From Clostridiales bacterium (GTDB taxonomy: Bacteria; Bacillota; Clostridia; Saccharofermentanales; Saccharofermentanaceae): a stretch of DNA of 64,000 bases. This document shows, in pieces, positions 1 to 64,000 of the stretch. Position numbers and translations under genes: made by a program. The notes below the pieces were generated by a model. The model was not told the DNA's origin. It was given only the letters and a program-made list of their open reading frames with translations, and made no database searches. Position 1 is the stretch's first letter; every line of letters starts with the position of its first letter. Location of the stretch: assembly GCA_017545245.1 (NCBI GenBank), contig JAFWPB010000063.1:62001-126000 (forward strand), read 5' to 3'.

Positions 1-167
1 AGAAGAGAGAGATCCTTCTTTATTCTGGTGCGATCGTCGAGCATTTCGGAGTAAAAAGAGTCGAGGATTTTATTGAGTCCTGCCGCGAAATCAAAGCGGT
101 CGTGGATAAAGTGGAGAAGGAACAAGCATCGGCTCCTTCGTGGGCGAACGAGGATATAGAGAAATAA
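1..167 (+). CDS. 3' end of an unidentified protein
   Basis: An open frame enters from the left edge and ends with TAA at 165-167, giving about 54 C-terminal residues. They are mostly helical and charged (ending in ...WANEDIEK). The next gene starts 34 bases later on the same strand, so the two may be cotranscribed. Too little is present to name the family. Confidence 0.55.
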   Translation, partial: KREILLYSGAIVEHFGVKRVEDFIESCREIKAVVDKVEKEQASAPSWANEDIEK

Positions 168-201
168 CCAGTACATCTTAGGAGAAGGTAGGAGACAGAA
201 T

Positions 202-3200
202 ATGTTAGAACTGAAAGACATTGTGAAGATTTATCCGGCTGGAGGTAATCCGGTAGAAGCGTTAAAGGGAATCAACCTTGGTTTCCGTGACAATGAATTC
301 GTTTCGATCCTGGGACAGTCCGGCTGCGGAAAGACGACCATGCTGAACATCATTGGCGGTCTGGATCAGTATACCTCCGGTGATTTGATCATTAATGGTA
401 AATCAACGAAAGAGTATAAAGACCGTGACTGGGATACTTACCGTAACCATACTATTGGTTTTGTGTTCCAGACTTATAATCTGATTCCGCATCAGAATGT
501 TCTTTCCAATGTTGAAATCGCTTTGTCCTTGTCCGGTGTCAGCAAGAAAGAGCGTCGTCAAAAAGCGACAGAGGCTTTGAAAAAGGTTGGTCTCGGAGAT
601 CAGCTTAAGAAGAAGCCGGCACAGATGAGTGGTGGTCAGATGCAGCGTGTGGCGATTGCCCGTGCTATCGTTAATGATCCGGATATCATTCTCGCGGACG
701 AGCCGACCGGAGCTTTGGATACAGAGACAAGTGTACAGGTCATGGATATTCTGAAAGAACTGTCCAAGGACAAGCTAGTCATCATGGTTACGCATAACCC
801 GGAACTGGCTGAGAAATACTCCACCCGTATCGTTCGCATGCTGGATGGTAAGATTACAGGCGACTCCGCTCCTTTTACCGAAGAAGAGCAGAAGAAGGCG
901 GATAAGGTCGCTGAAGATATGGCAAAGATGGATAAGAAAGCCAAAAAAGAAGCGGCAAAGACACAGAAGAAGCCTTCCATGTCATTTGCAACCTCATTCG
1001 GTCTTTCGTTGAAAAACCTGTTCACCAAGAAGGGAAGAACGATCCTGACATCTTTTGCCGGATCCATCGGTATTATCGGTATCGCGTTGATCTATTCCGT
1101 ATCCCAGGGTACACACAACTTCATTAACGAAGTACAGGAAGATACGATTTCAGCATATCCGCTTCAGATCCAGGCGCAGACTGTCGATCTGAGTACACTT
1201 CTGAATTCTTTTGTCGGCAATGATACCGGTGAGCTGAATCACGATAAAGATGCGGTATATCAGAGATTAAAGCTCTACGACATGATGAACTCCCTCATTG
1301 CTGTAGAAACCCAGGAAAACGACCTTTCTTCCTTCAAAAAGTATATTGAAACAGAAAAGGCCAATCCGGACAGCAAGATGGGACAGGCGCTTTCCGGCGT
1401 ACAGTATGCGTACAACCTGAATCTCCAGATCTACACGAAAAATGTGGAAGGAAAGATCATTCATTCCGATACTACAGAACTGATGAGTGCGTTGTTCTCC
1501 CAGTTCTCCAGCACAGTATTCAATTTCGATATGGGAAATAATACGCAGAACAGTCAGACTGCATCGATCATGAGTTCTCAGATGACTCTTTGGAGCGAGC
1601 TGCTTCCGGGTTCAGATGGAGCATCTACAAACCAGGTAACACATAAGCAGTATGACGTCGTTTACGGACGTTGGCCGGAAACGTATGATGAGATAGTTCT
1701 TTTCCTGGATGAGAACAATGAACTGGACGACTACACACTCTATGCTTTGGGCTTGAAGACCGAGCAGGAGATCAAAGACATGATGAATGCCGCTTTGAAT
1801 AAGCAGGCTATGCAGTACACCGATCAGCACTGGTCTTATGAGGAGATCTGCAATCTGGAATTCCGTTCTGTTCTCCCATCCGACTGCTGGAGTTATGATT
1901 CCGCGACCGGTCTTTATACGGATCTTCGTACAACAGAGCAGGGACTTTCCTATCTCTATGACAATGCCTTGAAGTTGAAGGTTGTCGGTATCGTCCGCCC
2001 GAATGAAGATGCAGTTTCTACAAGCCATCACGGAACGATCGGATATACTCACATGCTGACGGAATACATTATCAAATCTTGTGATGGTTCACCTGCGATC
2101 AAGGCTCAGCTCGAAAGCCCGAAGTTTGATGTCACTTCCGGATTGCGTTTTAAAGATGAAACCGCTGCAGTGACTGTAGAAGATAAGGCCGCATACTTCC
2201 GTAACTATGTCAAAGATCTCGATGACAAGGGCAAGGCCGATGTCTATGTAAAAGTAATGAGCATCCCGACTGAAGATATGATCAATCAGTATGTTGAAGG
2301 CACATTGAGTCAGCTTGACCGTCCGACCATGGAAGCCATGATGATGGAAAAGATGAAAGAAATGGGCATGGATGAGCAGACCATTCAGGGCTATATTGCG
2401 CAGATGACCGATGCCGACATGAAAGAAGCATTTGCTTCCGGTATCCGTGAGCAGTATCTGGCAGAATATAGTGCCAATATGGAAAAAGAACTCAGCACGA
2501 AGACACCTCAGGAGCTTTCCGCTTCTTTGGAAAAAGCACTGGAATCTTTTGATGATGAGTATTGTGCCGGTTTCTATGACACCGTCATTGAGTTCTCTCC
2601 GTTCACATACGATTACAACCTGATCCGCCTGGGTAGTCTTGACCTTGACCAGCCGGCCGCAATCAGTCTATATGCATCCACCTTCGAGAACAAGGATACG
2701 ATCGTTGATTGTATCGAAGAGTACAACAACTCCGTACCGGAACTGCAGAAACTGAAGTACACGGACTATGTCGGTATCCTGATGTCTTCCGTAACAACGA
2801 TCATCAACGCGATCACTTACGTACTTATCGCATTCGTCGCTGTTTCGTTGATCGTATCTTCCATCATGATCGGTGTTATCACATTGATCTCCGTACAGGA
2901 AAGAACAAAAGAAATCGGTATCCTGCGTTCTCTCGGTGCATCGAAGAAGAATGTATCCAGTATGTTCAATGCGGAGACGGTAATCATAGGATTTACATCG
3001 GGTCTCCTTGGCGTATTGATCACGTATATTCTCCTGATCCCGATCAACTATATCGTGCACTCATTAACAGGAATCAACAATCTGACGGCGGTTCTGCCGA
3101 TCATTACGGCAATCATACTGATCCTGATCAGTATCCTGCTTACTTTGATCGCTGGTATCATTCCATCCAGATCCGCTGCAAAGAAAGATCCGGTTGTTGC

Positions 3201-3216
3201 ACTTCGTACGGAGTAA
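202..3216 (+). CDS. ABC transporter, fused ATPase and FtsX-type permease
   Basis: A 1004-residue protein joining both halves of a MacB/LolCDE/BceAB-type exporter. The N-terminal ATPase (about 1-225) shows Walker A GQSGCGKT (38-45), signature MSGGQMQ (142-148), Walker B IILADE (162-167) and the H-loop histidine near 198. A lysine-rich linker (about 230-260) leads to a first membrane helix near 281-301. Then comes a roughly 550-residue region expected outside the membrane, then three C-terminal helices of the FtsX domain (about 865-1000). This topology is known for peptide, lipid or antimicrobial extrusion and mechanotransmission. The substrate cannot be told here. The ribosome-binding site is AGGAGA just before the ATG. 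No partner sensor kinase is adjacent, unlike true BceAB modules. Confidence 0.9.
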   Translation: MLELKDIVKIYPAGGNPVEALKGINLGFRDNEFVSILGQSGCGKTTMLNIIGGLDQYTSGDLIINGKSTKEYKDRDWDTYRNHTIGFVFQTYNLIPHQNVLSNVEIALSLSGVSKKERRQKATEALKKVGLGDQLKKKPAQMSGGQMQRVAIARAIVNDPDIILADEPTGALDTETSVQVMDILKELSKDKLVIMVTHNPELAEKYSTRIVRMLDGKITGDSAPFTEEEQKKADKVAEDMAKMDKKAKKEAAKTQKKPSMSFATSFGLSLKNLFTKKGRTILTSFAGSIGIIGIALIYSVSQGTHNFINEVQEDTISAYPLQIQAQTVDLSTLLNSFVGNDTGELNHDKDAVYQRLKLYDMMNSLIAVETQENDLSSFKKYIETEKANPDSKMGQALSGVQYAYNLNLQIYTKNVEGKIIHSDTTELMSALFSQFSSTVFNFDMGNNTQNSQTASIMSSQMTLWSELLPGSDGASTNQVTHKQYDVVYGRWPETYDEIVLFLDENNELDDYTLYALGLKTEQEIKDMMNAALNKQAMQYTDQHWSYEEICNLEFRSVLPSDCWSYDSATGLYTDLRTTEQGLSYLYDNALKLKVVGIVRPNEDAVSTSHHGTIGYTHMLTEYIIKSCDGSPAIKAQLESPKFDVTSGLRFKDETAAVTVEDKAAYFRNYVKDLDDKGKADVYVKVMSIPTEDMINQYVEGTLSQLDRPTMEAMMMEKMKEMGMDEQTIQGYIAQMTDADMKEAFASGIREQYLAEYSANMEKELSTKTPQELSASLEKALESFDDEYCAGFYDTVIEFSPFTYDYNLIRLGSLDLDQPAAISLYASTFENKDTIVDCIEEYNNSVPELQKLKYTDYVGILMSSVTTIINAITYVLIAFVAVSLIVSSIMIGVITLISVQERTKEIGILRSLGASKKNVSSMFNAETVIIGFTSGLLGVLITYILLIPINYIVHSLTGINNLTAVLPIITAIILILISILLTLIAGIIPSRSAAKKDPVVALRTE

Positions 3217-3276
3217 TGCTGAAAAATCTTATATAATAGAAACATACAGCAATTACTTCGTTAGATGGAGGTAAAG

Positions 3277-4395
3277 ATGGACAGGGTATATCTGGATAAT
3301 GCAGCGACGACATGTATTCGGCCTGAAGTCCTGGATGTCATGACGACTGCATATACCAGTGCTTTTGGAAATCCATCCTCTGTCCATCGGGAAGGCCAGC
3401 GTGCGAAGAAGCTTCTGGAAGAAGCGAGAGAAAGCATCGCGTCCTTGCTCCATTGTGAACCGTCTGAATTGTTCTTTACATCAGGTGGAACTGAGTCAGA
3501 TAACTGGGCGATACGTTGTTCTTCTGAAAAAGAACTGCAGATCATTACATCATCCATCGAACATGCGGCTGTCCTTCGTTCCTGCAAAATGCGGGAAAAG
3601 GAGGGCAGCCTTGTCATATACCTTCCTGTGGACAGTAAAGGCTGGGTTTCTACTGATGAACTGAAACGAAAAATCTCGCCGGATACTTCATTGGTTTCCG
3701 TCATGCTGGTCAATAACGAGATCGGTACGATCGAACCGATACAGGAATTGGCTGAAATTGCCCACGAAAATGGTGCTTTATTTCACACGGATGCCGTACA
3801 GGCCGTAGGTTCTCTACCTGTAGATTTTCAGGATCTTGGCGTGGATCTATTGTCGTTTTCGGCACACAAGTTCTATGGCCCGAGAGGGATCGGCGGACTT
3901 TGTGTAAAGAAAGGCACGAAGCTACATTCGTTTGTTGTTGGCGGTGCGCAGGAATTCCGCAGTCGTGCCGGAACAGAGAATCTTCCGGCAATACTTGGAA
4001 TGGAGAAAGCCTTGCGCCTGGCTGAAATTGAAAGAGAAACGGCGACCAAGCATATTCGAACCCTTTCCGTACTTCTTCGACAGGAGATCACAAAAGTATG
4101 CCCGCAAGTTCTTTTCCATGGGGATATGGAGAATGGCCATCCTGGAATTGTAAACCTGTATGTTCCCGGTATGGATGGGGAGAAAGTTCTTTTGTATCTT
4201 GATCTGAAAGGATTTGCCTGCTCGGGTGGCGCGGCTTGTTCTTCGAAAGATGCCGATGTCTCGTATGTACTTGCGGCGCTTGGCGTTCCAAAGGAAGAAG
4301 CGAAAAACTCGATCCGTGTCAGTATCGGAGCAAATAATACGCAGGAAGAAATCCTATCATTTGTGAAGGCATTTGCTTCGGTTTTAAAGGCATAA
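3277..4395 (+). CDS. Cysteine desulfurase (NifS/IscS family)
   Basis: A PLP enzyme that takes sulfur from cysteine to give alanine and a protein persulfide for Fe-S clusters or tRNA thiolation. It is 372 residues from the start chosen here. The PLP lysine lies in SFSAHKFYG (about 198) and the sulfur-carrying cysteine in SGGAACSS (about 321). An in-frame ATG at 3265 exists, but GGAGG at 3267-3271 sits five bases before the ATG at 3277, so the latter is the likely start. It follows the ABC gene by 60 bases with no visible terminator. No iscU, thiI or iscR neighbour is present, so the sulfur acceptor is unknown. Confidence 0.93.
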   Translation: MDRVYLDNAATTCIRPEVLDVMTTAYTSAFGNPSSVHREGQRAKKLLEEARESIASLLHCEPSELFFTSGGTESDNWAIRCSSEKELQIITSSIEHAAVLRSCKMREKEGSLVIYLPVDSKGWVSTDELKRKISPDTSLVSVMLVNNEIGTIEPIQELAEIAHENGALFHTDAVQAVGSLPVDFQDLGVDLLSFSAHKFYGPRGIGGLCVKKGTKLHSFVVGGAQEFRSRAGTENLPAILGMEKALRLAEIERETATKHIRTLSVLLRQEITKVCPQVLFHGDMENGHPGIVNLYVPGMDGEKVLLYLDLKGFACSGGAACSSKDADVSYVLAALGVPKEEAKNSIRVSIGANNTQEEILSFVKAFASVLKA

Positions 4396-4490
4396 GGATT
4401 TCCCATGTACCTCATTTATACCAGCCGTTACTCTTAAACCGAAACGCGCAATGGTATAATCAGATTAGGTATAGGGAGAAGGTGAGAAAG

Positions 4491-5411
4491 ATGAATGCTG
4501 TTTTCGGGAAAAAAGAAGATATTCGTGCTTGGATGGATCTGGTCCGACTGGTCAGAGACGAGTTTCCGGGCCTTGAGACAGAAGAAGCGATTGCCGATCA
4601 CGAGTTGACGGTGCTTCGTTTTATGGACAAAATGCAGGCGATCTGTGTCAAGGATGACGAGAAGATCGTTGGCGTGCTTCTGTTTTCGAGAAACCGGAAC
4701 ATGATCTGTTTCCTTGCCGTTGCAAATGATAACCGCCGTATGGGTGTTGCTTCTGTTCTTATGGAAAAAGCACTGGATGAGCTCGACCGTTATCGTGATA
4801 TTACAGTTTCGACTTTCCGGGAGGAGGACCCGAAAGGCACGGCTCCTCGGGCGCTTTACAAGAAGTATGGTTTCGTTGAAGATGAACTTACTGTTGAATT
4901 CGGGTATCCTAACCAGGTTTTAAGACTTCCACGCATTTTCCGTCCGATGCGGCGGTTTAAACAGCAGATCAGTAATGAAGAGTGCATCGAGGTTTTGAAG
5001 CAGGAGCCTCGTGGCGTACTGTCCATGATCGGTGATGGCGGCTATCCGTATGGGGTGCCGATGGATCATTTCTATAGTGAAGAAGACGGGAAAATCTATT
5101 TCCACTGTGCCAAAGAAGGCCATAAACTCGATGCAATTACTGAATGCGACAAAGTGAGTTACTGTGTCATGGATCAGGGATTCCGTAAGGAAGGCGAGTG
5201 GGCCTTGAACATCCGAAGTGTCATTGTTTTCGGACGTATCAAGACTGTGACGGATCCCGAGAAAACCAAGTGGATCTGTACGAATCTTGTCAGAAAGTTT
5301 ACTGATGATGAAGAATATCTACAGCACGAACTGACACATGCGCTTCCAAGAGTACTGTGTCTCGAACTCATAATTGAAAACATGACTGGAAAACTGGTCA
5401 ACGAATCCTAA
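4491..5411 (+). CDS. GNAT acetyltransferase fused to PNPOx-like flavin-binding domain
   Basis: About 306 residues in two parts. Residues about 1-145 look like a GNAT acetyltransferase, with the acetyl-CoA loop region NDNRRMGVASVLMEKAL and a YKKYGF segment. Residues about 155-300 resemble the pyridoxamine-phosphate-oxidase-like split barrel of the NimA type (PRGVLSMIGDGGYPYGVPMD and YFHCAKEGHKLDAI). The fusion is known in Clostridia but its substrate is not. A GTG at 4482 is possible. The ATG at 4491 has AGGTGAG at a suitable distance. TATAAT at 4455-4460 is a likely -10 box with a poor -35, so the gene probably has its own promoter. Confidence 0.85.
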   Translation: MNAVFGKKEDIRAWMDLVRLVRDEFPGLETEEAIADHELTVLRFMDKMQAICVKDDEKIVGVLLFSRNRNMICFLAVANDNRRMGVASVLMEKALDELDRYRDITVSTFREEDPKGTAPRALYKKYGFVEDELTVEFGYPNQVLRLPRIFRPMRRFKQQISNEECIEVLKQEPRGVLSMIGDGGYPYGVPMDHFYSEEDGKIYFHCAKEGHKLDAITECDKVSYCVMDQGFRKEGEWALNIRSVIVFGRIKTVTDPEKTKWICTNLVRKFTDDEEYLQHELTHALPRVLCLELIIENMTGKLVNES

Positions 5412-5446
5412 GTGCTTTTACGTGCGATGTAACTGGTAACTATGAG

Positions 5447-6265
5447 TTACACCAGTGGCTCGCCATGTCTTTTTCTTCCAACGTAGTAGGAGTTTTCCGT
5501 AAATCCGAATTTGCTGAGGTATGCGGCGACTTCAGGAAAAAGAAGGCACAGCGTAGTATCGTCATGCGAATCCGAACCGAGAGAGATATTTCTTCCTCCA
5601 AGTTCATAGTAACGATTCAGTATCTCCGGATCCGGAAGCGAATCCTCAATACCTTTCTGACGCATCTTAAACACGGACTTCGTATTGATCTCCAGTGTTT
5701 TGTCCTTGGCAACGATCGCTTTTAGTAAACGGTCGAAACTTTCCGGGCACTGGGCATACTTGATCTGCGGGTTCGGATCTTCGGAATAGCGGTTGATATA
5801 GTCGAAGTGACCGATGATATCGTAGTTGTTGCACAGCTCTGCCATATCCGCCAGTTCTTCGATATAACGGGTATATACAGTGTTCTTGTCTTCTTTATAG
5901 CAGTCGCGGAAAAAGTACGGATCTTTTCCTTTATAAAGGTGGTTCGAGAGAATGACTTCATCGAACGGATACTTATCCATAAGATCATCGTAAAACGCAC
6001 ACAGATGCTTCTGGTAGCCGAGCTCGATTCCCCGATATAACGGCAGATCGCCGGCATATTCCAACCACGCTTTTGTCTCTTCAAAATACCGGTCAATATC
6101 AAAAACCTGCGGTTCACCGATATCGTGAGGATAATCTCCTTCGTAATGTTCCGTGACGGCTACGCCGCGCATTTCCTGCTTTTTACAGGCATCGATCAAT
6201 TCGATATAGGTCATCCTGGCATCAGAACTGAAGTGTTTCGTGTGGTTATGTGTATCCGTATACAT
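5447..6265 (-). CDS. Histidinol-phosphatase-like PHP hydrolase
   Basis: A 272-residue PHP-domain metallophosphatase. The first metal-binding motif DTHNHTKHFS is at the N-terminus, TEHYEGDYPHD near 38-48, GHFDYINR near 153-160 and a late SDSHD motif near 233. This matches HisJ/HisK-type histidinol phosphatases, which complete histidine synthesis. No other his gene is nearby, so the true substrate could be another phosphate ester. GAGGC lies just before the ATG. It converges with the preceding forward gene and diverges from the aminopeptidase gene. Confidence 0.8.
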   Translation of the reverse strand: MYTDTHNHTKHFSSDARMTYIELIDACKKQEMRGVAVTEHYEGDYPHDIGEPQVFDIDRYFEETKAWLEYAGDLPLYRGIELGYQKHLCAFYDDLMDKYPFDEVILSNHLYKGKDPYFFRDCYKEDKNTVYTRYIEELADMAELCNNYDIIGHFDYINRYSEDPNPQIKYAQCPESFDRLLKAIVAKDKTLEINTKSVFKMRQKGIEDSLPDPEILNRYYELGGRNISLGSDSHDDTTLCLLFPEVAAYLSKFGFTENSYYVGRKRHGEPLV

Positions 6266-6367
6266 ATTTGCCTCAAATTTCTTTTGGGTTAGTCTTATTT
6301 AATTCTATATTATGGTATCATATATGGGAAGTTTTTGTTTAGTTTCTTACTATAAGGAGTGAAATAT

Positions 6368-7825
6368 ATGGCTAAAGAAAAGAAAACAGAAAAAGAACTA
6401 GTGGGGAAGAAGAGTAAGGCTTCCAAGAAAGAGAAGAAAGAGCTTTTCGCGGAGTATCCGAATCTTTGGGAATCCAGATCCCAGGACGATATCGACCACA
6501 CCATGGCTTTTGCAGAAGAGTACATGGCTTTCCTCGATATTTCCAAGACTGAGCGTGAATTCGTAAACAATGCCGTGTCTGCACTTACGGATGCCGGTTA
6601 TGTGGATATCGAATCGAAGGACAAACTCAAGGTCGGCGATAAAGTCTATTCCTCTATCAAGGGAAAAGGACTGATGTTTGCAGTTGTAGGCAAAGAGAGT
6701 GCAGTGAAGGGCTTTAATATCCTTGGTGCGCATATCGATTCACCAAGACTGGACATCAAGCCGAATCCGCTCTATGAGGAGGATGAGCTGGTATTCTTCA
6801 AGACACATTATTATGGTGGAATCAAGAAGTATCAGTGGACAACGATACCGCTCGCACTCCATGGTGTAGTAATGTTGAAGAATGGTGAGAAGCTGTCTCT
6901 CTGCATCGGTGAGAAGGATGAAGATCCGATCTTCTATATCACGGACCTTCTCCAGCATCTCGGCAGTGAGCAGATGAGCCAGAAGGCAAATGATTTCATT
7001 AAGGGTGAAGATCTGAATGTATTGATCGGCGGCAGCAAGCTCCCGGGTGATGATTCCTCCAATGCTTGCAAATACGCTATCCTCAAGCTTTTGAATAAGG
7101 AATACGGCATTGACGAGAAGGATTTCGTTTCTGCTGAGATCGAGATCGTTCCTGCTATGAAAGCGCGTGATGTCGGCTTTGACAGAGCTTTGATCGCTGC
7201 ATACGGCCATGACGACAAAGTCTGCGCATATCCGGCTCTGATGGCTGTCATGGCGCAGGAAGCGCCAGCTCGTACATGTGTCTGCATGTTGTCTGACAAA
7301 GAAGAGATCGGTTCTTATGGTAACTCCGGTGCACAGTCCCGCCTGTATGAGAACTTCCTGGTAGAGCTTTTCGCGAAGATCAATGGCGGCTACGATGAGC
7401 TCGGATACAGAAAGTGCATTGCAAATACGAAAATGCTTTCTACGGATGTTTCCAATGCTTTCGACCCGAAGTATGCCAATGTTTCGGATAAGAGAAATAC
7501 GGCTTATCTTTCTAAGGGCGTCAAGATGGAGAAGTATACCGGTGCTCGTGGTAAGGCCGGTGCCAGCGATGCGAACAGTGAATTCTTCGCATCGATCCTC
7601 CATATCTTTGCCGAGAACAATATTCCGTGGCAGACAGGTGAACTTGGAAAAGTCGATGCTGGCGGCGGCGGAACGATTTCTGCTTACCTTGCCAAACTTG
7701 GTATGGAAGTCATCGACTGCGGCGTCCCGGTTCTTTCCATGCATGCACCTTATGAAGTGATCAGTAAGATCGACCTTTATTTTACCTATCTTGCTTATAA
7801 GTGCTTTATCGAAAACATAAAATGA
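6368..7825 (+). CDS. M18-family aminopeptidase
   Basis: A cytosolic zinc exopeptidase of the M18 (aspartyl aminopeptidase/ApeB) family, 485 residues. Typical motifs are present: GAHIDSPRLDIKPNP (first metal histidine and aspartate), YGHDDKVCAYPA, the glutamate pair in SDKEEIGSYG, and the final metal histidine in SMHAPYEV. The N-terminus is unusually lysine-rich for the first 25 residues. The frame opens with GTG at 6359, but that codon overlaps the AAGGAG at 6354-6359, so the ATG at 6368 is the start. It is followed by aroF with a separate promoter. Confidence 0.92.
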   Translation: MAKEKKTEKELVGKKSKASKKEKKELFAEYPNLWESRSQDDIDHTMAFAEEYMAFLDISKTEREFVNNAVSALTDAGYVDIESKDKLKVGDKVYSSIKGKGLMFAVVGKESAVKGFNILGAHIDSPRLDIKPNPLYEEDELVFFKTHYYGGIKKYQWTTIPLALHGVVMLKNGEKLSLCIGEKDEDPIFYITDLLQHLGSEQMSQKANDFIKGEDLNVLIGGSKLPGDDSSNACKYAILKLLNKEYGIDEKDFVSAEIEIVPAMKARDVGFDRALIAAYGHDDKVCAYPALMAVMAQEAPARTCVCMLSDKEEIGSYGNSGAQSRLYENFLVELFAKINGGYDELGYRKCIANTKMLSTDVSNAFDPKYANVSDKRNTAYLSKGVKMEKYTGARGKAGASDANSEFFASILHIFAENNIPWQTGELGKVDAGGGGTISAYLAKLGMEVIDCGVPVLSMHAPYEVISKIDLYFTYLAYKCFIENIK

Positions 7826-7827
7826 GA

Positions 7828-7875
7828 TATAATGCTTTTTCGTAGTATGGTAGGTTTGGTACATGATGTACCAAA
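7828..7875 (+). promoter_or_regulatory. aroF promoter with a perfect inverted repeat in the leader
   Basis: TATAAT at 7828-7833 is a consensus -10 box; the -35 is weak. Downstream, 7855-7863 (TTTGGTACA) and 7867-7875 (TGTACCAAA) form a perfect 9-bp inverted repeat around TGA, ending just before the AAGGAAGG ribosome-binding site. It could be a repressor operator or an RNA hairpin next to the start site. It is not followed by a U-tract, so it is not a terminator. Confidence 0.6.
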
Positions 7876-7891
7876 GGAAGGAAGGTAATGT

Positions 7892-8917
7892 ATGATTATT
7901 GTAGTAAAACCAGGTGCAAGTGAGTCTCAGGTACATGAGATCATTGATGTTCTGGAGAAGAACGAACTGAAAGCGCACGTTTCCGAAGGTGCGGAGCGCT
8001 TGATCATTGGTGTTATCGGTGATAAGTCCCGTCTGACACCAGGATCTCTCGAAGTATTGACCGGCGTAGAAAAGATCGTTCCGATCATGGAATCCTATAA
8101 GCTGGCCAGTCGTCAGTTCCGTCCAGGCGGTACATCTTTTAATGTAAAAGATCTTGTGATCGGCGGTGATGAGCTTGTTATGATGGCAGGTCCTTGCGCG
8201 GTCGAGAGCGAAGAGCAGGTCGAAGAAGTGGCTTCGAAGATGGTTGCCTGTGGCGTCAAAGTGCTTCGAGGAGGCGCATATAAGCCGAGAACTTCTCCCT
8301 ATGCGTTCCAGGGATTGGAAAAAGAAGGCTTGAAGATCCTCCGTCGTGTGGCTGACCGTTATGGTCTTCTTGTTATCAGTGAAATCACATCAGAGAACGA
8401 TATCGAATTTGCATCGAATTATCTGGATATTATTCAGATCGGTGCTAGAAATGCCCAGAATTTCAGACTTCTGTCTGCTGTTGGTAAGTCCGGTATTCCG
8501 TGCATGTTGAAGCGCGGTATTGCCGAAACGATCGATGAGTGGCTCGGAAGTGCCGAGTACATAATGAGTGAAGGCAACTACCATATCATGATGTGCGAGC
8601 GTGGTATCCGTACATTCGAGACGGCTACAAGAAGTACACTTGATATTTCTGCGGTCCCGGTCCTGAAGAGCAAGACGCATCTGCCGGTTATTGTCGATCC
8701 GAGTCATGCCGCAGGAAAAGCACAGTATGTTGAACCTCTTGCCCTGGCGGCAATTGCTGCCGGTGCAGACGGCTTGATCATCGAGGTCCATCCGGATCCG
8801 AAGCATGCACGTTCTGATGCAGCTCAGCAGCTTACACCGGAAGCTTATGCAGAGCTTGCAAATCGTGTTAAAGAAATGGCTGCAATCGTAAAGCGTTCTT
8901 ATCCGAAGTGCGATTAA
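7892..8917 (+). CDS. aroF: 3-deoxy-7-phosphoheptulonate (DAHP) synthase
   Basis: The first enzyme of the shikimate pathway, condensing phosphoenolpyruvate with erythrose 4-phosphate. At 341 residues it has the Thermotoga/Bacillus type I-beta layout. A ferredoxin-like regulatory domain (about 1-70) precedes the barrel with [31 protein letters not shown] and DPSHAAGK motifs. The N-terminal domain is where aromatic amino acids inhibit such enzymes in other bacteria. No other aro gene is adjacent. A terminator follows at 8961-8997. Confidence 0.94.
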
Positions 8918-8960
8918 GACGCTTTACCAGGACGGATTCAACGAATAATACAGATTCAAT

Positions 8961-8997
8961 TCCCGTTGGTAAGGAGACTTGTCAACGGGATTTTTTT
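8961..8997 (+). terminator. Terminator after aroF
   Basis: Arms TCCCGTTG (8961-8968) and CAACGGGA (8983-8990) are followed by seven T residues. The right arm also contributes to the likely leuA leader promoter. Confidence 0.85.
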
Positions 8998-9007
8998 ATG
9001 ATAAGTT
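8979..9007 (+). promoter_or_regulatory. Probable leuA leader promoter
   Basis: TTGTCA (8979-8984), a 17-base spacer and TAAGTT (9002-9007) with a TG extension. The -35 overlaps the aroF terminator stem. The start site would lie just before the T-box leader. The -10 is only a moderate match. Confidence 0.5.
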
Positions 9008-9012
9008 AATTA

Positions 9013-9295
9013 AGAACAACACGTTGATGGGGATTAGTAGAGACCCATTTCTTTCTTCAGAGAGTCTGCGGTTGGTGCAAGCAGATGAAAGAGAAGTTTT
9101 GAACTCGCCCCGGAGTGCGCTTTCTTGAAAGATGAAAGTAGAGAAAGTCGGAGGCTCACCGTTATCAGAGAGCAGGATATCGGAAGAAGTTCCTGTATCC
9201 GCAGAGTGCACCACATAGAAGTGGTGAACAAGAGTGGTACCGCGGAAGTAATGGCTTTCGTCTCTTACAAATAGAGACGAAAGCCTTTTTGTTTT
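9013..9295 (+). ncRNA. Leucine T-box riboswitch
   Basis: The conserved T-box AGAGTGGTACCGCGG is at 9231-9245. The intrinsic terminator follows: arms GGCTTTCGTCTC (9253-9264) and GAGACGAAAGCC (9274-9285), then a T-tract. Stem I holds GAACTC at 9101-9106, so the specifier codon is CTC (Leu, 9104-9106). The GGTGCAAGCAGA element is near 9075. Uncharged tRNA-Leu with a GAG anticodon should stabilise the antiterminator and allow transcription of leuA, which begins 44 bases later. Confidence 0.93.
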
Positions 9296-9338
9296 GATAA
9301 ATATCAAATAGCAGAAGCAGAAGAGGAGGGAAGAAGAG

Positions 9339-10991
9339 ATGAATTCAGGTAAGTACCGTATGCCGGCAATGATCGATCTGCCTGCGCGCACATGGCCAAA
9401 CAACAAGATCACCAAAGCTCCGATCTGGTGCAGTGTCGATCTTCGTGACGGAAATCAGGCATTAGAGGTTCCGATGGACCTAACGCAGAAAGTGCAGTTT
9501 TTCGATTACCTGGTCAAACTCGGTTTTAAAGAAATTGAGATCGGCTATCCGGCTGCTTCGGACACGGAATATGAATTTACCCGATATCTGATCGACAACG
9601 ATCTGATTCCTCGTGATGTTACGGTTCAGGTTTTAACGATGGCCCGCGAAGACGTCATCAAGAAGACTTTTGATGCGGCCAAAGGTGCGCGTTCGGCCAT
9701 CGTGCATCTTTATAATTCGACGTCGAGACTTCAGCGTGAAGTGGTTTTCGGATTTGATAAGGATCAGTGCAAAGCACTGGCGGTTAAGGGTGCGCAGCTG
9801 ATTCAGGATGAAATCGATTCCGATGAAAGTAATACAGAATGGCGTCTTGAGTATTCTCCGGAAAACTTCTCGGAAACCGAGCCTGAATTTGCCGTGGAGA
9901 TCATTGATGCAGTACTCGATATCTGGAAACCGACACCGGACAACAAGGTGATCATCAATCTCCCTGAAACCGTTGAAATGACTTATCCAAACGTGTTTGC
10001 GGATCAGGTGGAGTATTTTGCGACACATACAAAATACAGAGATTCGATCATTATCTCCGTACATACACATAATGACCGTGGAACCGGCGTCGCATCGTCA
10101 GAACTCGCGTTATTAGCAGGTGCAGAACGTGTGGAAGGCACGCTTTTTGGAAACGGCGAAAGAACTGGAAATGCTGATATTGTTACGCTTGCGATGAATA
10201 TGTTCATGCAGGGCGTGGATCCGAAACTTGATTTTTCCAACATTGATGATGTCATCGATATGTATGAAGGATGCACGGGAATGCGTATCGGAGACCGTCA
10301 GCCGTGGGCTGGAAGACTTGTATTTACGGCGTTTTCGGGCACTCATCAGAATGCGATCCAGAAAGGTATGGAAAATGTCAAAAAAATAAATAACTGGTAC
10401 GTGCCATATCTGCCAATTGACCCGAAGGACGTCGGACGAAACTATGATCCGATCATCCGTATCAACAGTCAGTCTGGTAAAAATGGCCTGGCATACATCA
10501 TGGAGCGCAATTTCGGCTTGCATCTGCCAAAGGCTTTCCAGAAAGACTTCATGCAGTTTGTGACCGCAGAATCCGAGAAACGTCACAGCGATTTGTTGCC
10601 GCAAGAGCTTTTCGAATTGTTTGATGAGGTCTATGTAAATGTTATGACGCCGTATCACATGATTGGTTATCGTGAAGATTCACTTGGAGATAAAAAAGCT
10701 CATGTAACTGTGAATCTGAAACATGGTGATGAAATCATTGAGGTCAATGGTGATGGTATCGGTTTGTTGGATGCGTTCTGTAATGGTATCGAAAAAACTC
10801 TGAATATGAAAATTTCGATTCGAATGTATAACGAGCACGCTATCCAGAGTGGATCTGATTCAGCAGCTATTACATATGTACAGATTGCAGATCAGAGTGG
10901 ATCGTTGCATCTTGGAGCAGGCATATCAAGTTCTGTAACCAAATCATCACTGCGAGCAGTGGTATGCGCAATTAATAGAATGATCCGTTGA
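9339..10991 (+). CDS. leuA: 2-isopropylmalate synthase
   Basis: The committing step of leucine synthesis: acetyl-CoA plus 2-oxoisovalerate. At 550 residues it matches the longer LeuA subtype (actinobacterial/fungal-like), starting near RMPAMIDLPARTWPNN. Metal and substrate motifs are CSVDLRDGNQAL, HTHNDRGTG and GNGERTGNADI. The C-terminal part (about 420-550) is the leucine-sensing allosteric domain. An AGGAGGGAAG site precedes the ATG. Control by the Leu T-box directly upstream agrees with the product. No leuB, leuC or leuD follows in this window. Confidence 0.95.
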   Translation: MNSGKYRMPAMIDLPARTWPNNKITKAPIWCSVDLRDGNQALEVPMDLTQKVQFFDYLVKLGFKEIEIGYPAASDTEYEFTRYLIDNDLIPRDVTVQVLTMAREDVIKKTFDAAKGARSAIVHLYNSTSRLQREVVFGFDKDQCKALAVKGAQLIQDEIDSDESNTEWRLEYSPENFSETEPEFAVEIIDAVLDIWKPTPDNKVIINLPETVEMTYPNVFADQVEYFATHTKYRDSIIISVHTHNDRGTGVASSELALLAGAERVEGTLFGNGERTGNADIVTLAMNMFMQGVDPKLDFSNIDDVIDMYEGCTGMRIGDRQPWAGRLVFTAFSGTHQNAIQKGMENVKKINNWYVPYLPIDPKDVGRNYDPIIRINSQSGKNGLAYIMERNFGLHLPKAFQKDFMQFVTAESEKRHSDLLPQELFELFDEVYVNVMTPYHMIGYREDSLGDKKAHVTVNLKHGDEIIEVNGDGIGLLDAFCNGIEKTLNMKISIRMYNEHAIQSGSDSAAITYVQIADQSGSLHLGAGISSSVTKSSLRAVVCAINRMIR

Positions 10992-11036
10992 GTACAATTC
11001 ATCGTTTGGAAGAAAATAAAACGCTCCTGAGCGGTC

Positions 11037-11144
11037 ATCGATTAACAAAACCGCCAAACATAAATCTTCGTCGCTGGTACTCGGACTTTGTCCTGCGTAA
11101 ACGCGACTTCAGATAATGTTTTGGCGGTTTTGAGTAATATCGAT
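11037..11144. repeat. Long nested imperfect palindrome downstream of leuA
   Basis: Outer arms ATCGAT (11037-11042 and 11139-11144) and CAAAACCGCC/GGCGGTTTTG enclose further pairing segments GTCGC/GCGAC and a GGAC-TTT-GTCC hairpin. The transcript would fold into one branched stem of about 108 nt. It is not followed by a clean U-tract. It could be a small mobile palindrome, a structured 3' UTR or part of a terminator. Confidence 0.55.
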
Positions 11145-11167
11145 TCTTCTATTGTTTATCCTCTTCT

Positions 11168-11199
11168 TAATTAAACAAAACTGTGATTTTGTTTAATTA
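11168..11199. repeat. Perfect 13-bp AT-rich inverted repeat
   Basis: TAATTAAACAAAA (11168-11180), loop CTGTGA, TTTTGTTTAATTA (11187-11199). It lies between the large palindrome and the terminator at 11215, in a 256-base gap with no gene. Confidence 0.65.
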
Positions 11200-11214
11200 G
11201 ATATATTATAAAAT

Positions 11215-11249
11215 GAGGTCTTCTTTCGAAGACCTCTTCTGTTTTTTTT
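11215..11249. terminator. Bidirectional terminator between leuA and the reverse membrane gene
   Basis: GAGGTCTTC (11215-11223), loop TTTC, GAAGACCTC (11228-11236), then a T-rich run to 11249 on the forward strand. On the reverse strand the stem is followed by ATTTTAT, which is weaker. Confidence 0.85.
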
Positions 11250-11844
11250 ATGAATTACTGGTTGTGGCCACAGTCAATGATGTGTCTGATGGAATTGGTG
11301 TAATCGCTTCGGATTCCAATTGAATCTGTGCTTTTGTTGTTTCTGTGGCAAATGGATCGCTCTGTGTTAATTCTTTAATATCATCGATACCGATCATCTG
11401 TTTGTATTCGTCTGTATCCAGCTGCGGTACGAACCATCTGTATGCCATGATCAGGATCACCAGAATGATGCATGCCACCAGGATCCGTCGGATGATCAAT
11501 AAAGCTCTTTCTTTGCGATATTTACGGTTCACATACTCTTTGGTCGTATATCCGACAAGAACATAGACCTTGTGAATCGACTTTCTTTTCGGCATACGCT
11601 TCTTCTGAGCGATTTTTTCTTTGATTTTTGAGGAGATGTTACCTGGTAATGCTTTGAAAAAGTTCCATGTTGTATGTCCAAGGAACGCGAAAAAGCCAAG
11701 CACTGAAAATAATGCTTTTTCCCACCACGAATCACCTTTGGAAAGCTCATCGCTTTCGCTTTCTTGTTCCGGTATAGAATCTTCCTCTATTTCAGGCTCT
11801 TCGTAATTATCGTAATTTTCTTCTTCTAATTCTTCGTTATCCAT
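11248..11844 (-). CDS. Unknown single-pass membrane protein with acidic N-terminus
   Basis: About 198 residues, no family recognised. The first 40 are very acidic. A hydrophobic aromatic stretch (WWEKALFSVLGFFAFLG) follows near 40-60, then a strongly basic segment (about 68-118), one clear membrane helix near 120-140 (ILVACIILVILIMAYRW), and a Ser/Thr-rich tail. The frame could open at 11877, but the ATG at 11844 has GAAGGAAAG before it. An extended -10 (TGCTATAAT, 11866-11874) lies upstream. It sits just downstream of the small gene divergent from lexA, so it could share any SOS-driven transcript. Confidence 0.7.
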   Translation of the reverse strand: MDNEELEEENYDNYEEPEIEEDSIPEQESESDELSKGDSWWEKALFSVLGFFAFLGHTTWNFFKALPGNISSKIKEKIAQKKRMPKRKSIHKVYVLVGYTTKEYVNRKYRKERALLIIRRILVACIILVILIMAYRWFVPQLDTDEYKQMIGIDDIKELTQSDPFATETTKAQIQLESEAITPIPSDTSLTVATTSNS

Positions 11845-11893
11845 GATTCTTTCCTTCAAATCAGAATTATAGCACAACGAAAAGATCTATGCA

Positions 11894-12010
11894 TTACAAG
11901 TTAGTCAGTTGCAGATATCGCATGACGCTCAATATGGTCAGGATCAGCATTGTGCCTGTACAAGCGATCACGATCCGCAAAACGATGCGGTCAAAGTTGT
12001 TGTTTTTCAT
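11894..12010 (-). CDS. 38-residue single-helix membrane protein divergent from lexA
   Basis: A short frame on the reverse strand: ATG at 12010, stop TAA at 11894-11896, with AGGAG five bases before the ATG. The product starts MKNNNFDRIVLRIVIACTG. It has a short polar N-terminus, one hydrophobic helix at about 9-30 and a short tail. Its 5' end lies 24 bases from a LexA box. In other Firmicutes the gene divergent from lexA (yneA in Bacillus, sosA in Staphylococcus) encodes a small membrane-bound SOS division inhibitor. This one is much smaller and lacks a LysM domain. The SOS role is inferred from position and operators; no clear promoter is visible for it. Confidence 0.6.
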   Translation of the reverse strand: MKNNNFDRIVLRIVIACTGTMLILTILSVMRYLQLTNL

Positions 12011-12033
12011 GTTTTCTCCTGTTTTTCTGAATT

Positions 12034-12073
12034 CGAACAATCGTTTGACAAGGGGTCGAACAAATGTTAAGAT
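12034..12073 (+). promoter_or_regulatory. lexA promoter overlapped by two LexA boxes
   Basis: Consensus -35 TTGACA (12045-12050), a 17-base spacer and -10 TAAGAT (12068-12073). Box 1, CGAACAATCGTTTG (12034-12047), overlaps the -35. Box 2, CGAACAAATGTTAA (12057-12070), overlaps the -10. Both resemble the Gram-positive CGAAC-N4-GTTYG operator. This predicts LexA autorepression and possible control of the divergent small gene. Confidence 0.85.
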
Positions 12074-12104
12074 AAATGTATTAAAATCCCACGGAGGTTG
12101 AATT

Positions 12105-12749
12105 ATGAGTGTTTACAGGTTTACTAAGAGCAATCTGAATGAAACTTTGGAAATTATCTATTCCTTCATTGTGACCTACGTAAAGAAGGAAGGTTATCCT
12201 CCGTCCGTGCGTGAAATCTGTCAGGGAGTCGGAATCAAATCCACCTCCACCGTCCATGCCCATCTTCACAGACTGGTAGAGATGGATAAGATTGAATATG
12301 TACCCGGTAAGCGTCGTGCTATCCAGATCAAAGAGAGTCCGAAGAAGTCGTCTTTGATTATGACAACGACGAAGATTCCGCTTGTTGGAACAGTTACAGC
12401 TGGTCTTCCTATCCTTGCTGAGGAGAATATTGAAAGTTATATGTCCTTCCCTTCTGAGTATTTCGGTACTGCGGAATACTTTATGCTGAAGGTCAAGGGT
12501 GACAGTATGATCGAAGCACACATCATGGATGGTGATTTCGTGATCGTACGTCGTGATAACATGGCCAATATGAATCAGATAGTGGTCGCTCTTATCGGAA
12601 CCGAAGCGACGGTTAAGCGCCTATCTTACAAGGGTGGGCACGCTATACTGCTTCCTGCTAACCCGGCCTACTCACCGATTCCTTTTGATGACGATGATTG
12701 TCGTATTCTGGGTGTCGTGGAAGGTATTTTCCGCTCGAAGGTCAACTAA
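12105..12749 (+). CDS. lexA: LexA repressor
   Basis: The SOS repressor, 214 residues. The N-terminal winged helix-turn-helix (about 1-75) includes YPPSVREICQGVGIKSTSTVH. The self-cleavage site is the Ala-Gly pair in VTAGLP (99-100). The catalytic serine is in KGDSMIEAHI (about 134) and the lysine in ATVKRL (about 171). All residues needed for RecA-stimulated autocleavage are present. GGAGG precedes the ATG. The gene converges with hfq, leaving only 18 bases between stop codons and no clear terminator. Confidence 0.96.
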   Translation: MSVYRFTKSNLNETLEIIYSFIVTYVKKEGYPPSVREICQGVGIKSTSTVHAHLHRLVEMDKIEYVPGKRRAIQIKESPKKSSLIMTTTKIPLVGTVTAGLPILAEENIESYMSFPSEYFGTAEYFMLKVKGDSMIEAHIMDGDFVIVRRDNMANMNQIVVALIGTEATVKRLSYKGGHAILLPANPAYSPIPFDDDDCRILGVVEGIFRSKVN

Positions 12750-12767
12750 CCTTCTTATCTTCCTTTC

Positions 12768-13160
12768 TTATTCGACTATAATAGTTTCTTCATCGGGAAC
12801 CTGGCACATCTCCCCTTCCGGAATGACAAGCCTCTTCCCGTTTCTTGGTGAGATATAGTTGATGGAATGCTTGTAGATCAACAGTTGTGTCATATCGTTA
12901 TGAACAACGATCGTATCCTTGTCATATCCATCTATGACTCCGTCGATGATCTCGCCGGACTGTGTTACGATCTCCACGCTCGCGTATTCTTTCCGGCAGC
13001 AGTTCAGGAAGATTTCATGGACATGAATTGGCGTTCTTGTCGAATCTGTGCTACGCACATTGATCTGGTTGTTTTTCTTGTGGGGTGTCTTCTGTGGATG
13101 GGTCACATCATGCGCATTCGGCTTCATTTTCGGCTTCTTCAGCAAACTGGTATTCATCAT
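12768..13160 (-). CDS. hfq: Divergent Hfq-family RNA chaperone with N-terminal extension
   Basis: About 130 residues. Residues about 47-115 match the Sm fold of Hfq, including EIFLNCCRKEYASVEIV and the Sm2 signature YKHSI (96-100). Its place after miaA is typical of hfq. It has a basic, His/Lys/Pro-rich extension of about 45 residues. The usual proximal-site residues are changed: the Gln before xxFLN is His, and the DxF segment reads DKD instead of D(Q/N)F. The start is the ATG at 13160, five bases after GGAGG; the next ATG (13157) is also possible. It is the last gene of the miaB-mutS-mutL-miaA-hfq run. Confidence 0.82.
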   Translation of the reverse strand: MMNTSLLKKPKMKPNAHDVTHPQKTPHKKNNQINVRSTDSTRTPIHVHEIFLNCCRKEYASVEIVTQSGEIIDGVIDGYDKDTIVVHNDMTQLLIYKHSINYISPRNGKRLVIPEGEMCQVPDEETIIVE

Positions 13161-13207
13161 TCTTGCCTCCTTTTTCTTTGTGTGACAAGATGATATCACG
13201 ATTATTC

Positions 13208-13247
13208 AAAATAAGCATGATAATATAATGCTTATTTTATACTTCAA
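13208..13247 (-). promoter_or_regulatory. Hairpin and possible hfq promoter between miaA and hfq
   Basis: On the reverse strand a perfect 11-bp stem (AAAATAAGCAT, 13208-13218, and ATGCTTATTTT, 13228-13238) overlaps a possible promoter, TTGAAG (13242-13247), 16 bases, TATTAT (13220-13225). It may end part of the upstream transcript and restart transcription for hfq. Confidence 0.4.
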
Positions 13248-13262
13248 ATGCATAATTAGGCA

Positions 13263-14216
13263 TTAAATGAAAGATTTTACGGTAAAGTCTTTTAGCATAT
13301 CAAAAGGAATCCAGTGAATGTCGTCCATATGACGGAACCAGGTAAGCTGTCTTTTGGCATAATTCCTTGTATGCTGCTTCAGAAACTCGACGGATTCGGA
13401 CAGTTCACACTTCCCTTCGAAATACGGAAAGAACTCTTTATATCCGATGGCTTGTAATGCCGTGACTGAAGTCTCATAATGCTGGTCATAGAGCCATTTC
13501 GCTTCATCAAGAAGACCGTCTTCCATCATCTGATCCACACGCAGATTCACTCTCTGATAGAGTTCCTCTCTTGGCCAGGAAATACAGAACAAAGTAAATG
13601 GAAAGCGAGGTCCGGTTTCAAGCGACGAACGATGGATCTCTTCGGTCGTTTTTCCCAGCGATTCACAGAGCGCGAGAGTATGGATCACGCGCTTGGTGTT
13701 ATTCGGATGGATCTTTTCAATAGCAGCAGGATCGATTGCCTTTAGTTTTTCATAAATCTGCGTAATGCCATTTCTTCTAAACTCTTCCCAGTACTTCTCT
13801 TCTAAGTCGTGATCGACCGGAGCGGCGACAAAAGAAATACCCTTTTGCAGAGCCGATACATATTGACCGGTTCCGCCGCAAAAGACCGGCAGAACACCTT
13901 GAGACAGGAGTTCTTCGATCTTGGCGTACGCCGCATCAAGGTAGGATGCAACGTGAAATGGCACATCCGGTTCGACAAGATCGATCAGATGGTGTGGCAC
14001 TTCGGCCTGCTCTTCTTCTGTTGGCTTGGCCGTACCGATAGAAAGATGCGTATAGATCTGCATGGAATCGCAGCAGCATATCTGCCCGGAAGTCTCCTTG
14101 GCAACGCGGATTGACAGCCCTGTCTTGCCACTTGCGGTCGGACCACAAATGACCGGAATGCTGGAGAATCCTGCCTTCTCTATGAGTCTTTCTCGGTTTT
14201 GTTCCAAATCCGTCAT
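13263..14216 (-). CDS. miaA: tRNA dimethylallyltransferase
   Basis: Adds the isopentenyl group to A37 of tRNAs reading UNN codons, the substrate that MiaB then methylthiolates. About 317 residues. P-loop CGPTASGKTGLS near 20-31, DSMQIYTHLSIGTAKP near 48-63, and C-terminal RNTRNYAKRQLTWFR-type motif (TRNYAKRQLTWF). A longer frame to 14246 would overlap mutL. The ATG at 14216, one base after the mutL stop and preceded by AAGGAT, is preferred. Confidence 0.94.
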   Translation of the reverse strand: MTDLEQNRERLIEKAGFSSIPVICGPTASGKTGLSIRVAKETSGQICCCDSMQIYTHLSIGTAKPTEEEQAEVPHHLIDLVEPDVPFHVASYLDAAYAKIEELLSQGVLPVFCGGTGQYVSALQKGISFVAAPVDHDLEEKYWEEFRRNGITQIYEKLKAIDPAAIEKIHPNNTKRVIHTLALCESLGKTTEEIHRSSLETGPRFPFTLFCISWPREELYQRVNLRVDQMMEDGLLDEAKWLYDQHYETSVTALQAIGYKEFFPYFEGKCELSESVEFLKQHTRNYAKRQLTWFRHMDDIHWIPFDMLKDFTVKSFI

Positions 14217-14217
14217 C

Positions 14218-16197
14218 TTATACGATCCTTTTGAACTCTTTTTCAATCTCGTGCTGGGAAAGACGGATTAAAATCGGTCTTCCATGTGGACAATGGTAAG
14301 GATCTTTCAATTTGGCCAGTTGCTCGATCAGACCTGAAATTTCGATATCATGAAGCTTGTCGTGGCCTTTTACGGCGGCCTTGCAGGCGCTGGTCGCCAG
14401 AGAAAGGATCAATGCATCTTTTGAAGTATTGCTCGCATGCATCCACTCATCGATCATGGCAATGAACGTGTCGCGTATGGATTCCGGTTCAATCTGGGCC
14501 GGAATAGCGCGGATCGCAAGGTCATTTTCGCCCATGGAGGAGATCTCAAAACCGATATCTCCGAGTTTGTCCATGTTTTCTTCGATAAAAGAAACGTCCG
14601 ATCTGGACATAGACACGATTACTGGCGTCAGGAGCGGCTGGGAAACTACTTCCTTCTGCAGTTCTTTTTCAACAAGCTGCTCGTAAAGGATCTTCTCGTG
14701 CGCAGCATGCTGGTCGATCATGAGAAGCTTTTTCTCCGGGGATTCCATCAGGATATACGTGTCAAAAAGCGTCCCGATCACGCGTGAAGACAACAGCTCC
14801 GACATGCTTTCGGATTTCGATGTCTCTTCCTGTGTGAAAAGAACTGGCTGCGTGAATTCTTCCTTTGGAGCGGGTGCAGATACCAACTCTGCCTCGGTCT
14901 TCTCTTCCGTCTTCACCTCGATCTCAGGCATAGTTTCAATCTCGGATTCCTGGACCGTTTTTGGTTCCGAAGTATAGGATACCGTAGATACAGGTTCCGA
15001 GAAAAACTTGTTCTGGAATCCAATAGACTGAGAATAGTCTGTCCGTGAAGCCTCCTGATGATACGAACGGTCAACAAACGGAGCTGGCGCCGATGCTTTT
15101 GGCGCGGAAACAGTATTATAAGATTTCGCTTCGGGAGCAGAAGCAGTCGGTGCAGGTGTCTTCTCTTCTTCTTTTTCTGTTTTAGAGAAAGAATAGTCGA
15201 CACTCATCGATTCCTGCGCAAGCGTATTTACGATAGCGTGGTACACGGCGCGGTAAATGACCGATTCATTTGAGAAGCGGACTTCAGCCTTCTGCGGATG
15301 CACGTTGACATCGATCTCGCCGGAGGGCATCAGGATATCGAGGATGACAAAGGCGTACTTTCCTTTCATGAGCATATTGGTATATGCCGCGTCTATAGCT
15401 GATGTAATGGATTTGGCACGGATCAGACGCTGGTTCACGAAAATGATCTGCTCAGACCGGGAAGCACGTGAAATATGCGGAAGTCCGGCAAAGCCTTTCA
15501 CCGTAATTCCTTCGATCGTACAGTCAATTGGGCGGCATTGGCTCACAATATCTTTTCCATATACTGTATAAAGCGCCGATTGCGGATCACAGTTGCCCGG
15601 GCTGTTCAGGACGACCTTCCCGTTCTTGATAAACTTAAACGAGATGTCGGTATGACAAAGGATGAAACGCTCGATCAGGACCTGGATGTAATTGGCTTCC
15701 GTCTGGTCCTTTTTCAGGAACTTGAATCTGGCCGGAAGATTATAGAATAGGTCCCGTACTTCAATCGTGGTTCCGGAGGGCATGCCGATTGGCGAACAGG
15801 AGATGAACTGACCGCCTTCGTACTTCACGCATGTACCCGTTTCCGCGAGAGGTTCTTTTGTTGAGAGCGTCACTTTGGAAGCGGCGGCGATACTGGCTAA
15901 AGCCTCACCGCGGAATCCCATGGAATGTAAGGAGAACAATTCATCCAAGGATGTAATCTTGCTTGTTGCATGACAGATAAATGCGTTCTTAGCATCTTCC
16001 TCGTCCATACCGCAGCCATTGTCTCTTACTCGTATAAAAGTAATGCCGCCGTCCTTGATCTCAACGGTGATCTGTGTCGCACCCGCATCGATCGAGTTCT
16101 CCATCAGTTCTTTTACAATAGACATCGGACGCTCGATGACTTCACCGGCAGCGATGGCATTGGCAGTAGCTGAATCTAAGATATGAATTCTTGACAT
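14218..16197 (-). CDS. mutL: DNA mismatch repair protein MutL
   Basis: About 659 residues. The N-terminal GHKL ATPase shows IAAGEVIERP, ENSIDAGATQI, RDNGCGM and GFRGEALASI. A long low-complexity linker rich in Ala, Pro, Glu and Thr occupies about 335-475. The C-terminal dimerisation part contains DQHAAHEKILYE, the metal-binding motif of MutL endonucleases in bacteria without MutH. The start ATG at 16197 has GAAAGGAGAG before it, inside the end of mutS, and one base separates the genes. Confidence 0.96.
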   Translation of the reverse strand: MSRIHILDSATANAIAAGEVIERPMSIVKELMENSIDAGATQITVEIKDGGITFIRVRDNGCGMDEEDAKNAFICHATSKITSLDELFSLHSMGFRGEALASIAAASKVTLSTKEPLAETGTCVKYEGGQFISCSPIGMPSGTTIEVRDLFYNLPARFKFLKKDQTEANYIQVLIERFILCHTDISFKFIKNGKVVLNSPGNCDPQSALYTVYGKDIVSQCRPIDCTIEGITVKGFAGLPHISRASRSEQIIFVNQRLIRAKSITSAIDAAYTNMLMKGKYAFVILDILMPSGEIDVNVHPQKAEVRFSNESVIYRAVYHAIVNTLAQESMSVDYSFSKTEKEEEKTPAPTASAPEAKSYNTVSAPKASAPAPFVDRSYHQEASRTDYSQSIGFQNKFFSEPVSTVSYTSEPKTVQESEIETMPEIEVKTEEKTEAELVSAPAPKEEFTQPVLFTQEETSKSESMSELLSSRVIGTLFDTYILMESPEKKLLMIDQHAAHEKILYEQLVEKELQKEVVSQPLLTPVIVSMSRSDVSFIEENMDKLGDIGFEISSMGENDLAIRAIPAQIEPESIRDTFIAMIDEWMHASNTSKDALILSLATSACKAAVKGHDKLHDIEISGLIEQLAKLKDPYHCPHGRPILIRLSQHEIEKEFKRIV

Positions 16198-16198
16198 G

Positions 16199-18898
16199 TT
16201 ATGACTCTCCTTTCGCTTTCTCAATCAGAGAATAGAGAATGTTCATTGCTTCAAGCGGCGTGATCGTGGAGATATCCATGTTGACCAGGTCAGCACGAAG
16301 CGTATCGTTGACAGTCGAGACAGTCTCTTTGGGCGCGAAGATCGGCAGCTGGCCGGAAAGCGGCGCTTCAAAACCTTCCTCTCCGGAGGCATATGTGATC
16401 GACATCTTCTTCATATTCTCCAATTCTGTTAAGATCACATTGGCGCGGTCGACGACATCGATTGGGACACCGGCGAGTCTTGCGACTTCAATACCGTAAC
16501 TGTCTGAAGTTCCGCCATCTGAGATCTTATGAAGGAAATGTACTTCTTTTTCCTTCTCTTCTACTTCGACGTGCGCATTGAATACACCGTCAATCGTCTT
16601 TTCCAACTGGTTCAGTTCATGATAATGTGTAGCGAAAATGGTTCTCGCAAACATGATCGAACGGTTGGCGATAAATTCGATGATCGCCCAGGCAATTGCC
16701 AGACCATCGTAGGTACTGGTTCCTCGTCCCACCTCGTCAAGAAGCAGGAGACTTCTGTATGTTCCGTTTCTAAGAATGGTGGATACTTCGTTCATCTCGA
16801 CCATGAATGTGGACTGGCCAAGCGAGATATCGTCCGAGGCACCGATTCTGGTAAAGATTCGGTCTACGATTCCGATATGCGCGGAGGTTGCCGGAACGAA
16901 GCTTCCGATCTGAGCCAGAAGCACGATCAATGCGGTCTGACGCATATATGTGGATTTACCCGCCATATTCGGACCAGTCAGGATCATGATACGTTTCTTT
17001 TCCTGATCCATGGAGATGCCGTTCGGAACAAACTCGCCTTCTTTCAGCATCTTCTCTACTACCGGATGACGGCCTTCTTCGATTTCCAGAACAGAGGAAT
17101 CATCAATGACCGGACGGCAGTAGTTATTTCTTTCAGCAAGCTCGCCCAAAGACATGATCACATCCAGCAGAGAAAGCGCGGAGGCAACACGGAACAGACG
17201 ATGTACCTGAGAAGCAATCTTCTCGCGGATCTCACAGAATAGCTCATATTCGAGATTAATGAGCTTCGCCGTCGCACCCACGATCGACTCTTCTACCTTC
17301 TTCATCTCTTCTGTGATGTAACGCTCACCGTTCGTCAGTGTCTGTTTTCTGATATAGTGCTCCGGGACCAGCGGAATGTTTCCTTTGGAAACTTCGATAT
17401 AGTAGCCGAAAACCTTGTTATAACTGATCTTCAGGTTCTTGATGCCGGTTGCTTCACGCTCTTTGGCTTCCATCTCCAATATGATCGACTTACCGTCTTT
17501 AGAAGCATGACGAAGATGATCGGCCTCTTCGTGATAGCCTTCCTTTATGATCCCGCCCTCACGGATCGAAATCGGCGGATCTTCCGCCAGCGAACTATCG
17601 AGAAGCGTATAGATATCAGACAGATCTTCCAGGTCCTCATACGCCTTCGCCAGCAGTCCTTTTGTAAAGTGAGAAGCACATTCACGAAGATAAGGAAGCT
17701 TGGCGAGCGTGTTCCGGAGGCACAGAAGATCTCTGGCGTTTACAGAAGAAAGCGAAATACGCGACGCGAGACGCTCGATATCGTATACGCCCTGCAGCGC
17801 TTCACGAAGTTCCTGTCTGGCGATAAAGTTTTCCTTGGCCTGATCGACGGCGTCCAGTCTCTCGTTGATCCTTGTAATATCGATCAGCGGCTCCTCCACG
17901 AACTGACGGAGCAGACGTCCGCCCATCGATGTCTCCGTCAGATCGATCGCCCAGAGCAGACTTCCCTTTTTCGATTTAGAACGGATGGTCTGCGTGATTT
18001 CAAGGTTGGTCCTTGTTGAAATATCGAGTTCCATCGTATCGGAGATTTCAAAAATCCTGGCCTCTGAAAAGTGTGTGACCTCAGCCTGCTGCGTCTCGTC
18101 CAGATACGCAAGGATCGCGTCGATGGAGGAGATCAGAAGGATATTCTTTGTTTCATCGGCAAAAGATCTTTTCCCTTTTTTGGCTGGCGTCTTTTCTTTT
18201 TTATACGCTTCCGGCAGCACTCGTTCTGCCAGTCCCGAACGGAAATCTTCATTCGGGCGCAGTGTAACTGAAGCAACCAGATTATCCGAAATATAAGAAA
18301 ACAGAGGATCTTTCACAAAGTCCTCATTATAGATCAACTCCGAAGCCCGATACTTCGACAGAAGATTGACCAGATGCGAGGCGGTGTTTCCGCTGATCAG
18401 CTGCGTTGCTTCGATGACACCGGTCGTGATATCCGCCGAAGCCACACCATACTGCATACCCACTTTATAGATACTGACCAGATAATTGTTCTTCTTATCA
18501 TCGAGCCCGCTCGTATCCGTAACTGTACCCGGCGTCAGAACACGCGTGATCGAACGCTTCACCAGTCCTTTGGCCAAAGCAGGATCTTCCATCTGCTCAC
18601 AGATTGCAACTTTATAACCCTGGGTAACCAGACGCTGCATGTAGGACGAAGCGGAGTGATGTGGTACACCACACATCGGCGCCCGCTTCTCCAGCCCGCA
18701 GTCACGGGAAGTAAGTGTCAGTTCCAGAATGCGCGACACCATGATCGCATCGTCAAAAAACATCTCGTAGAAGTCGCCCAGACGGAACATCAGGATCGCG
18801 TCCTTGGCCAGATGTTTCATCTCGAAATACTGGCGCATCATCGGCGAAAGCTGGGAAACATCCACAGAGCTGTAGGTTAATAATTCATCGTTATTCAT
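16199..18898 (-). CDS. mutS: DNA mismatch repair protein MutS
   Basis: Recognises mismatches and recruits MutL. At 899 residues it is full length. The N-terminal mismatch-binding domain has the MFRLGDFYEMFFDDA motif with the wedge Phe-Tyr-Glu. The C-terminal ATPase has Walker A GPNMAGKST, the DDISLGQSTFMVEM signature and LLLDEVGRGTSTYDG. The ATG overlaps the miaB stop region by eight bases, so translational coupling is likely. Confidence 0.97.
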   Translation of the reverse strand: MNNDELLTYSSVDVSQLSPMMRQYFEMKHLAKDAILMFRLGDFYEMFFDDAIMVSRILELTLTSRDCGLEKRAPMCGVPHHSASSYMQRLVTQGYKVAICEQMEDPALAKGLVKRSITRVLTPGTVTDTSGLDDKKNNYLVSIYKVGMQYGVASADITTGVIEATQLISGNTASHLVNLLSKYRASELIYNEDFVKDPLFSYISDNLVASVTLRPNEDFRSGLAERVLPEAYKKEKTPAKKGKRSFADETKNILLISSIDAILAYLDETQQAEVTHFSEARIFEISDTMELDISTRTNLEITQTIRSKSKKGSLLWAIDLTETSMGGRLLRQFVEEPLIDITRINERLDAVDQAKENFIARQELREALQGVYDIERLASRISLSSVNARDLLCLRNTLAKLPYLRECASHFTKGLLAKAYEDLEDLSDIYTLLDSSLAEDPPISIREGGIIKEGYHEEADHLRHASKDGKSIILEMEAKEREATGIKNLKISYNKVFGYYIEVSKGNIPLVPEHYIRKQTLTNGERYITEEMKKVEESIVGATAKLINLEYELFCEIREKIASQVHRLFRVASALSLLDVIMSLGELAERNNYCRPVIDDSSVLEIEEGRHPVVEKMLKEGEFVPNGISMDQEKKRIMILTGPNMAGKSTYMRQTALIVLLAQIGSFVPATSAHIGIVDRIFTRIGASDDISLGQSTFMVEMNEVSTILRNGTYRSLLLLDEVGRGTSTYDGLAIAWAIIEFIANRSIMFARTIFATHYHELNQLEKTIDGVFNAHVEVEEKEKEVHFLHKISDGGTSDSYGIEVARLAGVPIDVVDRANVILTELENMKKMSITYASGEEGFEAPLSGQLPIFAPKETVSTVNDTLRADLVNMDISTITPLEAMNILYSLIEKAKGES

Positions 18899-20384
18899 CT
18901 ATAAAACTCTCCAGTTCCCCTTCTACGGAAAAAGGTCTTGCGCCCGTGATCTTGACCATGGCCAGAAGTCCTTCAAACCGGTTTGCGTCAAAGGCCGGAT
19001 CCTCGGTATCGATGGTTTCGCCCTGATACTTGGTTTCTTTCGGGATCGAGAAATTCACGAGCCTGTTCGATCTTGTTCTTCCTGTCAGGATGTTGTACGC
19101 AGTGGCGCTTCTTCCCTCGATCAGGATTTCTTCCGTCGTTCCGACAACCGAGCGGTTTGACTGGAACGTCAGGTCATTCTGTAGCTCCAGAAGACGTCCG
19201 AATCGCTCCGTGACGACATCTTGCGGGATCTGGTCCGGCATAAGCGCGGCTTTGGTTCCCGGACGCTTCGAGTATTGAAAAGTAAAAGCACTGTCGAACC
19301 GTACCTTTGAAATCACATCCAGTGTGGCTTGGAAATCTTCTTCCGTTTCACCTGGGAATCCGACGATGATATCTGTCGAAATCGTAGCATCCGGACAGCA
19401 TTCGCGGAATTTCAACGCCGTGCGCAGATACTGCGCCTGATCGTAGTGGCGGTTCATATTCTTGAGAATGCGGTCGCTTCCCGACTGCATCGGAAGATGC
19501 AGATGACGCTCGATGTTCGGGTACTTCTGCATGGTGTAGATGACTTCATCGGAAATATCTTTCGGATGAGAGGTCATAAAGCGGATGCGCGAAAAGCCCT
19601 TGATCTGCGCGGCCTGCTCCAGAAGTTCAGCAAAGGAAATCTCCCCTTCTCTGTCTTTTCCGTAAGAATTGACGTTCTGTCCCAGAAGCATGACTTCTTT
19701 ATAGCCCTGTGAGGCCAGTTCCTGCAGCTGGGCGATGATCATCTTCGAGTCACGCGAACGCTCACGTCCACGGGTATACGGAACAACACAGTATGTGCAG
19801 AAATTATTACAACCGTACATGATCGGAACCAGTGCACGGAATTTTCTTTTTCTCTTTACCGGGATCTCGTTATCTTCCACCAGATAGTCTTCTTCGGAAA
19901 TCATGAAGACACGCTTCTTCTGCCCCAGTTTTTTCTCAAGGATCGACGGGAAAAGATGCAGGTCGGCAGGTCCGAAACATGCATCTACGAAAGGAAAGCT
20001 CTTCTTGATCCGGGCGACGTTTTCTTCCTGTTTCATCATGCAGCCGCAAACCGCAATGAACATATCCGGATTCTGGAGTTTCCAGGTCTTGTACATGCCG
20101 AGATTTCCGAAAAGACGGACGTCGGCGTTTTCACGGATCGTACATGTGTTCAGGATCAGAAAATCCGGCGCTTCTTCTTCGGAAGCTTCGATGAGACCGA
20201 TATCCTGAAGCACACCGGCAAGCTTTTCGCTGTCGGCTTCATTTAACTGACATCCATAGGTTCGGATAAAGTAAGTGAGATCACGTTCTTTTTCCACTTT
20301 GAGCGCGGAAATCTGATTTTTCAGGGAAGCAAGAATAGAATTATAGCGCAATAACTCATCTTGCGATACAATAACAGTTGACAC
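18891..20384 (-). CDS. miaB: tRNA-2-methylthio-N6-dimethylallyladenosine synthase
   Basis: A radical-SAM methylthiotransferase that turns i6A37 into ms2i6A37. At 497 residues it has an N-terminal extension of about 35. The UPF0004 domain carries cluster cysteines in TYGCQLNEADSE, NTCTIRENAD and AVCGCMMKQ. The radical-SAM CxxxCxxC is GCNNFCTYCVVP. A TRAM domain ends the protein. It leads the miaB-mutS-mutL-miaA-hfq run, which puts both steps of the A37 modification in one transcript. Confidence 0.96.
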   Translation of the reverse strand: MSTVIVSQDELLRYNSILASLKNQISALKVEKERDLTYFIRTYGCQLNEADSEKLAGVLQDIGLIEASEEEAPDFLILNTCTIRENADVRLFGNLGMYKTWKLQNPDMFIAVCGCMMKQEENVARIKKSFPFVDACFGPADLHLFPSILEKKLGQKKRVFMISEEDYLVEDNEIPVKRKRKFRALVPIMYGCNNFCTYCVVPYTRGRERSRDSKMIIAQLQELASQGYKEVMLLGQNVNSYGKDREGEISFAELLEQAAQIKGFSRIRFMTSHPKDISDEVIYTMQKYPNIERHLHLPMQSGSDRILKNMNRHYDQAQYLRTALKFRECCPDATISTDIIVGFPGETEEDFQATLDVISKVRFDSAFTFQYSKRPGTKAALMPDQIPQDVVTERFGRLLELQNDLTFQSNRSVVGTTEEILIEGRSATAYNILTGRTRSNRLVNFSIPKETKYQGETIDTEDPAFDANRFEGLLAMVKITGARPFSVEGELESFIDE

Positions 20385-20465
20385 GTAAATTACCTCGATT
20401 TCTATTTCGATTTATTTCGTATTTTTAAGCCTCTTTAATGATACATGAAGAATCGGGTTTTGTGA

Positions 20466-21947
20466 ATGAAAAAACGTGGAAATATGATGAAAACAGGTGC
20501 AGACATGCATATAAGAAATAAGAAATATTCCTATATCAAGAATGGGCTCCTTTCTTTGGTTTCGATCGTTTTGATCTTTGCACTTCTTCCTCTTCAAGTA
20601 CTGGCAAAAGATGAGACGGAAGCCTCTTCCCAGGCGATCCGCGGCGTTTCCGAAGAACTGGAAAACCCGGTACAAGGACTTCTTGATGAAAACCCGGTTG
20701 GACTTCCTGAAATCCAGGGACAGGCTTACCTTGTTTATGACACTCTTTCCGACACCATGCTGGTCGGAAACGAGTACGATACACCCATGCCGCCAGCCGG
20801 AATCACGCAGATCATGACGATCCTTCTCGCACTTGAAACACTTCAGCTCGACCATGAGATTACGATCAAATCATCCGCTTATGAAAGTATTCCCAACGGA
20901 TATGTAAGGATCGGCTTTACCGAGGGCGAGATCGTCACAGTCGAAGAATGTCTCTATTCCTGTATCCTGAAATCGGCTAACGATGCCTGTATGGCGCTTG
21001 CCCTCGAAATCAGTAGTTCCGAGGCGGAATTCGTGAAGAAAATGAATGAAAGAGCCATCGAACTTGGCTGTACTCATACTCATTTTTCAAGCCCATATGG
21101 CCGTACTTCCAGCGACCACTATTCTTCCTGCCATGACATGGCACTGATCCTTGAAGAGGCATTGAAACATCCTGAATATATCAAGATCGCCACCAGCCTG
21201 TCCTATACGATGGAGCCGACCAATAAATATAATGACAAGCGTATCATGAACAACGGAAACCGCTTTGTCTCCACACCGCAGATCGCATATGAATTCTATA
21301 TTGGCGGAAAGACCGGCTATACCGACACTTCCGGATACACGATCATTGCGGGTGCGGAAAAAGAAGGAAAACGATTGATCGGCGTGATTTTACATTCGGA
21401 AGATGCCGAAAGACGGTACAGCGACATGATGAACCTTCTTGAGTATTGTTTCAGTAAGTATACTTCCACCAAAATCGAGGAACAGGAACTTCTGGATATC
21501 AAGGAATCTTCTGTCGCGCAGATCAATGCCGCGATCGAGGGGACTGGCCTTACGATCAGTTCGACAAAACTGGAGCATCTGGATTATTACTCGGTTCCGC
21601 TCGCTCTAGCTGACATCGGTTACAGTAATACCGTGGACCTTTCTAATATCGTGATCCAGCCGGATTTGAAACAGCAGGAGTTTGTGATCCCGATCGATCG
21701 TGTTTTCACCGACTCCGCGACATACAGGATCGGCTATCTTTCCGTTGAAATCGTAAACGGCAGCATTGCGGCCGAAGCGGTGAAAAACGAGGAAAAGAAA
21801 GACTCCTTCGATATCGTCAAGTGGATCGTCATTATCCTGGTCGTTGCTGTATTATGCTGCGCCCTGGCGTTTGCCATCCTCCTCTTCTTCAAGCTCACCA
21901 GAAAGAGAAAGATGAAGAAAAATCACAAGAATCCGACGATCCTCTGA
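20466..21947 (+). CDS. S11-family DD-carboxypeptidase homologue lacking SxxK
   Basis: A 493-residue DacA-like membrane protein with an N-terminal signal/anchor helix (about 27-48) and a C-terminal helix (about 449-476) with a basic end. Alignment by eye to the S11 family shows the SxN motif as SAND (170-173) and KTG as GGKTGYT (280-286). The active-site motif, normally P-A-S-x-x-K, reads PPAGITQIMT (about 109-118): the nucleophile serine is Gly112 and the lysine is Gln115. Both were checked in the DNA (gga, cag). Hydrolysis is therefore unlikely; a binding or scaffold role in the envelope is possible. Starts at 20484 or 20505 are alternatives. Confidence 0.85.
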   Translation: MKKRGNMMKTGADMHIRNKKYSYIKNGLLSLVSIVLIFALLPLQVLAKDETEASSQAIRGVSEELENPVQGLLDENPVGLPEIQGQAYLVYDTLSDTMLVGNEYDTPMPPAGITQIMTILLALETLQLDHEITIKSSAYESIPNGYVRIGFTEGEIVTVEECLYSCILKSANDACMALALEISSSEAEFVKKMNERAIELGCTHTHFSSPYGRTSSDHYSSCHDMALILEEALKHPEYIKIATSLSYTMEPTNKYNDKRIMNNGNRFVSTPQIAYEFYIGGKTGYTDTSGYTIIAGAEKEGKRLIGVILHSEDAERRYSDMMNLLEYCFSKYTSTKIEEQELLDIKESSVAQINAAIEGTGLTISSTKLEHLDYYSVPLALADIGYSNTVDLSNIVIQPDLKQQEFVIPIDRVFTDSATYRIGYLSVEIVNGSIAAEAVKNEEKKDSFDIVKWIVIILVVAVLCCALAFAILLFFKLTRKRKMKKNHKNPTIL

Positions 21948-23306
21948 TCATTCACCGGCAATCGAAACATTCGGAATCAGAAGGCTTGGAGACTGGATAT
22001 GTGCGCCGTCAAAAGCGAAATAATCCACGTCATCAGCAAGCTCTTCAATCTTAAGAAGCACATCAAAGAAGTTGTCCGCAATGGTGATCTGGTTGACCGG
22101 CTCAGTGATCTTGCCGTCTTTCACCAGGAATCCTTCCGTCATAAGCGAGAAATCACCCGAAATGGCATTTACACCCGCATGCAGGCCGTGAAGCGCCGTA
22201 ATCAGGATGCCGTTATTCATCTTCTTTAGAAGATCATCAAAAGAGAGGCTTCCATTTTCAAAGTGGAAGTTCGTGTTGGAAATACCAAGCGAACCTTTCG
22301 CACCGCCACGGAATCCGTTACCTGTGCTCTCTTTTCCCTCGACCAGTGCAGTCTTCCGGTTATGAAGCGCAGATGTGAACACGCCCTTATCGATCAGGAC
22401 GGTTCGCTTTGCGGATACGCCTTCTGAGTCAAAAGGAATACAGAACTGGCTCTTATCGATCATTCCTTCATCGATCAAAGTGATATTGTCGTTAGCGATC
22501 TTCTCCCCTACACGGCCAGCTAACCGGGACAGTCCTTTTTGCATGGCTTCTGCGGAAAAAGCACCGGCGAATGCCCCAAGCAGGCTTCTTGCGGCGAATC
22601 TGTCGAGGATGACAGAGGTTTTCTCGGAAGGAATCGAATGTGCGCCAAGCTTGCCGATCACTTTCTTACCGACTGTTTCCGCGCACTTACTGATATTCAG
22701 GTCGCCTAGCGAGGAGAAGGACCAGCTCTTCCCGGCTGTCTGTACATCTTCGCCTTCTTTGGCGCGGCATCCGACATACACGTCAAGGGAGTTGTCCTGG
22801 CTTTCGCATACCATGCCTTTGGAATTGATGATCAGGAGTGTGCCGCTGGAATAGGCAACAAAGCAGTCATCTACGGATTCGATGCGCTTGTCATAGGCTA
22901 GCGTTTCTTTTTCCAGAGCCAGCGCGGCATCCGCCATCTCCTGATAGCCGATCTTGGCAAGCTCCTCATTAAAGCCGTTAAACTCAGGATATTCCTTGTC
23001 TCCTTCGTAAACTGTGATCTTCTCTTTTACTTCCAGAACTTTGCAGTTATCTTTCGCCTGGGAAAGGAGAAACGGGATCATGTCATCACTGATATCTTCC
23101 GTATAGGCATAGCCCATCTGGCCATTATAAAGACCACGGAAAGAAAGCCCGGATGCATCGGAACTTTCAAACTGGATGATCTTGCCTTCCAGTGCCTGCA
23201 CAGCGGTCGAGGCGTCTGACTCAAAATACACTTCTGACTCAACAAAGCCTTCTTCCACCGCTCTTTTCAATAAAGTATCAATAAATGAACGAATTCTTGT
23301 ATCCAT
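21948..23306 (-). CDS. tldE: TldE/PmbA-like subunit of TldD/TldE metalloprotease
   Basis: A 452-residue member of the TldD/PmbA family, without the HExxxH metal motif, so it corresponds to the non-catalytic TldE/PmbA subunit. The C-terminal region has the conserved GFRGGAKGSLGISNTNF and GVNAISGDFSLMTEGFLVKDGKI segments. It lies 12 bases downstream of tldD. In other bacteria the heterodimer trims unfolded or ribosomally made peptides. Confidence 0.88.
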   Translation of the reverse strand: MDTRIRSFIDTLLKRAVEEGFVESEVYFESDASTAVQALEGKIIQFESSDASGLSFRGLYNGQMGYAYTEDISDDMIPFLLSQAKDNCKVLEVKEKITVYEGDKEYPEFNGFNEELAKIGYQEMADAALALEKETLAYDKRIESVDDCFVAYSSGTLLIINSKGMVCESQDNSLDVYVGCRAKEGEDVQTAGKSWSFSSLGDLNISKCAETVGKKVIGKLGAHSIPSEKTSVILDRFAARSLLGAFAGAFSAEAMQKGLSRLAGRVGEKIANDNITLIDEGMIDKSQFCIPFDSEGVSAKRTVLIDKGVFTSALHNRKTALVEGKESTGNGFRGGAKGSLGISNTNFHFENGSLSFDDLLKKMNNGILITALHGLHAGVNAISGDFSLMTEGFLVKDGKITEPVNQITIADNFFDVLLKIEELADDVDYFAFDGAHIQSPSLLIPNVSIAGE

Positions 23307-23318
23307 ATTTATCCCTTC

Positions 23319-24704
23319 TTATGCCTGTCCTCCGACAGTGATCTCTGAAACACGAATCGTCGGCTGACCTACGTCGACCGGAATATTACCGCTTACCGAA
23401 CCACAGACGCCCTGAGAAAGCTTCAGGTCATTACCGACACGGTCAATGTTCATCAGGACTTCGTTGCCCTTGCCGATCAGCGTCGCGCCTTTTACCGGCT
23501 CGCAGATCTTACCGTTACGGATGATATACGCTTCGTTTACGGAGAAGTTGAATTCTCCGGTTGCCGTATCCACGGAACCACCGCCCATGTTGGCAGCATA
23601 AAGTCCATATTCCGTATCTGCAATGATTTCTTCCGGTGTGCTCTTTCCAGCCGCAATAAACGTGTTGGACATACGGGAAGTCGGAGCAAATGCATAGTTT
23701 TGGCGGCGGGAACAGCCGGTAGATGGCTCACCCATTCTTCTGCTTCCAATCTTATCGATCAGATAGCTGTTCAAAATACCGTCTTTAATAAGAAGATTCG
23801 TCGTGGAAGGCGTACCTTCATCATCGACGTCATAACTGCCCCATTCCTTCTTGATCCTGGCATCGTCATACGCCGTCACGATAGGACTTGCGATCGCCGT
23901 TCCTTTTTTATCGGTAAAATAGGATGAATGGATACCAACGGCCGTTGCTTCCAGAGCATGACCGCAGGCTTCGTGAAAGATAACTCCACCAAAAGCGTTA
24001 CCGAGCACGACCGGCATCTTTCCTGACGGGCAAGGCTTCGCTTTGATCATGGTCGACGCGATCCTTGCGGCTTCTCGGGCCTTTTCGTCGAGATCGTATT
24101 TTTCCGTGAACTCATAGCCTTCACCGCTTCCCGGACCGAAATAGCCTGTCTGCTTATCGTTTCCGTCTGTAGCGATCGCCTGCACGATCAATCGGCTTCG
24201 GCAACGCTTGTCCTTCACATTGAGTCCGTCTGAATTTGCGATCCAGATTTCTTTTTCCGTATCTGCACAGGCCGCACTGGTCTGGGAAATCAAGGAAGAA
24301 TATGCCTTCGCAGTTTCACCGGCCTGCTTGAGTTTAATTACTTTTTCCGACTTGGCTACGCTTGATGGCGAAATCTGGCAAGGCTGGGAAAGATAGGAGA
24401 TCGAAGGCTGAAGATAGACCGTTCTTCCTCCCGGGACTTCGCTTAATGAAGCTGAAGCATTCTTTGCCATGCGGATCAGCTTTTCTTCGTTATATAAGTC
24501 ATTGGAATAAACGTAAACACATTTATCGCCTTCCAAAATGCGAATACCGATTCCGCAATCAATACTTGAACCGGTACTCTCTACTACACCATTTAGAAGC
24601 GAAACGGACGATACTTTCGTCCGCTCGATATAGATTTCGGAGAAATCACCGCCGTGCGACAATGCCGCGGTGAGAATGCGCTCCATACTCGCGGTGGATA
24701 ACAT
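23319..24704 (-). CDS. tldD: TldD-like catalytic subunit of TldD/TldE metalloprotease
   Basis: 461 residues with the zinc motif HEACGHALEATAVG (HExxxH) near 241 and the late Cys-containing RMSNTFIAAG and GGSVDTATGEFNF segments of the family. It forms a heterodimer with TldE, encoded next. AGGAGGAG lies 11 bases before the ATG, slightly far. No peptide precursor gene (microcin-like) is adjacent, so a housekeeping protein-quality role is more likely than peptide maturation. Confidence 0.9.
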   Translation of the reverse strand: MLSTASMERILTAALSHGGDFSEIYIERTKVSSVSLLNGVVESTGSSIDCGIGIRILEGDKCVYVYSNDLYNEEKLIRMAKNASASLSEVPGGRTVYLQPSISYLSQPCQISPSSVAKSEKVIKLKQAGETAKAYSSLISQTSAACADTEKEIWIANSDGLNVKDKRCRSRLIVQAIATDGNDKQTGYFGPGSGEGYEFTEKYDLDEKAREAARIASTMIKAKPCPSGKMPVVLGNAFGGVIFHEACGHALEATAVGIHSSYFTDKKGTAIASPIVTAYDDARIKKEWGSYDVDDEGTPSTTNLLIKDGILNSYLIDKIGSRRMGEPSTGCSRRQNYAFAPTSRMSNTFIAAGKSTPEEIIADTEYGLYAANMGGGSVDTATGEFNFSVNEAYIIRNGKICEPVKGATLIGKGNEVLMNIDRVGNDLKLSQGVCGSVSGNIPVDVGQPTIRVSEITVGGQA

Positions 24705-24724
24705 AGAACTAAAAACTCCTCCTG

Positions 24725-26428
24725 TTAATTCTTATACTGTCTTCTGATCTTCTTGCTGGTCGTCTTGTCAAATTCCGTATCACGGAGAACGACACGCTTG
24801 ATATGCTTATAGTTGACCAGATTCTTGTTGACCTTGGAGACTTCATCTTCCATGAGGTTCTGGATTGCGTCGTCATCCGGGTTATCTCCAAGAAGCTTCT
24901 TCACTTCTTCCATGCATGGGAAGATCGTTACTGTGATGATGACATCATCATTCTCTTCCTCACCGGAAACGAGGCACTCTTCTACATAATCAGACATGCT
25001 CAACATGGTCTCGATCTCTTCCGGGAATACGTTCTTACCGTTCTTGGCGATGATGACGTTCTTCTTACGTCCGGTAATGATGCAGAAACCATCCTTATCG
25101 ATATAGCCGAGATCGCCGGTATGGTAATAACCATTCTCGTCCAGCGCTTCTTTCGTCGCTTCTTCGTTTTTGTAGTAACCCATCATGACGTTATCGCCCT
25201 TGGCAATGAACTCACCAATGCCGTTTTCGTCCTTATCAATGACCTGTACATCCACATCCGGAAGCGGAAGACCGGCAGCGCGGTTATTAAAATCACAGTC
25301 ACGGTTCAAAGCCAGGATCGGTGCACACTCTGTGAGACCATAACCCTGAATACATGGGAAACCCATATCCTGCATATCCTGAAGGATCTGTGGATCGATT
25401 GCCGCACCACCAGAGATGATCAGACGGAGATTTCCTCCAAAAGTTTCGTGTACCTGTTTGAAGATCTTCTTTCTCTTATCAATTCCGAAGAACAGCAGGA
25501 ACTTACAAAGCTTACGGCCGAATTCGAACTTTCTGGCCATTTTCTTCGTGGCTTTCGCTTTGGACATGATGCTCTTATGGAACTTTTCAAGCATGAGCGG
25601 AACGACCAGAATAATGGAGACCTTGGACTGCTGCATGTTCGGCACGATGTAGCGGAGACCTTCACAGATCGCAATATGGGAACCACGATAGACCTGGCAA
25701 AGGAAGCCACATGTGCATTCATAGGTATGGTGCAAAGGCAGTACCGACAGGAACATATCGTTCTGATCGATATAACACATGGAACACATGCCCTCAAGGT
25801 TCTTACAGATATTCTTCTGGCAGAGCATAACTGCTTTGCTCTGTGCGGTCGTACCACTTGTAAAAAGCAGAACGGTCATGGCTTCTCTGTCGATGGGCAC
25901 ATCCAGGAAAAGACGGTCGCCGGAATCCAAAAGCTCCTGTCCTTTATTCAAAACATCGTAGAAATAATGCACGCCCTCTTTATCGGTCTTATCCATGCAG
26001 ATAAAGTTAGTCACGCCCGGGATGGTGTCCTTGATCTCATCGATGACTTTCTGCTTTGAGGAAGAATAGATCACGCAGTTTACTTCCGCGCGGTTCAGGC
26101 AGCTGGCCACTTCTTCCGGAGGAAGTTCTTTGTCCAAAGGAACGATGATGCCGGTGCCGTTGGTTGTTGCAAGATAGGATACATACCACTCATACCGGGT
26201 CTCGGCAAGGATCGCAATACGGGATCCAAGACCACATAGATGGGAAAGACCGGTTCCCAACGCCTGCACGGCTTTGTTATACTCGTTGAAAGTGTAGAAC
26301 TCGTAGTCTCCGCCCTTCACTTTCTTATAGTAGAAAAGCGGCAGATCCCCATATAATTCCACGCTCTGTTTCAGCATATCGCGCAGATCTTCGATGTGAC
26401 GGACTTCGTATAATGGAATATTCTTCAT
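24725..26428 (-). CDS. AMP-forming long-chain acyl-CoA ligase-like protein
   Basis: 567 residues of the ANL superfamily, which activates carboxylates as adenylates. Motifs: P-loop-like LLFTSGTTAQSKAVML (about 197-212), GYGLTECAP, YHTGDLGYIDKDGF and GRKKNVIIAKNGKNVFPEEIE. The last resembles fatty-acid ligases of the FadD type. It is the first gene of a likely operon with tldD and tldE. A promoter TTGTTG, 18 bases, TATACT lies in the 79 bases upstream. Substrate unknown. Confidence 0.88.
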   Translation of the reverse strand: MKNIPLYEVRHIEDLRDMLKQSVELYGDLPLFYYKKVKGGDYEFYTFNEYNKAVQALGTGLSHLCGLGSRIAILAETRYEWYVSYLATTNGTGIIVPLDKELPPEEVASCLNRAEVNCVIYSSSKQKVIDEIKDTIPGVTNFICMDKTDKEGVHYFYDVLNKGQELLDSGDRLFLDVPIDREAMTVLLFTSGTTAQSKAVMLCQKNICKNLEGMCSMCYIDQNDMFLSVLPLHHTYECTCGFLCQVYRGSHIAICEGLRYIVPNMQQSKVSIILVVPLMLEKFHKSIMSKAKATKKMARKFEFGRKLCKFLLFFGIDKRKKIFKQVHETFGGNLRLIISGGAAIDPQILQDMQDMGFPCIQGYGLTECAPILALNRDCDFNNRAAGLPLPDVDVQVIDKDENGIGEFIAKGDNVMMGYYKNEEATKEALDENGYYHTGDLGYIDKDGFCIITGRKKNVIIAKNGKNVFPEEIETMLSMSDYVEECLVSGEEENDDVIITVTIFPCMEEVKKLLGDNPDDDAIQNLMEDEVSKVNKNLVNYKHIKRVVLRDTEFDKTTSKKIRRQYKN

Positions 26429-26507
26429 AACTGTATCCCTCGTATTTCACTAACAATATACTTAGTATACCAAAATAATTCGAAAAACAACAAGAAAATA
26501 GGCATTT

Positions 26508-27068
26508 TCAAGAAGGTTTTTGAGGCAGCCGGTATTGTTTCAGGGCCTTTCTTCTGGACTTGTAATCCGGACACCTTTCCCCTACCTTGCTCCAGAAAAG
26601 CGGCGAGTGGTTCATCTGATATAAATGTGAGAGTTCATGGATAAACACATATTCCCGAAGCGGCTCGTCCAGCTCGGACAGAAAGTAGTTCAGCGATATG
26701 TTTCCCGAAGACGAGCAGGATCCCCAGCGGCTGCTCATATGCTTGATCGTCACCCTTTTGGGTTTCAAGCCGTCATATTCTGCGAGAAAAGCATTTGCCC
26801 AGGCTTTGAGTTCTTTGATTTTCCTTTTCTGCTCCTCCACGCTTTCGTACTCAAGCTTGGTGGTAGCAAGGATCTTTTTCTGGTGCTTTTCGATCCAGGA
26901 AATATGCTCTTCGATGAAATTCTCGATTTCGCGGATGGAGATCCTTTTGGACGCGAATGCAAGAACACGCCCGTCATTGTCGAGCGTGATCTTGAGTCGT
27001 TTATAGCGTCCATATGTCAGATGATAAGGAACGGCCAGTTTAGATGTGATCCGGTCCTGTTCGGTCAT
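26508..27068 (-). CDS. YgjP/DUF45-type metal-dependent hydrolase
   Basis: 186 residues ending in the zinc motif HELSHLYQMNHSPLFW (HExxH) followed by a conserved CPDYKSRRKALK tail, as in the YgjP/WLM family. The start overlaps the pyrE stop by four bases (ATGA), so it is translated as the last gene of the pyr operon. The biochemical role is not well settled for the family. Confidence 0.85.
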   Translation of the reverse strand: MTEQDRITSKLAVPYHLTYGRYKRLKITLDNDGRVLAFASKRISIREIENFIEEHISWIEKHQKKILATTKLEYESVEEQKRKIKELKAWANAFLAEYDGLKPKRVTIKHMSSRWGSCSSSGNISLNYFLSELDEPLREYVFIHELSHLYQMNHSPLFWSKVGERCPDYKSRRKALKQYRLPQKPS

Positions 27069-27925
27069 ACTTCTGTTCTTCCGGGAACATAGCCGCGGGA
27101 AATTGCCATCTCGGCTCTCTGCTGCGGTTTGCCGCCTAATGCGATCTGTTCGTCGATGAAGGACGGATGCGCAACCAGGAAGGCTTTCATGTAGTCGATT
27201 GGGCTGTCCATGAAATCGGAAACCATATCGCGCTGGGCAGTTGTCAGAATGCCCTTCTCTACAGCTTCATCAAAGAGCGAGAGTTCGATCTTGGCGAAGG
27301 TATACATGTTTACGCCTTCTTTAGCGAGGTTCGCTTCACCACCCTGCAGACGGTCGATTACAGCGATCGTATCGGAGATGGTTGCGCCTACACCGCGGAT
27401 GGATGGGATCCAAGCTTTTGTATAGCTGGAAGCTTCTGTGATCAGGTCAGCGATATGCAGGGACTTCTTTCCGGAAAGATCTCCTTCACCGACTTTGACA
27501 GCCTTTCCCTCCACGGTCTCGGAGAAGTAGGTCTCCCCGTCTTTAAAGATGGAAAGGTGCGGCTTGCCAAGAAGATAAGCCGGCATGAGCGAGAAGAAAA
27601 AGTCACGGCGCTCACCACCCGAGATGATGTCGAAGTCCAGTTCTTTTGCCTTGGAAACGATCAGATCGATTACAAGACGGTAAGATTCGGACGTTTCATA
27701 CTGCTTTTTTACAAACGGCAGGATCGTGGTCAGGAAATCTGCTCTGTCACCCGCTGCGGCTTCTTCGATCAGAGCGAGAAGTTCATTGGCCTTCTCTTCC
27801 GATTCGATCAGAAAATGTGTATTTACGTAGAAAGGTCCAAGTGTTCCGGAAGCATACCAGAATGGCTTCTCCGGGTCACTTACACGTACTGCGTTTGTCG
27901 CAAATAAATAATCAGCAATCGTCAT
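27065..27925 (-). CDS. pyrE: Orotate phosphoribosyltransferase, long clostridial form
   Basis: Converts orotate and PRPP to OMP. It is 286 residues, longer than the usual 210. The region SLHIADLITEASSYTKAWIP (about 157-176) fits the PRPP-binding loop in a divergent form. I call it PyrE mainly from operon position, because pyrB, C, D, K and F are all present and no other pyrE is seen, and from resemblance to the long clostridial OPRTases. Moderate certainty on function. Confidence 0.78.
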   Translation of the reverse strand: MTIADYLFATNAVRVSDPEKPFWYASGTLGPFYVNTHFLIESEEKANELLALIEEAAAGDRADFLTTILPFVKKQYETSESYRLVIDLIVSKAKELDFDIISGGERRDFFFSLMPAYLLGKPHLSIFKDGETYFSETVEGKAVKVGEGDLSGKKSLHIADLITEASSYTKAWIPSIRGVGATISDTIAVIDRLQGGEANLAKEGVNMYTFAKIELSLFDEAVEKGILTTAQRDMVSDFMDSPIDYMKAFLVAHPSFIDEQIALGGKPQQRAEMAISRGYVPGRTEV

Positions 27926-27931
27926 AGTCGT

Positions 27932-28849
27932 TTACCTCCACAATTCCAGCGTTCCGGTAAGAGACGCCAGTTCTTCGATATTGTTTTCTTTTACATACTT
28001 CTCAAGGTCATCAACGATCTCTTCAGGACGTGTCGGATGTACAAGGGAGATCGTTCCAAGTTCTACTGCCGATGCGCCGGCGATCATGAACTCCAGGACA
28101 TCCTCATATGTCGAGATGCCGCCACAGCCAACAACCGGGATCTTAACTGCCGAATAGATGTCATGCACCATGCGGATCGCGACCGGCTTTACACACGGAC
28201 CGGAAAGTCCGCCTGTATTGTTATGCAGGATCGGTCTTCTTGTACGGATGTCGATCGCCATGCCGAGCATCGTGTTGATCGCAACGATCGCGTCAGCACC
28301 ACCGGCTTCTGCACCTTTTGCTGTTTCAGAGATCGATGTGACATTCGGTGTCAGCTTGACCCACAAAGGAAGATCTGTTCTTTTGCGCAGATCGGAAACC
28401 AGAGCCTTGATGGCAACCGGCGAAGACCCGATGACCATACAGCCCTCTTTTACATTCGGGCAGGAAAAGTTCAGCTCGAGTGCATCGATCTTGTCTTTGT
28501 ATGGATCCAGCTTTTCGACCATGGCGATGTAATCTTCGTTCGAATGACCAGCGACGTTAACAACTACACCGGCACCGGATTTGACCATGTAGTCGAGCTC
28601 TGTCTTTAGAAAAGCATCTACGCCCGGGTTTTGAAGACCGACACAATTCAACATGCCGGAAGGCGTTTCTGCAACACGGACACCCTTGTTTCCGTCGCGA
28701 GGCAGCAAGGTCAGTCCTTTTGAAGAAAGAGCACCAAGCTTGCTGAGGTCCATGTACTCGGCAAGTTCACGGCCGAAACCACATGTTCCCGAAGCCAGAA
28801 TGATCGGGTTTTTGAGTTTAACTTTACCAACTTGAACGGAAATACTCAC
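27932..28849 (-). CDS. pyrD: Dihydroorotate dehydrogenase B, catalytic subunit
   Basis: A 305-residue FMN barrel of class 1B. It shows the catalytic-cysteine motif LNFSCPNVKEG, the FMN phosphate site GCGGISTYEDVLEF and GASAVELGT. It works with PyrK, encoded immediately upstream with a four-base overlap, to pass electrons from dihydroorotate to NAD+. Confidence 0.95.
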   Translation of the reverse strand: MSISVQVGKVKLKNPIILASGTCGFGRELAEYMDLSKLGALSSKGLTLLPRDGNKGVRVAETPSGMLNCVGLQNPGVDAFLKTELDYMVKSGAGVVVNVAGHSNEDYIAMVEKLDPYKDKIDALELNFSCPNVKEGCMVIGSSPVAIKALVSDLRKRTDLPLWVKLTPNVTSISETAKGAEAGGADAIVAINTMLGMAIDIRTRRPILHNNTGGLSGPCVKPVAIRMVHDIYSAVKIPVVGCGGISTYEDVLEFMIAGASAVELGTISLVHPTRPEEIVDDLEKYVKENNIEELASLTGTLELWR

Positions 28850-29628
28850 CAGATCACCTCCTCTGCGCGGAAAACCGGTCCATCTTTGCAGCAGCGTTTA
28901 TGGACAAATTCTTTTCCTTCTTCTTCCGCCTTGATCTTGCATACGCAGACCAGGCAGGCGCCGATTCCGCAAGCCATACGCTGTTCCAGCGAAACGAAGC
29001 AGGAGAGTCCTTTTGCCTTCGCCCACTCGGATACTTTCTTCATCATGATCCCAGGACCGACAACCATAACTGTCGCTCCTTCGATCAGGCTGCTGTCGAG
29101 ATCTTCCAGACAATTCATGACATTTCCCTTGATGCCAAGATCACCGGCATCCGTCGTGACATAAAAGTCAGACGTTTCTTTCGAAAACTCGTCGTAAAGG
29201 AACGCGTCGCATTTGCAGCGGTATCCATTTGCGATCACAGTCGGAATGCCGTGTTTCTGGGCGTAGTCAGCGGCGAAGTAGATCGGGAAAATACCCGTGC
29301 CTCCTCCGACAAGGAGAAGCTTCTTCACATCGGTGAAATCAAATCCGTTTCCCAAAGGACCAAGACAGGTAAACTCGTCTCCTTCTTTGGAAGCAAGGAT
29401 CTCTTCTGTGCCTTTTCCGACTTTTCTTACGCCGATACAGAAAGTGCCGGCGTCTTTGTCTGTGCACATGATTCCGAAAGGTCTCTTTAAGAAATGCGGA
29501 CAGGAAAGATTGACGAACTGTCCCGGCTTTCCTTCACCAGCGATCTCGGGGCATAAAAATGTCAGGATCGAACAGGTTTCGCCGAGACTTCGTATATTAA
29601 TGAGTTTTGCTTTATATTCAGACTTCAT
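28846..29628 (-). CDS. pyrK: Dihydroorotate dehydrogenase B, electron-transfer subunit
   Basis: 260 residues. A ferredoxin-reductase fold with GKPGQFVNLSCP (FAD), VGGGTGIFPIYFAAD (NAD) and a C-terminal [2Fe-2S] site in CGIGACLVCVCKI with the last cysteine near HKRCCKDGPVF. Pairs with PyrD. Confidence 0.95.
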   Translation of the reverse strand: MKSEYKAKLINIRSLGETCSILTFLCPEIAGEGKPGQFVNLSCPHFLKRPFGIMCTDKDAGTFCIGVRKVGKGTEEILASKEGDEFTCLGPLGNGFDFTDVKKLLLVGGGTGIFPIYFAADYAQKHGIPTVIANGYRCKCDAFLYDEFSKETSDFYVTTDAGDLGIKGNVMNCLEDLDSSLIEGATVMVVGPGIMMKKVSEWAKAKGLSCFVSLEQRMACGIGACLVCVCKIKAEEEGKEFVHKRCCKDGPVFRAEEVIW

Positions 29629-29640
29629 ATCGTCTCCTGT

Positions 29641-30645
29641 TTATGCTTGTAATGCGGAATTCAGATCGTCTCTCATGCGGAGCGCTTCTTCACGTGTAGC
29701 CTTCTGGAATCCGAGCAATGGTGCGCCGGATGGCCCATGCATTTCTGTCAGCTCCATCGGATCAATGTCTGTTCTCTTCTTCCATGCACACATCAGTGAG
29801 CGGGAAGCATTTACGATGCCGCCTTTTCCGTTTACAAAAGAGGCGACGGCGTCTTTTCCGGAACCGCCCTGTGCTCCGTATCCCGGGATCAGGATAAGAG
29901 CGTGTGGCATGATCTCACGTGCTTTCACTGCCTGCTCCGGCCATGTCGCGCCAACGACTGCGCCGACAGAGCTGAAGCCGGATTCACCGATCAGTTCCTG
30001 GCCCCATTTTTCAACATTCTCCGCCATGGCTTCATAAACCATGCGGCCATCTTCCAGCTTCAGATCCTGAAGATCTCCGGCTGACGGATTGGAGGTACGG
30101 ACGAGGACGAAGAGTCCTTTTCCCTTCTCTTTCGCCACATCCATGAAAGGCTTGATTCCGTCAATGCCCAGATATCCGTTTACCGTGATGCAATCGCAGT
30201 CAAACATGCAGGCACTGGTCTCGTCGATGATCTTTGTTTCACCGATGATGGCGTTGGCATAAGCTGTTGCCGTCGTGCCGATATCGTTTCTTTTGGCATC
30301 TGCAATGACCAGCATACCCTTGTCCTGAGCATACTGGATGGTCTTTCTAAGAGCCATGATTCCGTGCATGCCGTACATCTCATAATAGGCAAACTGAGGC
30401 TTGATCGCCGGAATGATGTCATACACAGCGTCGATCAGAAGACGATTGTAATCAAAAAGCGCCATGCCTGTTGTCATCTGCATATTTACAGGTTGTCCTG
30501 TTGCTTCTTTCTGCTTCTTTGCTTCATCAAGCCATTCCTGAAGCATGGCTTCCGGCAGATAATCCAGTTTCGGGTCCAGACCCATAACAGTCGGGTTATT
30601 GCACTTTTCGATATTTGCAAGCAGTTTGTCAGCGAAGTTCGTCAT
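29641..30645 (-). CDS. pyrF: Orotidine 5'-phosphate decarboxylase, type 2
   Basis: Makes UMP from OMP. 334 residues, the long type-2 form. The catalytic Asp-Lys array is IADAKRNDIGTTA (about 109-121), with MGLDPKLDYLPE at the N-terminus and LIPGYGAQGGSGKD for phosphate binding. Its start overlaps pyrC by 17 bases. Confidence 0.93.
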   Translation of the reverse strand: MTNFADKLLANIEKCNNPTVMGLDPKLDYLPEAMLQEWLDEAKKQKEATGQPVNMQMTTGMALFDYNRLLIDAVYDIIPAIKPQFAYYEMYGMHGIMALRKTIQYAQDKGMLVIADAKRNDIGTTATAYANAIIGETKIIDETSACMFDCDCITVNGYLGIDGIKPFMDVAKEKGKGLFVLVRTSNPSAGDLQDLKLEDGRMVYEAMAENVEKWGQELIGESGFSSVGAVVGATWPEQAVKAREIMPHALILIPGYGAQGGSGKDAVASFVNGKGGIVNASRSLMCAWKKRTDIDPMELTEMHGPSGAPLLGFQKATREEALRMRDDLNSALQA

Positions 30646-31888
30646 ATGTGATCTTTCCTCCTGTGATCGTAACTTTTACTCTTCCAGTCAGTGTTTCACC
30701 AATGTACGGTGAATTCGTGGATTTACTGAGTATCTCTTCTTTCGTGTAGACATATTCGGAAGAAAGGTCTGCCAGCGTGACATCTGCAGGCATGCCCTTG
30801 TCCAGTGTTCCACGTCCAAGATGCAGTATCTTCGATGGATTAATGGTCATCTTGTCGACCATCTCATCAAGACTCAGGTATCCAGGTTTGACCAGATAAG
30901 TATACCCTACACCGAAGGCAGTTTCAAAACCGATGATACCGTTATTGGCCAGAGAGAATTCAATATCCTTCTCGTCAACATGGTGCGGTGCATGGTCAGT
31001 AACGATACAGTCGATCGTTCCGTCTTTCAGACCTTCGATTACCGCCTTACGGTCTTCTTCCGTTCTAAGCGGTGGGTTCATCTTGAAGTTCGAGTTATAG
31101 GATTCACATGCATCCTCAGTCAGCGAGAAGTAATGCGGGCAAGTTTCACAAGTCACGCGTACACCGCGCTTTTTTGCCAGGCGGATGATGTCGATGCCTC
31201 TTTTGGTGCTGACGTGGCAGATGTGGATCGGCATTTCAAGATATTCTGCAGTCAGGATATCTCTTGCGATCATGATCTCTTCTGCGATCGCAGGGATTCC
31301 GCGAAGTCCCAGAGAAGTGGCGACGTCACCATCGTTCATCGCACCTTCTGCGATGGAAAGATCTTCACAGTGGTTTAATACCGGCAGATCAAAGTCAGAG
31401 GCATATTCCATGACTTTTTTCAGAAGGTTGGCGGTGGCAATCGGTCTTCCGTCATCGGAAACCGCTACGATTCCGGCTTCCTTCATGAGGCCCATTTCAG
31501 CGATCTCTTTTCCCTCGAGGCCTTTGCTGGCTGCACCGATTGGGAAAACATTTGCGGATCCGACCTGCTCGGCTTTTCTTAAGATGCCTTCTACTACTGC
31601 GGCATTATCGCAGACCGGCTTGGTGTTCGGCATGCAGCAGACGCTGGAAAAACCGCCCTTGGCAGCACTCCTCGTACCGGTTTTAATATCCTCACGATAT
31701 TCAAATCCTGGTTCGCGAAGATGACAGTGCATATCGACAAGACCCGGCATTACAGTAAGTCCATCTGCCTCGATCACTTCATCGGCCTTGTCAGAAAGAG
31801 AGTCTACAAAGACACCGTTTTCAATAAAAATGTTGATCTTCTCACCTGTTTTATAATGCGTTGCATTTACGATCTCTATTCTTTTCAT
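30629..31888 (-). CDS. pyrC: Dihydroorotase
   Basis: 419 residues, class I type. Zinc motifs: VDMHCHLREPGFEYRED (about 52-68), LNHCEDLS, HICHVSTKRG and VTDHAPHH. Cyclises carbamoyl aspartate. Start overlaps the pyrB stop by four bases. Confidence 0.95.
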   Translation of the reverse strand: MKRIEIVNATHYKTGEKINIFIENGVFVDSLSDKADEVIEADGLTVMPGLVDMHCHLREPGFEYREDIKTGTRSAAKGGFSSVCCMPNTKPVCDNAAVVEGILRKAEQVGSANVFPIGAASKGLEGKEIAEMGLMKEAGIVAVSDDGRPIATANLLKKVMEYASDFDLPVLNHCEDLSIAEGAMNDGDVATSLGLRGIPAIAEEIMIARDILTAEYLEMPIHICHVSTKRGIDIIRLAKKRGVRVTCETCPHYFSLTEDACESYNSNFKMNPPLRTEEDRKAVIEGLKDGTIDCIVTDHAPHHVDEKDIEFSLANNGIIGFETAFGVGYTYLVKPGYLSLDEMVDKMTINPSKILHLGRGTLDKGMPADVTLADLSSEYVYTKEEILSKSTNSPYIGETLTGRVKVTITGGKITYDELR

Positions 31889-32814
31889 TCTTGATTTCTC
31901 CTTGCCATCAGTAAGTAAAGTACAGCCATGCGGACCGCTACACCATTTGTGACCTGCTCATTGATCACGGATTGCGGGCAGTCATATACGCTTGTAGGTA
32001 ATTCAACACCGTGGTTGCAAGGACCCGGATGGAGCAGATATGCATCCGGCTTTGCCAGTTTCAGCACATCTTCGGAGATGGAGTAGAATCTTGCATATTC
32101 AGCTACCGACGGGAACAGGGATTTCTGCTGTCTTTCCAGCTGGACGCGAAGGCCCATGACTGCATCGGCATCCTTTACTGCCTCGGATACATTGCGGCAG
32201 ACTGTGCATCCCATCTTTTCCAGTCCGATCGGGACCATGGTCCGAGGACCGGCGACGGATACGGTCGAGCCGAGTTTAGTCAAACCGATCACGTTGCTTC
32301 GTACGACACGGCTGTGATAGAGGTCACCGCAGATGGCCACTTTCAGCCCATCCAGATGGCCATACTTCTCATACAGCGTGAACATGTCAAGAAGTGCCTG
32401 CGTTGGATGTTCGTTCATGCCGTCTCCTGCATTTACGATCGAAGCCTTTACTCTTGGTGCAAGATAATGCGGTGCGCCGGATTGGCTGTGACGCATGATA
32501 ATGATGTCTGTGGCCATCATGTCGATCGTTCTAGCCGTATCGAGAAGCGACTCACCTTTATTTACCGAACTGCCTGATGTCGTGATGTTAGCACTGGCCG
32601 ATCCCATGTATTTGGAAGCCAGTTCAAATGACAGTCTTGTTCTTGTGCTGTTTTCGTAAAACAGCGTTACTACTGATTTACCCTGAAGATGTGATGTTTT
32701 CTTATTTCCTGAAGTCAACACCAACTTCATCATCTTGGCTGTATCGAGGATCTCCATGATCTCCTCGGCAGTCAATTGTTTTAACCCTAACAGATCCTTA
32801 CTTCTTAGTCCCAT
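31885..32814 (-). CDS. pyrB: Aspartate carbamoyltransferase catalytic subunit
   Basis: About 309 residues. Carbamoyl-phosphate site YENSTRTRLSFE, DMGNEHPTQALLD-type region (DGMNEHPTQALLD), and a C-terminal HPGPCNHGVEL. No pyrI regulatory subunit follows, as is usual in Firmicutes. The ATG at 32814 overlaps the pyrR stop (TAATG) and has AGAGGTGA before it; an upstream in-frame ATG is less likely. Confidence 0.95.
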   Translation of the reverse strand: MGLRSKDLLGLKQLTAEEIMEILDTAKMMKLVLTSGNKKTSHLQGKSVVTLFYENSTRTRLSFELASKYMGSASANITTSGSSVNKGESLLDTARTIDMMATDIIIMRHSQSGAPHYLAPRVKASIVNAGDGMNEHPTQALLDMFTLYEKYGHLDGLKVAICGDLYHSRVVRSNVIGLTKLGSTVSVAGPRTMVPIGLEKMGCTVCRNVSEAVKDADAVMGLRVQLERQQKSLFPSVAEYARFYSISEDVLKLAKPDAYLLHPGPCNHGVELPTSVYDCPQSVINEQVTNGVAVRMAVLYLLMARRNQE

Positions 32815-33365
32815 TATTTCACCTCTTCGCAAAGCACTACACGATCTTGTCCGTCGATTTCAGTAAACTGGACGGAAACCATCTCCGTATTGGAAGTAGG
32901 TACATTCTTTCCTACATAATCCGAACGGATCGGTAATTGCCTGTGTCCTCTGTCAACCAGAGTCGCAAGCTGGATGCAGGCCGGACGGCCCATATCAAAA
33001 ATCGCCTCGATCGCTGCTCGTACCGTTCTTCCGGTAAATAAGACGTCATCGATCAAGACGATTTTCTTATCATTGATGTTAAAATGGATCGCTGTTCCAT
33101 TGACGACAGGATGGGCGGCCAGTGTGGAGAGATCATCACGATAAAAGGTAATATCCAAAATTCCTACATTCGGCCTTGTTCCTTCTACTTCTTCCAAAAC
33201 TTTGGCAATGCGTTCCGCCATTGGGACACCTCGACGCTGGATACCGATCAAAACAACGTTTTCGAGTCCCTTGTTTTTCTCGATGATTTCATGCGAGATA
33301 CGGATCAAGGCTCGGTTGATCGCCTGTGCGTCCATCAATAAGGTCTTCTCATGAAAATCTTTCAA
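32814..33365 (-). CDS. pyrR: Bifunctional pyr operon regulator / uracil phosphoribosyltransferase
   Basis: 183 residues with a type-I PRPP-binding loop [19 protein letters not shown] (about 99-117) and the [11 protein letters not shown] segment typical of PyrR. UMP-bound PyrR binds the nascent leader and promotes termination. The best start is TTG at 33365 with AAGGAG eight bases upstream; an internal ATG ten codons later lacks a good site. The RNA target lies just upstream. Confidence 0.94.
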
Positions 33366-33393
33366 CTACACCACTCCTTCCTGTTTTACACAA

Positions 33394-33530
33394 CAAAAAA
33401 CCGACTCTGCGGCTGTTCTTTCGCACCCTTCAAAGTCGGTCTAATATCTAATTGATCCGCGCTTTCTGCTGAATCGGACTGATCATCGAAACACAACCTT
33501 TCTACTCTCTCTGGAGCAGATTAAAGGATA
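33394..33530 (-). promoter_or_regulatory. PyrR-dependent attenuator
   Basis: Reading the reverse strand, 33530-33495 contains the PyrR-binding loop TCCAGAGAGAG with flanking pairing segments. After about 55 bases a terminator follows: the CCGACT/AGTCGG stem, then TTTTTT at 33400-33395. It precedes pyrR by about 30 bases, as expected for UMP-controlled attenuation. Confidence 0.88.
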
Positions 33531-33540
33531 CGTTGTTAAG

Positions 33541-33569
33541 ATGATAATCCAATATCAGGTAAAACGCAA
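33541..33569 (-). promoter_or_regulatory. Promoter of the pyr operon
   Basis: Reverse strand TTGCGT (33569-33564), 17 bases, TATCAT (33546-33541). The start site would be near 33534, just before the PyrR-binding loop. It lies within 8 bases of the TPR gene stop codon. Confidence 0.55.
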
Positions 33570-33576
33570 TATGAAA

Positions 33577-34338
33577 TTACCAAACTGGTTCTTCATCATA
33601 ATACCAGTTCCAGTCATTGTTCTGCGCTTCATTCTTGCGTCTCTCATTCTGGCGGTTCTGGTTGGCCTGCTGCATCATGCTTTCCATCTGGCTCTGGATC
33701 TGGGATTGTCTTTGCTGATCCTGATCCATGTTATTGCTCTCGTCGCTTCCCTGCTGATCACTGCTTTGCTGGTTCGACTCGGACTCATCGGAAGATTCAG
33801 ACTGATCCGAAGGATCGTTCTGCTGCTGTTGCTGCTGCTTTTGCTGTTCTTCTTCCGCCTGCTGCAACAATTCCTTGATCTCGTCATACAATCTCTGCGC
33901 ACGATTATCATGACCGTTTCCGTCATCCGTAGCACATCCATCTTCAGAAAGGATATGCAGGCAATCCTGCAGAAGTGCGATCGTATTCTCAATATTTTTC
34001 TCGGAGAAACAATCTTTGTCCAGAAGGCCGAGTTTTGCGAGAGCAAGGTTTATACGTATCGGACATTCCTTTCCTTCCGGCGGATCTTTTTCCAAAGCCT
34101 GTTCATAGTATTGGATGGCATCATCGTAGTTATGAAGCTGGTAGGAAACGTTACCGTTGTTGTAGTAAACGATGTACTGCTCAGTTAAGTTCATCATCTC
34201 CAAAAGACTGAAGTTTTCTGAGTAATCCTCCTCATCATATCTGGTAATGACCCACTCGTTATACATATAAGTGAATACAAATTTCAGCAATATGAGGCCA
34301 GCTATGGTAAAAGCAGCAATAATAATCTTCTTCTTCAT
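33577..34338 (-). CDS. Membrane-anchored TPR protein with Gln/Ser-rich tail (BatC-like)
   Basis: 253 residues: an N-terminal membrane helix (about 4-24), a TPR-like segment GNVSYQLHNYDDAIQYYEQAL (about 62-82), then a long coil and a low-complexity tail very rich in Gln, Ser, Asp and Asn (about 158-253). It is the last gene of the MoxR-DUF58-VWA operon, the position taken by BatC/BatE-type TPR proteins elsewhere. The Gln tract makes frame slippage in this gene plausible. Confidence 0.75.
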   Translation of the reverse strand: MKKKIIIAAFTIAGLILLKFVFTYMYNEWVITRYDEEDYSENFSLLEMMNLTEQYIVYYNNGNVSYQLHNYDDAIQYYEQALEKDPPEGKECPIRINLALAKLGLLDKDCFSEKNIENTIALLQDCLHILSEDGCATDDGNGHDNRAQRLYDEIKELLQQAEEEQQKQQQQQQNDPSDQSESSDESESNQQSSDQQGSDESNNMDQDQQRQSQIQSQMESMMQQANQNRQNERRKNEAQNNDWNWYYDEEPVW

Positions 34339-35300
34339 CCTCTAAGCCTCCTTTTGTAATAGATCAGATCATAGATCAACAGTCCGACCATAGGAATGGC
34401 GAACCAGTAATAGGTCTCGGAATAACCTTCATCACCCAGATGCTCGGAAGTTGCCATTTCATTGAGATAATTGGTAAGGTCAATGATCATGTCGCGTACG
34501 GCATCCTGGTTTTCAGCAAGATAATAATTCAATTCAAGATCTTTGGCAATCTGCTTCAGATTGCTTTCATCGATATAGGAGATCGCATCGACCAGTCTTC
34601 CGCTCTTGTCTCGTGTCTGCATGTAGAAAGGATCGCCGTAGTCACCTTCGTAACTATGTACCTTCATTCGGCCGCCTTCTGTCGTGCCATAGCCGAGTAC
34701 GGCACCGCCATCGATGTAATCAGCCGCGGATGCATATGAATCCAGTTTTTCGTTTTTGGTCGTGATTTCTCCATCACTGAAGAAGAACAATACCTGCGTT
34801 CTGTCTGGATTGTTCTCACGGTTTTTCTCCAGTACTTCTTTTACCGTCTCATAAGGAAGATTGAGGGATGTACCTGTTGCATAGTACTGCGTCTGTCCTT
34901 CCAGAGAATTGATCGCTGTCTGGATGGCGGTAATGTCACTTGTATACGGTGCAAGACGATTGGCGTAGTTACCGAATTCGATTACGGAGAACCTCGCGCC
35001 GGTCAGCTTGTCCATGATATATTCGCAGTCGCTCTTCACGGCATCGATCCGTCGACCGTCTCCGTTATAGTCTTCAGCAAGCATACTCATGGAATTGTCG
35101 ATTACAAAGAGAACATCGATATCTAACTGGCGCTTCTCCACATCGTTCGAATAGACCATGATACGAAGATTCATGGCAAACAGCAGAACGACGATCAGGA
35201 TCTGACGGATATAATTCCAGATGCCCTTTCGCTTCAGGCATATCATACCGATGCACAGTATACTCATTATCCATATTGGTATTATCGGATGTATCTTCAT
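34335..35300 (-). CDS. VWA-domain membrane protein (BatB-like)
   Basis: 321 residues: helices near 5-22 and 30-47, then a von Willebrand A domain with the metal site DNSMS near 68-72, a threonine/serine region, and a final helix near 295-312. Coordinates Mg2+ through the MIDAS motif and probably binds a partner protein. Four-base overlap with the preceding VWA gene. Confidence 0.85.
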   Translation of the reverse strand: MKIHPIIPIWIMSILCIGMICLKRKGIWNYIRQILIVVLLFAMNLRIMVYSNDVEKRQLDIDVLFVIDNSMSMLAEDYNGDGRRIDAVKSDCEYIMDKLTGARFSVIEFGNYANRLAPYTSDITAIQTAINSLEGQTQYYATGTSLNLPYETVKEVLEKNRENNPDRTQVLFFFSDGEITTKNEKLDSYASAADYIDGGAVLGYGTTEGGRMKVHSYEGDYGDPFYMQTRDKSGRLVDAISYIDESNLKQIAKDLELNYYLAENQDAVRDMIIDLTNYLNEMATSEHLGDEGYSETYYWFAIPMVGLLIYDLIYYKRRLRG

Positions 35301-36307
35301 GCTTTAATCCTTTTACTGATCACAAAATATAAGCAAAGAGCCATTGTAGTGATAAAAACCAGTTTTTCCGGATATTCCACTACATATACCTCGGTTTTCT
35401 CTAAGATGGAAGTATCGGTCTTATCGATTGCGCGAACCAGATCCTTCGTCATTGTTGTAGACTTCAGTGTGAAAAGGTCTCCCCCCGTAAGTCTCATACA
35501 ACGGGTGAATTCGTCGATATCTTCAACTTCAGCCGGAGCAGCACCGAAAACGATGATTCCGAGCTTCTTGCAGAGTTCTGCCGCTTCATCCAGCTGAACG
35601 AACGGTGTGCCGTATAACTGGTTATCAGTTGCAAAGACGATGACACGGGTTCTCGAAGGGTCTTCCATAACATCCGGGAACTGGAAGATCGTGGAAGCAA
35701 GACCATCACCGATCAATGAGGAACCATTCTGATCATAAGTCTGGGTACCGTCAATGATGTACATGTACTTTGAAAAATACCCCTCGTTGAGGAAATACGT
35801 CAGGTCATCGCCGGCACCGATTCGGCAGGCTTCTTCGATGTTGTCCAGTACTTCCATGACATAGTCATAATCCGAAGTAAGCGGAACCAGGGTTACTGTC
35901 TGGCAGTTAAAGATCGTAATGCCGAAACGTTCGCCCTGAAGGCCCTGTACGAGTTCTTTCATCTTCTTACACAATTCCAGGTCCAGTTTGTACATGGATC
36001 CGGATGTGTCCAGGCACAGGAAAATATCGCGGTTATGGATCTCTGTTGTCTCTTTATTTGTCTTGGACGGACGTGAGATCAAAATCAGAAGTGTCGAAAG
36101 CGCTGCGATCAGGCAAACGATCATGGCCACTCTGTAGAATCGGAAAGCCATCAGCTTTCTCTTGAAGTACGGAGTTGCTTCGAGATAGTCTGTGTTCGCT
36201 ACTTTCTTACCGCTCTTATATTTCTTGGAATAACCATATCCTATCAAAGCAAGTACAACGATGACAGGAATACCAATATACAGAACATAAGGATTCTTTA
36301 GTTCCAT
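35297..36307 (-). CDS. VWA-domain membrane protein (BatA-like)
   Basis: 336 residues: N-terminal helix (about 8-25), second helix (about 57-77), VWA domain with MIDAS motif DTSGS (about 98-102), and a last helix near 312-330. Overlaps the upstream gene by ten bases. BatA/BatB pairs work with MoxR ATPases in other phyla, with roles proposed in envelope or metal-enzyme maturation. Confidence 0.86.
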   Translation of the reverse strand: MELKNPYVLYIGIPVIVVLALIGYGYSKKYKSGKKVANTDYLEATPYFKRKLMAFRFYRVAMIVCLIAALSTLLILISRPSKTNKETTEIHNRDIFLCLDTSGSMYKLDLELCKKMKELVQGLQGERFGITIFNCQTVTLVPLTSDYDYVMEVLDNIEEACRIGAGDDLTYFLNEGYFSKYMYIIDGTQTYDQNGSSLIGDGLASTIFQFPDVMEDPSRTRVIVFATDNQLYGTPFVQLDEAAELCKKLGIIVFGAAPAEVEDIDEFTRCMRLTGGDLFTLKSTTMTKDLVRAIDKTDTSILEKTEVYVVEYPEKLVFITTMALCLYFVISKRIKA

Positions 36308-36807
36308 GATTCGATCACCTTCCTTGCATCATTGATTGAATTAATCGTATCTTTCTCAGAACGCTGTGCGAATTCAGGCGCATAGAACTCTTCGATCAGT
36401 CCGCTGATGGAAGTGATCTTATGTGCTTTCAATTCGGTAAGCGAGAAATTCTGAGTGTTGATACCCGTCATTTCATGTACAAACATACGAATGATTGCAG
36501 ACAGCTCCTGGTGGGCGGTACGGACATCCATGGCTCCGGATGAATATGCCGCACGGATCTTCTCGACTTTCTCGAGATACTCTGCCTTGATCTGCGTCTT
36601 GTCTTTCGGTTTGAAAACGACCGGCTTTGGTTCTTTGACCTTGATCGGGGCGTTCTTATTTCTCCGATAGATCTCGAAAAGGATCAAAGCAGCCGCAGCG
36701 AGAAGGATCACGATTCCTATTATGATTATTGGAGTAAGCATATAGGAAAACGGGTCCTGCAGATCCACAGAGACGTCAATATTGGGTGTTTCAGTGGTTT
36801 GCGGCAT
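36298..36807 (-). CDS. DUF4381-like membrane protein of the MoxR operon
   Basis: 169 residues: a short outer segment, one helix near 26-48 (IIIIGIVILLAAAALILFE), a basic Pro/Lys stretch, then a helical cytosolic domain. It occupies the slot of DUF4381/DUF4129 proteins between the DUF58 and VWA genes. Family assignment rests on position and topology. Confidence 0.65.
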   Translation of the reverse strand: MPQTTETPNIDVSVDLQDPFSYMLTPIIIIGIVILLAAAALILFEIYRRNKNAPIKVKEPKPVVFKPKDKTQIKAEYLEKVEKIRAAYSSGAMDVRTAHQELSAIIRMFVHEMTGINTQNFSLTELKAHKITSISGLIEEFYAPEFAQRSEKDTINSINDARKVIESWN

Positions 36808-37666
36808 ATCTGTGTCTCTCCAGTAATTCAGTTAACTTGTAAGTGATCTCTTCCTTGCTTCCAATCTTTGTCGAAAGGATCGCATGACGAAGCAGCATCT
36901 TCTCATTTTTCTCGTTGATCTGCTGCTTCATGCTTTTTTCCATCTGGGCCAGTTTCTTGTTGCCCGTGATGAATTCAGGAAGATATCTTTTGTTTTCTAC
37001 TTTAAAAGAACTTCCACCTGTCAGATCGATATCGTTGATGTTGATGAAAAGCAGATCGTGCTGACAGATCAGCTTCTTCAATACCACTTCCGATACAGAG
37101 TTGATTCCCATCATATCCGTGACAACAAAGACAACCATCTTCCGACGAAAGTTCTTCATAAGATACTCCAGGGTTTTGTTCAGGTCTGATTTGGAAGACT
37201 TCTGGACATCCGAATCATAACAGGAAAGGAAATGTTCAATATCGTAAAGACGCGTACGCAAAGGATAGTAACGCATCTTTCCATCCACATTATACAAAGC
37301 TCCGCAGAAATCACCGTTGGAATACGTAAGGTAAGCCAGCGTTCCGGCCGAAAACAGCGCGACATCCTTCTTGATCTCCATCTTGTCCGTATGCGCACTC
37401 ATCTTCGCACCAGTATCAAAGACGATAAGGATATTGTGCTTCTTCTCTGCGATATATCGCTTTACCAGAAGCGAACGGCTTCTGGAGGAAGCTTTCCAGT
37501 CGATATCACGGATGCTGTCCCCCGGAATGTATTCACGAAGATCTTCGAAATTCAAGCTTCGACCCATAAAGACAGATTTATACGATCCGTCCAGGATACT
37601 TGTCGCTTTGATCTTTGTATGTATGGCAATATTCGCTTTTATTCTTGTAACGTAGTCAAGAATCAT
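36791..37666 (-). CDS. DUF58-domain protein
   Basis: 291 residues. The conserved DUF58 segment GDSIRDIDWKASSRSRSLLVKRYIAEK (about 49-75, core DIDWKASSRS) and a degenerate VWA-like fold with FDTGAKM. It lies between MoxR (four-base overlap) and the DUF4381-like gene, and is the usual partner of MoxR. Confidence 0.88.
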   Translation of the reverse strand: MILDYVTRIKANIAIHTKIKATSILDGSYKSVFMGRSLNFEDLREYIPGDSIRDIDWKASSRSRSLLVKRYIAEKKHNILIVFDTGAKMSAHTDKMEIKKDVALFSAGTLAYLTYSNGDFCGALYNVDGKMRYYPLRTRLYDIEHFLSCYDSDVQKSSKSDLNKTLEYLMKNFRRKMVVFVVTDMMGINSVSEVVLKKLICQHDLLFININDIDLTGGSSFKVENKRYLPEFITGNKKLAQMEKSMKQQINEKNEKMLLRHAILSTKIGSKEEITYKLTELLERHRYAANH

Positions 37667-38652
37667 GGTGTAGCAATCGCTCCTACAATCTTATCAATGA
37701 TCTGCTCTTCTGTTACTCCATCAGCAACAGCGGCGAAGTTCAGGGAAATACGGTGACGCAGTACACTGTGGATCAGTGTCTTTACGTCGTCCGGAGTTAC
37801 ATAGCTTCGGCCATTGATCAGGGCAACAGCTTTGGAAACTTCCATCAAGGCAATGCAGCCACGGGTACTGGAACCAAGGGTGATGTATTCAGCAAGCTCT
37901 TTGCCGATCACCTGTTCAGCATGACGTGTGGCATTTACGATACTGATGATGTATCTCTTGATCGCATCGTCAAGGTAGATTTTCTTAGCCATCTGCTGTA
38001 AGAAGTAAAGATCCTCAAGTTCCACGACAGACTGGGTATTGGAGAATACATCACGCTCGATACGGTTCAGGATCTCAAACTCTTCGTCCTGAGTCGGATA
38101 ATCGATCTTCTCTTTGATCAAGAAACGGTCAAGCTGTGCCTCGGAAAGAAGATATGTACCTTCCTGCTCGATAGGGTTCTGCGTAGCGATAACCGTGAAG
38201 ATCTTCGGCATGGCGTAGTTTAAGCCGCCGATAGTTGTCTGGTGTTCCTGCATGACTTCGAGCATAGCACTCTGTGTCTTCGCACTGGAACGGTTGATTT
38301 CGTCGAGGAGGACAAAGTTTGCATAAACCGGACCAAGCTTTGTCTCGAAAGTGTTTGTTGTGTAATTGAAAATCTGTGTACCGATAATGTCACTTGGCAG
38401 AAGGTCCGGTGTACACTGGATACGGGAAAACTTTCCGTTTACCGCGTCGGTAAGTGTTTTTGCAGCGGTTGTCTTCGCGAGACCCGGGACAGATTCAAGA
38501 AGGATATGTCCGTTTGATATGATCGAGATCAGGAGCGACCAGCCAAGTCTGGTCTGACCGACCATTTTTTCGTAGTAAGATGTGGTGATCTTGGAAATGA
38601 TGTCTTTACTTTTTTCTAATTCGACATTGGTGATTTCTGAACGATTCTCCAT
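37663..38652 (-). CDS. MoxR-family AAA+ ATPase
   Basis: 329 residues. Walker A is the atypical ESVPGLAKTTAAKT segment, Walker B is VLLDEINRS, and sensor 1 is in ATQNPIEQEGTY. The C-terminal lid has GSSTRGCIALM. MoxR ATPases act as chaperones for VWA-containing complexes. First gene of the operon, with AAGGAG eleven bases before the ATG. Confidence 0.93.
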   Translation of the reverse strand: MENRSEITNVELEKSKDIISKITTSYYEKMVGQTRLGWSLLISIISNGHILLESVPGLAKTTAAKTLTDAVNGKFSRIQCTPDLLPSDIIGTQIFNYTTNTFETKLGPVYANFVLLDEINRSSAKTQSAMLEVMQEHQTTIGGLNYAMPKIFTVIATQNPIEQEGTYLLSEAQLDRFLIKEKIDYPTQDEEFEILNRIERDVFSNTQSVVELEDLYFLQQMAKKIYLDDAIKRYIISIVNATRHAEQVIGKELAEYITLGSSTRGCIALMEVSKAVALINGRSYVTPDDVKTLIHSVLRHRISLNFAAVADGVTEEQIIDKIVGAIATP

Positions 38653-38697
38653 TTCTGTTTTTTCTCCTTGTGTATGCTTATTTCCAATAGCTAATAT

Positions 38698-38726
38698 ATA
38701 TTATTTCATATCGAAAGAACTTGCAA
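38698..38726 (-). promoter_or_regulatory. Probable promoter of the MoxR operon
   Basis: Reverse strand TTGCAA (38726-38721), 17 bases, TAATAT (38703-38698), about 45 bases before the moxR ATG. Confidence 0.5.
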
Positions 38727-38764
38727 ATGACAAATTTTTCATAATAGATTGTTTTATTGCGAAA

Positions 38765-38807
38765 AAGTAACCCCCATAGTTCATATCGATAAGGAACTGA
38801 TGGGGGA
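38765..38807 (-). terminator. Terminator after tRNA-Leu(CAA)
   Basis: On the reverse strand a CCCCCATCAGTTC/GAACTATGGGGG stem is followed by TTACTTTTT. It lies 15 bases after the tRNA CCA end. Confidence 0.75.
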
Positions 38808-38821
38808 AACTTATTTAGGCT

Positions 38822-38906
38822 TGGTGGGGCTGATGGGACTTGAACCCATACGATTTATGGTCGGCAGATTTTGAGTCTGCTGCGTCTGCCATTCCGCCAC
38901 AACCCC
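38822..38906 (-). tRNA. tRNA-Leu(CAA)
   Basis: Acceptor GGGGTTG pairs with CAGCCCC. The anticodon loop CTCAAAA gives CAA, and there is a long variable arm typical of tRNA-Leu. CCA is encoded (38824-38822). Confidence 0.95.
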
Positions 38907-38921
38907 GTTGCGACGAAAAAC

Positions 38922-38950
38922 ATATTAGCACACTCCTAAAATGCTGTCAA
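38922..38950 (-). promoter_or_regulatory. tRNA-Leu promoter overlapping the galE stop codon
   Basis: Reverse strand TTGACA (38950-38945), 17 bases, TAATAT (38927-38922). The -35 shares bases with the galE TAA. Confidence 0.8.
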
Positions 38951-39957
38951 TTAGCGGTCAGAGTATTCTTCGCGAACCGGAAAGCGTCCAGACACATGCG
39001 GTCCAGATCGTATTCAGCGACCCAGCCGAGTTCTTCTTTTGCCTTGGATGGATCCGAATAAGAAACCGCAATATCACCCGGTCTTCTCTCTGCAAACTGA
39101 TACGGGATCGTGATGCCATTGACCTTTTCAAAAGCATGTACGATATCCAGAACGCTGTACCCTTTGCCGGTACCAAGATTGTAGATATATACGCCGGATT
39201 CATCAGCCAGTTTCTTCAATACGGCCACATGACCCTTTGCCAGATCGACTACATGGATATAGTCACGTACTCCGGTTCCATCCGGTGTGTCATAATCGTT
39301 GCCGGTCACGCGCAGCATCGGAAGTTTGCCTGCTGCGACCTGCATGATGTAAGGCATGAGGTTATTCGGGATTCCGTTCGGCTCTTCACCGATGATGCCG
39401 CTCTCATGACATCCGATCGGGTTGAAGTAACGCAGAAGAACAATATGCCAGTCCGGGTTCGCTTTCTGGAAATCCGTCAGGATCCTCTCCTGCATCTTCT
39501 TCGTCTCGCCATAAGGGTTTGTCGTCTCTCCCAAAGGACACTTTTCCGTGATCGGAATAAACTCCGGTTTACCGTAGACCGTGGCAGAAGAGGAAAAGAT
39601 GAAATTCTTCACGTCGTGCTTTTTCATGACCTCAAGAAGGTTCAATGTACCGCAGATATTATTCTTATAGTACTCAAGCGGCATGGCGACACTTTCCCCT
39701 ACTGCCTTTAATCCAGCAAAATGGATCACGGCATCTATACTGTTCTCGGAAAAGATCTTCTCCAGATCGTCCTCGTTACGCATATCGGCAAGGTAGAACT
39801 TCGGTCTTTTGCCCGTGATGGTTTCGATCTTATCGAGCGTGTTTTCTTTTGAGTTGGAAAGATTATCGAACACGATAACATCATGTCCGGCGTTAATGAG
39901 CTCAACACATGTGTGGGAACCGATAAAACCTGTACCGCCGCTAACTAATATATTCAT
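38947..39957 (-). CDS. galE: UDP-glucose 4-epimerase
   Basis: 336 residues of the extended SDR family, interconverting UDP-glucose and UDP-galactose. NAD site GGTGFIGSH (about 7-15), catalytic YGETK with SSSATVYG upstream. The frame extends further upstream through the tRNA-Tyr gene, but the ATG at 39957, five bases after GGAGG, is clearly the start. A -10 TATAAT lies about 25 bases before it. No other gal gene is adjacent. Confidence 0.96.
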
Positions 39958-40024
39958 ATATACCTCCGTATATGTTTTCATCAGATTATATGTAGATTGT
40001 AAAACAGTTTGAAAAGTTAAACAA

Positions 40025-40058
40025 GAAAAAAGAGAGCTGATCAAAAGATCAACTCTCT
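40025..40058 (-). terminator. Terminator after tRNA-Tyr
   Basis: Reverse strand AGAGAGTTGATC, loop TTTT, GATCAGCTCTCT, then a T-run. It directly abuts the tRNA CCA end. Confidence 0.88.
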
Positions 40059-40143
40059 TGGTGGGAGAAGGTGGATTCGAACCACCGAAGTCGGTGACAA
40101 CAGATTTACAGTCTGCCCCCTTTGGCCGCTCGGGAATTCTCCC
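40059..40143 (-). tRNA. tRNA-Tyr(GTA)
   Basis: Acceptor GGGAGAA pairs with TTCTCCC. Anticodon loop CTGTAAA gives GTA, with a long variable arm. CCA is encoded. Confidence 0.95.
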
Positions 40144-40177
40144 ATGTATATATAAGATTTTCAAGTTAGCTTCTAAG

Positions 40178-40254
40178 TGGTGGGCCTTCAGGGACTCGAA
40201 CCCAAGACCGACCGGTTATGAGCCGGTTGCTCTAACCAACTGAGCTAAAGGCCC
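40178..40254 (-). tRNA. tRNA-Met(CAT)
   Basis: Acceptor GGGCCTT pairs with AAGGCCC. Anticodon loop CTCATAA gives CAT. The T-arm and overall form fit elongator Met; a tRNA-Ile modified by TilS cannot be ruled out from the anticodon alone. CCA is encoded. Cotranscribed with tRNA-Tyr, 34 bases downstream. Confidence 0.9.
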
Positions 40255-40295
40255 GCTTGTTTGAGTTTGTACCCATTTCTCAAAGCGCAAGAAAG

Positions 40296-40324
40296 ATTAT
40301 AGCGATAATGAAACGACTCGTCAA
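40296..40324 (-). promoter_or_regulatory. Strong promoter of the tRNA-Met/tRNA-Tyr operon
   Basis: Reverse strand TTGACG (40324-40319), 17 bases, TATAAT (40301-40296). About 42 bases before the tRNA-Met 5' end. Confidence 0.85.
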
Positions 40325-40379
40325 CACCTTTTTGAAAAATCGTGTCAAATTCCCTTTTCTTTAATATCGCTCAGAGGGT

Positions 40380-40431
40380 CATTACCGCCATTTTCTCCAT
40401 TTTTAGCATTTTGGCGGTAATGTTGTTTTTT
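40380..40431 (+). terminator. Orphan forward-facing terminator-like hairpin
   Basis: Arms CATTACCGCCA (40380-40390) and TGGCGGTAATG (40412-40422), followed by TTGTTTTTT. No forward gene precedes it. The 580-base gap between galE and asd otherwise holds only the two tRNAs and their signals. Confidence 0.55.
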
Positions 40432-40472
40432 AGGAGAATAAAATACTCTCAAAGCCAATCTTAGAACAAAAG

Positions 40473-40519
40473 CAAAAGAGGCGTCTCAAAAGCGATTCAC
40501 ATCACTTTTGAGACAACCT
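40473..40519 (-). terminator. Terminator after asd
   Basis: Reverse strand GTCTCAAAAG (40514-40505) and CTTTTGAGAC (40492-40483), with flanking GAGG pairing, then CTTTTGCTTTT. Confidence 0.75.
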
Positions 40520-40537
40520 CCATCCCATTTAGCTTGA

Positions 40538-41623
40538 TCAATCTTTTGCGGACAGATAGCCCTTCTTGTAAAGAAGTTCTGCAGTCAGCATCGCTCCACC
40601 GGCAGCACCACGGAGAGTGTTGTGGGAAAGGCAGGTAAACTTGTAATCGAAGATCGAGTCTTCTCTCAGACGACCGATCGATACGCCCATGCCGTCACCA
40701 AACTTTGCATCGAGAGCCGGCTGCGGACGATTGTCCTCTTCCAGATACTGCAGGAACTGCTTCGGTGCGTGTGGAAGCTCCAGCTCCTGCGGAACGCCCT
40801 TGAAGTTCTTCCATGCTTCGATCATCTCTTCCTTTGTCGGCTTCTTCTCAAAGGAAACCGAAACTGCAGCAGTATGACCTTCCTGAACAGCTACACGATA
40901 GCACTGTGCAGAGATAACAGGTGCGTCAGCCTTTACGATCTCGTTACCCTCGATGTGGCCCCAGACCTTGAGCGGCTCCTGCTCACTCTTTTCTTCTTCA
41001 CCGCCGATATAAGGAATCATGTTCCCTACCATCTCCGGCCAATCTTTGAATGTCTTACCAGCACCGGAGATCGCCTGGTATGTGCAGACACTGATCTGCT
41101 TGATACCGAAAGAACGAAGCGGGCTGAGGGCTGGAACGTAGCTCTGGATCGAGCAGTTCGGCTTAACTGCGATAAAACCACGCTTGGTGCCAAGACGCTC
41201 TTTCTGCTTTTCAATGATTGCTGCATGGTCAGAGTTGATTTCCGGAACCATCATCGGAACATCCGGAGTCCATCTGTGTGCAGAGTTATTAGAAATAACA
41301 GGTGTCTCGAGCTTTGCGATCTTCTCTTCCAAAGCACGGATCTCATCCTTCTTCATATCAACTGCACAGAATACGAAGTCAACCTTCTTGCAGACTTCTT
41401 CGATATTATCTGTGCTTTCAACGATCATATCCTTAACATAGGAAGGCATCTCACAATCGATCTTCCAACGGCCTTCAACAGCCTCACTATACTTCTTACC
41501 TGCTGAACGTGGAGAAGCAACGACCGTTACGCATTCAAACCATGGATGATCATTCAGAAGCGAAATAAAACGCTGTCCGACATAGCCTGTAGCTCCAATT
41601 ACGCCAACTTTTAACTTATTCAT
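40538..41623 (-). CDS. asd: Aspartate-semialdehyde dehydrogenase, archaeal/fungal-like subtype
   Basis: About 361 residues. Reduces aspartyl phosphate for lysine, threonine, methionine and DAP synthesis. NADP site GVIGATGYVGQRF, active cysteine in KPNCSIQSY (about 153), catalytic histidine in EGHTAAVSV. The sequence (GRWKIDCEMPSYVKDM, FCAVDM) is of the shorter archaeal/fungal type rather than the common bacterial one. A GTG at 41632 is possible, but homologues begin MNKLKVGVIG. Promoter TTGTTT, 17 bases, TATAAT at 41713-41685. Confidence 0.94.
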   Translation of the reverse strand: MNKLKVGVIGATGYVGQRFISLLNDHPWFECVTVVASPRSAGKKYSEAVEGRWKIDCEMPSYVKDMIVESTDNIEEVCKKVDFVFCAVDMKKDEIRALEEKIAKLETPVISNNSAHRWTPDVPMMVPEINSDHAAIIEKQKERLGTKRGFIAVKPNCSIQSYVPALSPLRSFGIKQISVCTYQAISGAGKTFKDWPEMVGNMIPYIGGEEEKSEQEPLKVWGHIEGNEIVKADAPVISAQCYRVAVQEGHTAAVSVSFEKKPTKEEMIEAWKNFKGVPQELELPHAPKQFLQYLEEDNRPQPALDAKFGDGMGVSIGRLREDSIFDYKFTCLSHNTLRGAAGGAMLTAELLYKKGYLSAKD

Positions 41624-41684
41624 AGTAATCACATATCCTCTCTACACTGTCCGCGTACCGTGGACATTTGTCTTTGATACGTGC

Positions 41685-41713
41685 ATTATAACGCAACAAC
41701 TTTCTAAAAACAA
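41685..41713 (-). promoter_or_regulatory. asd promoter
   Basis: Reverse strand TTGTTT (41713-41708), 17 bases, TATAAT (41690-41685). Confidence 0.7.
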
Positions 41714-41779
41714 GTCATTTATACTAATTTTCTAATCAAATTATGTTAGTATAGTTTTGAATAAAGCCGAGGTAAGAAA

Positions 41780-42784
41780 ATGGGACGTCCTAAAGGAAAA
41801 TCTTGTGGTGAAAATGCAACCTTTCCGATCCTGGAACAGTATCTGCGTTATATGCAGGCCGTTCAGGAGAAATCTGCTCTGACAGTAAAGGAATATAAGT
41901 ATGACCTCATCCTCTTCTTCCGTTTTCTGAAGAAAGACTGGGGATTGGTCAAGCTCGATGAGAAAACCACTTTCAACGACATCGATATCAGTGACGTGGA
42001 CGAAAAGTTTTTAAACCGCATCGCCCAGGATGATCTCTTTGCCTTCATGATCTACCTTTCCCGCGAGCGCAATGCCTCTGCCTCCACCCGAGCCAGAAAA
42101 GTCGCCACACTCAAGTCCTTTTTCAAATACCTCTTCCAGAAAAAGAGAATCATAAAAGACGACCCTGCCTATGAACTCGAGACACCGCGTCGCCCAAAGC
42201 GACTTCCGAAATATCTGAATCTTGAACAGAGCATGCAGCTCCTTAAGACCGCCGAACATCAGGAACGACCAAACTCGGAGCGGGATTTCTGTATTCTTAC
42301 GCTCTTTTTGAACTGCGGCATGCGTCTTTCTGAATTACAGGGCATCAATCTTTCCGATATCCGTGACGACACTCTGCGCGTTGTCGGTAAGGGCAACAAA
42401 GAGCGCACGATTTATCTGAACAACGCGTGTCTTCAGGCACTTCGTGATTATTATCCTGTCCGCGAACAGATGAAAAGCAAAGATGACCAGGCGCTTTTCC
42501 TGAGTAAGCGTGGTACGCGGATCAGTACCCAGATGATCCAGAACATCATCAAGTCGCTCTTCTCTGCTTCCGGCATCGATCCTTCTGTCTATTCCGTGCA
42601 TAAGCTCCGCCATACCGCTGCCACGCTGATGTATAAGTACGGCGAAGTCGATATCCGAAGCCTGCAGACGATCCTCGGACATCAAAGTGTCGCCACCACA
42701 CAGATCTATACCCATGTTGATGACGACACTCTGCATGAAGCTGTTTCGAAAAACCCGCTGGCAGGCTATAAGAAAGAATCCTGA
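41780..42784 (+). CDS. Tyrosine recombinase of the XerC/XerD type
   Basis: 334 residues. The N-terminal SAM-like DNA-binding domain is about 15-125. The catalytic set is complete: Arg182 (CGMRLSEL), Lys near 204-207 (VVGKGNKER), His274/Arg277 (HKLRH), His301 (LGHQS) and Tyr310 (TQIYTHV). Most likely the chromosome dimer-resolution recombinase, given its housekeeping neighbours and lack of nearby mobile-element genes or att repeats. No dif site was recognised here. Confidence 0.88.
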   Translation: MGRPKGKSCGENATFPILEQYLRYMQAVQEKSALTVKEYKYDLILFFRFLKKDWGLVKLDEKTTFNDIDISDVDEKFLNRIAQDDLFAFMIYLSRERNASASTRARKVATLKSFFKYLFQKKRIIKDDPAYELETPRRPKRLPKYLNLEQSMQLLKTAEHQERPNSERDFCILTLFLNCGMRLSELQGINLSDIRDDTLRVVGKGNKERTIYLNNACLQALRDYYPVREQMKSKDDQALFLSKRGTRISTQMIQNIIKSLFSASGIDPSVYSVHKLRHTAATLMYKYGEVDIRSLQTILGHQSVATTQIYTHVDDDTLHEAVSKNPLAGYKKES

Positions 42785-42788
42785 CAGC

Positions 42789-44408
42789 TTACTTCAATTC
42801 ATTCTTATAAATATCGAAGAAACGTAGCGCAACTTCCTTTTTGTTCTGCGGATGCAGGTCGTTATACCAGCCCAGATCCTCGGTTTTGATCAGGTAAGTA
42901 TTCGGAATGCGTCCGACCACTTCCTTTTGGGCATTACGGATATCAGTAAATACATCTTCTTCGTAGACCGGACCTTCACCCTTCCACATTGTGATCTCTG
43001 CCATAAGGAACGGAACATCCTTACCGAAAAGCACTCTCCACTCTTCGACCATCTTCACAAGAAGATCTCCGTAATACTGGGGGTACTCGCCATTTGATTC
43101 ACCTTGATAGAAAAGCATCGCATCGCAATTATAGTTACGGATCGGATAAAGCATGGAATTATATAATGCAGTGGGTCCCCAGATGAAAAAGGTCTGTGGA
43201 ATAAGTGGCTCGTCTGCCTCAATTCCCATTCTGACTTTCCAATCACCTGCCAAAGAGATTTCCTTCTCTCCTTTTTTCAGGCAGAATGGAGTATCAATGA
43301 CAGCGCCGCCAACATTTCCGTTCGTCATCACCAGTCGGATAGAGATTACATTCTTTCCCGGTTTCAAGATACCTTCAGAAAGCCAGTAACGGCGCGGAGG
43401 ATATTTAAAACCGATACCACCAACTTTTACGCCATTCACATATGTATCGTCCGAATCGATCAACGTACCAAGACGAAGCTGCACGCGGCTATTACAAAAC
43501 TCTTCAGGAACATCGACAATTCTCTGCATCCATACCGAGCCGAAACCAATATTCTCATATTTCGTCCCCATGAAAGTTTCAGGCATATTGACAGTATCAC
43601 CGATCGTCTCATCCCAGAGATTTTCCCAATGTCCACTTGTTCCGGGATCTTTGGCGGCAAGATCGTCCCGCCATTTAATCTCACGATCAAGGTCTGCTTT
43701 CTGCGTGCTTGTCACATAATCCATGTTACGGTTGCTCTCAAGCTTTTCCTTATAGCACCACAGGCAGCACTTACTCTTATCGTTGTTGCACTTTCCGGAA
43801 TCCTTATATTTTGGATAGATCTCTTCAAAAGTACTGACAAGTGTTTCTTCACTCATCAGGCTTTCTACAGGCGCTCCACCTACAGCAGTCTGTACAAGAC
43901 CGACTGGAACACCGTCCTGCAGGTATTTTTCTTTCGCAAAATAAAATCCAATCGCACTGAACCCGAAGATATTCTTCTGGTCTGCGTTCACCCAGCGGCC
44001 GCCTTCCAGAAACTCTTCTTTTCTTCCGAAAAGCGGAACCTTCGGGACTTCGAACTGGCGGATCTTATCGAAATCAGCACTCTCGATCTCATCAACATGC
44101 ATATCGGCCGTGAGAATGATCGGCAGCTCCATATTGGATTGACCGCCAAGAATATATACATCACCGAAAAGCACTTCCTTAATTACAATTTCCGTACTTT
44201 CCGACTTGATTGTGATCATATGCGGTCCACCCGCCTCCTGCGCCGGAATCGTAACGATAGACTCATCGTCGCCGCTTTTGGAGACGGAAAGAGATACATC
44301 ATCCAGCATAGCAGAAACAACTGCTGTGCCTTCATTCTTTACGGAAATCGTGTTCTCCTTTTTTCTTTGAAGGATCATACCATCGCTGTAAATACTTGAA
44401 ATCTTCAT
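42789..44408 (-). CDS. Sialate-O-acetylesterase-like SGNH esterase
   Basis: 539 residues, no signal peptide. The SGNH block I serine is in LGGQSNMELP (about 114), a jelly-roll-like insert occupies about 265-390, and the C-terminal block has the YQGESNGEYP segment. Such enzymes remove acetyl groups from sialic acid or from xylan/pectin sugars. It ends the YesMN-ABC locus (four-base overlap with the gene before it), so the natural substrate is probably an imported acetylated oligosaccharide. Confidence 0.85.
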   Translation of the reverse strand: MKISSIYSDGMILQRKKENTISVKNEGTAVVSAMLDDVSLSVSKSGDDESIVTIPAQEAGGPHMITIKSESTEIVIKEVLFGDVYILGGQSNMELPIILTADMHVDEIESADFDKIRQFEVPKVPLFGRKEEFLEGGRWVNADQKNIFGFSAIGFYFAKEKYLQDGVPVGLVQTAVGGAPVESLMSEETLVSTFEEIYPKYKDSGKCNNDKSKCCLWCYKEKLESNRNMDYVTSTQKADLDREIKWRDDLAAKDPGTSGHWENLWDETIGDTVNMPETFMGTKYENIGFGSVWMQRIVDVPEEFCNSRVQLRLGTLIDSDDTYVNGVKVGGIGFKYPPRRYWLSEGILKPGKNVISIRLVMTNGNVGGAVIDTPFCLKKGEKEISLAGDWKVRMGIEADEPLIPQTFFIWGPTALYNSMLYPIRNYNCDAMLFYQGESNGEYPQYYGDLLVKMVEEWRVLFGKDVPFLMAEITMWKGEGPVYEEDVFTDIRNAQKEVVGRIPNTYLIKTEDLGWYNDLHPQNKKEVALRFFDIYKNELK

Positions 44409-45076
44409 GCTTGACCTCCCAGGAATAAATAATCGATAAAACTGTCATTAAGGTCTTCGTGTTCACCTGAATAAACGAATGTGAAGATCAACTCTTCTTC
44501 TCCAAGATATCCGATATTCTTCTTCTCCTGATCCGAAAGGCGGATACCCAGGGACTCCCCTGAAGATGTCTGCACATAGTCCAAAGAAGCATATTTGTCT
44601 GATGAACTATAATCCGATAGCGGAACGAAGAATTGATATCCGGAAAAATGCTCAAAACTTGCCTCAGTTAAGATCACATACTGATACATCCCGGTTGATA
44701 CCTGTGATGTAAACGCCAATTCAATCGACATATTGTCGTATTTGGCGCCATCCGAAAAAGTCGCGGTAGTATCTCGTGAAAGCTCAGCTTTCTTTCTCTT
44801 ATACTTTGAACCAAGACTCTTGATGAAGCCTTCTGTCAAATACTCGTTTCCACTGTCGGTGATGTCAAAGCCTACAGTGGCACCGGAATATACCGTCTTC
44901 TTCGATGTAAACACATCAATGGCAAACCAGGCGACAGCAATAATGAGAGCGAGAGACAATAAACAAGGCACAAGATAATAATCCCGAAAATAACGTTTCT
45001 TCGTCGAAGCGTCCATTTTAGAGAATTTTTCTTTCTCCTTAGCTATTCTCTCTTTTAAAGGCAGTTTCTCATTCAT
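44405..45076 (-). CDS. Unknown single-pass membrane protein in the YesL locus
   Basis: About 223 residues. A charged N-terminus (about 1-35), one membrane helix (about 38-57, LVPCLLSLALIIAVAWFAI) and an outer domain of about 160 residues with no recognised fold. The frame could open at a TTG at 45115, but the ATG at 45076, seven bases after the yesL stop, is simpler. Its place after yesL and before the esterase suggests a role with the sugar importer. Confidence 0.65.
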   Translation of the reverse strand: MNEKLPLKERIAKEKEKFSKMDASTKKRYFRDYYLVPCLLSLALIIAVAWFAIDVFTSKKTVYSGATVGFDITDSGNEYLTEGFIKSLGSKYKRKKAELSRDTTATFSDGAKYDNMSIELAFTSQVSTGMYQYVILTEASFEHFSGYQFFVPLSDYSSSDKYASLDYVQTSSGESLGIRLSDQEKKNIGYLGEEELIFTFVYSGEHEDLNDSFIDYLFLGGQA

Positions 45077-45083
45077 TGTCGTC

Positions 45084-45797
45084 TTATTTCGAACTTTCTT
45101 CTGTTTTTTCTTCAAGATCCATCACGGGTTTGGTTTCCTCATCTTCCTGCGGATAGATCGGTTCTCCGGTCTCAGGATCGACAAACTTGCTTTCCAGTTT
45201 CTTGAAGCCTCGTACAAAAATAAGGCACAGACAATAAACGATCGAGATATGGCTCAGTGCAAGTACAGCCGGCAGCCACTGCATATATTTGATGCAGGCA
45301 TAAATGGAAGCTCCGATCAGGATCACGATCGCAATCAGGCTAAAGAAATACAACATGGAAAACAATGCTGCTGTTTTGAATGCTTCATGGACAGTCAGCT
45401 CAAATCTGGAAATGATTGGAAAGATGGTCAGTACGATAAAAGAAACGATGATAGTGACAAATACTGCGCCGCCGAAATAAAGGGGCTGAACATTATCAAA
45501 ACCTTGATCGATCATCCATGACCAGTCCAGCCAAACCAGAAGTATCACGGCCATTAATATCAGCCACGCGATGAGTGCCTGCTTGAAATTATCTTTAAAC
45601 GCCTTGAAAAAAGGCTTTACGATCGTTGGATCTTCGTGACGTACGATACGCATAGCTACCGCATATTTGGCCGATAAAGCCGGACCGATCGTTACGATCG
45701 GAATACAGCACAAAAAGCACAGGATATCGAGGATCATCAGATCCGCGACTGTACTCATAAACAGCATAAACGGACTATCATGTTTAAAAATATTCAT
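45084..45797 (-). CDS. YesL-like DUF624 membrane protein
   Basis: 237 residues with five to six hydrophobic helices and an acidic C-terminal tail (about 205-237). DUF624/YesL proteins are common beside YesMN and LplABC-type importers; their function is unknown. It is separated from the permease gene by 182 bases containing a terminator, so it may have its own promoter or rely on read-through. Confidence 0.8.
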   Translation of the reverse strand: MNIFKHDSPFMLFMSTVADLMILDILCFLCCIPIVTIGPALSAKYAVAMRIVRHEDPTIVKPFFKAFKDNFKQALIAWLILMAVILLVWLDWSWMIDQGFDNVQPLYFGGAVFVTIIVSFIVLTIFPIISRFELTVHEAFKTAALFSMLYFFSLIAIVILIGASIYACIKYMQWLPAVLALSHISIVYCLCLIFVRGFKKLESKFVDPETGEPIYPQEDEETKPVMDLEEKTEESSK

Positions 45798-45922
45798 TTC
45801 ATCAACCTTCGATATAAGATTTGAATAGCATTTTTTCTGAGTCTCGCATAATCAGATCTCTATTCACGTCATTAACTATAACATCATACTTGCCTTTTGG
45901 GGTATCGACAATAGTTCTTTCC

Positions 45923-45962
45923 AAAAAAATACTACCTGCCCCCGTATTTCGGGGACAGGTAG
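45923..45962 (-). terminator. Terminator after the ABC permease genes
   Basis: Reverse strand CTACCTG/CAGGTAG arms with a CCCC/GGGG inner stem, then TATTTTTTT. Confidence 0.85.
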
Positions 45963-45979
45963 TAAAAGATAAGCAATGA

Positions 45980-46888
45980 TTACTCTTTTACACCACCGAT
46001 TGTCAAACCAGTTACAAAGTATCTCTGCAGGAACGGATACAAGCAGATAATCGGCAACATTGTGGCGATGGTTGCAGCGGAACGAACGGTAATCGGAGTA
46101 ACCTTCGAAGAAGAAGCTGTCTTACCATCACTAGATGCTGTACCGGACTGCTGCATTACGCTCGAGAGGAGTTTCTGCAACTCGTACTGCAGTGTTGTAT
46201 ATTCTGTCTTTGTACGGTTATACAACATTGCGTCGAACCAGGAGTTCCAGTGACCTACGGCAACGAAGAGAGCAACGGTCGCGTAAACAGGTTTACAAAG
46301 TGGAGAAATGATTCTGGTGAAGATCTTCAGATAACCTGCACCATCGAGCTGAGCGGATTCTTCGTAGGAGTCCGGGAGGCCTTCCATGTAAGTACGAAGA
46401 ACCAATACGTTAAAGGCACTAACGAGACCAGGAACGATGTATACCCAGAAGGAATTGGTGAGACCCAGTTTCTTCAAGAGCATGAGTCCAGGAATCATAC
46501 CGCCGCTTGCGTACATTGTGATAACCCAGAAAAGCGAAAGACTTGAACGGAACAGGAATTTCTTTCTGGAAACTACGAATGAGAGCAAAGCGTTTGCAGC
46601 GAGTGCAAGCAATGTACCCAGAACTGTACGGGCAACTGTTACGATAGCACCTTGACGGATACCCTGAATGTTAAATACTGTCGTGTAAGAGTCAGTAGAG
46701 AACTTTCTCGGGATCAGGTGGATACCACCCTTAACTGCATCGAGACCATCATTGAATGAAAGAGCCAGAGTGTTCAGAACCGGATACAGTGTAATGATAC
46801 AGAACAGAACCATGAAGGTTGTATTACAGATGACGAACGCCCAGTCCCATTTGCTCATTTGGACTTTCTTTTTTGTTTTAGAATTCAT
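45980..46888 (-). CDS. Carbohydrate ABC transporter permease (LplC/MalG type)
   Basis: 302 residues with six hydrophobic segments and the EAA loop YEESAQLDGAGYLKIF that contacts the ATPase. AGGAGGTGA precedes the ATG. Partner of the permease just upstream. No ATPase gene is in the locus, as is usual where a shared MsmX-type ATPase serves several importers. Confidence 0.92.
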   Translation of the reverse strand: MNSKTKKKVQMSKWDWAFVICNTTFMVLFCIITLYPVLNTLALSFNDGLDAVKGGIHLIPRKFSTDSYTTVFNIQGIRQGAIVTVARTVLGTLLALAANALLSFVVSRKKFLFRSSLSLFWVITMYASGGMIPGLMLLKKLGLTNSFWVYIVPGLVSAFNVLVLRTYMEGLPDSYEESAQLDGAGYLKIFTRIISPLCKPVYATVALFVAVGHWNSWFDAMLYNRTKTEYTTLQYELQKLLSSVMQQSGTASSDGKTASSSKVTPITVRSAATIATMLPIICLYPFLQRYFVTGLTIGGVKE

Positions 46889-46902
46889 AGCACGTCACCT
46901 CC

Positions 46903-47847
46903 TTAGAACAACCGCTCATCGCCTGTCTTCTTAGCGATGAAGTTGAAAATTACGATCAAGGTCAGTGATACGAATGTCTTAAATACACCACCAGCTGTAC
47001 CAAGTGAATAGTTCATCTTACCAACACCGTAATTCAATACGTAGATATCGATTGTTTCAGAAACCGGCTTAATAAGACCATTACCGAGCAAGTACTGAAC
47101 TTCGAAACCAGCATTGATAACATTACCGATGTTCATGATCAAAAGGATGATGATTGTGGAACGCAGACCAGGCAATGTGATGTGCTTGATCTTCTGCCAT
47201 CTGCCGGCACCGTCCATAGCAGCTGCTTCATAGAGAGCAGGATCGATAGACGTGATTGTAGCAAGATAGATGATTGCATTCCAACCTGTTTCTTTCCATA
47301 CATGTGAAAGAGCAACGATTCCCCAGAAGTACTCTTTGTGTGAGAAGAAACTGATAGGCTCCTTAAAAATATGTAAGTTAACAAATAATTCATTGACGAC
47401 ACCGTTAAGAGAAAGTGCATCATGAACGATACCTGTTACAACGATCCAAGACAAGAAGTGAGGCAGGTAAGAAATTGTCTGAACTAACTTTTTACCAAAT
47501 GTATTCTTTACCTCATTCAAAAGAATTGCAAATCCGATAGCGGTTACAGTAGTCGCTACGAGATTGATAACACCCATGCAGAGAGTGTTTCTGATGACTC
47601 GCAAGAATGTGTCATCATCGAACAGAAACTTAAACCATTTCAATCCTACGAATTCGGAACCAAAGATACCATCTTTAATCTTATAGTTCTGGAACGCCAT
47701 TATCCAACCGAATAAAGGCAGATAGTAGAAAACAATACCATAGATAACGAACAACGCTGCTATGATAAGAAGAACGCTCTGTCTCTTCATCTCGGCTTTT
47801 GAGTTTTTCTCTTTTAAAGCCGGAGAACTTGTACCCATAAGGCTCAT
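46903..47847 (-). CDS. Carbohydrate ABC transporter permease (LplB/MalF type)
   Basis: About 314 residues with six hydrophobic segments and the EAA loop YEAAAMDGAGRWQKIKHI. GGGGAGG six bases before the ATG at 47847 sets the start over the longer frame to 47880. Separated from the binding-protein gene by a strong hairpin. Confidence 0.92.
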   Translation of the reverse strand: MSLMGTSSPALKEKNSKAEMKRQSVLLIIAALFVIYGIVFYYLPLFGWIMAFQNYKIKDGIFGSEFVGLKWFKFLFDDDTFLRVIRNTLCMGVINLVATTVTAIGFAILLNEVKNTFGKKLVQTISYLPHFLSWIVVTGIVHDALSLNGVVNELFVNLHIFKEPISFFSHKEYFWGIVALSHVWKETGWNAIIYLATITSIDPALYEAAAMDGAGRWQKIKHITLPGLRSTIIILLIMNIGNVINAGFEVQYLLGNGLIKPVSETIDIYVLNYGVGKMNYSLGTAGGVFKTFVSLTLIVIFNFIAKKTGDERLF

Positions 47848-47875
47848 AAATTTGCCTCCCCTAAAGTTTAGAAAT

Positions 47876-47908
47876 GGCAACCACAGTCATTTTGTAACTG
47901 TGGTTGCC
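47876..47908 (-). other. Intercistronic hairpin between binding protein and permease
   Basis: Perfect 12-bp stem GGCAACCACAGT/ACTGTGGTTGCC around a 9-base loop, not followed by a U-tract. In many sugar ABC operons such stems protect the binding-protein mRNA and lower permease expression. Confidence 0.75.
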
Positions 47909-47931
47909 ACCACTTAATTGACTTCTATCTT

Positions 47932-49587
47932 TCAAGATTTGATAAGATTGTCGAGAGTCTCCTGCATGTAAGCGAGGAATACTTCCGGCTGGCAAGCAGC
48001 ATAAGCTTCCATGTACTTGTTCCACTCAGACTCGAAGTCCTTAGCAACAACGATCTGCGGCAACCATGTGTGCTTTGTTTCACCCATCTTTGTCCAAGCA
48101 ACACCAGCTTCTGTGTCTGTCTTCAGGTTGTTGGAGAACTGATACATAGGATACCAGATACCTACGACACCGTCAGTAGAACGGAGGAACTGGTTGTAAG
48201 CTGTGTAACCATATCTCTCGAAGCACTTCTTGAGCGGTTCAGCCATTCCTGCGAAGAACTCGTCGTTGGAATCGCCAGGCTGCATCGTGTTGATACCGTC
48301 ACGGGACATACCGCCGTACTGCGGGAAGTAAGAATACATGCAGCAGTGAGACTTGGTGTAGTTAGCATCTGCCCACTTGTCACGCATTTCCTGTGTTCTA
48401 TAGAACTCACCTGAATCTTTCTTCAGGTAGTCAACGCCCTCAATACCCCAGAAGCGCAAGTTGTGCATATCCTGGTCGAGCATACGGTTCAGGAACTTAA
48501 ATGCCTTATCCGGATCCTTGCAGCTTGTTGTTACAGCGATACCGGAAGCGGAGTTCAGAGTATCTGTAGCACCAATGTACCAACGGTTTGTCATACCCTT
48601 GTCAATCGTCGGTCCGAGAGGTACATAGTTGTAACCCTTCTCATCCAGCTTGTTAGCCTTGAAGTTCTCGTTTACAGTACCAGCAAAATCCCACCACTGG
48701 TCGCACATACCAAGTACAGCACCTGTGGAAAGCTTAGCCATATACTCATCGTATGTCTGGATAGCAAATTCAGGATCCATCAAGCCCTTGTTGTAAACTT
48801 CGTTCAACTTAGCAAAATATCTCTTTGCTGTAGGTGTTGTGTTGTAGTCTACGATCTTCGGTGCATCCGGATTGTCAAGATTTACGATAACGGAACCATC
48901 GTTCGGATAACCATCGAGGAACTCAGGAGCGTTCTCAATACAGAAATATCTCCAGTCTTCGCAGAGAGCTGTATAAGGAATGATCTTTGTTCCATCTTCG
49001 TTTGTCTGGTTCTCTTTGTAGTATCTCTCGAGAAGATCGAAATACTCGTCAAGAGTTTCGATGATCGGGTAGTTATCCCACTCAAGAACTCTTACCTGGA
49101 TCCAGAAAGCCTCATCGTTGTAACCATGAGATACAGGCTTGCCTTTATAGCTGTTGTTGAAAACGTTAGCCCAATAGATGTGACCATCGTGCTTGAACAT
49201 TTCCCACTCTTTGTCTGTGTACATTTCCTTCAGGTTTGCGAATTCCGGCTTTGCAAGATAGTCATCCCAAGCTACGAGATAGCCAGCCTTGTAAAGATCT
49301 TCAGATCCGTCACCACCATCGATGAACTCAGGAAGATCACCGGAAGCAACGATAGAACCGATAGCTTCGGAAGAAGTTTGACCTGTGAGCCAAGACTCCT
49401 TAACACGGATACCTGTGTCTTTCGCGATAAGCTCTTGAATCTCGTTACCATCATTGATCTCACTACCGAACATAGCAGCGAAGAATTTCCAGTTCAAGAT
49501 CTCATCTTTTTTCTTTGCGCAACCTGCAAATGCACCAAGACCCATCATGCAAGCCATTGTAAGCGCGAAAATCTTCTTTGATTTCAT
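47932..49587 (-). CDS. Extracellular solute-binding lipoprotein (LplA/YtcQ-like)
   Basis: 551 residues. Signal peptide with lipobox GAFAGC, lipid-modified at Cys23. The mature part is a two-lobe sugar-binding protein of the LplA type. Highly expressed features: AGGAGG site, a clear promoter and flanking hairpins. It delivers an oligosaccharide to the two permeases downstream. The ligand is inferred, from the esterase and arabinoxylan genes nearby, to be an acetylated plant-cell-wall fragment. Confidence 0.92.
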   Translation of the reverse strand: MKSKKIFALTMACMMGLGAFAGCAKKKDEILNWKFFAAMFGSEINDGNEIQELIAKDTGIRVKESWLTGQTSSEAIGSIVASGDLPEFIDGGDGSEDLYKAGYLVAWDDYLAKPEFANLKEMYTDKEWEMFKHDGHIYWANVFNNSYKGKPVSHGYNDEAFWIQVRVLEWDNYPIIETLDEYFDLLERYYKENQTNEDGTKIIPYTALCEDWRYFCIENAPEFLDGYPNDGSVIVNLDNPDAPKIVDYNTTPTAKRYFAKLNEVYNKGLMDPEFAIQTYDEYMAKLSTGAVLGMCDQWWDFAGTVNENFKANKLDEKGYNYVPLGPTIDKGMTNRWYIGATDTLNSASGIAVTTSCKDPDKAFKFLNRMLDQDMHNLRFWGIEGVDYLKKDSGEFYRTQEMRDKWADANYTKSHCCMYSYFPQYGGMSRDGINTMQPGDSNDEFFAGMAEPLKKCFERYGYTAYNQFLRSTDGVVGIWYPMYQFSNNLKTDTEAGVAWTKMGETKHTWLPQIVVAKDFESEWNKYMEAYAACQPEVFLAYMQETLDNLIKS

Positions 49588-49613
49588 TACATAACCTCCT
49601 CAAATTTGTTTTT

Positions 49614-49705
49614 TGTCATTTTCATGACATTTTATGATTTCATTTTAGTTTTGTATGTAATTTTCAACAACCCGAAAAACTCTTACTAGATACCCGAAAA
49701 AGTCT
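49614..49705 (-). promoter_or_regulatory. Importer promoter with paired YesN-type repeats
   Basis: Reverse strand -35 TTGTTG (49670-49665), 17 bases, -10 TAAAAT (49647-49642). Immediately upstream lie two direct repeats, read forward as ACCCGAAAAACT (49670-49681) and ACCCGAAAAAGT (49692-49703), 22 bp apart and touching the -35. This fits an AraC-family dimer activating from two helical turns. A TGTCAT/ATGACA hairpin sits in the early leader (49614-49629). Confidence 0.75.
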
Positions 49706-49761
49706 AGGTAAAAAAGTACAACAAACTCGAGTCGAAATACTAGTTGTTTATGCGATTTGCA

Positions 49762-51354
49762 TCAATTCTCGCGTTTCATCTTTCTGTACTTGGAAGGCGT
49801 ACAACCCTTGGTTTCAATGAATTTACGGATAAAATAGTCACAATCCTTGTACCCTACATCGTAAGCGATACGGTTGACCTTCTTGTCCGTACTGATCAAC
49901 TGTTTGGCTGCCTCATTGATTCTATAGTTTGTCAGGTAATCTTTGAATGACTGGTTATACTTTTTCCGGAAGATCTGTCCGAGGTAGGAACTGTTGATGA
50001 AAAACTTCTCCCCTAGATTTCTAAGACTGATATTTTCAGCATAATGATCCCGGATCTCCGCTTCGATCTCAGCCAGGATGCCACGTGATACATTTTTCCT
50101 CAGGCCCATCAGATAATCCGCATATTCGATGGCAAATCTTTCAAAGTGCTGCGCACTGCCGCGGTTGACTGATTTTTCGAAAGACTGCTCGGAAATATAC
50201 TGGATGACTTCTTCCTGGTTAACATTATCATCCTGCTCCGATGCCAGATGGATAAGCTGGAACAGGAGATAGTTGATATTCAGGTCAATGACATTATTCA
50301 TGTCTTCGGCTTTGTTCATTTCTTCGTAGAGCTGTTTGACGGCAGCTTTGATCGCATCATGATCATTTGACTGGATTGCGGCAATACAGGCATCCAGACT
50401 GTTCTTACAAAGAACGATACCATTCTGACCGACCTGAATATCATTTTCATAGAAATATAGGTTCTTCTGATTATGGAAACCCTTGATACTGTCGATCCTT
50501 GCACAGGAACTATACGACTTGGATAAAGAAGAAACATCCGGAACCAGTTTTCCGCACATGATACGGACAGGCTTGGTAAATACCACTTCCAGTTTCTTAA
50601 GGAGCATCTGGAAGAATTCTTCTTCTGTCAGATCCCGGCGTGTTGCCATGTTCTCACAATAAATAAATCCGACGTCGTAATTGTCTTTTTCATAGGAAAC
50701 ATCAAAGATGAAATGATTCACATTCTCTTTCAGGATCTCTTTCAGCGCGTTAAACAGCTGCTTCTGGAGTACACGAAGATCATAATCGTCTTCGTCATCG
50801 ACGATACCTTCCGTCATGATCTCGATATCGACAAACCTAAGACCACCGGCCAGCTGAAGATGATTCTTGACGTATTCGACGTTGGTGTCATCATATTTCC
50901 CTTTAATGATCGAGATCAGGTTTGACGCAAGGTAAGCATCTTCCCTTTTTCTCTGCTCTTGCTCAACGATCGTCTTTTCGTGGTTCAGATTCGCGACTTT
51001 CCGCAGGATGCCTAACAGATCCTCTTTGCTTACAGGCTTCAAGATATAGTCAAAGCAGCCGTTACGGATCGCAGACTGGACATAGGCAAAGTTGTCATAG
51101 CCGGTCAAAATGACGAATTTGGCATCAGAAAGGTGGTTCTTGTTGATCTGTTCAAGAAGCTCCAGACCTGTCATGACAGGCATCTGGATATCGGAAATAA
51201 TAAGATCGACCTTGTGGTCTTTCAGATATTTCAGCGCATCCATACCATTACTCATCAGCGCATCGATATCAAATCCTTCGTTATTCCAGTCTACCAGTAC
51301 CTGAAGGCCCTGCAGGATATAGGGCTCATCATCAATGATCATTACTTTCAGCAC
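49762..51354 (-). CDS. YesN-like response regulator with AraC-type DNA-binding domain
   Basis: 530 residues. Receiver domain with phospho-Asp55 (LIISDIQMPV) and IIDDE at the N-terminus, a long middle linker, and a C-terminal AraC double helix-turn-helix (about 425-530, LGQIFRKKYNQSFKDYLT). Eight bases downstream of the sensor kinase gene. Likely binds the repeats upstream of the solute-binding protein, next in order. Confidence 0.93.
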   Translation of the reverse strand: MLKVMIIDDEPYILQGLQVLVDWNNEGFDIDALMSNGMDALKYLKDHKVDLIISDIQMPVMTGLELLEQINKNHLSDAKFVILTGYDNFAYVQSAIRNGCFDYILKPVSKEDLLGILRKVANLNHEKTIVEQEQRKREDAYLASNLISIIKGKYDDTNVEYVKNHLQLAGGLRFVDIEIMTEGIVDDEDDYDLRVLQKQLFNALKEILKENVNHFIFDVSYEKDNYDVGFIYCENMATRRDLTEEEFFQMLLKKLEVVFTKPVRIMCGKLVPDVSSLSKSYSSCARIDSIKGFHNQKNLYFYENDIQVGQNGIVLCKNSLDACIAAIQSNDHDAIKAAVKQLYEEMNKAEDMNNVIDLNINYLLFQLIHLASEQDDNVNQEEVIQYISEQSFEKSVNRGSAQHFERFAIEYADYLMGLRKNVSRGILAEIEAEIRDHYAENISLRNLGEKFFINSSYLGQIFRKKYNQSFKDYLTNYRINEAAKQLISTDKKVNRIAYDVGYKDCDYFIRKFIETKGCTPSKYRKMKREN

Positions 51355-51361
51355 AGTTCTA

Positions 51362-53134
51362 TTACTCCTTATTTATAGTCAGTTTATTCAGCGGCACACG
51401 GATCAGTACGCACATACCTACACCCACTTCACTATCGATCGTGATCACCGCTTCGTTTTCTGAATGCATCTTTAATCGGAGACAGGCATTCAGGATACCA
51501 ACGTGTTTTTTTCCTTTGATCTGTTCAATACTTACATTATCTATATTTTTCACTAAAGAAGCAATTTCGGCATCACTCATGCCACCGCCGGTATCTTCTA
51601 CCTCCATGCAAAGGTCATCATTTTTCTTATAAACACGTACGAAGATCCATCCGGCGGAAGATTTGGATTCTATGCCATGGACACAGGCATTCTCAACAAA
51701 CGTAACCAGAGTAAGCTTCGGGATCATGTAGTTTTCACAGTCCTTTTCGATATCGATATCGAAAGACAGTCGATCACCAAAACGGTAACTCTGCAGATAC
51801 AGATACGCTTCGATCGACTCGGTCTCCTTCTTGATCGTTACCAGGTCATTGCCCCATTCTACATTCTGACGCTCCAAGACAGCCAGTTTCTCGACCATGT
51901 CAGCGGTCTCGTCTTCACCACGAAGCAAACTGTGCATGCGGATACTTTCCAGTGCGTTAAAAAGGAAATGCGGATTGATTTGACTCTGCAATGCAAGAAG
52001 TTCCGCGTTCTTTCTGGCAAGGTCATTCTCCTGTTCACGAAGCTTGTCTTTATATAAGGTATTTATAAGGTTGTTATTGATCTTAACGATATTGTTGTAA
52101 TTGGACATCAACAAGGAGATCTCGTCGTTGCCCTCGATATCGGAGATCGGCTGGAATTTGTCTGTGCTGTTTCCGCTAAAAGCTTCGCCCAGCTTGTTGA
52201 TTCGTTTATCGATCGTTTCCTCGATCAGTTTCATGATTACGACTGGTAATACTAATGTGGCGATCAAAAGTCCGATGATGATCAGAAAGTTATCGGCTAG
52301 AATGCCCGAGATCAAATAGTCGTCACTATAAATATGTATATCGATCCTTGTTCCGGCTATAGTGAAGGAATGATGAACAGAATGGCGATGAAGCGCTTCC
52401 TGTTCTTCTACATTTAAGAACGTAACGCCTTCACCATATTTGGTGATTGCAACATAATTGCCGCAGCAGATATACATAGGAAACACGTCGGAGAACTGAA
52501 GGATCTCACTTTGGAGATTGATGTTGTTGATTTCGACCGTAGCCACTTTGTCGTACTTACTGTCATACATATTCTTAAAGCGCTTGACGAACATGATCTT
52601 CTTATTCGATTCAATTCTCGCGTCTACATCGTTGTCATAGTAGATCAAGAGGGTTTCACTCCTCCCGCTTGAAATAAAACGATCGTACCATTCCATGGTT
52701 TTTGCCGAAGAAAGACGTTTAAAATATTTACCATTATAAATCGTGGGGTTATCTGAATAGACAGTGATTTTTTCGTTTCTCATGCCCGTCAGGGTCTGGA
52801 AAAATGAGTCCACGATGAAATCGTTATACGCGATCATGTACTCGCCGCTGTTCTCGTAATCCCGGTCAAGGAATTGGCGGAGAGCTTTGTTTTCACTGAT
52901 TGCGTTGATAATATTGATATCGTAATTGATCATGCTCGACATGACGTTCTGATAACCGATAGCAACGTTATTCATTTCGAATCGTCTGTTGTTGTACTCT
53001 TTGGAGAACATGGAATAGAAAACGATCGTATCGGTAATGACAAGAGGAATGATAACGCAGAAGATATACATAATAACGAATTTATTATGCAGCTTCAGAT
53101 TATTCAAAAAACGTAAAAGCGAACGCTTAAACAC
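51362..53134 (-). CDS. YesM-like sensor histidine kinase
   Basis: 590 residues. Helix near 20-40, an outer sensing domain (about 45-270), second helix near 275-300, HAMP, then the His_kinase domain with QINPHFLFNALE and ATPase motifs VENACVHGIES and DTGGGMSD. The start is GTG with AAAGGGG upstream. A TATAAT at 53180-53175 is the likely -10. With YesN it should sense the importer's sugar or the loaded binding protein. Confidence 0.93.
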   Translation of the reverse strand: MFKRSLLRFLNNLKLHNKFVIMYIFCVIIPLVITDTIVFYSMFSKEYNNRRFEMNNVAIGYQNVMSSMINYDINIINAISENKALRQFLDRDYENSGEYMIAYNDFIVDSFFQTLTGMRNEKITVYSDNPTIYNGKYFKRLSSAKTMEWYDRFISSGRSETLLIYYDNDVDARIESNKKIMFVKRFKNMYDSKYDKVATVEINNINLQSEILQFSDVFPMYICCGNYVAITKYGEGVTFLNVEEQEALHRHSVHHSFTIAGTRIDIHIYSDDYLISGILADNFLIIIGLLIATLVLPVVIMKLIEETIDKRINKLGEAFSGNSTDKFQPISDIEGNDEISLLMSNYNNIVKINNNLINTLYKDKLREQENDLARKNAELLALQSQINPHFLFNALESIRMHSLLRGEDETADMVEKLAVLERQNVEWGNDLVTIKKETESIEAYLYLQSYRFGDRLSFDIDIEKDCENYMIPKLTLVTFVENACVHGIESKSSAGWIFVRVYKKNDDLCMEVEDTGGGMSDAEIASLVKNIDNVSIEQIKGKKHVGILNACLRLKMHSENEAVITIDSEVGVGMCVLIRVPLNKLTINKE

Positions 53135-53182
53135 CCGTTGACCCCTTTAACCGAAATGTCGATGAATACACACTATTATACC

Positions 53183-53225
53183 AAATAAAAGCACTGCCTC
53201 CCACCCATAAGGTGAAAGGCAGTGC
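53183..53225 (-). terminator. Terminator after the isomerase gene
   Basis: Reverse strand GCACTGCC (53225-53218) and GGCAGTGC (53198-53191), then TTTTATTT. The yesM -10 box lies directly beyond. Confidence 0.85.
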
Positions 53226-53255
53226 GGATAAACCCAGAATTAAATCAAATCAGGA

Positions 53256-54737
53256 TCAGTTAAAAGGATTCTCTGTCTTGTACAGGTCTCCAGCCGGCTT
53301 GTTGTAGCCGATCTTGCATGGGCAGATGCCGAGGAGCTTGAATGTCTCGAACATCAGCTTGCCGTAGTGACCGAATGCAACTGCACCGTGGTGCGGGAAT
53401 CTGCCTTCGATAAGAACGTGACGATAGAATCTAGCCATCTCAGGAATAGCGAAGATAGCGATACCACCGAAGGAACGTGTCTTAACCGGGAGGATCTCAC
53501 CTTCAGCGATGTAAGAAACGAGTTCTCCGTCGCTGTTGCACTGCAGACGATAGAATGTGATATCGGAAGCAGCGATGTCGCCCTCGAGAGTACCACGTGT
53601 GAAATCCGGATCAGAACCAGCTGGCTCAAGGAGTCTGTGCTGGATGAGCTGATACTTGATTGCACGATCGGAGCACATCTTGCAGGACGGTGTGTTACCA
53701 CAGTGGAAGCCCATGAATGTATCTGTGAGCTTGTAGTCGAACTTGCCCTTGATATCTTCGTCATAGATGTACTGCGGAACAGAGTTGTTGATGTCGAGGA
53801 GTGTAACTGTATCGTCTGTGAGGCAGATACCGATGTACTCAGAAAGAGCACCGTAGATATCAACTTCGCAGGATACCGGGATGCCACGGCTAGCCAGCCG
53901 GCTGTTTACGTAGCAAGGCTCGAAACCAAACTGGGACGGGAATGCCGGCCAGCACTTGTCAGCGAATGCAACATACTTTCTGGAACCCTTGTGAGCTTCT
54001 GCCCAGTCAAGGAGTGTGAGCTCGAACTGAGCCATACGTGCACTCATTTCAGGATAGTACTTGCCTTCGCCCATTTCCTTAGCCATATCTTCACAAACAG
54101 CCGGAATACGAGGATCGTTCTCGTGCTCTTTGTAGGATACGAGCAGGTCGAGCTCAGAGTTCTCTTCGATTTCTACGCCCAGTTCGTAAAGACCCTTGAT
54201 CGGAGCATTACAAGCGAAGAAGTCCTGAGGACGTGGACCAAATGTGATGATCTTGAGGTTCTTTACACCGATGACAGCACGAGCGATCGGGACGAATTCA
54301 GCGATCATGCCTGCGATGTCTTCAGCAGTTCCTACAGGATACTCAGGGATGTAGCCCTTCAGATGTCTCATACCGAGGTTGTATGAGCAGTTAAGCATAC
54401 CGCAATAAGCATCACCACGGCCATTAACCATATCTCCGTCACCCTCTGCAGCAGCAACAAACATACACGGACCGTCGAAATTCTTAGCGATAAGAGTTTC
54501 AGGTGTTTCTGGACCAAAGTTACCAAGGAATACAACGAGAGCATTGCACTCAGCCTTCTTTACATCCTCAACAGCCTTAAGCATATCGAGCTCATTCTCA
54601 ACTGTTACCGGACACTCATAAAGTTCACCCTTATAAGCCGCCTTGATCGCAGATCTTCTCTTCTCGGAAAGAGCGATCGGGAAACAGTCACGGGATACAG
54701 CAACGATACCTAATTTGATTTCTGGAATGTTGTTCAT
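53256..54737 (-). CDS. L-fucose/L-arabinose isomerase-family protein
   Basis: 493 residues of the COG2407 fucose-isomerase-like family, unrelated by eye to classical AraA (which begins with a distinct YEFWFVTGSQ-type segment). N-terminal Rossmann-like part with ALVVFLGNFGPETPE; C-terminal metal-binding region around SCEVDIYGALSEYIG and MGFHCGNTPSC. It follows araD and the FGGY kinase, so it probably isomerises L-arabinose to L-ribulose. It has its own -10 TATAAT at 54771-54766, inside the araD-isomerase gap, and an AGGAGG site. Confidence 0.8.
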   Translation of the reverse strand: MNNIPEIKLGIVAVSRDCFPIALSEKRRSAIKAAYKGELYECPVTVENELDMLKAVEDVKKAECNALVVFLGNFGPETPETLIAKNFDGPCMFVAAAEGDGDMVNGRGDAYCGMLNCSYNLGMRHLKGYIPEYPVGTAEDIAGMIAEFVPIARAVIGVKNLKIITFGPRPQDFFACNAPIKGLYELGVEIEENSELDLLVSYKEHENDPRIPAVCEDMAKEMGEGKYYPEMSARMAQFELTLLDWAEAHKGSRKYVAFADKCWPAFPSQFGFEPCYVNSRLASRGIPVSCEVDIYGALSEYIGICLTDDTVTLLDINNSVPQYIYDEDIKGKFDYKLTDTFMGFHCGNTPSCKMCSDRAIKYQLIQHRLLEPAGSDPDFTRGTLEGDIAASDITFYRLQCNSDGELVSYIAEGEILPVKTRSFGGIAIFAIPEMARFYRHVLIEGRFPHHGAVAFGHYGKLMFETFKLLGICPCKIGYNKPAGDLYKTENPFN

Positions 54738-54765
54738 ATCAAAAACCTCCTAAGTTGATTTTTCT

Positions 54766-54771
54766 ATTATA
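54766..54771 (-). promoter_or_regulatory. -10 box of the isomerase gene
   Basis: Reverse strand TATAAT seven bases beyond the araD stop; the -35 is poor. It implies extra transcription of the isomerase beyond operon read-through. Confidence 0.5.
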
Positions 54772-54777
54772 CCATTT

Positions 54778-55470
54778 TTATTGACCATAATAAGCATTTT
54801 TTCCATGCTTTCTAAAATAATGTTTGTCCTGTAATTCTTGTGGAGCCGGAAGCACATCTTTGTTGATGATTTCAGTTCTGTATGCCATCTTGGCCACCTC
54901 TTCCATTACCACAGCATTATGCACGGCTTCGTGTGCATCTTTGCCCCATGAGAAAGGTCCGTGGTTCTTGCAGAGTACGCCTGGAACTGCCTCATAGTCA
55001 CGTCCTTCTGCTTCAAAAGAATCGGCGATGAGGATACCTGTGTTTGTTTCGTAATCCGCTTCGATCTCGTCTTTTGTCAAGCAACGGACACATGGAATCG
55101 AACCGTAGAAATAGTCAGCATGTGTCGTACCATAACACGGGATATCCCTTCCGCTCTGCGCCCAGGATGTTGCATAGGAAGAATGGGTATGTACGACTCC
55201 TCCAATATTCGGGAAACGCTTATACAGGATAAGATGTGTCGGCGTATCCGAAGACGGTTTGTATTTGCCTTCTACACGGTTGCCGTCGAGATCCATGACG
55301 ACCATATCGTCAGCAGTCATGGTTTCATAAGGAACACCGCTTGGCTTGATGACGAAAAGTCCGCTCTCCCTGTCGATCGCACTGACATTACCCCAGGTAA
55401 ATGTCACGAGACCATATTTCGGAAGAAGCATATTCGCTTCAAAGACTTCTTGTTTCAGTTGTTCTAACAT
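54778..55470 (-). CDS. araD: L-ribulose-5-phosphate 4-epimerase
   Basis: 230 residues. Class II aldolase-like fold with [17 protein letters not shown], the zinc [10 protein letters not shown] and KNHGPFSWG motifs. Converts L-ribulose 5-phosphate to D-xylulose 5-phosphate. 14 bases after the kinase gene. Confidence 0.95.
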
Positions 55471-55484
55471 CTTTTAATCCTCAC

Positions 55485-57077
55485 TTAATTCAAAGTCTCG
55501 ACCGCTGCTTTTTCAATGGAAAGACCAGGAACATACTTATCCATGAAAGCCATAAAGCCGTTGATATCTTCAGAAGTTGCCATGATTTCACTTCCTGTCG
55601 AACCAGAGTAAATCTCATTGTCAAGATAATCCGCCAGAAGCTCGCCGTCCTTTTTTGCCACCATGAAGAGTGCCAGAAGCGCGATACCCCAGGCACCGCC
55701 CTCGCCTGCTGTTTCCATGACGCAAACCGGAGATCCGATGGCTGCAGACGCAATCGTCTGACCGGCCTTAGGCGTCTTGAAGAATCCGCCGTGGCCATAC
55801 ATCTTCTTTACTTCCACTTTTTCTTCCAATGTCAGGATATCGAGACCGACTTTCAGAGCAGCGAGTGCCGAATAAAGATGCATACGCATGAAGTTAGGCA
55901 GAGTAAACGAAGCTTCTGCATTTCTGACAAACAGAGGACAACCCTGCGCAAAACCGGTCACCGGCTCGCCAGAGAAATAGTTATAGGAAACAAGACCGCC
56001 ACAGTCCTTTTCGCCCTCAAGAGCAATGCTATATAGCTTCTCGAAAAGCGCTCCGCGGTCGAACTCCTGACCCATGGCCTTGGCAAACTCATCAAAGAGC
56101 TTGACCCATGCATTGATCTCGGAGGTGCAGTTATTGCAGTGTACCATCGCGACCGGATCACCTGTCGGCGTAGTTACCATATCGATCTCTTTATGAAGCT
56201 TCTTCATGTTTTCCTTAAGAACGATCATGGCGAAAACGGAAGTTCCGGCAGAGATATTACCTGTCTCAACACGAACGGAATTCGTGGCTACCATGCCTGT
56301 TCCTGCATCACCTTCCGGCGGACACATCGGAATACCTGCTGCCAGGTCTCCATCCTTATCCAGAAGCTTTGCGCCTTCTTCGGTCAAAGCACCTGCATTC
56401 TCACCAGCGGAGAGAACCTTCGGAAGAATATCTTTCAGCTTCCAGTCATAGTTCTTTTCAGCAACGAGAGCGTCAAACTTGGAAAGCATTTCTTCATCGT
56501 AATTACCTGTCTTATCGTTGATCGGGAACATACCGGAAGCATCACCGACGCCAAGTGCTTTTACACCGGAAAGACGGAAATGCACATAACCTGCAAGGGT
56601 CGTAAAGTGACGGATCGAAGGAACATGTTCTTCACCGTTCAGGATCGCCTGATAAAGATGGGAGATGCTCCATCTCTGCGGAATGTTGAACTGGAAAGCG
56701 TCAGTCAGCTTGTCTGCAGCTTCTTCCGTGATGGTGTTTCTCCATGTGCGGAAAGGAACCAGGAGAGTATCGTTTCCGTCAAACGGGAGATAACCGTGCA
56801 TCATGGCAGAAAAACCAATAGCCGCAAAGCCGGTCAGAGTGACACCATATTCTTCTTTTACATTCTTCTTCAGATCCTGATAGCAATCGGAAAGTCCGCT
56901 CCAGATCGCTTCGTCCGAATAGGTCCAGATACCATCGACAAACTGGTTTTCCCATTCCTTGCTTCCAGATGCGATCGGATTGCCCTTCTCATCTACGACA
57001 ACCGCTTTGATTCGGGTAGATCCAAATTCGATTCCTAAGACGGCCTTACCCTGGCTTAATAGTTCTTTTGTATCCAT
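55485..57077 (-). CDS. FGGY-family carbohydrate kinase, probable ribulokinase
   Basis: 530 residues. N-terminal IEFGSTRIKAVVVD phosphate loop, GFSAMMHGY substrate loop, C-terminal MYGHGGFFKTPKAGQTIASA ATP segment. Placed with araD and the isomerase, it most likely phosphorylates L-ribulose, though xylulose cannot be excluded from sequence alone. The ATG at 57077 with GTGAGGTGC upstream is preferred over 57107. Confidence 0.87.
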   Translation of the reverse strand: MDTKELLSQGKAVLGIEFGSTRIKAVVVDEKGNPIASGSKEWENQFVDGIWTYSDEAIWSGLSDCYQDLKKNVKEEYGVTLTGFAAIGFSAMMHGYLPFDGNDTLLVPFRTWRNTITEEAADKLTDAFQFNIPQRWSISHLYQAILNGEEHVPSIRHFTTLAGYVHFRLSGVKALGVGDASGMFPINDKTGNYDEEMLSKFDALVAEKNYDWKLKDILPKVLSAGENAGALTEEGAKLLDKDGDLAAGIPMCPPEGDAGTGMVATNSVRVETGNISAGTSVFAMIVLKENMKKLHKEIDMVTTPTGDPVAMVHCNNCTSEINAWVKLFDEFAKAMGQEFDRGALFEKLYSIALEGEKDCGGLVSYNYFSGEPVTGFAQGCPLFVRNAEASFTLPNFMRMHLYSALAALKVGLDILTLEEKVEVKKMYGHGGFFKTPKAGQTIASAAIGSPVCVMETAGEGGAWGIALLALFMVAKKDGELLADYLDNEIYSGSTGSEIMATSEDINGFMAFMDKYVPGLSIEKAAVETLN

Positions 57078-57085
57078 ACTGCACC

Positions 57086-57337
57086 TCACCACTTTTTCTC
57101 CGGGCATCTGCCCTTTTTCATTGCGGCCCTGATCTCAACATAACATCCGCATGCTAAACAGGTTCCACTAATTAAGTTATCACAAGACTGGCACATTTGT
57201 AACCGCTCATGACAGATTTTTTCGCCAGATCTGTCTTTCTCGGAAATAGCCGAAACCGCCCGAAGAATAACTTCTTCGTAGCGGCCCTGGTCCATCTGGC
57301 TCAGAAGGCATCTTCGACAAGGTTTCTCGTCGCTCAT
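57086..57337 (-). CDS. Small cysteine-rich protein (DUF6171-like)
   Basis: 83 residues with paired cysteines: [11 protein letters not shown] near 6-10, then CQSCDN and [11 protein letters not shown], spacing typical of zinc or Fe-S ribbons. Resembles DUF6171 proteins of Clostridia; function unknown. It sits in the arabinose operon, four-base overlap with the arabinofuranosidase gene and eight bases before the kinase. Confidence 0.8.
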
Positions 57338-58848
57338 GCAAGTTCGACCTCAATGTGCATGACGCTGCATGCCGGGATCGTAAAGCAGATCTTGTCCGCT
57401 TCTGCTTTGATGCCGGTAAACTCTTTTACGGCGACATTTTCCGGCTCCTCGAATGTATTCTTATCATCCATCTTACCGGTCAGGATCTGTGCTTTTACTG
57501 AAGCAACATTATTGCCGGTAAGCGAAGTCTCGATCTCATAAGAATCGGAACAGGAAAGATTGGTCAGAGTGATGTGGTACTTTCCATCCTTATCCTTGGA
57601 ACAGGACTCATGGAGATTCGGAACCATGTACTCTTTTTCCAGACCGATTATTTCAGAATTGATATGGCTGTCAACCAGCGTTCCGTCCTGATGATACTTA
57701 TAAAGGTTGAATGCATGATAGGTCGGAGTCTTGATCATCTGGTCGCCTTCAGTAAGAATGACAGCCTGAAGTACATTGATCATCTGCGCGATGTTGGCCA
57801 TCTTTACGCGGTCACAGTGTTTATTGAAGATGTTCAGATTGATACCGGCAACCAGAGCATCACGCATGGTGTTCTGCTGATACAGGAAGCCTGGGTTCGT
57901 ACCTTCTTCTACATCGTACCAGGTACCCCATTCATCAACGACCAGAGCGATATTGTGATCCGGGTCAAAAGCCTCGATGATCGCAGCATGCTTGGTTACA
58001 AGTTCTTCCATGAACAAAGTCTTAGAAAGAGTCATATACCATTCTTTCTCATTAAAACCGGTAGCCGCACCCTTCTTTGCCCAGTCATAAGGCAAAGTAT
58101 AGTAATGCAGGGAAATACCATCCATAAATCCATGAGCATTGTTCCAGGAACCGGCAAGCTTATGGCACTGACGGAGAACGGTCTCGGTCCACTCATAATC
58201 CTGGGCATTCGGACCGCAGGCAATCTTGTTGATCTTCTTGTTCGGATCGTAGTTCTTTACATAAGACTGATACTGACGGAACTGGTTGGCATAGTACTCA
58301 GGAAGCATGTTGCCACCGCATCCCCAGTTTTCATTTCCGATTCCGAAATAGTCAACAGTCCAGGGTTCTTCATGGCCATTCTTCTTTCTTAACTCAGCCA
58401 TAGGAGAGACACCGTTGAATGTCATGTACTCGATCCATTCGCTCATCTCCTGCACGGTTCCGGATCCGACATTGCCATTGATATATGTCTTACAGCCGAG
58501 CTGACGGCAAAGCTCCATATACTCATGTGTACCAAAGCTGTTATCTTCTACGACACCACCCCAGTTGGTGTTGATCATTTTCTTGCGGCTCGCTTTTTCG
58601 CCGATACCATCTTTCCAGTGATATTCATCTGCGAAGCATCCACCCGGCCAACGAAGAACTGGGATCTTCAACTCACGAAGCGCTTCGACCACGTCGTTAC
58701 GCAAACCGTTTGTGTTCGGAATATCAGAGTTTTCGCCGACATAGATTCCACCATAGATACAGCGACCGAGATGCTCGGAAAAATGTCCCTGTGTTTCCGG
58801 TTCGATGTGTCCTAATTCTCTCTGTGGATCGATCACTAATTTAAACAT
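57334..58848 (-). CDS. GH51 alpha-L-arabinofuranosidase
   Basis: 504 residues, no signal peptide, so cytosolic. The GH51 acid/base is Glu173 in GNENWGCGG and the nucleophile is Glu306 in [25 protein letters not shown] at the N-terminus is typical. Releases arabinose from arabinoxylan or arabinan oligomers. First gene of the arabinose operon (abf, DUF6171-like, kinase, araD, isomerase), AAAGGAG before the ATG at 58848. Confidence 0.95.
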
Positions 58849-58867
58849 AATGTCTCCTTTCACATTT

Positions 58868-59074
58868 TAGTGAAATAAACAGGCCTTTTGTTTAAGTCAT
58901 ATCTAAAATGATTTACCTTGCGCTTGATTTAAAGTTTACCCGTAAAAATGGAAATATCAATAGTGAAATTATCACATATATAGTTTTCAAGGATTATTTC
59001 TCGACTTTGTCATGTTGAAGAGAAAAATAAATTTGTCTATGATGAAATAGGTGTTTAGTTTAAGTATTTCATCA
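58868..59074. promoter_or_regulatory. Divergent regulatory region of the arabinose genes
   Basis: A 257-base gap between the arabinofuranosidase gene and the divergent regulator. Elements seen: TAGTGAAAT at 58868-58876 and 58961-58969; TTTAC-CC-GTAAA at 58935-58946; GTGA-N5-TCAC at 58963-58975; and a perfect inverted repeat TGATGAAATA (59040-59049) / TATTTCATCA (59065-59074) with a 15-base spacer. These are candidate operators; no strong promoter was found for either gene. Confidence 0.5.
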
Positions 59075-59105
59075 AAGAATTAACTATTTCCAGGGGGTAT
59101 TATCT

Positions 59106-60053
59106 ATGCTTTGTCTCCATTCTCTCGAAGAAGCAGCCGATATTTTCAAAGCATTAAGCACAAGCACCCGTATCCAGATCATGGAACTGATCTATCAGAA
59201 TCAGAACCTCAGTATGAACGATCTGGCGAATCTTTTGGGCATTACCAACAGTGCTGTCACCCTTCATATCAGCAAACTGGAAAAAGCAGGATTGATCCAT
59301 ATTTCAACCACTTCCGGCAAGCGTGGCATCCAGAAGATCATCCTCCCTCTTTATGACCGTATTATTATAGATATGTTCAAGCCGCAGAGTAATACTCCGC
59401 TTCCTTATTACGAAGACAGTATCGCTGTCGGCCAGTATACCTTTGCGGACATTCATCCGACATGCGGTATCGCGACAAACAAGGCCATCATCGGCGAACT
59501 CGATGATCCTCGTGTCTTCTCTTATCCTGAAAGATTTAAAGCCAGTGTTCTCTGGTTTGGTCATGGATCGATCGTATACAATCTTCCTAACCGCCTACGT
59601 GCCGGGCAGATCATCCGCGAGCTCCAGATTTCTTTCGAGATCTCTTCGGAATGCCCGTCTTTTAATAATGATTATCCAAGTGATATCCACTTTTATATTA
59701 ATGATACTCTTCTTGGAGTCTGGGTCAGCCCCGGTGATTATGGTGACCGCAAGGGCTTGATTTCCCCGAACTGGTGGCCGGCGCCACTCAATCAGTATGG
59801 ACTTCTGAAGACGCTTCTCATCAATGAAAATGGAACGTTCATCGACGGAACACATAAGATCGGTGATATCACGATCAACGACCTCAATATCGACTATAAC
59901 AGTGAACTGAATCTCAAGTTTGCTGTTCCAAAAGAAACGACCAACTGTGGTGGCTTGACACTTTTCGGAGATGAATTCGGCGACTACAGTCAGAATATTA
60001 AGATGAAATTATATTACATGAATAGACAGAACAAGGAGGAACAAGATGCTTAA
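59106..60053 (+). CDS. ArsR-type regulator with a long C-terminal domain
   Basis: 315 residues. The winged HTH is about 8-80 (ADIFKALSTSTRIQIMELI, LSMNDLANLLGITNSAVTLH). Residues about 95-310 form an unrecognised domain rich in beta structure, aromatic residues and Asp/Asn (HPTCGIATN, YPERFKASVLWFGHG, NWWPAPLNQYG), possibly a sugar-binding module. No metal-binding cysteine pair typical of metal ArsR sensors is evident. It lies divergent from the arabinose operon and overlaps the esterase-GH43 gene, so it probably senses an arabinoside and controls both. Confidence 0.85.
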   Translation: MLCLHSLEEAADIFKALSTSTRIQIMELIYQNQNLSMNDLANLLGITNSAVTLHISKLEKAGLIHISTTSGKRGIQKIILPLYDRIIIDMFKPQSNTPLPYYEDSIAVGQYTFADIHPTCGIATNKAIIGELDDPRVFSYPERFKASVLWFGHGSIVYNLPNRLRAGQIIRELQISFEISSECPSFNNDYPSDIHFYINDTLLGVWVSPGDYGDRKGLISPNWWPAPLNQYGLLKTLLINENGTFIDGTHKIGDITINDLNIDYNSELNLKFAVPKETTNCGGLTLFGDEFGDYSQNIKMKLYYMNRQNKEEQDA

Positions 60054-63018
60054 ATTAGTACAGACCGAAAACGGTATGGTGCGTGGTTTCCAGGGAAACA
60101 ACACCAGAATTTCCGTTTTTAAAGGTATTCCTTTCGCCGCTCCGCCGGTTGGCGAGAACCGCTGGCGCGCACCGCAGCCTTGTGCGAACTGGGAAGGCGT
60201 AAGAGAGTGTAGCAAATTCGCACCGATCTCCATGCAGGATCAGCCTGGTGTCGGAACAGATATTTACTGCCGTGAGTGGCATGTGGATAAAGATATTGAG
60301 ATGGATGAAGACTGCCTTTACCTGAACGTCTGGACTCCGGCCAATTCCACAGAAGATAATCTTCCTGTACTGGTATGGTTCTTTGGAGGTGGATTCCAGT
60401 GGGGATATCCTCGTGAAATGGAGTTCAATGGTGAAAATATTGCCAAGCGTGGCGTGATCGTTGTCAGCGTGAACTATCGTCTGAACGTATTCGGTTTCCT
60501 GACGCATCCTGATCTTTGCAAAGAATCCCCTGACGCTCCGGCTAACTTCGGTAACCTCGACCAGCAAGCTGGTATCAAGTGGGTCGTGAATAACATCAAG
60601 AACTTCGGTGGTGATCCGAAGAACATTACGATCGCAGGTCAGTCTGCCGGCGGCGGAAGTGTTCTCACTCACCTCACTGCTCCATCCAGTATCGGCCTCT
60701 ACCAGAAAGCAATCGTATATTCCGGTATTATCGAAAGCCCGTATATCAAGGACAGTGTCATTACACCGAAGCCGATCGCAGAAACCTGCAAGATGGGCGA
60801 AAAGTTTCTGGAAACGCTCGGCGTAAGTTCTATTGAAGAAGCAAGAAAGATCGATGCAAAGACTCTTCTGGGAAAAGCATCGGATTTCAGAAACCAGAAT
60901 ATGTTCTTCTTCACACCTTGTATCGACGATGTCTATCTCAAGGGCGAGCCGTTCCAGCTGATGCTGGAAGGAAAACAGGCAAATGTACCGATCCTTGCCG
61001 GTAATACCTACGATGAATTCAAGAGCTTCATCTTTGCCGAGTCGAAAGAAGATTTCGAAGAGAAAGCCAGAAATGCATTTGGCGACCGCGCTGAGCAGTT
61101 CCTTTCCTTCCCGGAATCCCATCTTGTCGAAGACGGAAACAAGTATGCGAATGTCCGTGGTATTGAATGCTCGGTCAAAGCCGCACTGGATAAGACGGAT
61201 GCGCCCAGCTTCTACTATAGCTTTGAGGTTGATATCCCAGGTGAAGACAATCCTGGTACGTTCCATTCTGTTGATCTCTGGTTCTTCTTTGAGACACTGG
61301 CTGCCTGCTGGAGACCTTTTGTAGGAAGACACTATGACATCGCAAGACAGATGACCAACTACATCACTAACTTCATCAAGAACGGCAATCCAAACGGCCT
61401 GGATATCGATGGTTCAGAAATGCCGAAGTGGCTGGCATATAAGAATAATGCCCAGAACGAGATGCACTTCACGGCAGATGGCTGTGTACCGAAAGTTCAG
61501 GATTCCGCGTTTATCCAGTTCTTTATCGACTGGCTGACCGATCGTACTTTGGGTACGGTTTCCACTTCTGCCCGCCCGGATGCAAGCGTTGCCGCACTGC
61601 AGATCCCGATGAAAAAGCAGGCATTTAACCCGTATCTTCCTTCCTGGGAGTATATTCCGGATGGTGAGCCGTATGTATTCGGCGACCGTGTGTATATCTA
61701 TGGTTCCCATGATTTCTGGAACGGCGATTTCTTCTGCCCGGGTGACTATGTAAGCTGGTCTGCACCGGTCAATGACCTCGGATGCTGGCGTTACGAAGGA
61801 GTTTCCTTCCGCCGTTCCGATGATCCGGACAATGGAAACGATCAGGGCTGCCTCTACGCTCCGGACGTCACTGTCGGTCCGGACGGCATGTACTATCTCT
61901 TCTATGTTCTCGATAATCAGAGCGTAGTGGCCGTTGCCAAGAGTGACAAGCCACAGGGCCTGTTCAAGTTCTATGGACATGTTCATTACGAAGATGGCAC
62001 GCTTCTTGGTAAGAAAGAAACGGACGAACCGCAGTTTGACCCGGGTGTTATTACGATCGGCGATACGACCTATCTGTATACCGGTTTCTGCGGCCAAACC
62101 GATGCTTCCCGTCATGGCGCGATGGTTACGGTAATTGGTCCGGATATGTTGACGATTAAAAAAGGACCGGCGTTTATCGTTCCTGGAACGATGTATGCAG
62201 GTGGTACGGATTTCGAAGGCCATGCTTTCTTCGAAGCTCCTTCCATCCGTGAGAGAAATGGAATCTTCTATTTCATCTATTCCTCTCAGGTCATGCACGA
62301 ACTCTGCTATGCCACATCCAAAGATCCGGAAGGCCCGTTTACTTATGGCGGCGTGATCGTCAGCAACTGTGACATCGGCATTTCCACCAACAAGGAAGTC
62401 GACAGACCGATTGCTTATGGCGCCAATAACCACGGCAGCATTGTCCAGATCGGTGATGACTGGTATATCTTCTATCACCGTCATACCAACAACACATGGT
62501 ATTCCCGTCAGGGCTGTGCTGAGAAGATCACATTCGAAGAAGATGGAAGCATCAAGCAGGTTGAGATGACATCCTGCGGCTTAAATGGCGGGCCGCTTCG
62601 CGATACGGATGAGTATCCGGCCTATATCGCCTGCAACATCTTTAATCCGACAGGCAAGAAAGATCCGTATGTGGGTCAGCACAATGTCGCAAGAGTCGTG
62701 CAGGACGGAAAAGATGGAGACCATAACACGGCTTATGTATCTGAGATTTCGGAAAACACCGTGATCGGCTTTAAGTATTTCGACTTTAAGGGAGTTACGG
62801 GTATCGAGTTGACTGTAAGAGGTTACGGTAATGGTACATTCGAAGTCAGAACAAGCATCGATGGTCCGGTACTTGCTGAGATTCCTGTCCGCTTCATGAC
62901 AGTCTGGGAGAAGTATACAAGTAATTGTAATATCGAGGATGGTATCCGCCCGTTGTATCTCACCTATAAGGGTGGCGGCAATGTGAAGCTTAAGTCATTC
63001 AAGTTTATTCACGGCTAA
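60046..63018 (+). CDS. Type-B carboxylesterase fused to GH43 and a C-terminal module
   Basis: 990 residues in three parts, no signal peptide. Residues 1-500 are an alpha/beta-hydrolase of the type-B carboxylesterase family with Ser200 (AGQSAGGGS), Glu324 and His407. Residues about 528-850 are a five-blade GH43 domain with Asp539 (IPDGEPYVFG), Asp607 (YAPDVTVGPD) and Glu730 (FFEAPSIRE). Residues about 860-990 are a beta-rich domain resembling CBM6. Predicted to remove an acyl or feruloyl group and a xylosyl or arabinosyl unit from the same oligosaccharide in the cytosol. The ATG overlaps the regulator stop by eight bases, with AGGAGG upstream. Confidence 0.9.
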   Translation: MLKLVQTENGMVRGFQGNNTRISVFKGIPFAAPPVGENRWRAPQPCANWEGVRECSKFAPISMQDQPGVGTDIYCREWHVDKDIEMDEDCLYLNVWTPANSTEDNLPVLVWFFGGGFQWGYPREMEFNGENIAKRGVIVVSVNYRLNVFGFLTHPDLCKESPDAPANFGNLDQQAGIKWVVNNIKNFGGDPKNITIAGQSAGGGSVLTHLTAPSSIGLYQKAIVYSGIIESPYIKDSVITPKPIAETCKMGEKFLETLGVSSIEEARKIDAKTLLGKASDFRNQNMFFFTPCIDDVYLKGEPFQLMLEGKQANVPILAGNTYDEFKSFIFAESKEDFEEKARNAFGDRAEQFLSFPESHLVEDGNKYANVRGIECSVKAALDKTDAPSFYYSFEVDIPGEDNPGTFHSVDLWFFFETLAACWRPFVGRHYDIARQMTNYITNFIKNGNPNGLDIDGSEMPKWLAYKNNAQNEMHFTADGCVPKVQDSAFIQFFIDWLTDRTLGTVSTSARPDASVAALQIPMKKQAFNPYLPSWEYIPDGEPYVFGDRVYIYGSHDFWNGDFFCPGDYVSWSAPVNDLGCWRYEGVSFRRSDDPDNGNDQGCLYAPDVTVGPDGMYYLFYVLDNQSVVAVAKSDKPQGLFKFYGHVHYEDGTLLGKKETDEPQFDPGVITIGDTTYLYTGFCGQTDASRHGAMVTVIGPDMLTIKKGPAFIVPGTMYAGGTDFEGHAFFEAPSIRERNGIFYFIYSSQVMHELCYATSKDPEGPFTYGGVIVSNCDIGISTNKEVDRPIAYGANNHGSIVQIGDDWYIFYHRHTNNTWYSRQGCAEKITFEEDGSIKQVEMTSCGLNGGPLRDTDEYPAYIACNIFNPTGKKDPYVGQHNVARVVQDGKDGDHNTAYVSEISENTVIGFKYFDFKGVTGIELTVRGYGNGTFEVRTSIDGPVLAEIPVRFMTVWEKYTSNCNIEDGIRPLYLTYKGGGNVKLKSFKFIHG

Positions 63019-63065
63019 TACCGCTGAACAATATATTTTTTTCACTCCTCATTTTTTATAGATGG

Positions 63066-63098
63066 AAGGCCGGTCAACTTGACCGGCCTTCTTCTTTT
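63066..63098 (+). terminator. Terminator after the esterase-GH43 gene
   Basis: AAGGCCGGTCAA (63066-63077) and TTGACCGGCCTT (63079-63090), then CTTCTTTT. Confidence 0.85.
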
Positions 63099-63131
63099 CA
63101 AGATATTGTAATTTGTAAAGAATCAGATCTA

Positions 63132-63353
63132 TTAGGAGAACAGTCCCTTTACCTTATCTACGAGTCCGCCAGCTGCATCTGCGGAAAGCTTCGCCTTAAC
63201 ACCATCTACTACGTTATTGATAACGTCATCCGGAAGATCAACACCGATAATGCCCTCTACAGTCTTAACCGGCTCCTTCTCAAAGCTAGAAGCGATAGAC
63301 GGATCTGCCTGCACTTTCTTTACTACTTCTTCTACTTTTGCCTTAATATCCAT
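63132..63353 (-). CDS. Small helical protein of unknown function
   Basis: 73 residues, almost wholly helical, without cysteine. It has a Lys/Glu N-terminal half and a central segment (EGIIGVDLPDDVINNVVDG) followed by a Gly-rich KVKGLFS tail. AGGAGG precedes the ATG. Faintly like the Asp/Pro-rich turn of Nif11/NHLP leader peptides, but no RiPP modification or export gene is near, so this is only a resemblance. Confidence 0.7.
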   Translation of the reverse strand: MDIKAKVEEVVKKVQADPSIASSFEKEPVKTVEGIIGVDLPDDVINNVVDGVKAKLSADAAGGLVDKVKGLFS

Positions 63354-63431
63354 GAAAAGATACCTCCTTTGACTTTATAATGATATTTTAGCACAAGAAA
63401 AGAAAAAACTCCGATTTTTTGATAAATTGCC

Positions 63432-63460
63432 TTGCATTTTTCCGAATCTATTGGTAATAT
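63432..63460 (+). promoter_or_regulatory. tRNA-Leu(CAG) promoter
   Basis: TTGCAT (63432-63437), 17 bases, TAATAT (63455-63460), 14 bases before the tRNA. Confidence 0.7.
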
Positions 63461-63473
63461 AAGTAAGCGTTTT

Positions 63474-63560
63474 GCGGATATGGCGGAATTGGCAGACGCG
63501 CTAGCTTCAGGTGCTAGTGATCGCAAGGTCATACAGGTTCAAGTCCTGCTATCCGCACCA
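63474..63560 (+). tRNA. tRNA-Leu(CAG)
   Basis: Acceptor GCGGATA pairs with TATCCGC. Anticodon loop TTCAGGT gives CAG (63508-63510), with a long variable arm. CCA is encoded. Confidence 0.96.
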
Positions 63561-63564
63561 GCAA

Positions 63565-63599
63565 AGAGGTTGATTTAAAATCAGCCTCTTTTTTCTTTT
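63565..63599 (+). terminator. Terminator after tRNA-Leu(CAG)
   Basis: AGAGGTTGATTT / AAAATCAGCCTCT stem followed by TTTTTTCTTTT. Confidence 0.85.
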
Positions 63600-63629
63600 C
63601 CTGATTCTGCTTCAAAAGCACTGGCACAT

Positions 63630-63666
63630 AAAAACTGCCCCACCGCGGATCACGATGAGGCAGTGC
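63630..63666 (-). terminator. Terminator after ddh
   Basis: Reverse strand CACTGCC / GGGGCAGT stem followed by TTTTTATG, about 28 bases beyond the ddh stop. Confidence 0.65.
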
Positions 63667-63693
63667 TTTTCAATGATGAGTGAAAACTTAGGA

Positions 63694-64000
63694 TCAAACC
63701 AGAGTCTTTCTGAGTTCTTCATCAGACAGAGGGCTCAGGTAGGACGGTGCAATATCTAGTACGGTCTTGCAGCCTGTCACGCCTTCCTTGGAAAGACGGT
63801 TGATTGCACGAGCATAAGCAACCAGAACGCCAGCTGTGAATTCCGGGTTGGAATCGAGCTTCAAGCTGTACTCGATGATGTGCTTATTCTCCTTTTCAAA
63901 GCCGGTCACACCGGAACGGAAGCAGAAACCACCATGCGGGATACCGCTGTGATTCTTCTGCAGTTCTTCTTCTGTGATGAAGTGAACGGTTGTATCGTAA
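63694..64000 (-). CDS. ddh: meso-Diaminopimelate dehydrogenase, C-terminal part
   Basis: The reverse frame is open from the window edge to the stop at 63694, giving about 101 C-terminal residues. It contains the family segments TVHFITEEEL, NHSGIPHGGFCFRSG, ENKHIIEYSLKLDSNPEF and GCKTVLDI. This enzyme makes meso-DAP in one step from tetrahydrodipicolinate. The GTG at 63909 is internal, not a start. The 5' end lies outside the window. Confidence 0.9.
   Translation of the reverse strand, partial: YDTTVHFITEEELQKNHSGIPHGGFCFRSGVTGFEKENKHIIEYSLKLDSNPEFTAGVLVAYARAINRLSKEGVTGCKTVLDIAPSYLSPLSDEELRKTLV

Follow-up and report, generated by a model that had tools for sequence, protein, structure and literature searches.

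The window, i.e., the whole 64,000-nucleotide stretch of DNA that was analyzed, carries a lexA gene and, divergent from it, a short open reading frame with its own ribosome-binding site:

11894-12010, minus strand: microprotein gene, 38 codons plus stop, MKNNNFDRIVLRIVIACTGTMLILTILSVMRYLQLTNL (ATG at 12010-12008, stop at 11896-11894)
12016-12020, minus strand: ribosome-binding site AGGAG in the sequence, five bases upstream of the microprotein ATG
12105-12749, plus strand: lexA, recognized by domain match and sequence motifs (HTH and S24 peptidase domains, TAG cleavage site, GDSM and VKR motifs)

Past lexA the window continues with hfq, miaA and mutL. The product of the 38-codon frame has one hydrophobic stretch (17-residue mean KD of 2.39). 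A minus-strand frame of this length with an AGGAG site and a single membrane helix had been described in the first-pass annotation, and the description is borne out by the sequence and by hydropathy.

The locus was compared among 23 genomes of one genus, the window genome included, all of which have lexA. Named records of congeners describe metagenome-assembled genomes of Clostridiales, most of them of ruminant origin; one was deposited as Mageeibacillus sp. UBA3781. At this position 18 of the 23 genomes (the window and 17 others) carry an orthologue of the microprotein gene; these frames span 35 to 75 codons, and all 18 have an ATG, a Shine-Dalgarno (SD)-like sequence and one membrane helix as judged by hydropathy. 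A family HMM search of all congeners gave strong matches to these 18 loci and few others. Among close relatives, the microprotein frame shows an excess of synonymous changes and zero in-frame stops, whereas the other five frames of the same locus contain 28-145 stop-containing codon pairs. Furthermore, six independent pairs give a pN/pS of 0.30 (0.22-0.39) for the N-terminus and helix, which indicates purifying selection, and 0.55 (0.42-0.76) for the C-terminal tail, where constraint is relaxed.

A frame this short could have arisen by chance beside lexA, and the window protein has no family in Pfam, NCBIfam or PHROGs scans, which returned only weak scattered matches. A qualifying ORF was defined as one of at least 35 codons with an ATG, an SD-like sequence, a hydrophobic segment and a start within 80 nt of a LexA box. 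Such an ORF was found at 16 of the 18 gene-bearing loci, whereas dinucleotide shuffling of the same loci produced it in 1 of 7200 cases; at the two loci that failed, the real ORFs extend beyond the stretch tested. Together with the intact frame, the synonymous excess, the stops in the other five frames and the SD-preceded orthologues in 18 genomes, this result leads us to reject a chance ORF, which we regard as highly improbable. The 38-codon frame is almost certainly a real gene. The earlier claim of a small membrane-protein gene divergent from lexA thus stands, and the loss of the frame or its helix in relatives, named at that time as evidence that would count against it, was looked for; the frame has survived in 18 of 23 genomes.

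Between the two genes lie the following operator and promoter elements:

12034-12047, no strand: LexA box 1, CGAACAATCGTTTG, the shared operator, recognized by genus-wide conservation (window match CGAACAATCGTT at 12034)
12045-12073, plus strand: lexA promoter, TTGACA-17-TAAGAT, from a promoter scan
12057-12068, no strand: LexA box 2-like sequence, CGAACAAATGTT, overlapping the lexA -10 and present in 1 of 23 genus genomes
12069-12074, minus strand: candidate reverse -10, TATCTT, reciprocal to the lexA -10, from which a transcript would start near 12062

The bare pattern CGAAC-N4-GTT occurs four times in the window, where 2.1 matches are expected, and 18 of 100 shuffles reach four. Although the bare pattern is not rare, box 1 is certain because its core, GAAC-N4-GTT, is conserved in place in all 23 genus genomes (exactly as CGAACAATCGTTTG in 22). 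The core is also kept in six of seven loci from three sister genera. Judged from this conservation, box 1 is a real operator. The window genome has boxes of the same type ahead of recA (29 nt upstream) and of a putative repair gene, TIGR03915 (75 nt upstream), and the congeners checked have one immediately before dinB. The first-pass annotation had placed two LexA boxes over a consensus lexA promoter. The promoter and both sequences are indeed present and box 1 is conserved, but box 2 is not: in relatives only its right half is kept, and this half is the lexA -10. A second conserved LexA box is therefore rejected as a feature of the genus. Double boxes do occur at 11 of 36 loci in other families of the order.

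Genomes of the clade without the microprotein gene retain box 1 equally well. Since box 1 is lexA's own operator, needed by lexA and retained where the gene is absent, its conservation alone is no proof that it controls the microprotein. The start codon of the microprotein lies 20-59 nt from box 1 across species, and 20-30 nt from it in 14 of 18, with the SD sequence included in that gap. This geometry is the stronger argument for control: with so short a gap, any close promoter must overlap or cross the operator in most species. No canonical minus-strand sigma-A promoter was found in a mechanical scan. The strand opposite the lexA -10 reads TATCTT, in which the -11A and -7T positions are reciprocally paired, as in the bidirectional bacterial promoters that have been described (PMC10268837). 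This pairing suggests that the microprotein may be transcribed by reversed use of the lexA -10.

We consider it probable that the microprotein is under LexA control. A real gene could also be expressed outside the SOS response, from an unrecognized promoter or by antisense read-through across the lexA 5' end. The needs of lexA would by themselves explain the box in that case, and the failure to recognize a promoter is also in keeping with it; even such a transcript, however, must cross the LexA operator in most species, and we regard expression of this kind as quite unlikely.

The conservation of the helix marks it as more than a membrane anchor. Alignment column 18 is Ser or Cys in 18 of 18 orthologues, a uniformity reached in 0 of 20000 within-helix shuffles, which were not realigned; four alignment rows owe their register to one or two gaps close to the N-terminus. 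Column 22, four residues after column 18, is Met in 15 of 18, and column 26, eight residues after it, is a small residue in 17 of 18. Columns 18, 22 and 26 share one helix face, whose residues in the window protein are C17, M21 and T25. In addition, column 25 is Leu in 17 of 18 orthologues and column 13, at the helix start, is Trp or Arg in 16 of 18. The conserved face points to a specific helix-helix contact. Otherwise the helix is an ordinary, uncharged one. Beyond it, the window protein has only about 8 residues, and the tails of the orthologues vary in length, up to about 45 residues. The positive-inside rule predicts an N-in orientation for the window protein, and strongly basic tails in several orthologues blur the predicted topology.

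In Gram-positive bacteria the gene divergent from lexA codes for an SOS division inhibitor with a single transmembrane (TM) helix, and these inhibitors as a rule have little homology among themselves (PMC6851548). When compared with the kind formed by YneA, SosA, ChiZ and DivS, the microprotein has the lexA-divergent position and the single TM helix, but neither the extracellular C-terminal part nor the LysM domain of YneA and ChiZ. YneA (Bacillus) shares with it the lexA-adjacent site and the single helix, and ChiZ (Mycobacterium) the single helix. The YneA helix binds TM7 of FtsW and so reaches the divisome, while inhibition requires LysM (PMC13396833). The window microprotein has no LysM and no Pfam match, and no LysM proteins were detected in the 23 genus genomes by a search that was positive in 10 of 14 control genomes. 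With no detectable LysM, the genus has no detectable YneA. Genus-wide absence of detectable LysM is unusual for a Gram-positive-type lineage. SosA (Staphylococcus) is likewise a small one-helix protein divergent from lexA and without LysM; however, it has 77 aa and an extracellular tail that is essential, being inactive once most of the tail is removed (PMC6851548), whereas the tail of the window protein is about 8 residues and the longer tails of its orthologues are under relaxed constraint. Pfam and NCBIfam scans of the microprotein gave no match relevant to SosA.

Short LysM frames in the sister genus g5 were considered as YneA candidates and rejected, as those that were read are double-glycine-leader peptides without LexA boxes. 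These g5 peptides, 75-99 aa long with leaders such as NELNxVxGGA, look like bacteriocin-type secreted or signaling peptides.

Because the essential extracellular part is missing and operator control is only probable, we do not file the microprotein as YneA or SosA; a more fitting label is a new family of one-helix microproteins, divergent from lexA and restricted to the genus. Its likeness to YneA and SosA is one of gene position, and its anatomy is nearest to SidA of Caulobacter crescentus. SidA, an SOS-regulated inner-membrane protein of 29 residues, is also tiny and almost helix alone, and it inhibits division by binding FtsW (PMC4211646). It comes from another phylum, with no sequence relation shown, and the literature consulted does not place it beside lexA. 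As the tail required by YneA and SosA is absent from the microprotein, SidA would be the closest functional analogue. Two SEDS (FtsW/RodA) genes are present.

The best explanation as a whole is a LexA-repressed single-pass microprotein that docks at the septal complex and delays septation. In this sequence of events, RecA would trigger the self-cleavage of LexA and the shared operator would be cleared; the divergent transcript would then be made from a promoter overlapping the LexA box, probably the lexA -10 reused backwards. The microprotein would enter the membrane via its one helix, and the conserved face (S/C18, M22 and the small residue 26, next to L25) would dock on one of the membrane helices in the septal wall-synthesis complex, with FtsW as the likeliest partner, delaying septation until repair is complete. 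What we infer for the microprotein thus comprises its transcription, SOS induction, membrane topology, partner and division arrest. This full account is tentative, slightly more so than its core, that the microprotein is an SOS division inhibitor, to which we give a little less than an even chance; FtsW as the specific target is rather doubtful.

The minimal SOS division inhibitor put forward in the first-pass annotation fits, a reading which draws on position and anatomy. In its favor are the orthologues, the constraint on the helix, the fixed S/C18, box 1, the 20-30 nt gap, the lack of LysM and the SEDS genes. Against it stand the near absence of a tail, given that tail-poor SosA and LysM-less YneA are inactive (PMC6851548, PMC13396833), as well as the lack of a canonical promoter, the retention of the box without the gene, the loss of the gene in one clade and the basic tails.

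The helix face implies a protein partner but not its identity, and Pfam and NCBIfam scans gave the microprotein no sequence relation to any known inhibitor. It could accordingly be LexA-controlled and act on another membrane protein (a transporter, a protease or an envelope enzyme) or on repair physiology. This is an unlikely though appreciable alternative, weakened by the lexA-divergent position, which is the classical site of Gram-positive division inhibitors (PMC6851548). The microprotein might instead be an SOS-induced membrane-active peptide that lowers membrane potential and growth in the manner of DinQ and TisB, as E. coli has LexA-linked, SOS-regulated single-TM peptides of similar size (PMC3567139). 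DinQ and TisB are toxic membrane peptides paired with antisense RNAs. An uncharged, ordinary helix with one conserved face and orthologue tails up to about 45 residues argue against such a peptide, as does the lack of a known RNA family nearby (no Rfam families were found at 11200-12800), an undescribed antisense RNA being possible; we give this alternative a low probability.

Were the microprotein an active division inhibitor, it would follow that in a Gram-positive-type bacterium a bare helix can halt septal synthesis, and the microprotein would be a minimal ligand for studies of FtsW. It consists of little more than a helix, and in YneA the helix only targets the divisome.

The distribution of the gene can be traced on the LexA tree, where the five gene-less genomes of the genus group into one clade (support 99/98) that is nested among the gene-bearers. 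In this clade there is no visible replacement at the place of the microprotein gene, and the family HMM search of all congeners found no convincing copy elsewhere, the best match (E 0.003) lying inside a long frame. Sister genera g2-g4 and g5 lack the gene at their lexA locus, and it was not seen in three other sampled families of the order. Its absence from the sister genera means that the microprotein is not a general lexA partner. A single, recent gain at the base of the genus followed by a single loss explains the distribution. An older arrangement, in which lexA lies back to back with another single-TM protein, is found in g2-g4 and at most f2-f4 loci. The corresponding features of the window are:

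11248-11844, minus strand: single-TM protein with an RVYRLKGYTT-like motif, the older lexA neighbor in the order, from locus comparison across the order
11866-11871, minus strand: -10 TATAAT, extended TGTGC, of the single-TM neighbor's own promoter, kept across the genus

The neighbor's own promoter is TGTGCTATAAT, and the microprotein gene sits between it and the LexA box. We do not claim that the microprotein is a partial copy of this neighbor: the helices are vaguely alike by eye, and the family HMM gave no match at E ≤ 1.

These observations would be consistent with newly evolved, genus-specific, helix-only SOS inhibitors, arising between the LexA operator and an older neighbor in a LysM-less lineage, using nothing but the helix-helix contacts of their S/C-M-small face to block septal wall synthesis and expressed from the lexA promoter fired backwards; this combined proposal is speculative and seems to us somewhat improbable. 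The little homology among lexA-adjacent SOS division inhibitors (PMC6851548) suggests repeated origins, and here the gain, divergence and loss of a lexA-adjacent microprotein can be followed inside one genus. For annotation, the rule is to inspect tiny divergent frames behind the lexA operator.

Several minor observations were made at these loci. The order-wide lexA neighbor (11248-11844) carries an RVYRLKGYTTVxKINRK-like motif and has no Pfam or NCBIfam match above chance. In g5, the lexA-divergent gene encodes a soluble protein of roughly 160-250 residues, and the one representative scanned has no Pfam or NCBIfam family above chance. One g5-labeled genome, with 7% contamination, contains a second lexA locus near the gene-less g1 clade, probably on a misbinned contig. 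Finally, the window Hfq (12771-13199, minus strand) has about 60 residues before the Hfq domain when read from the first start, and its true start may be later.
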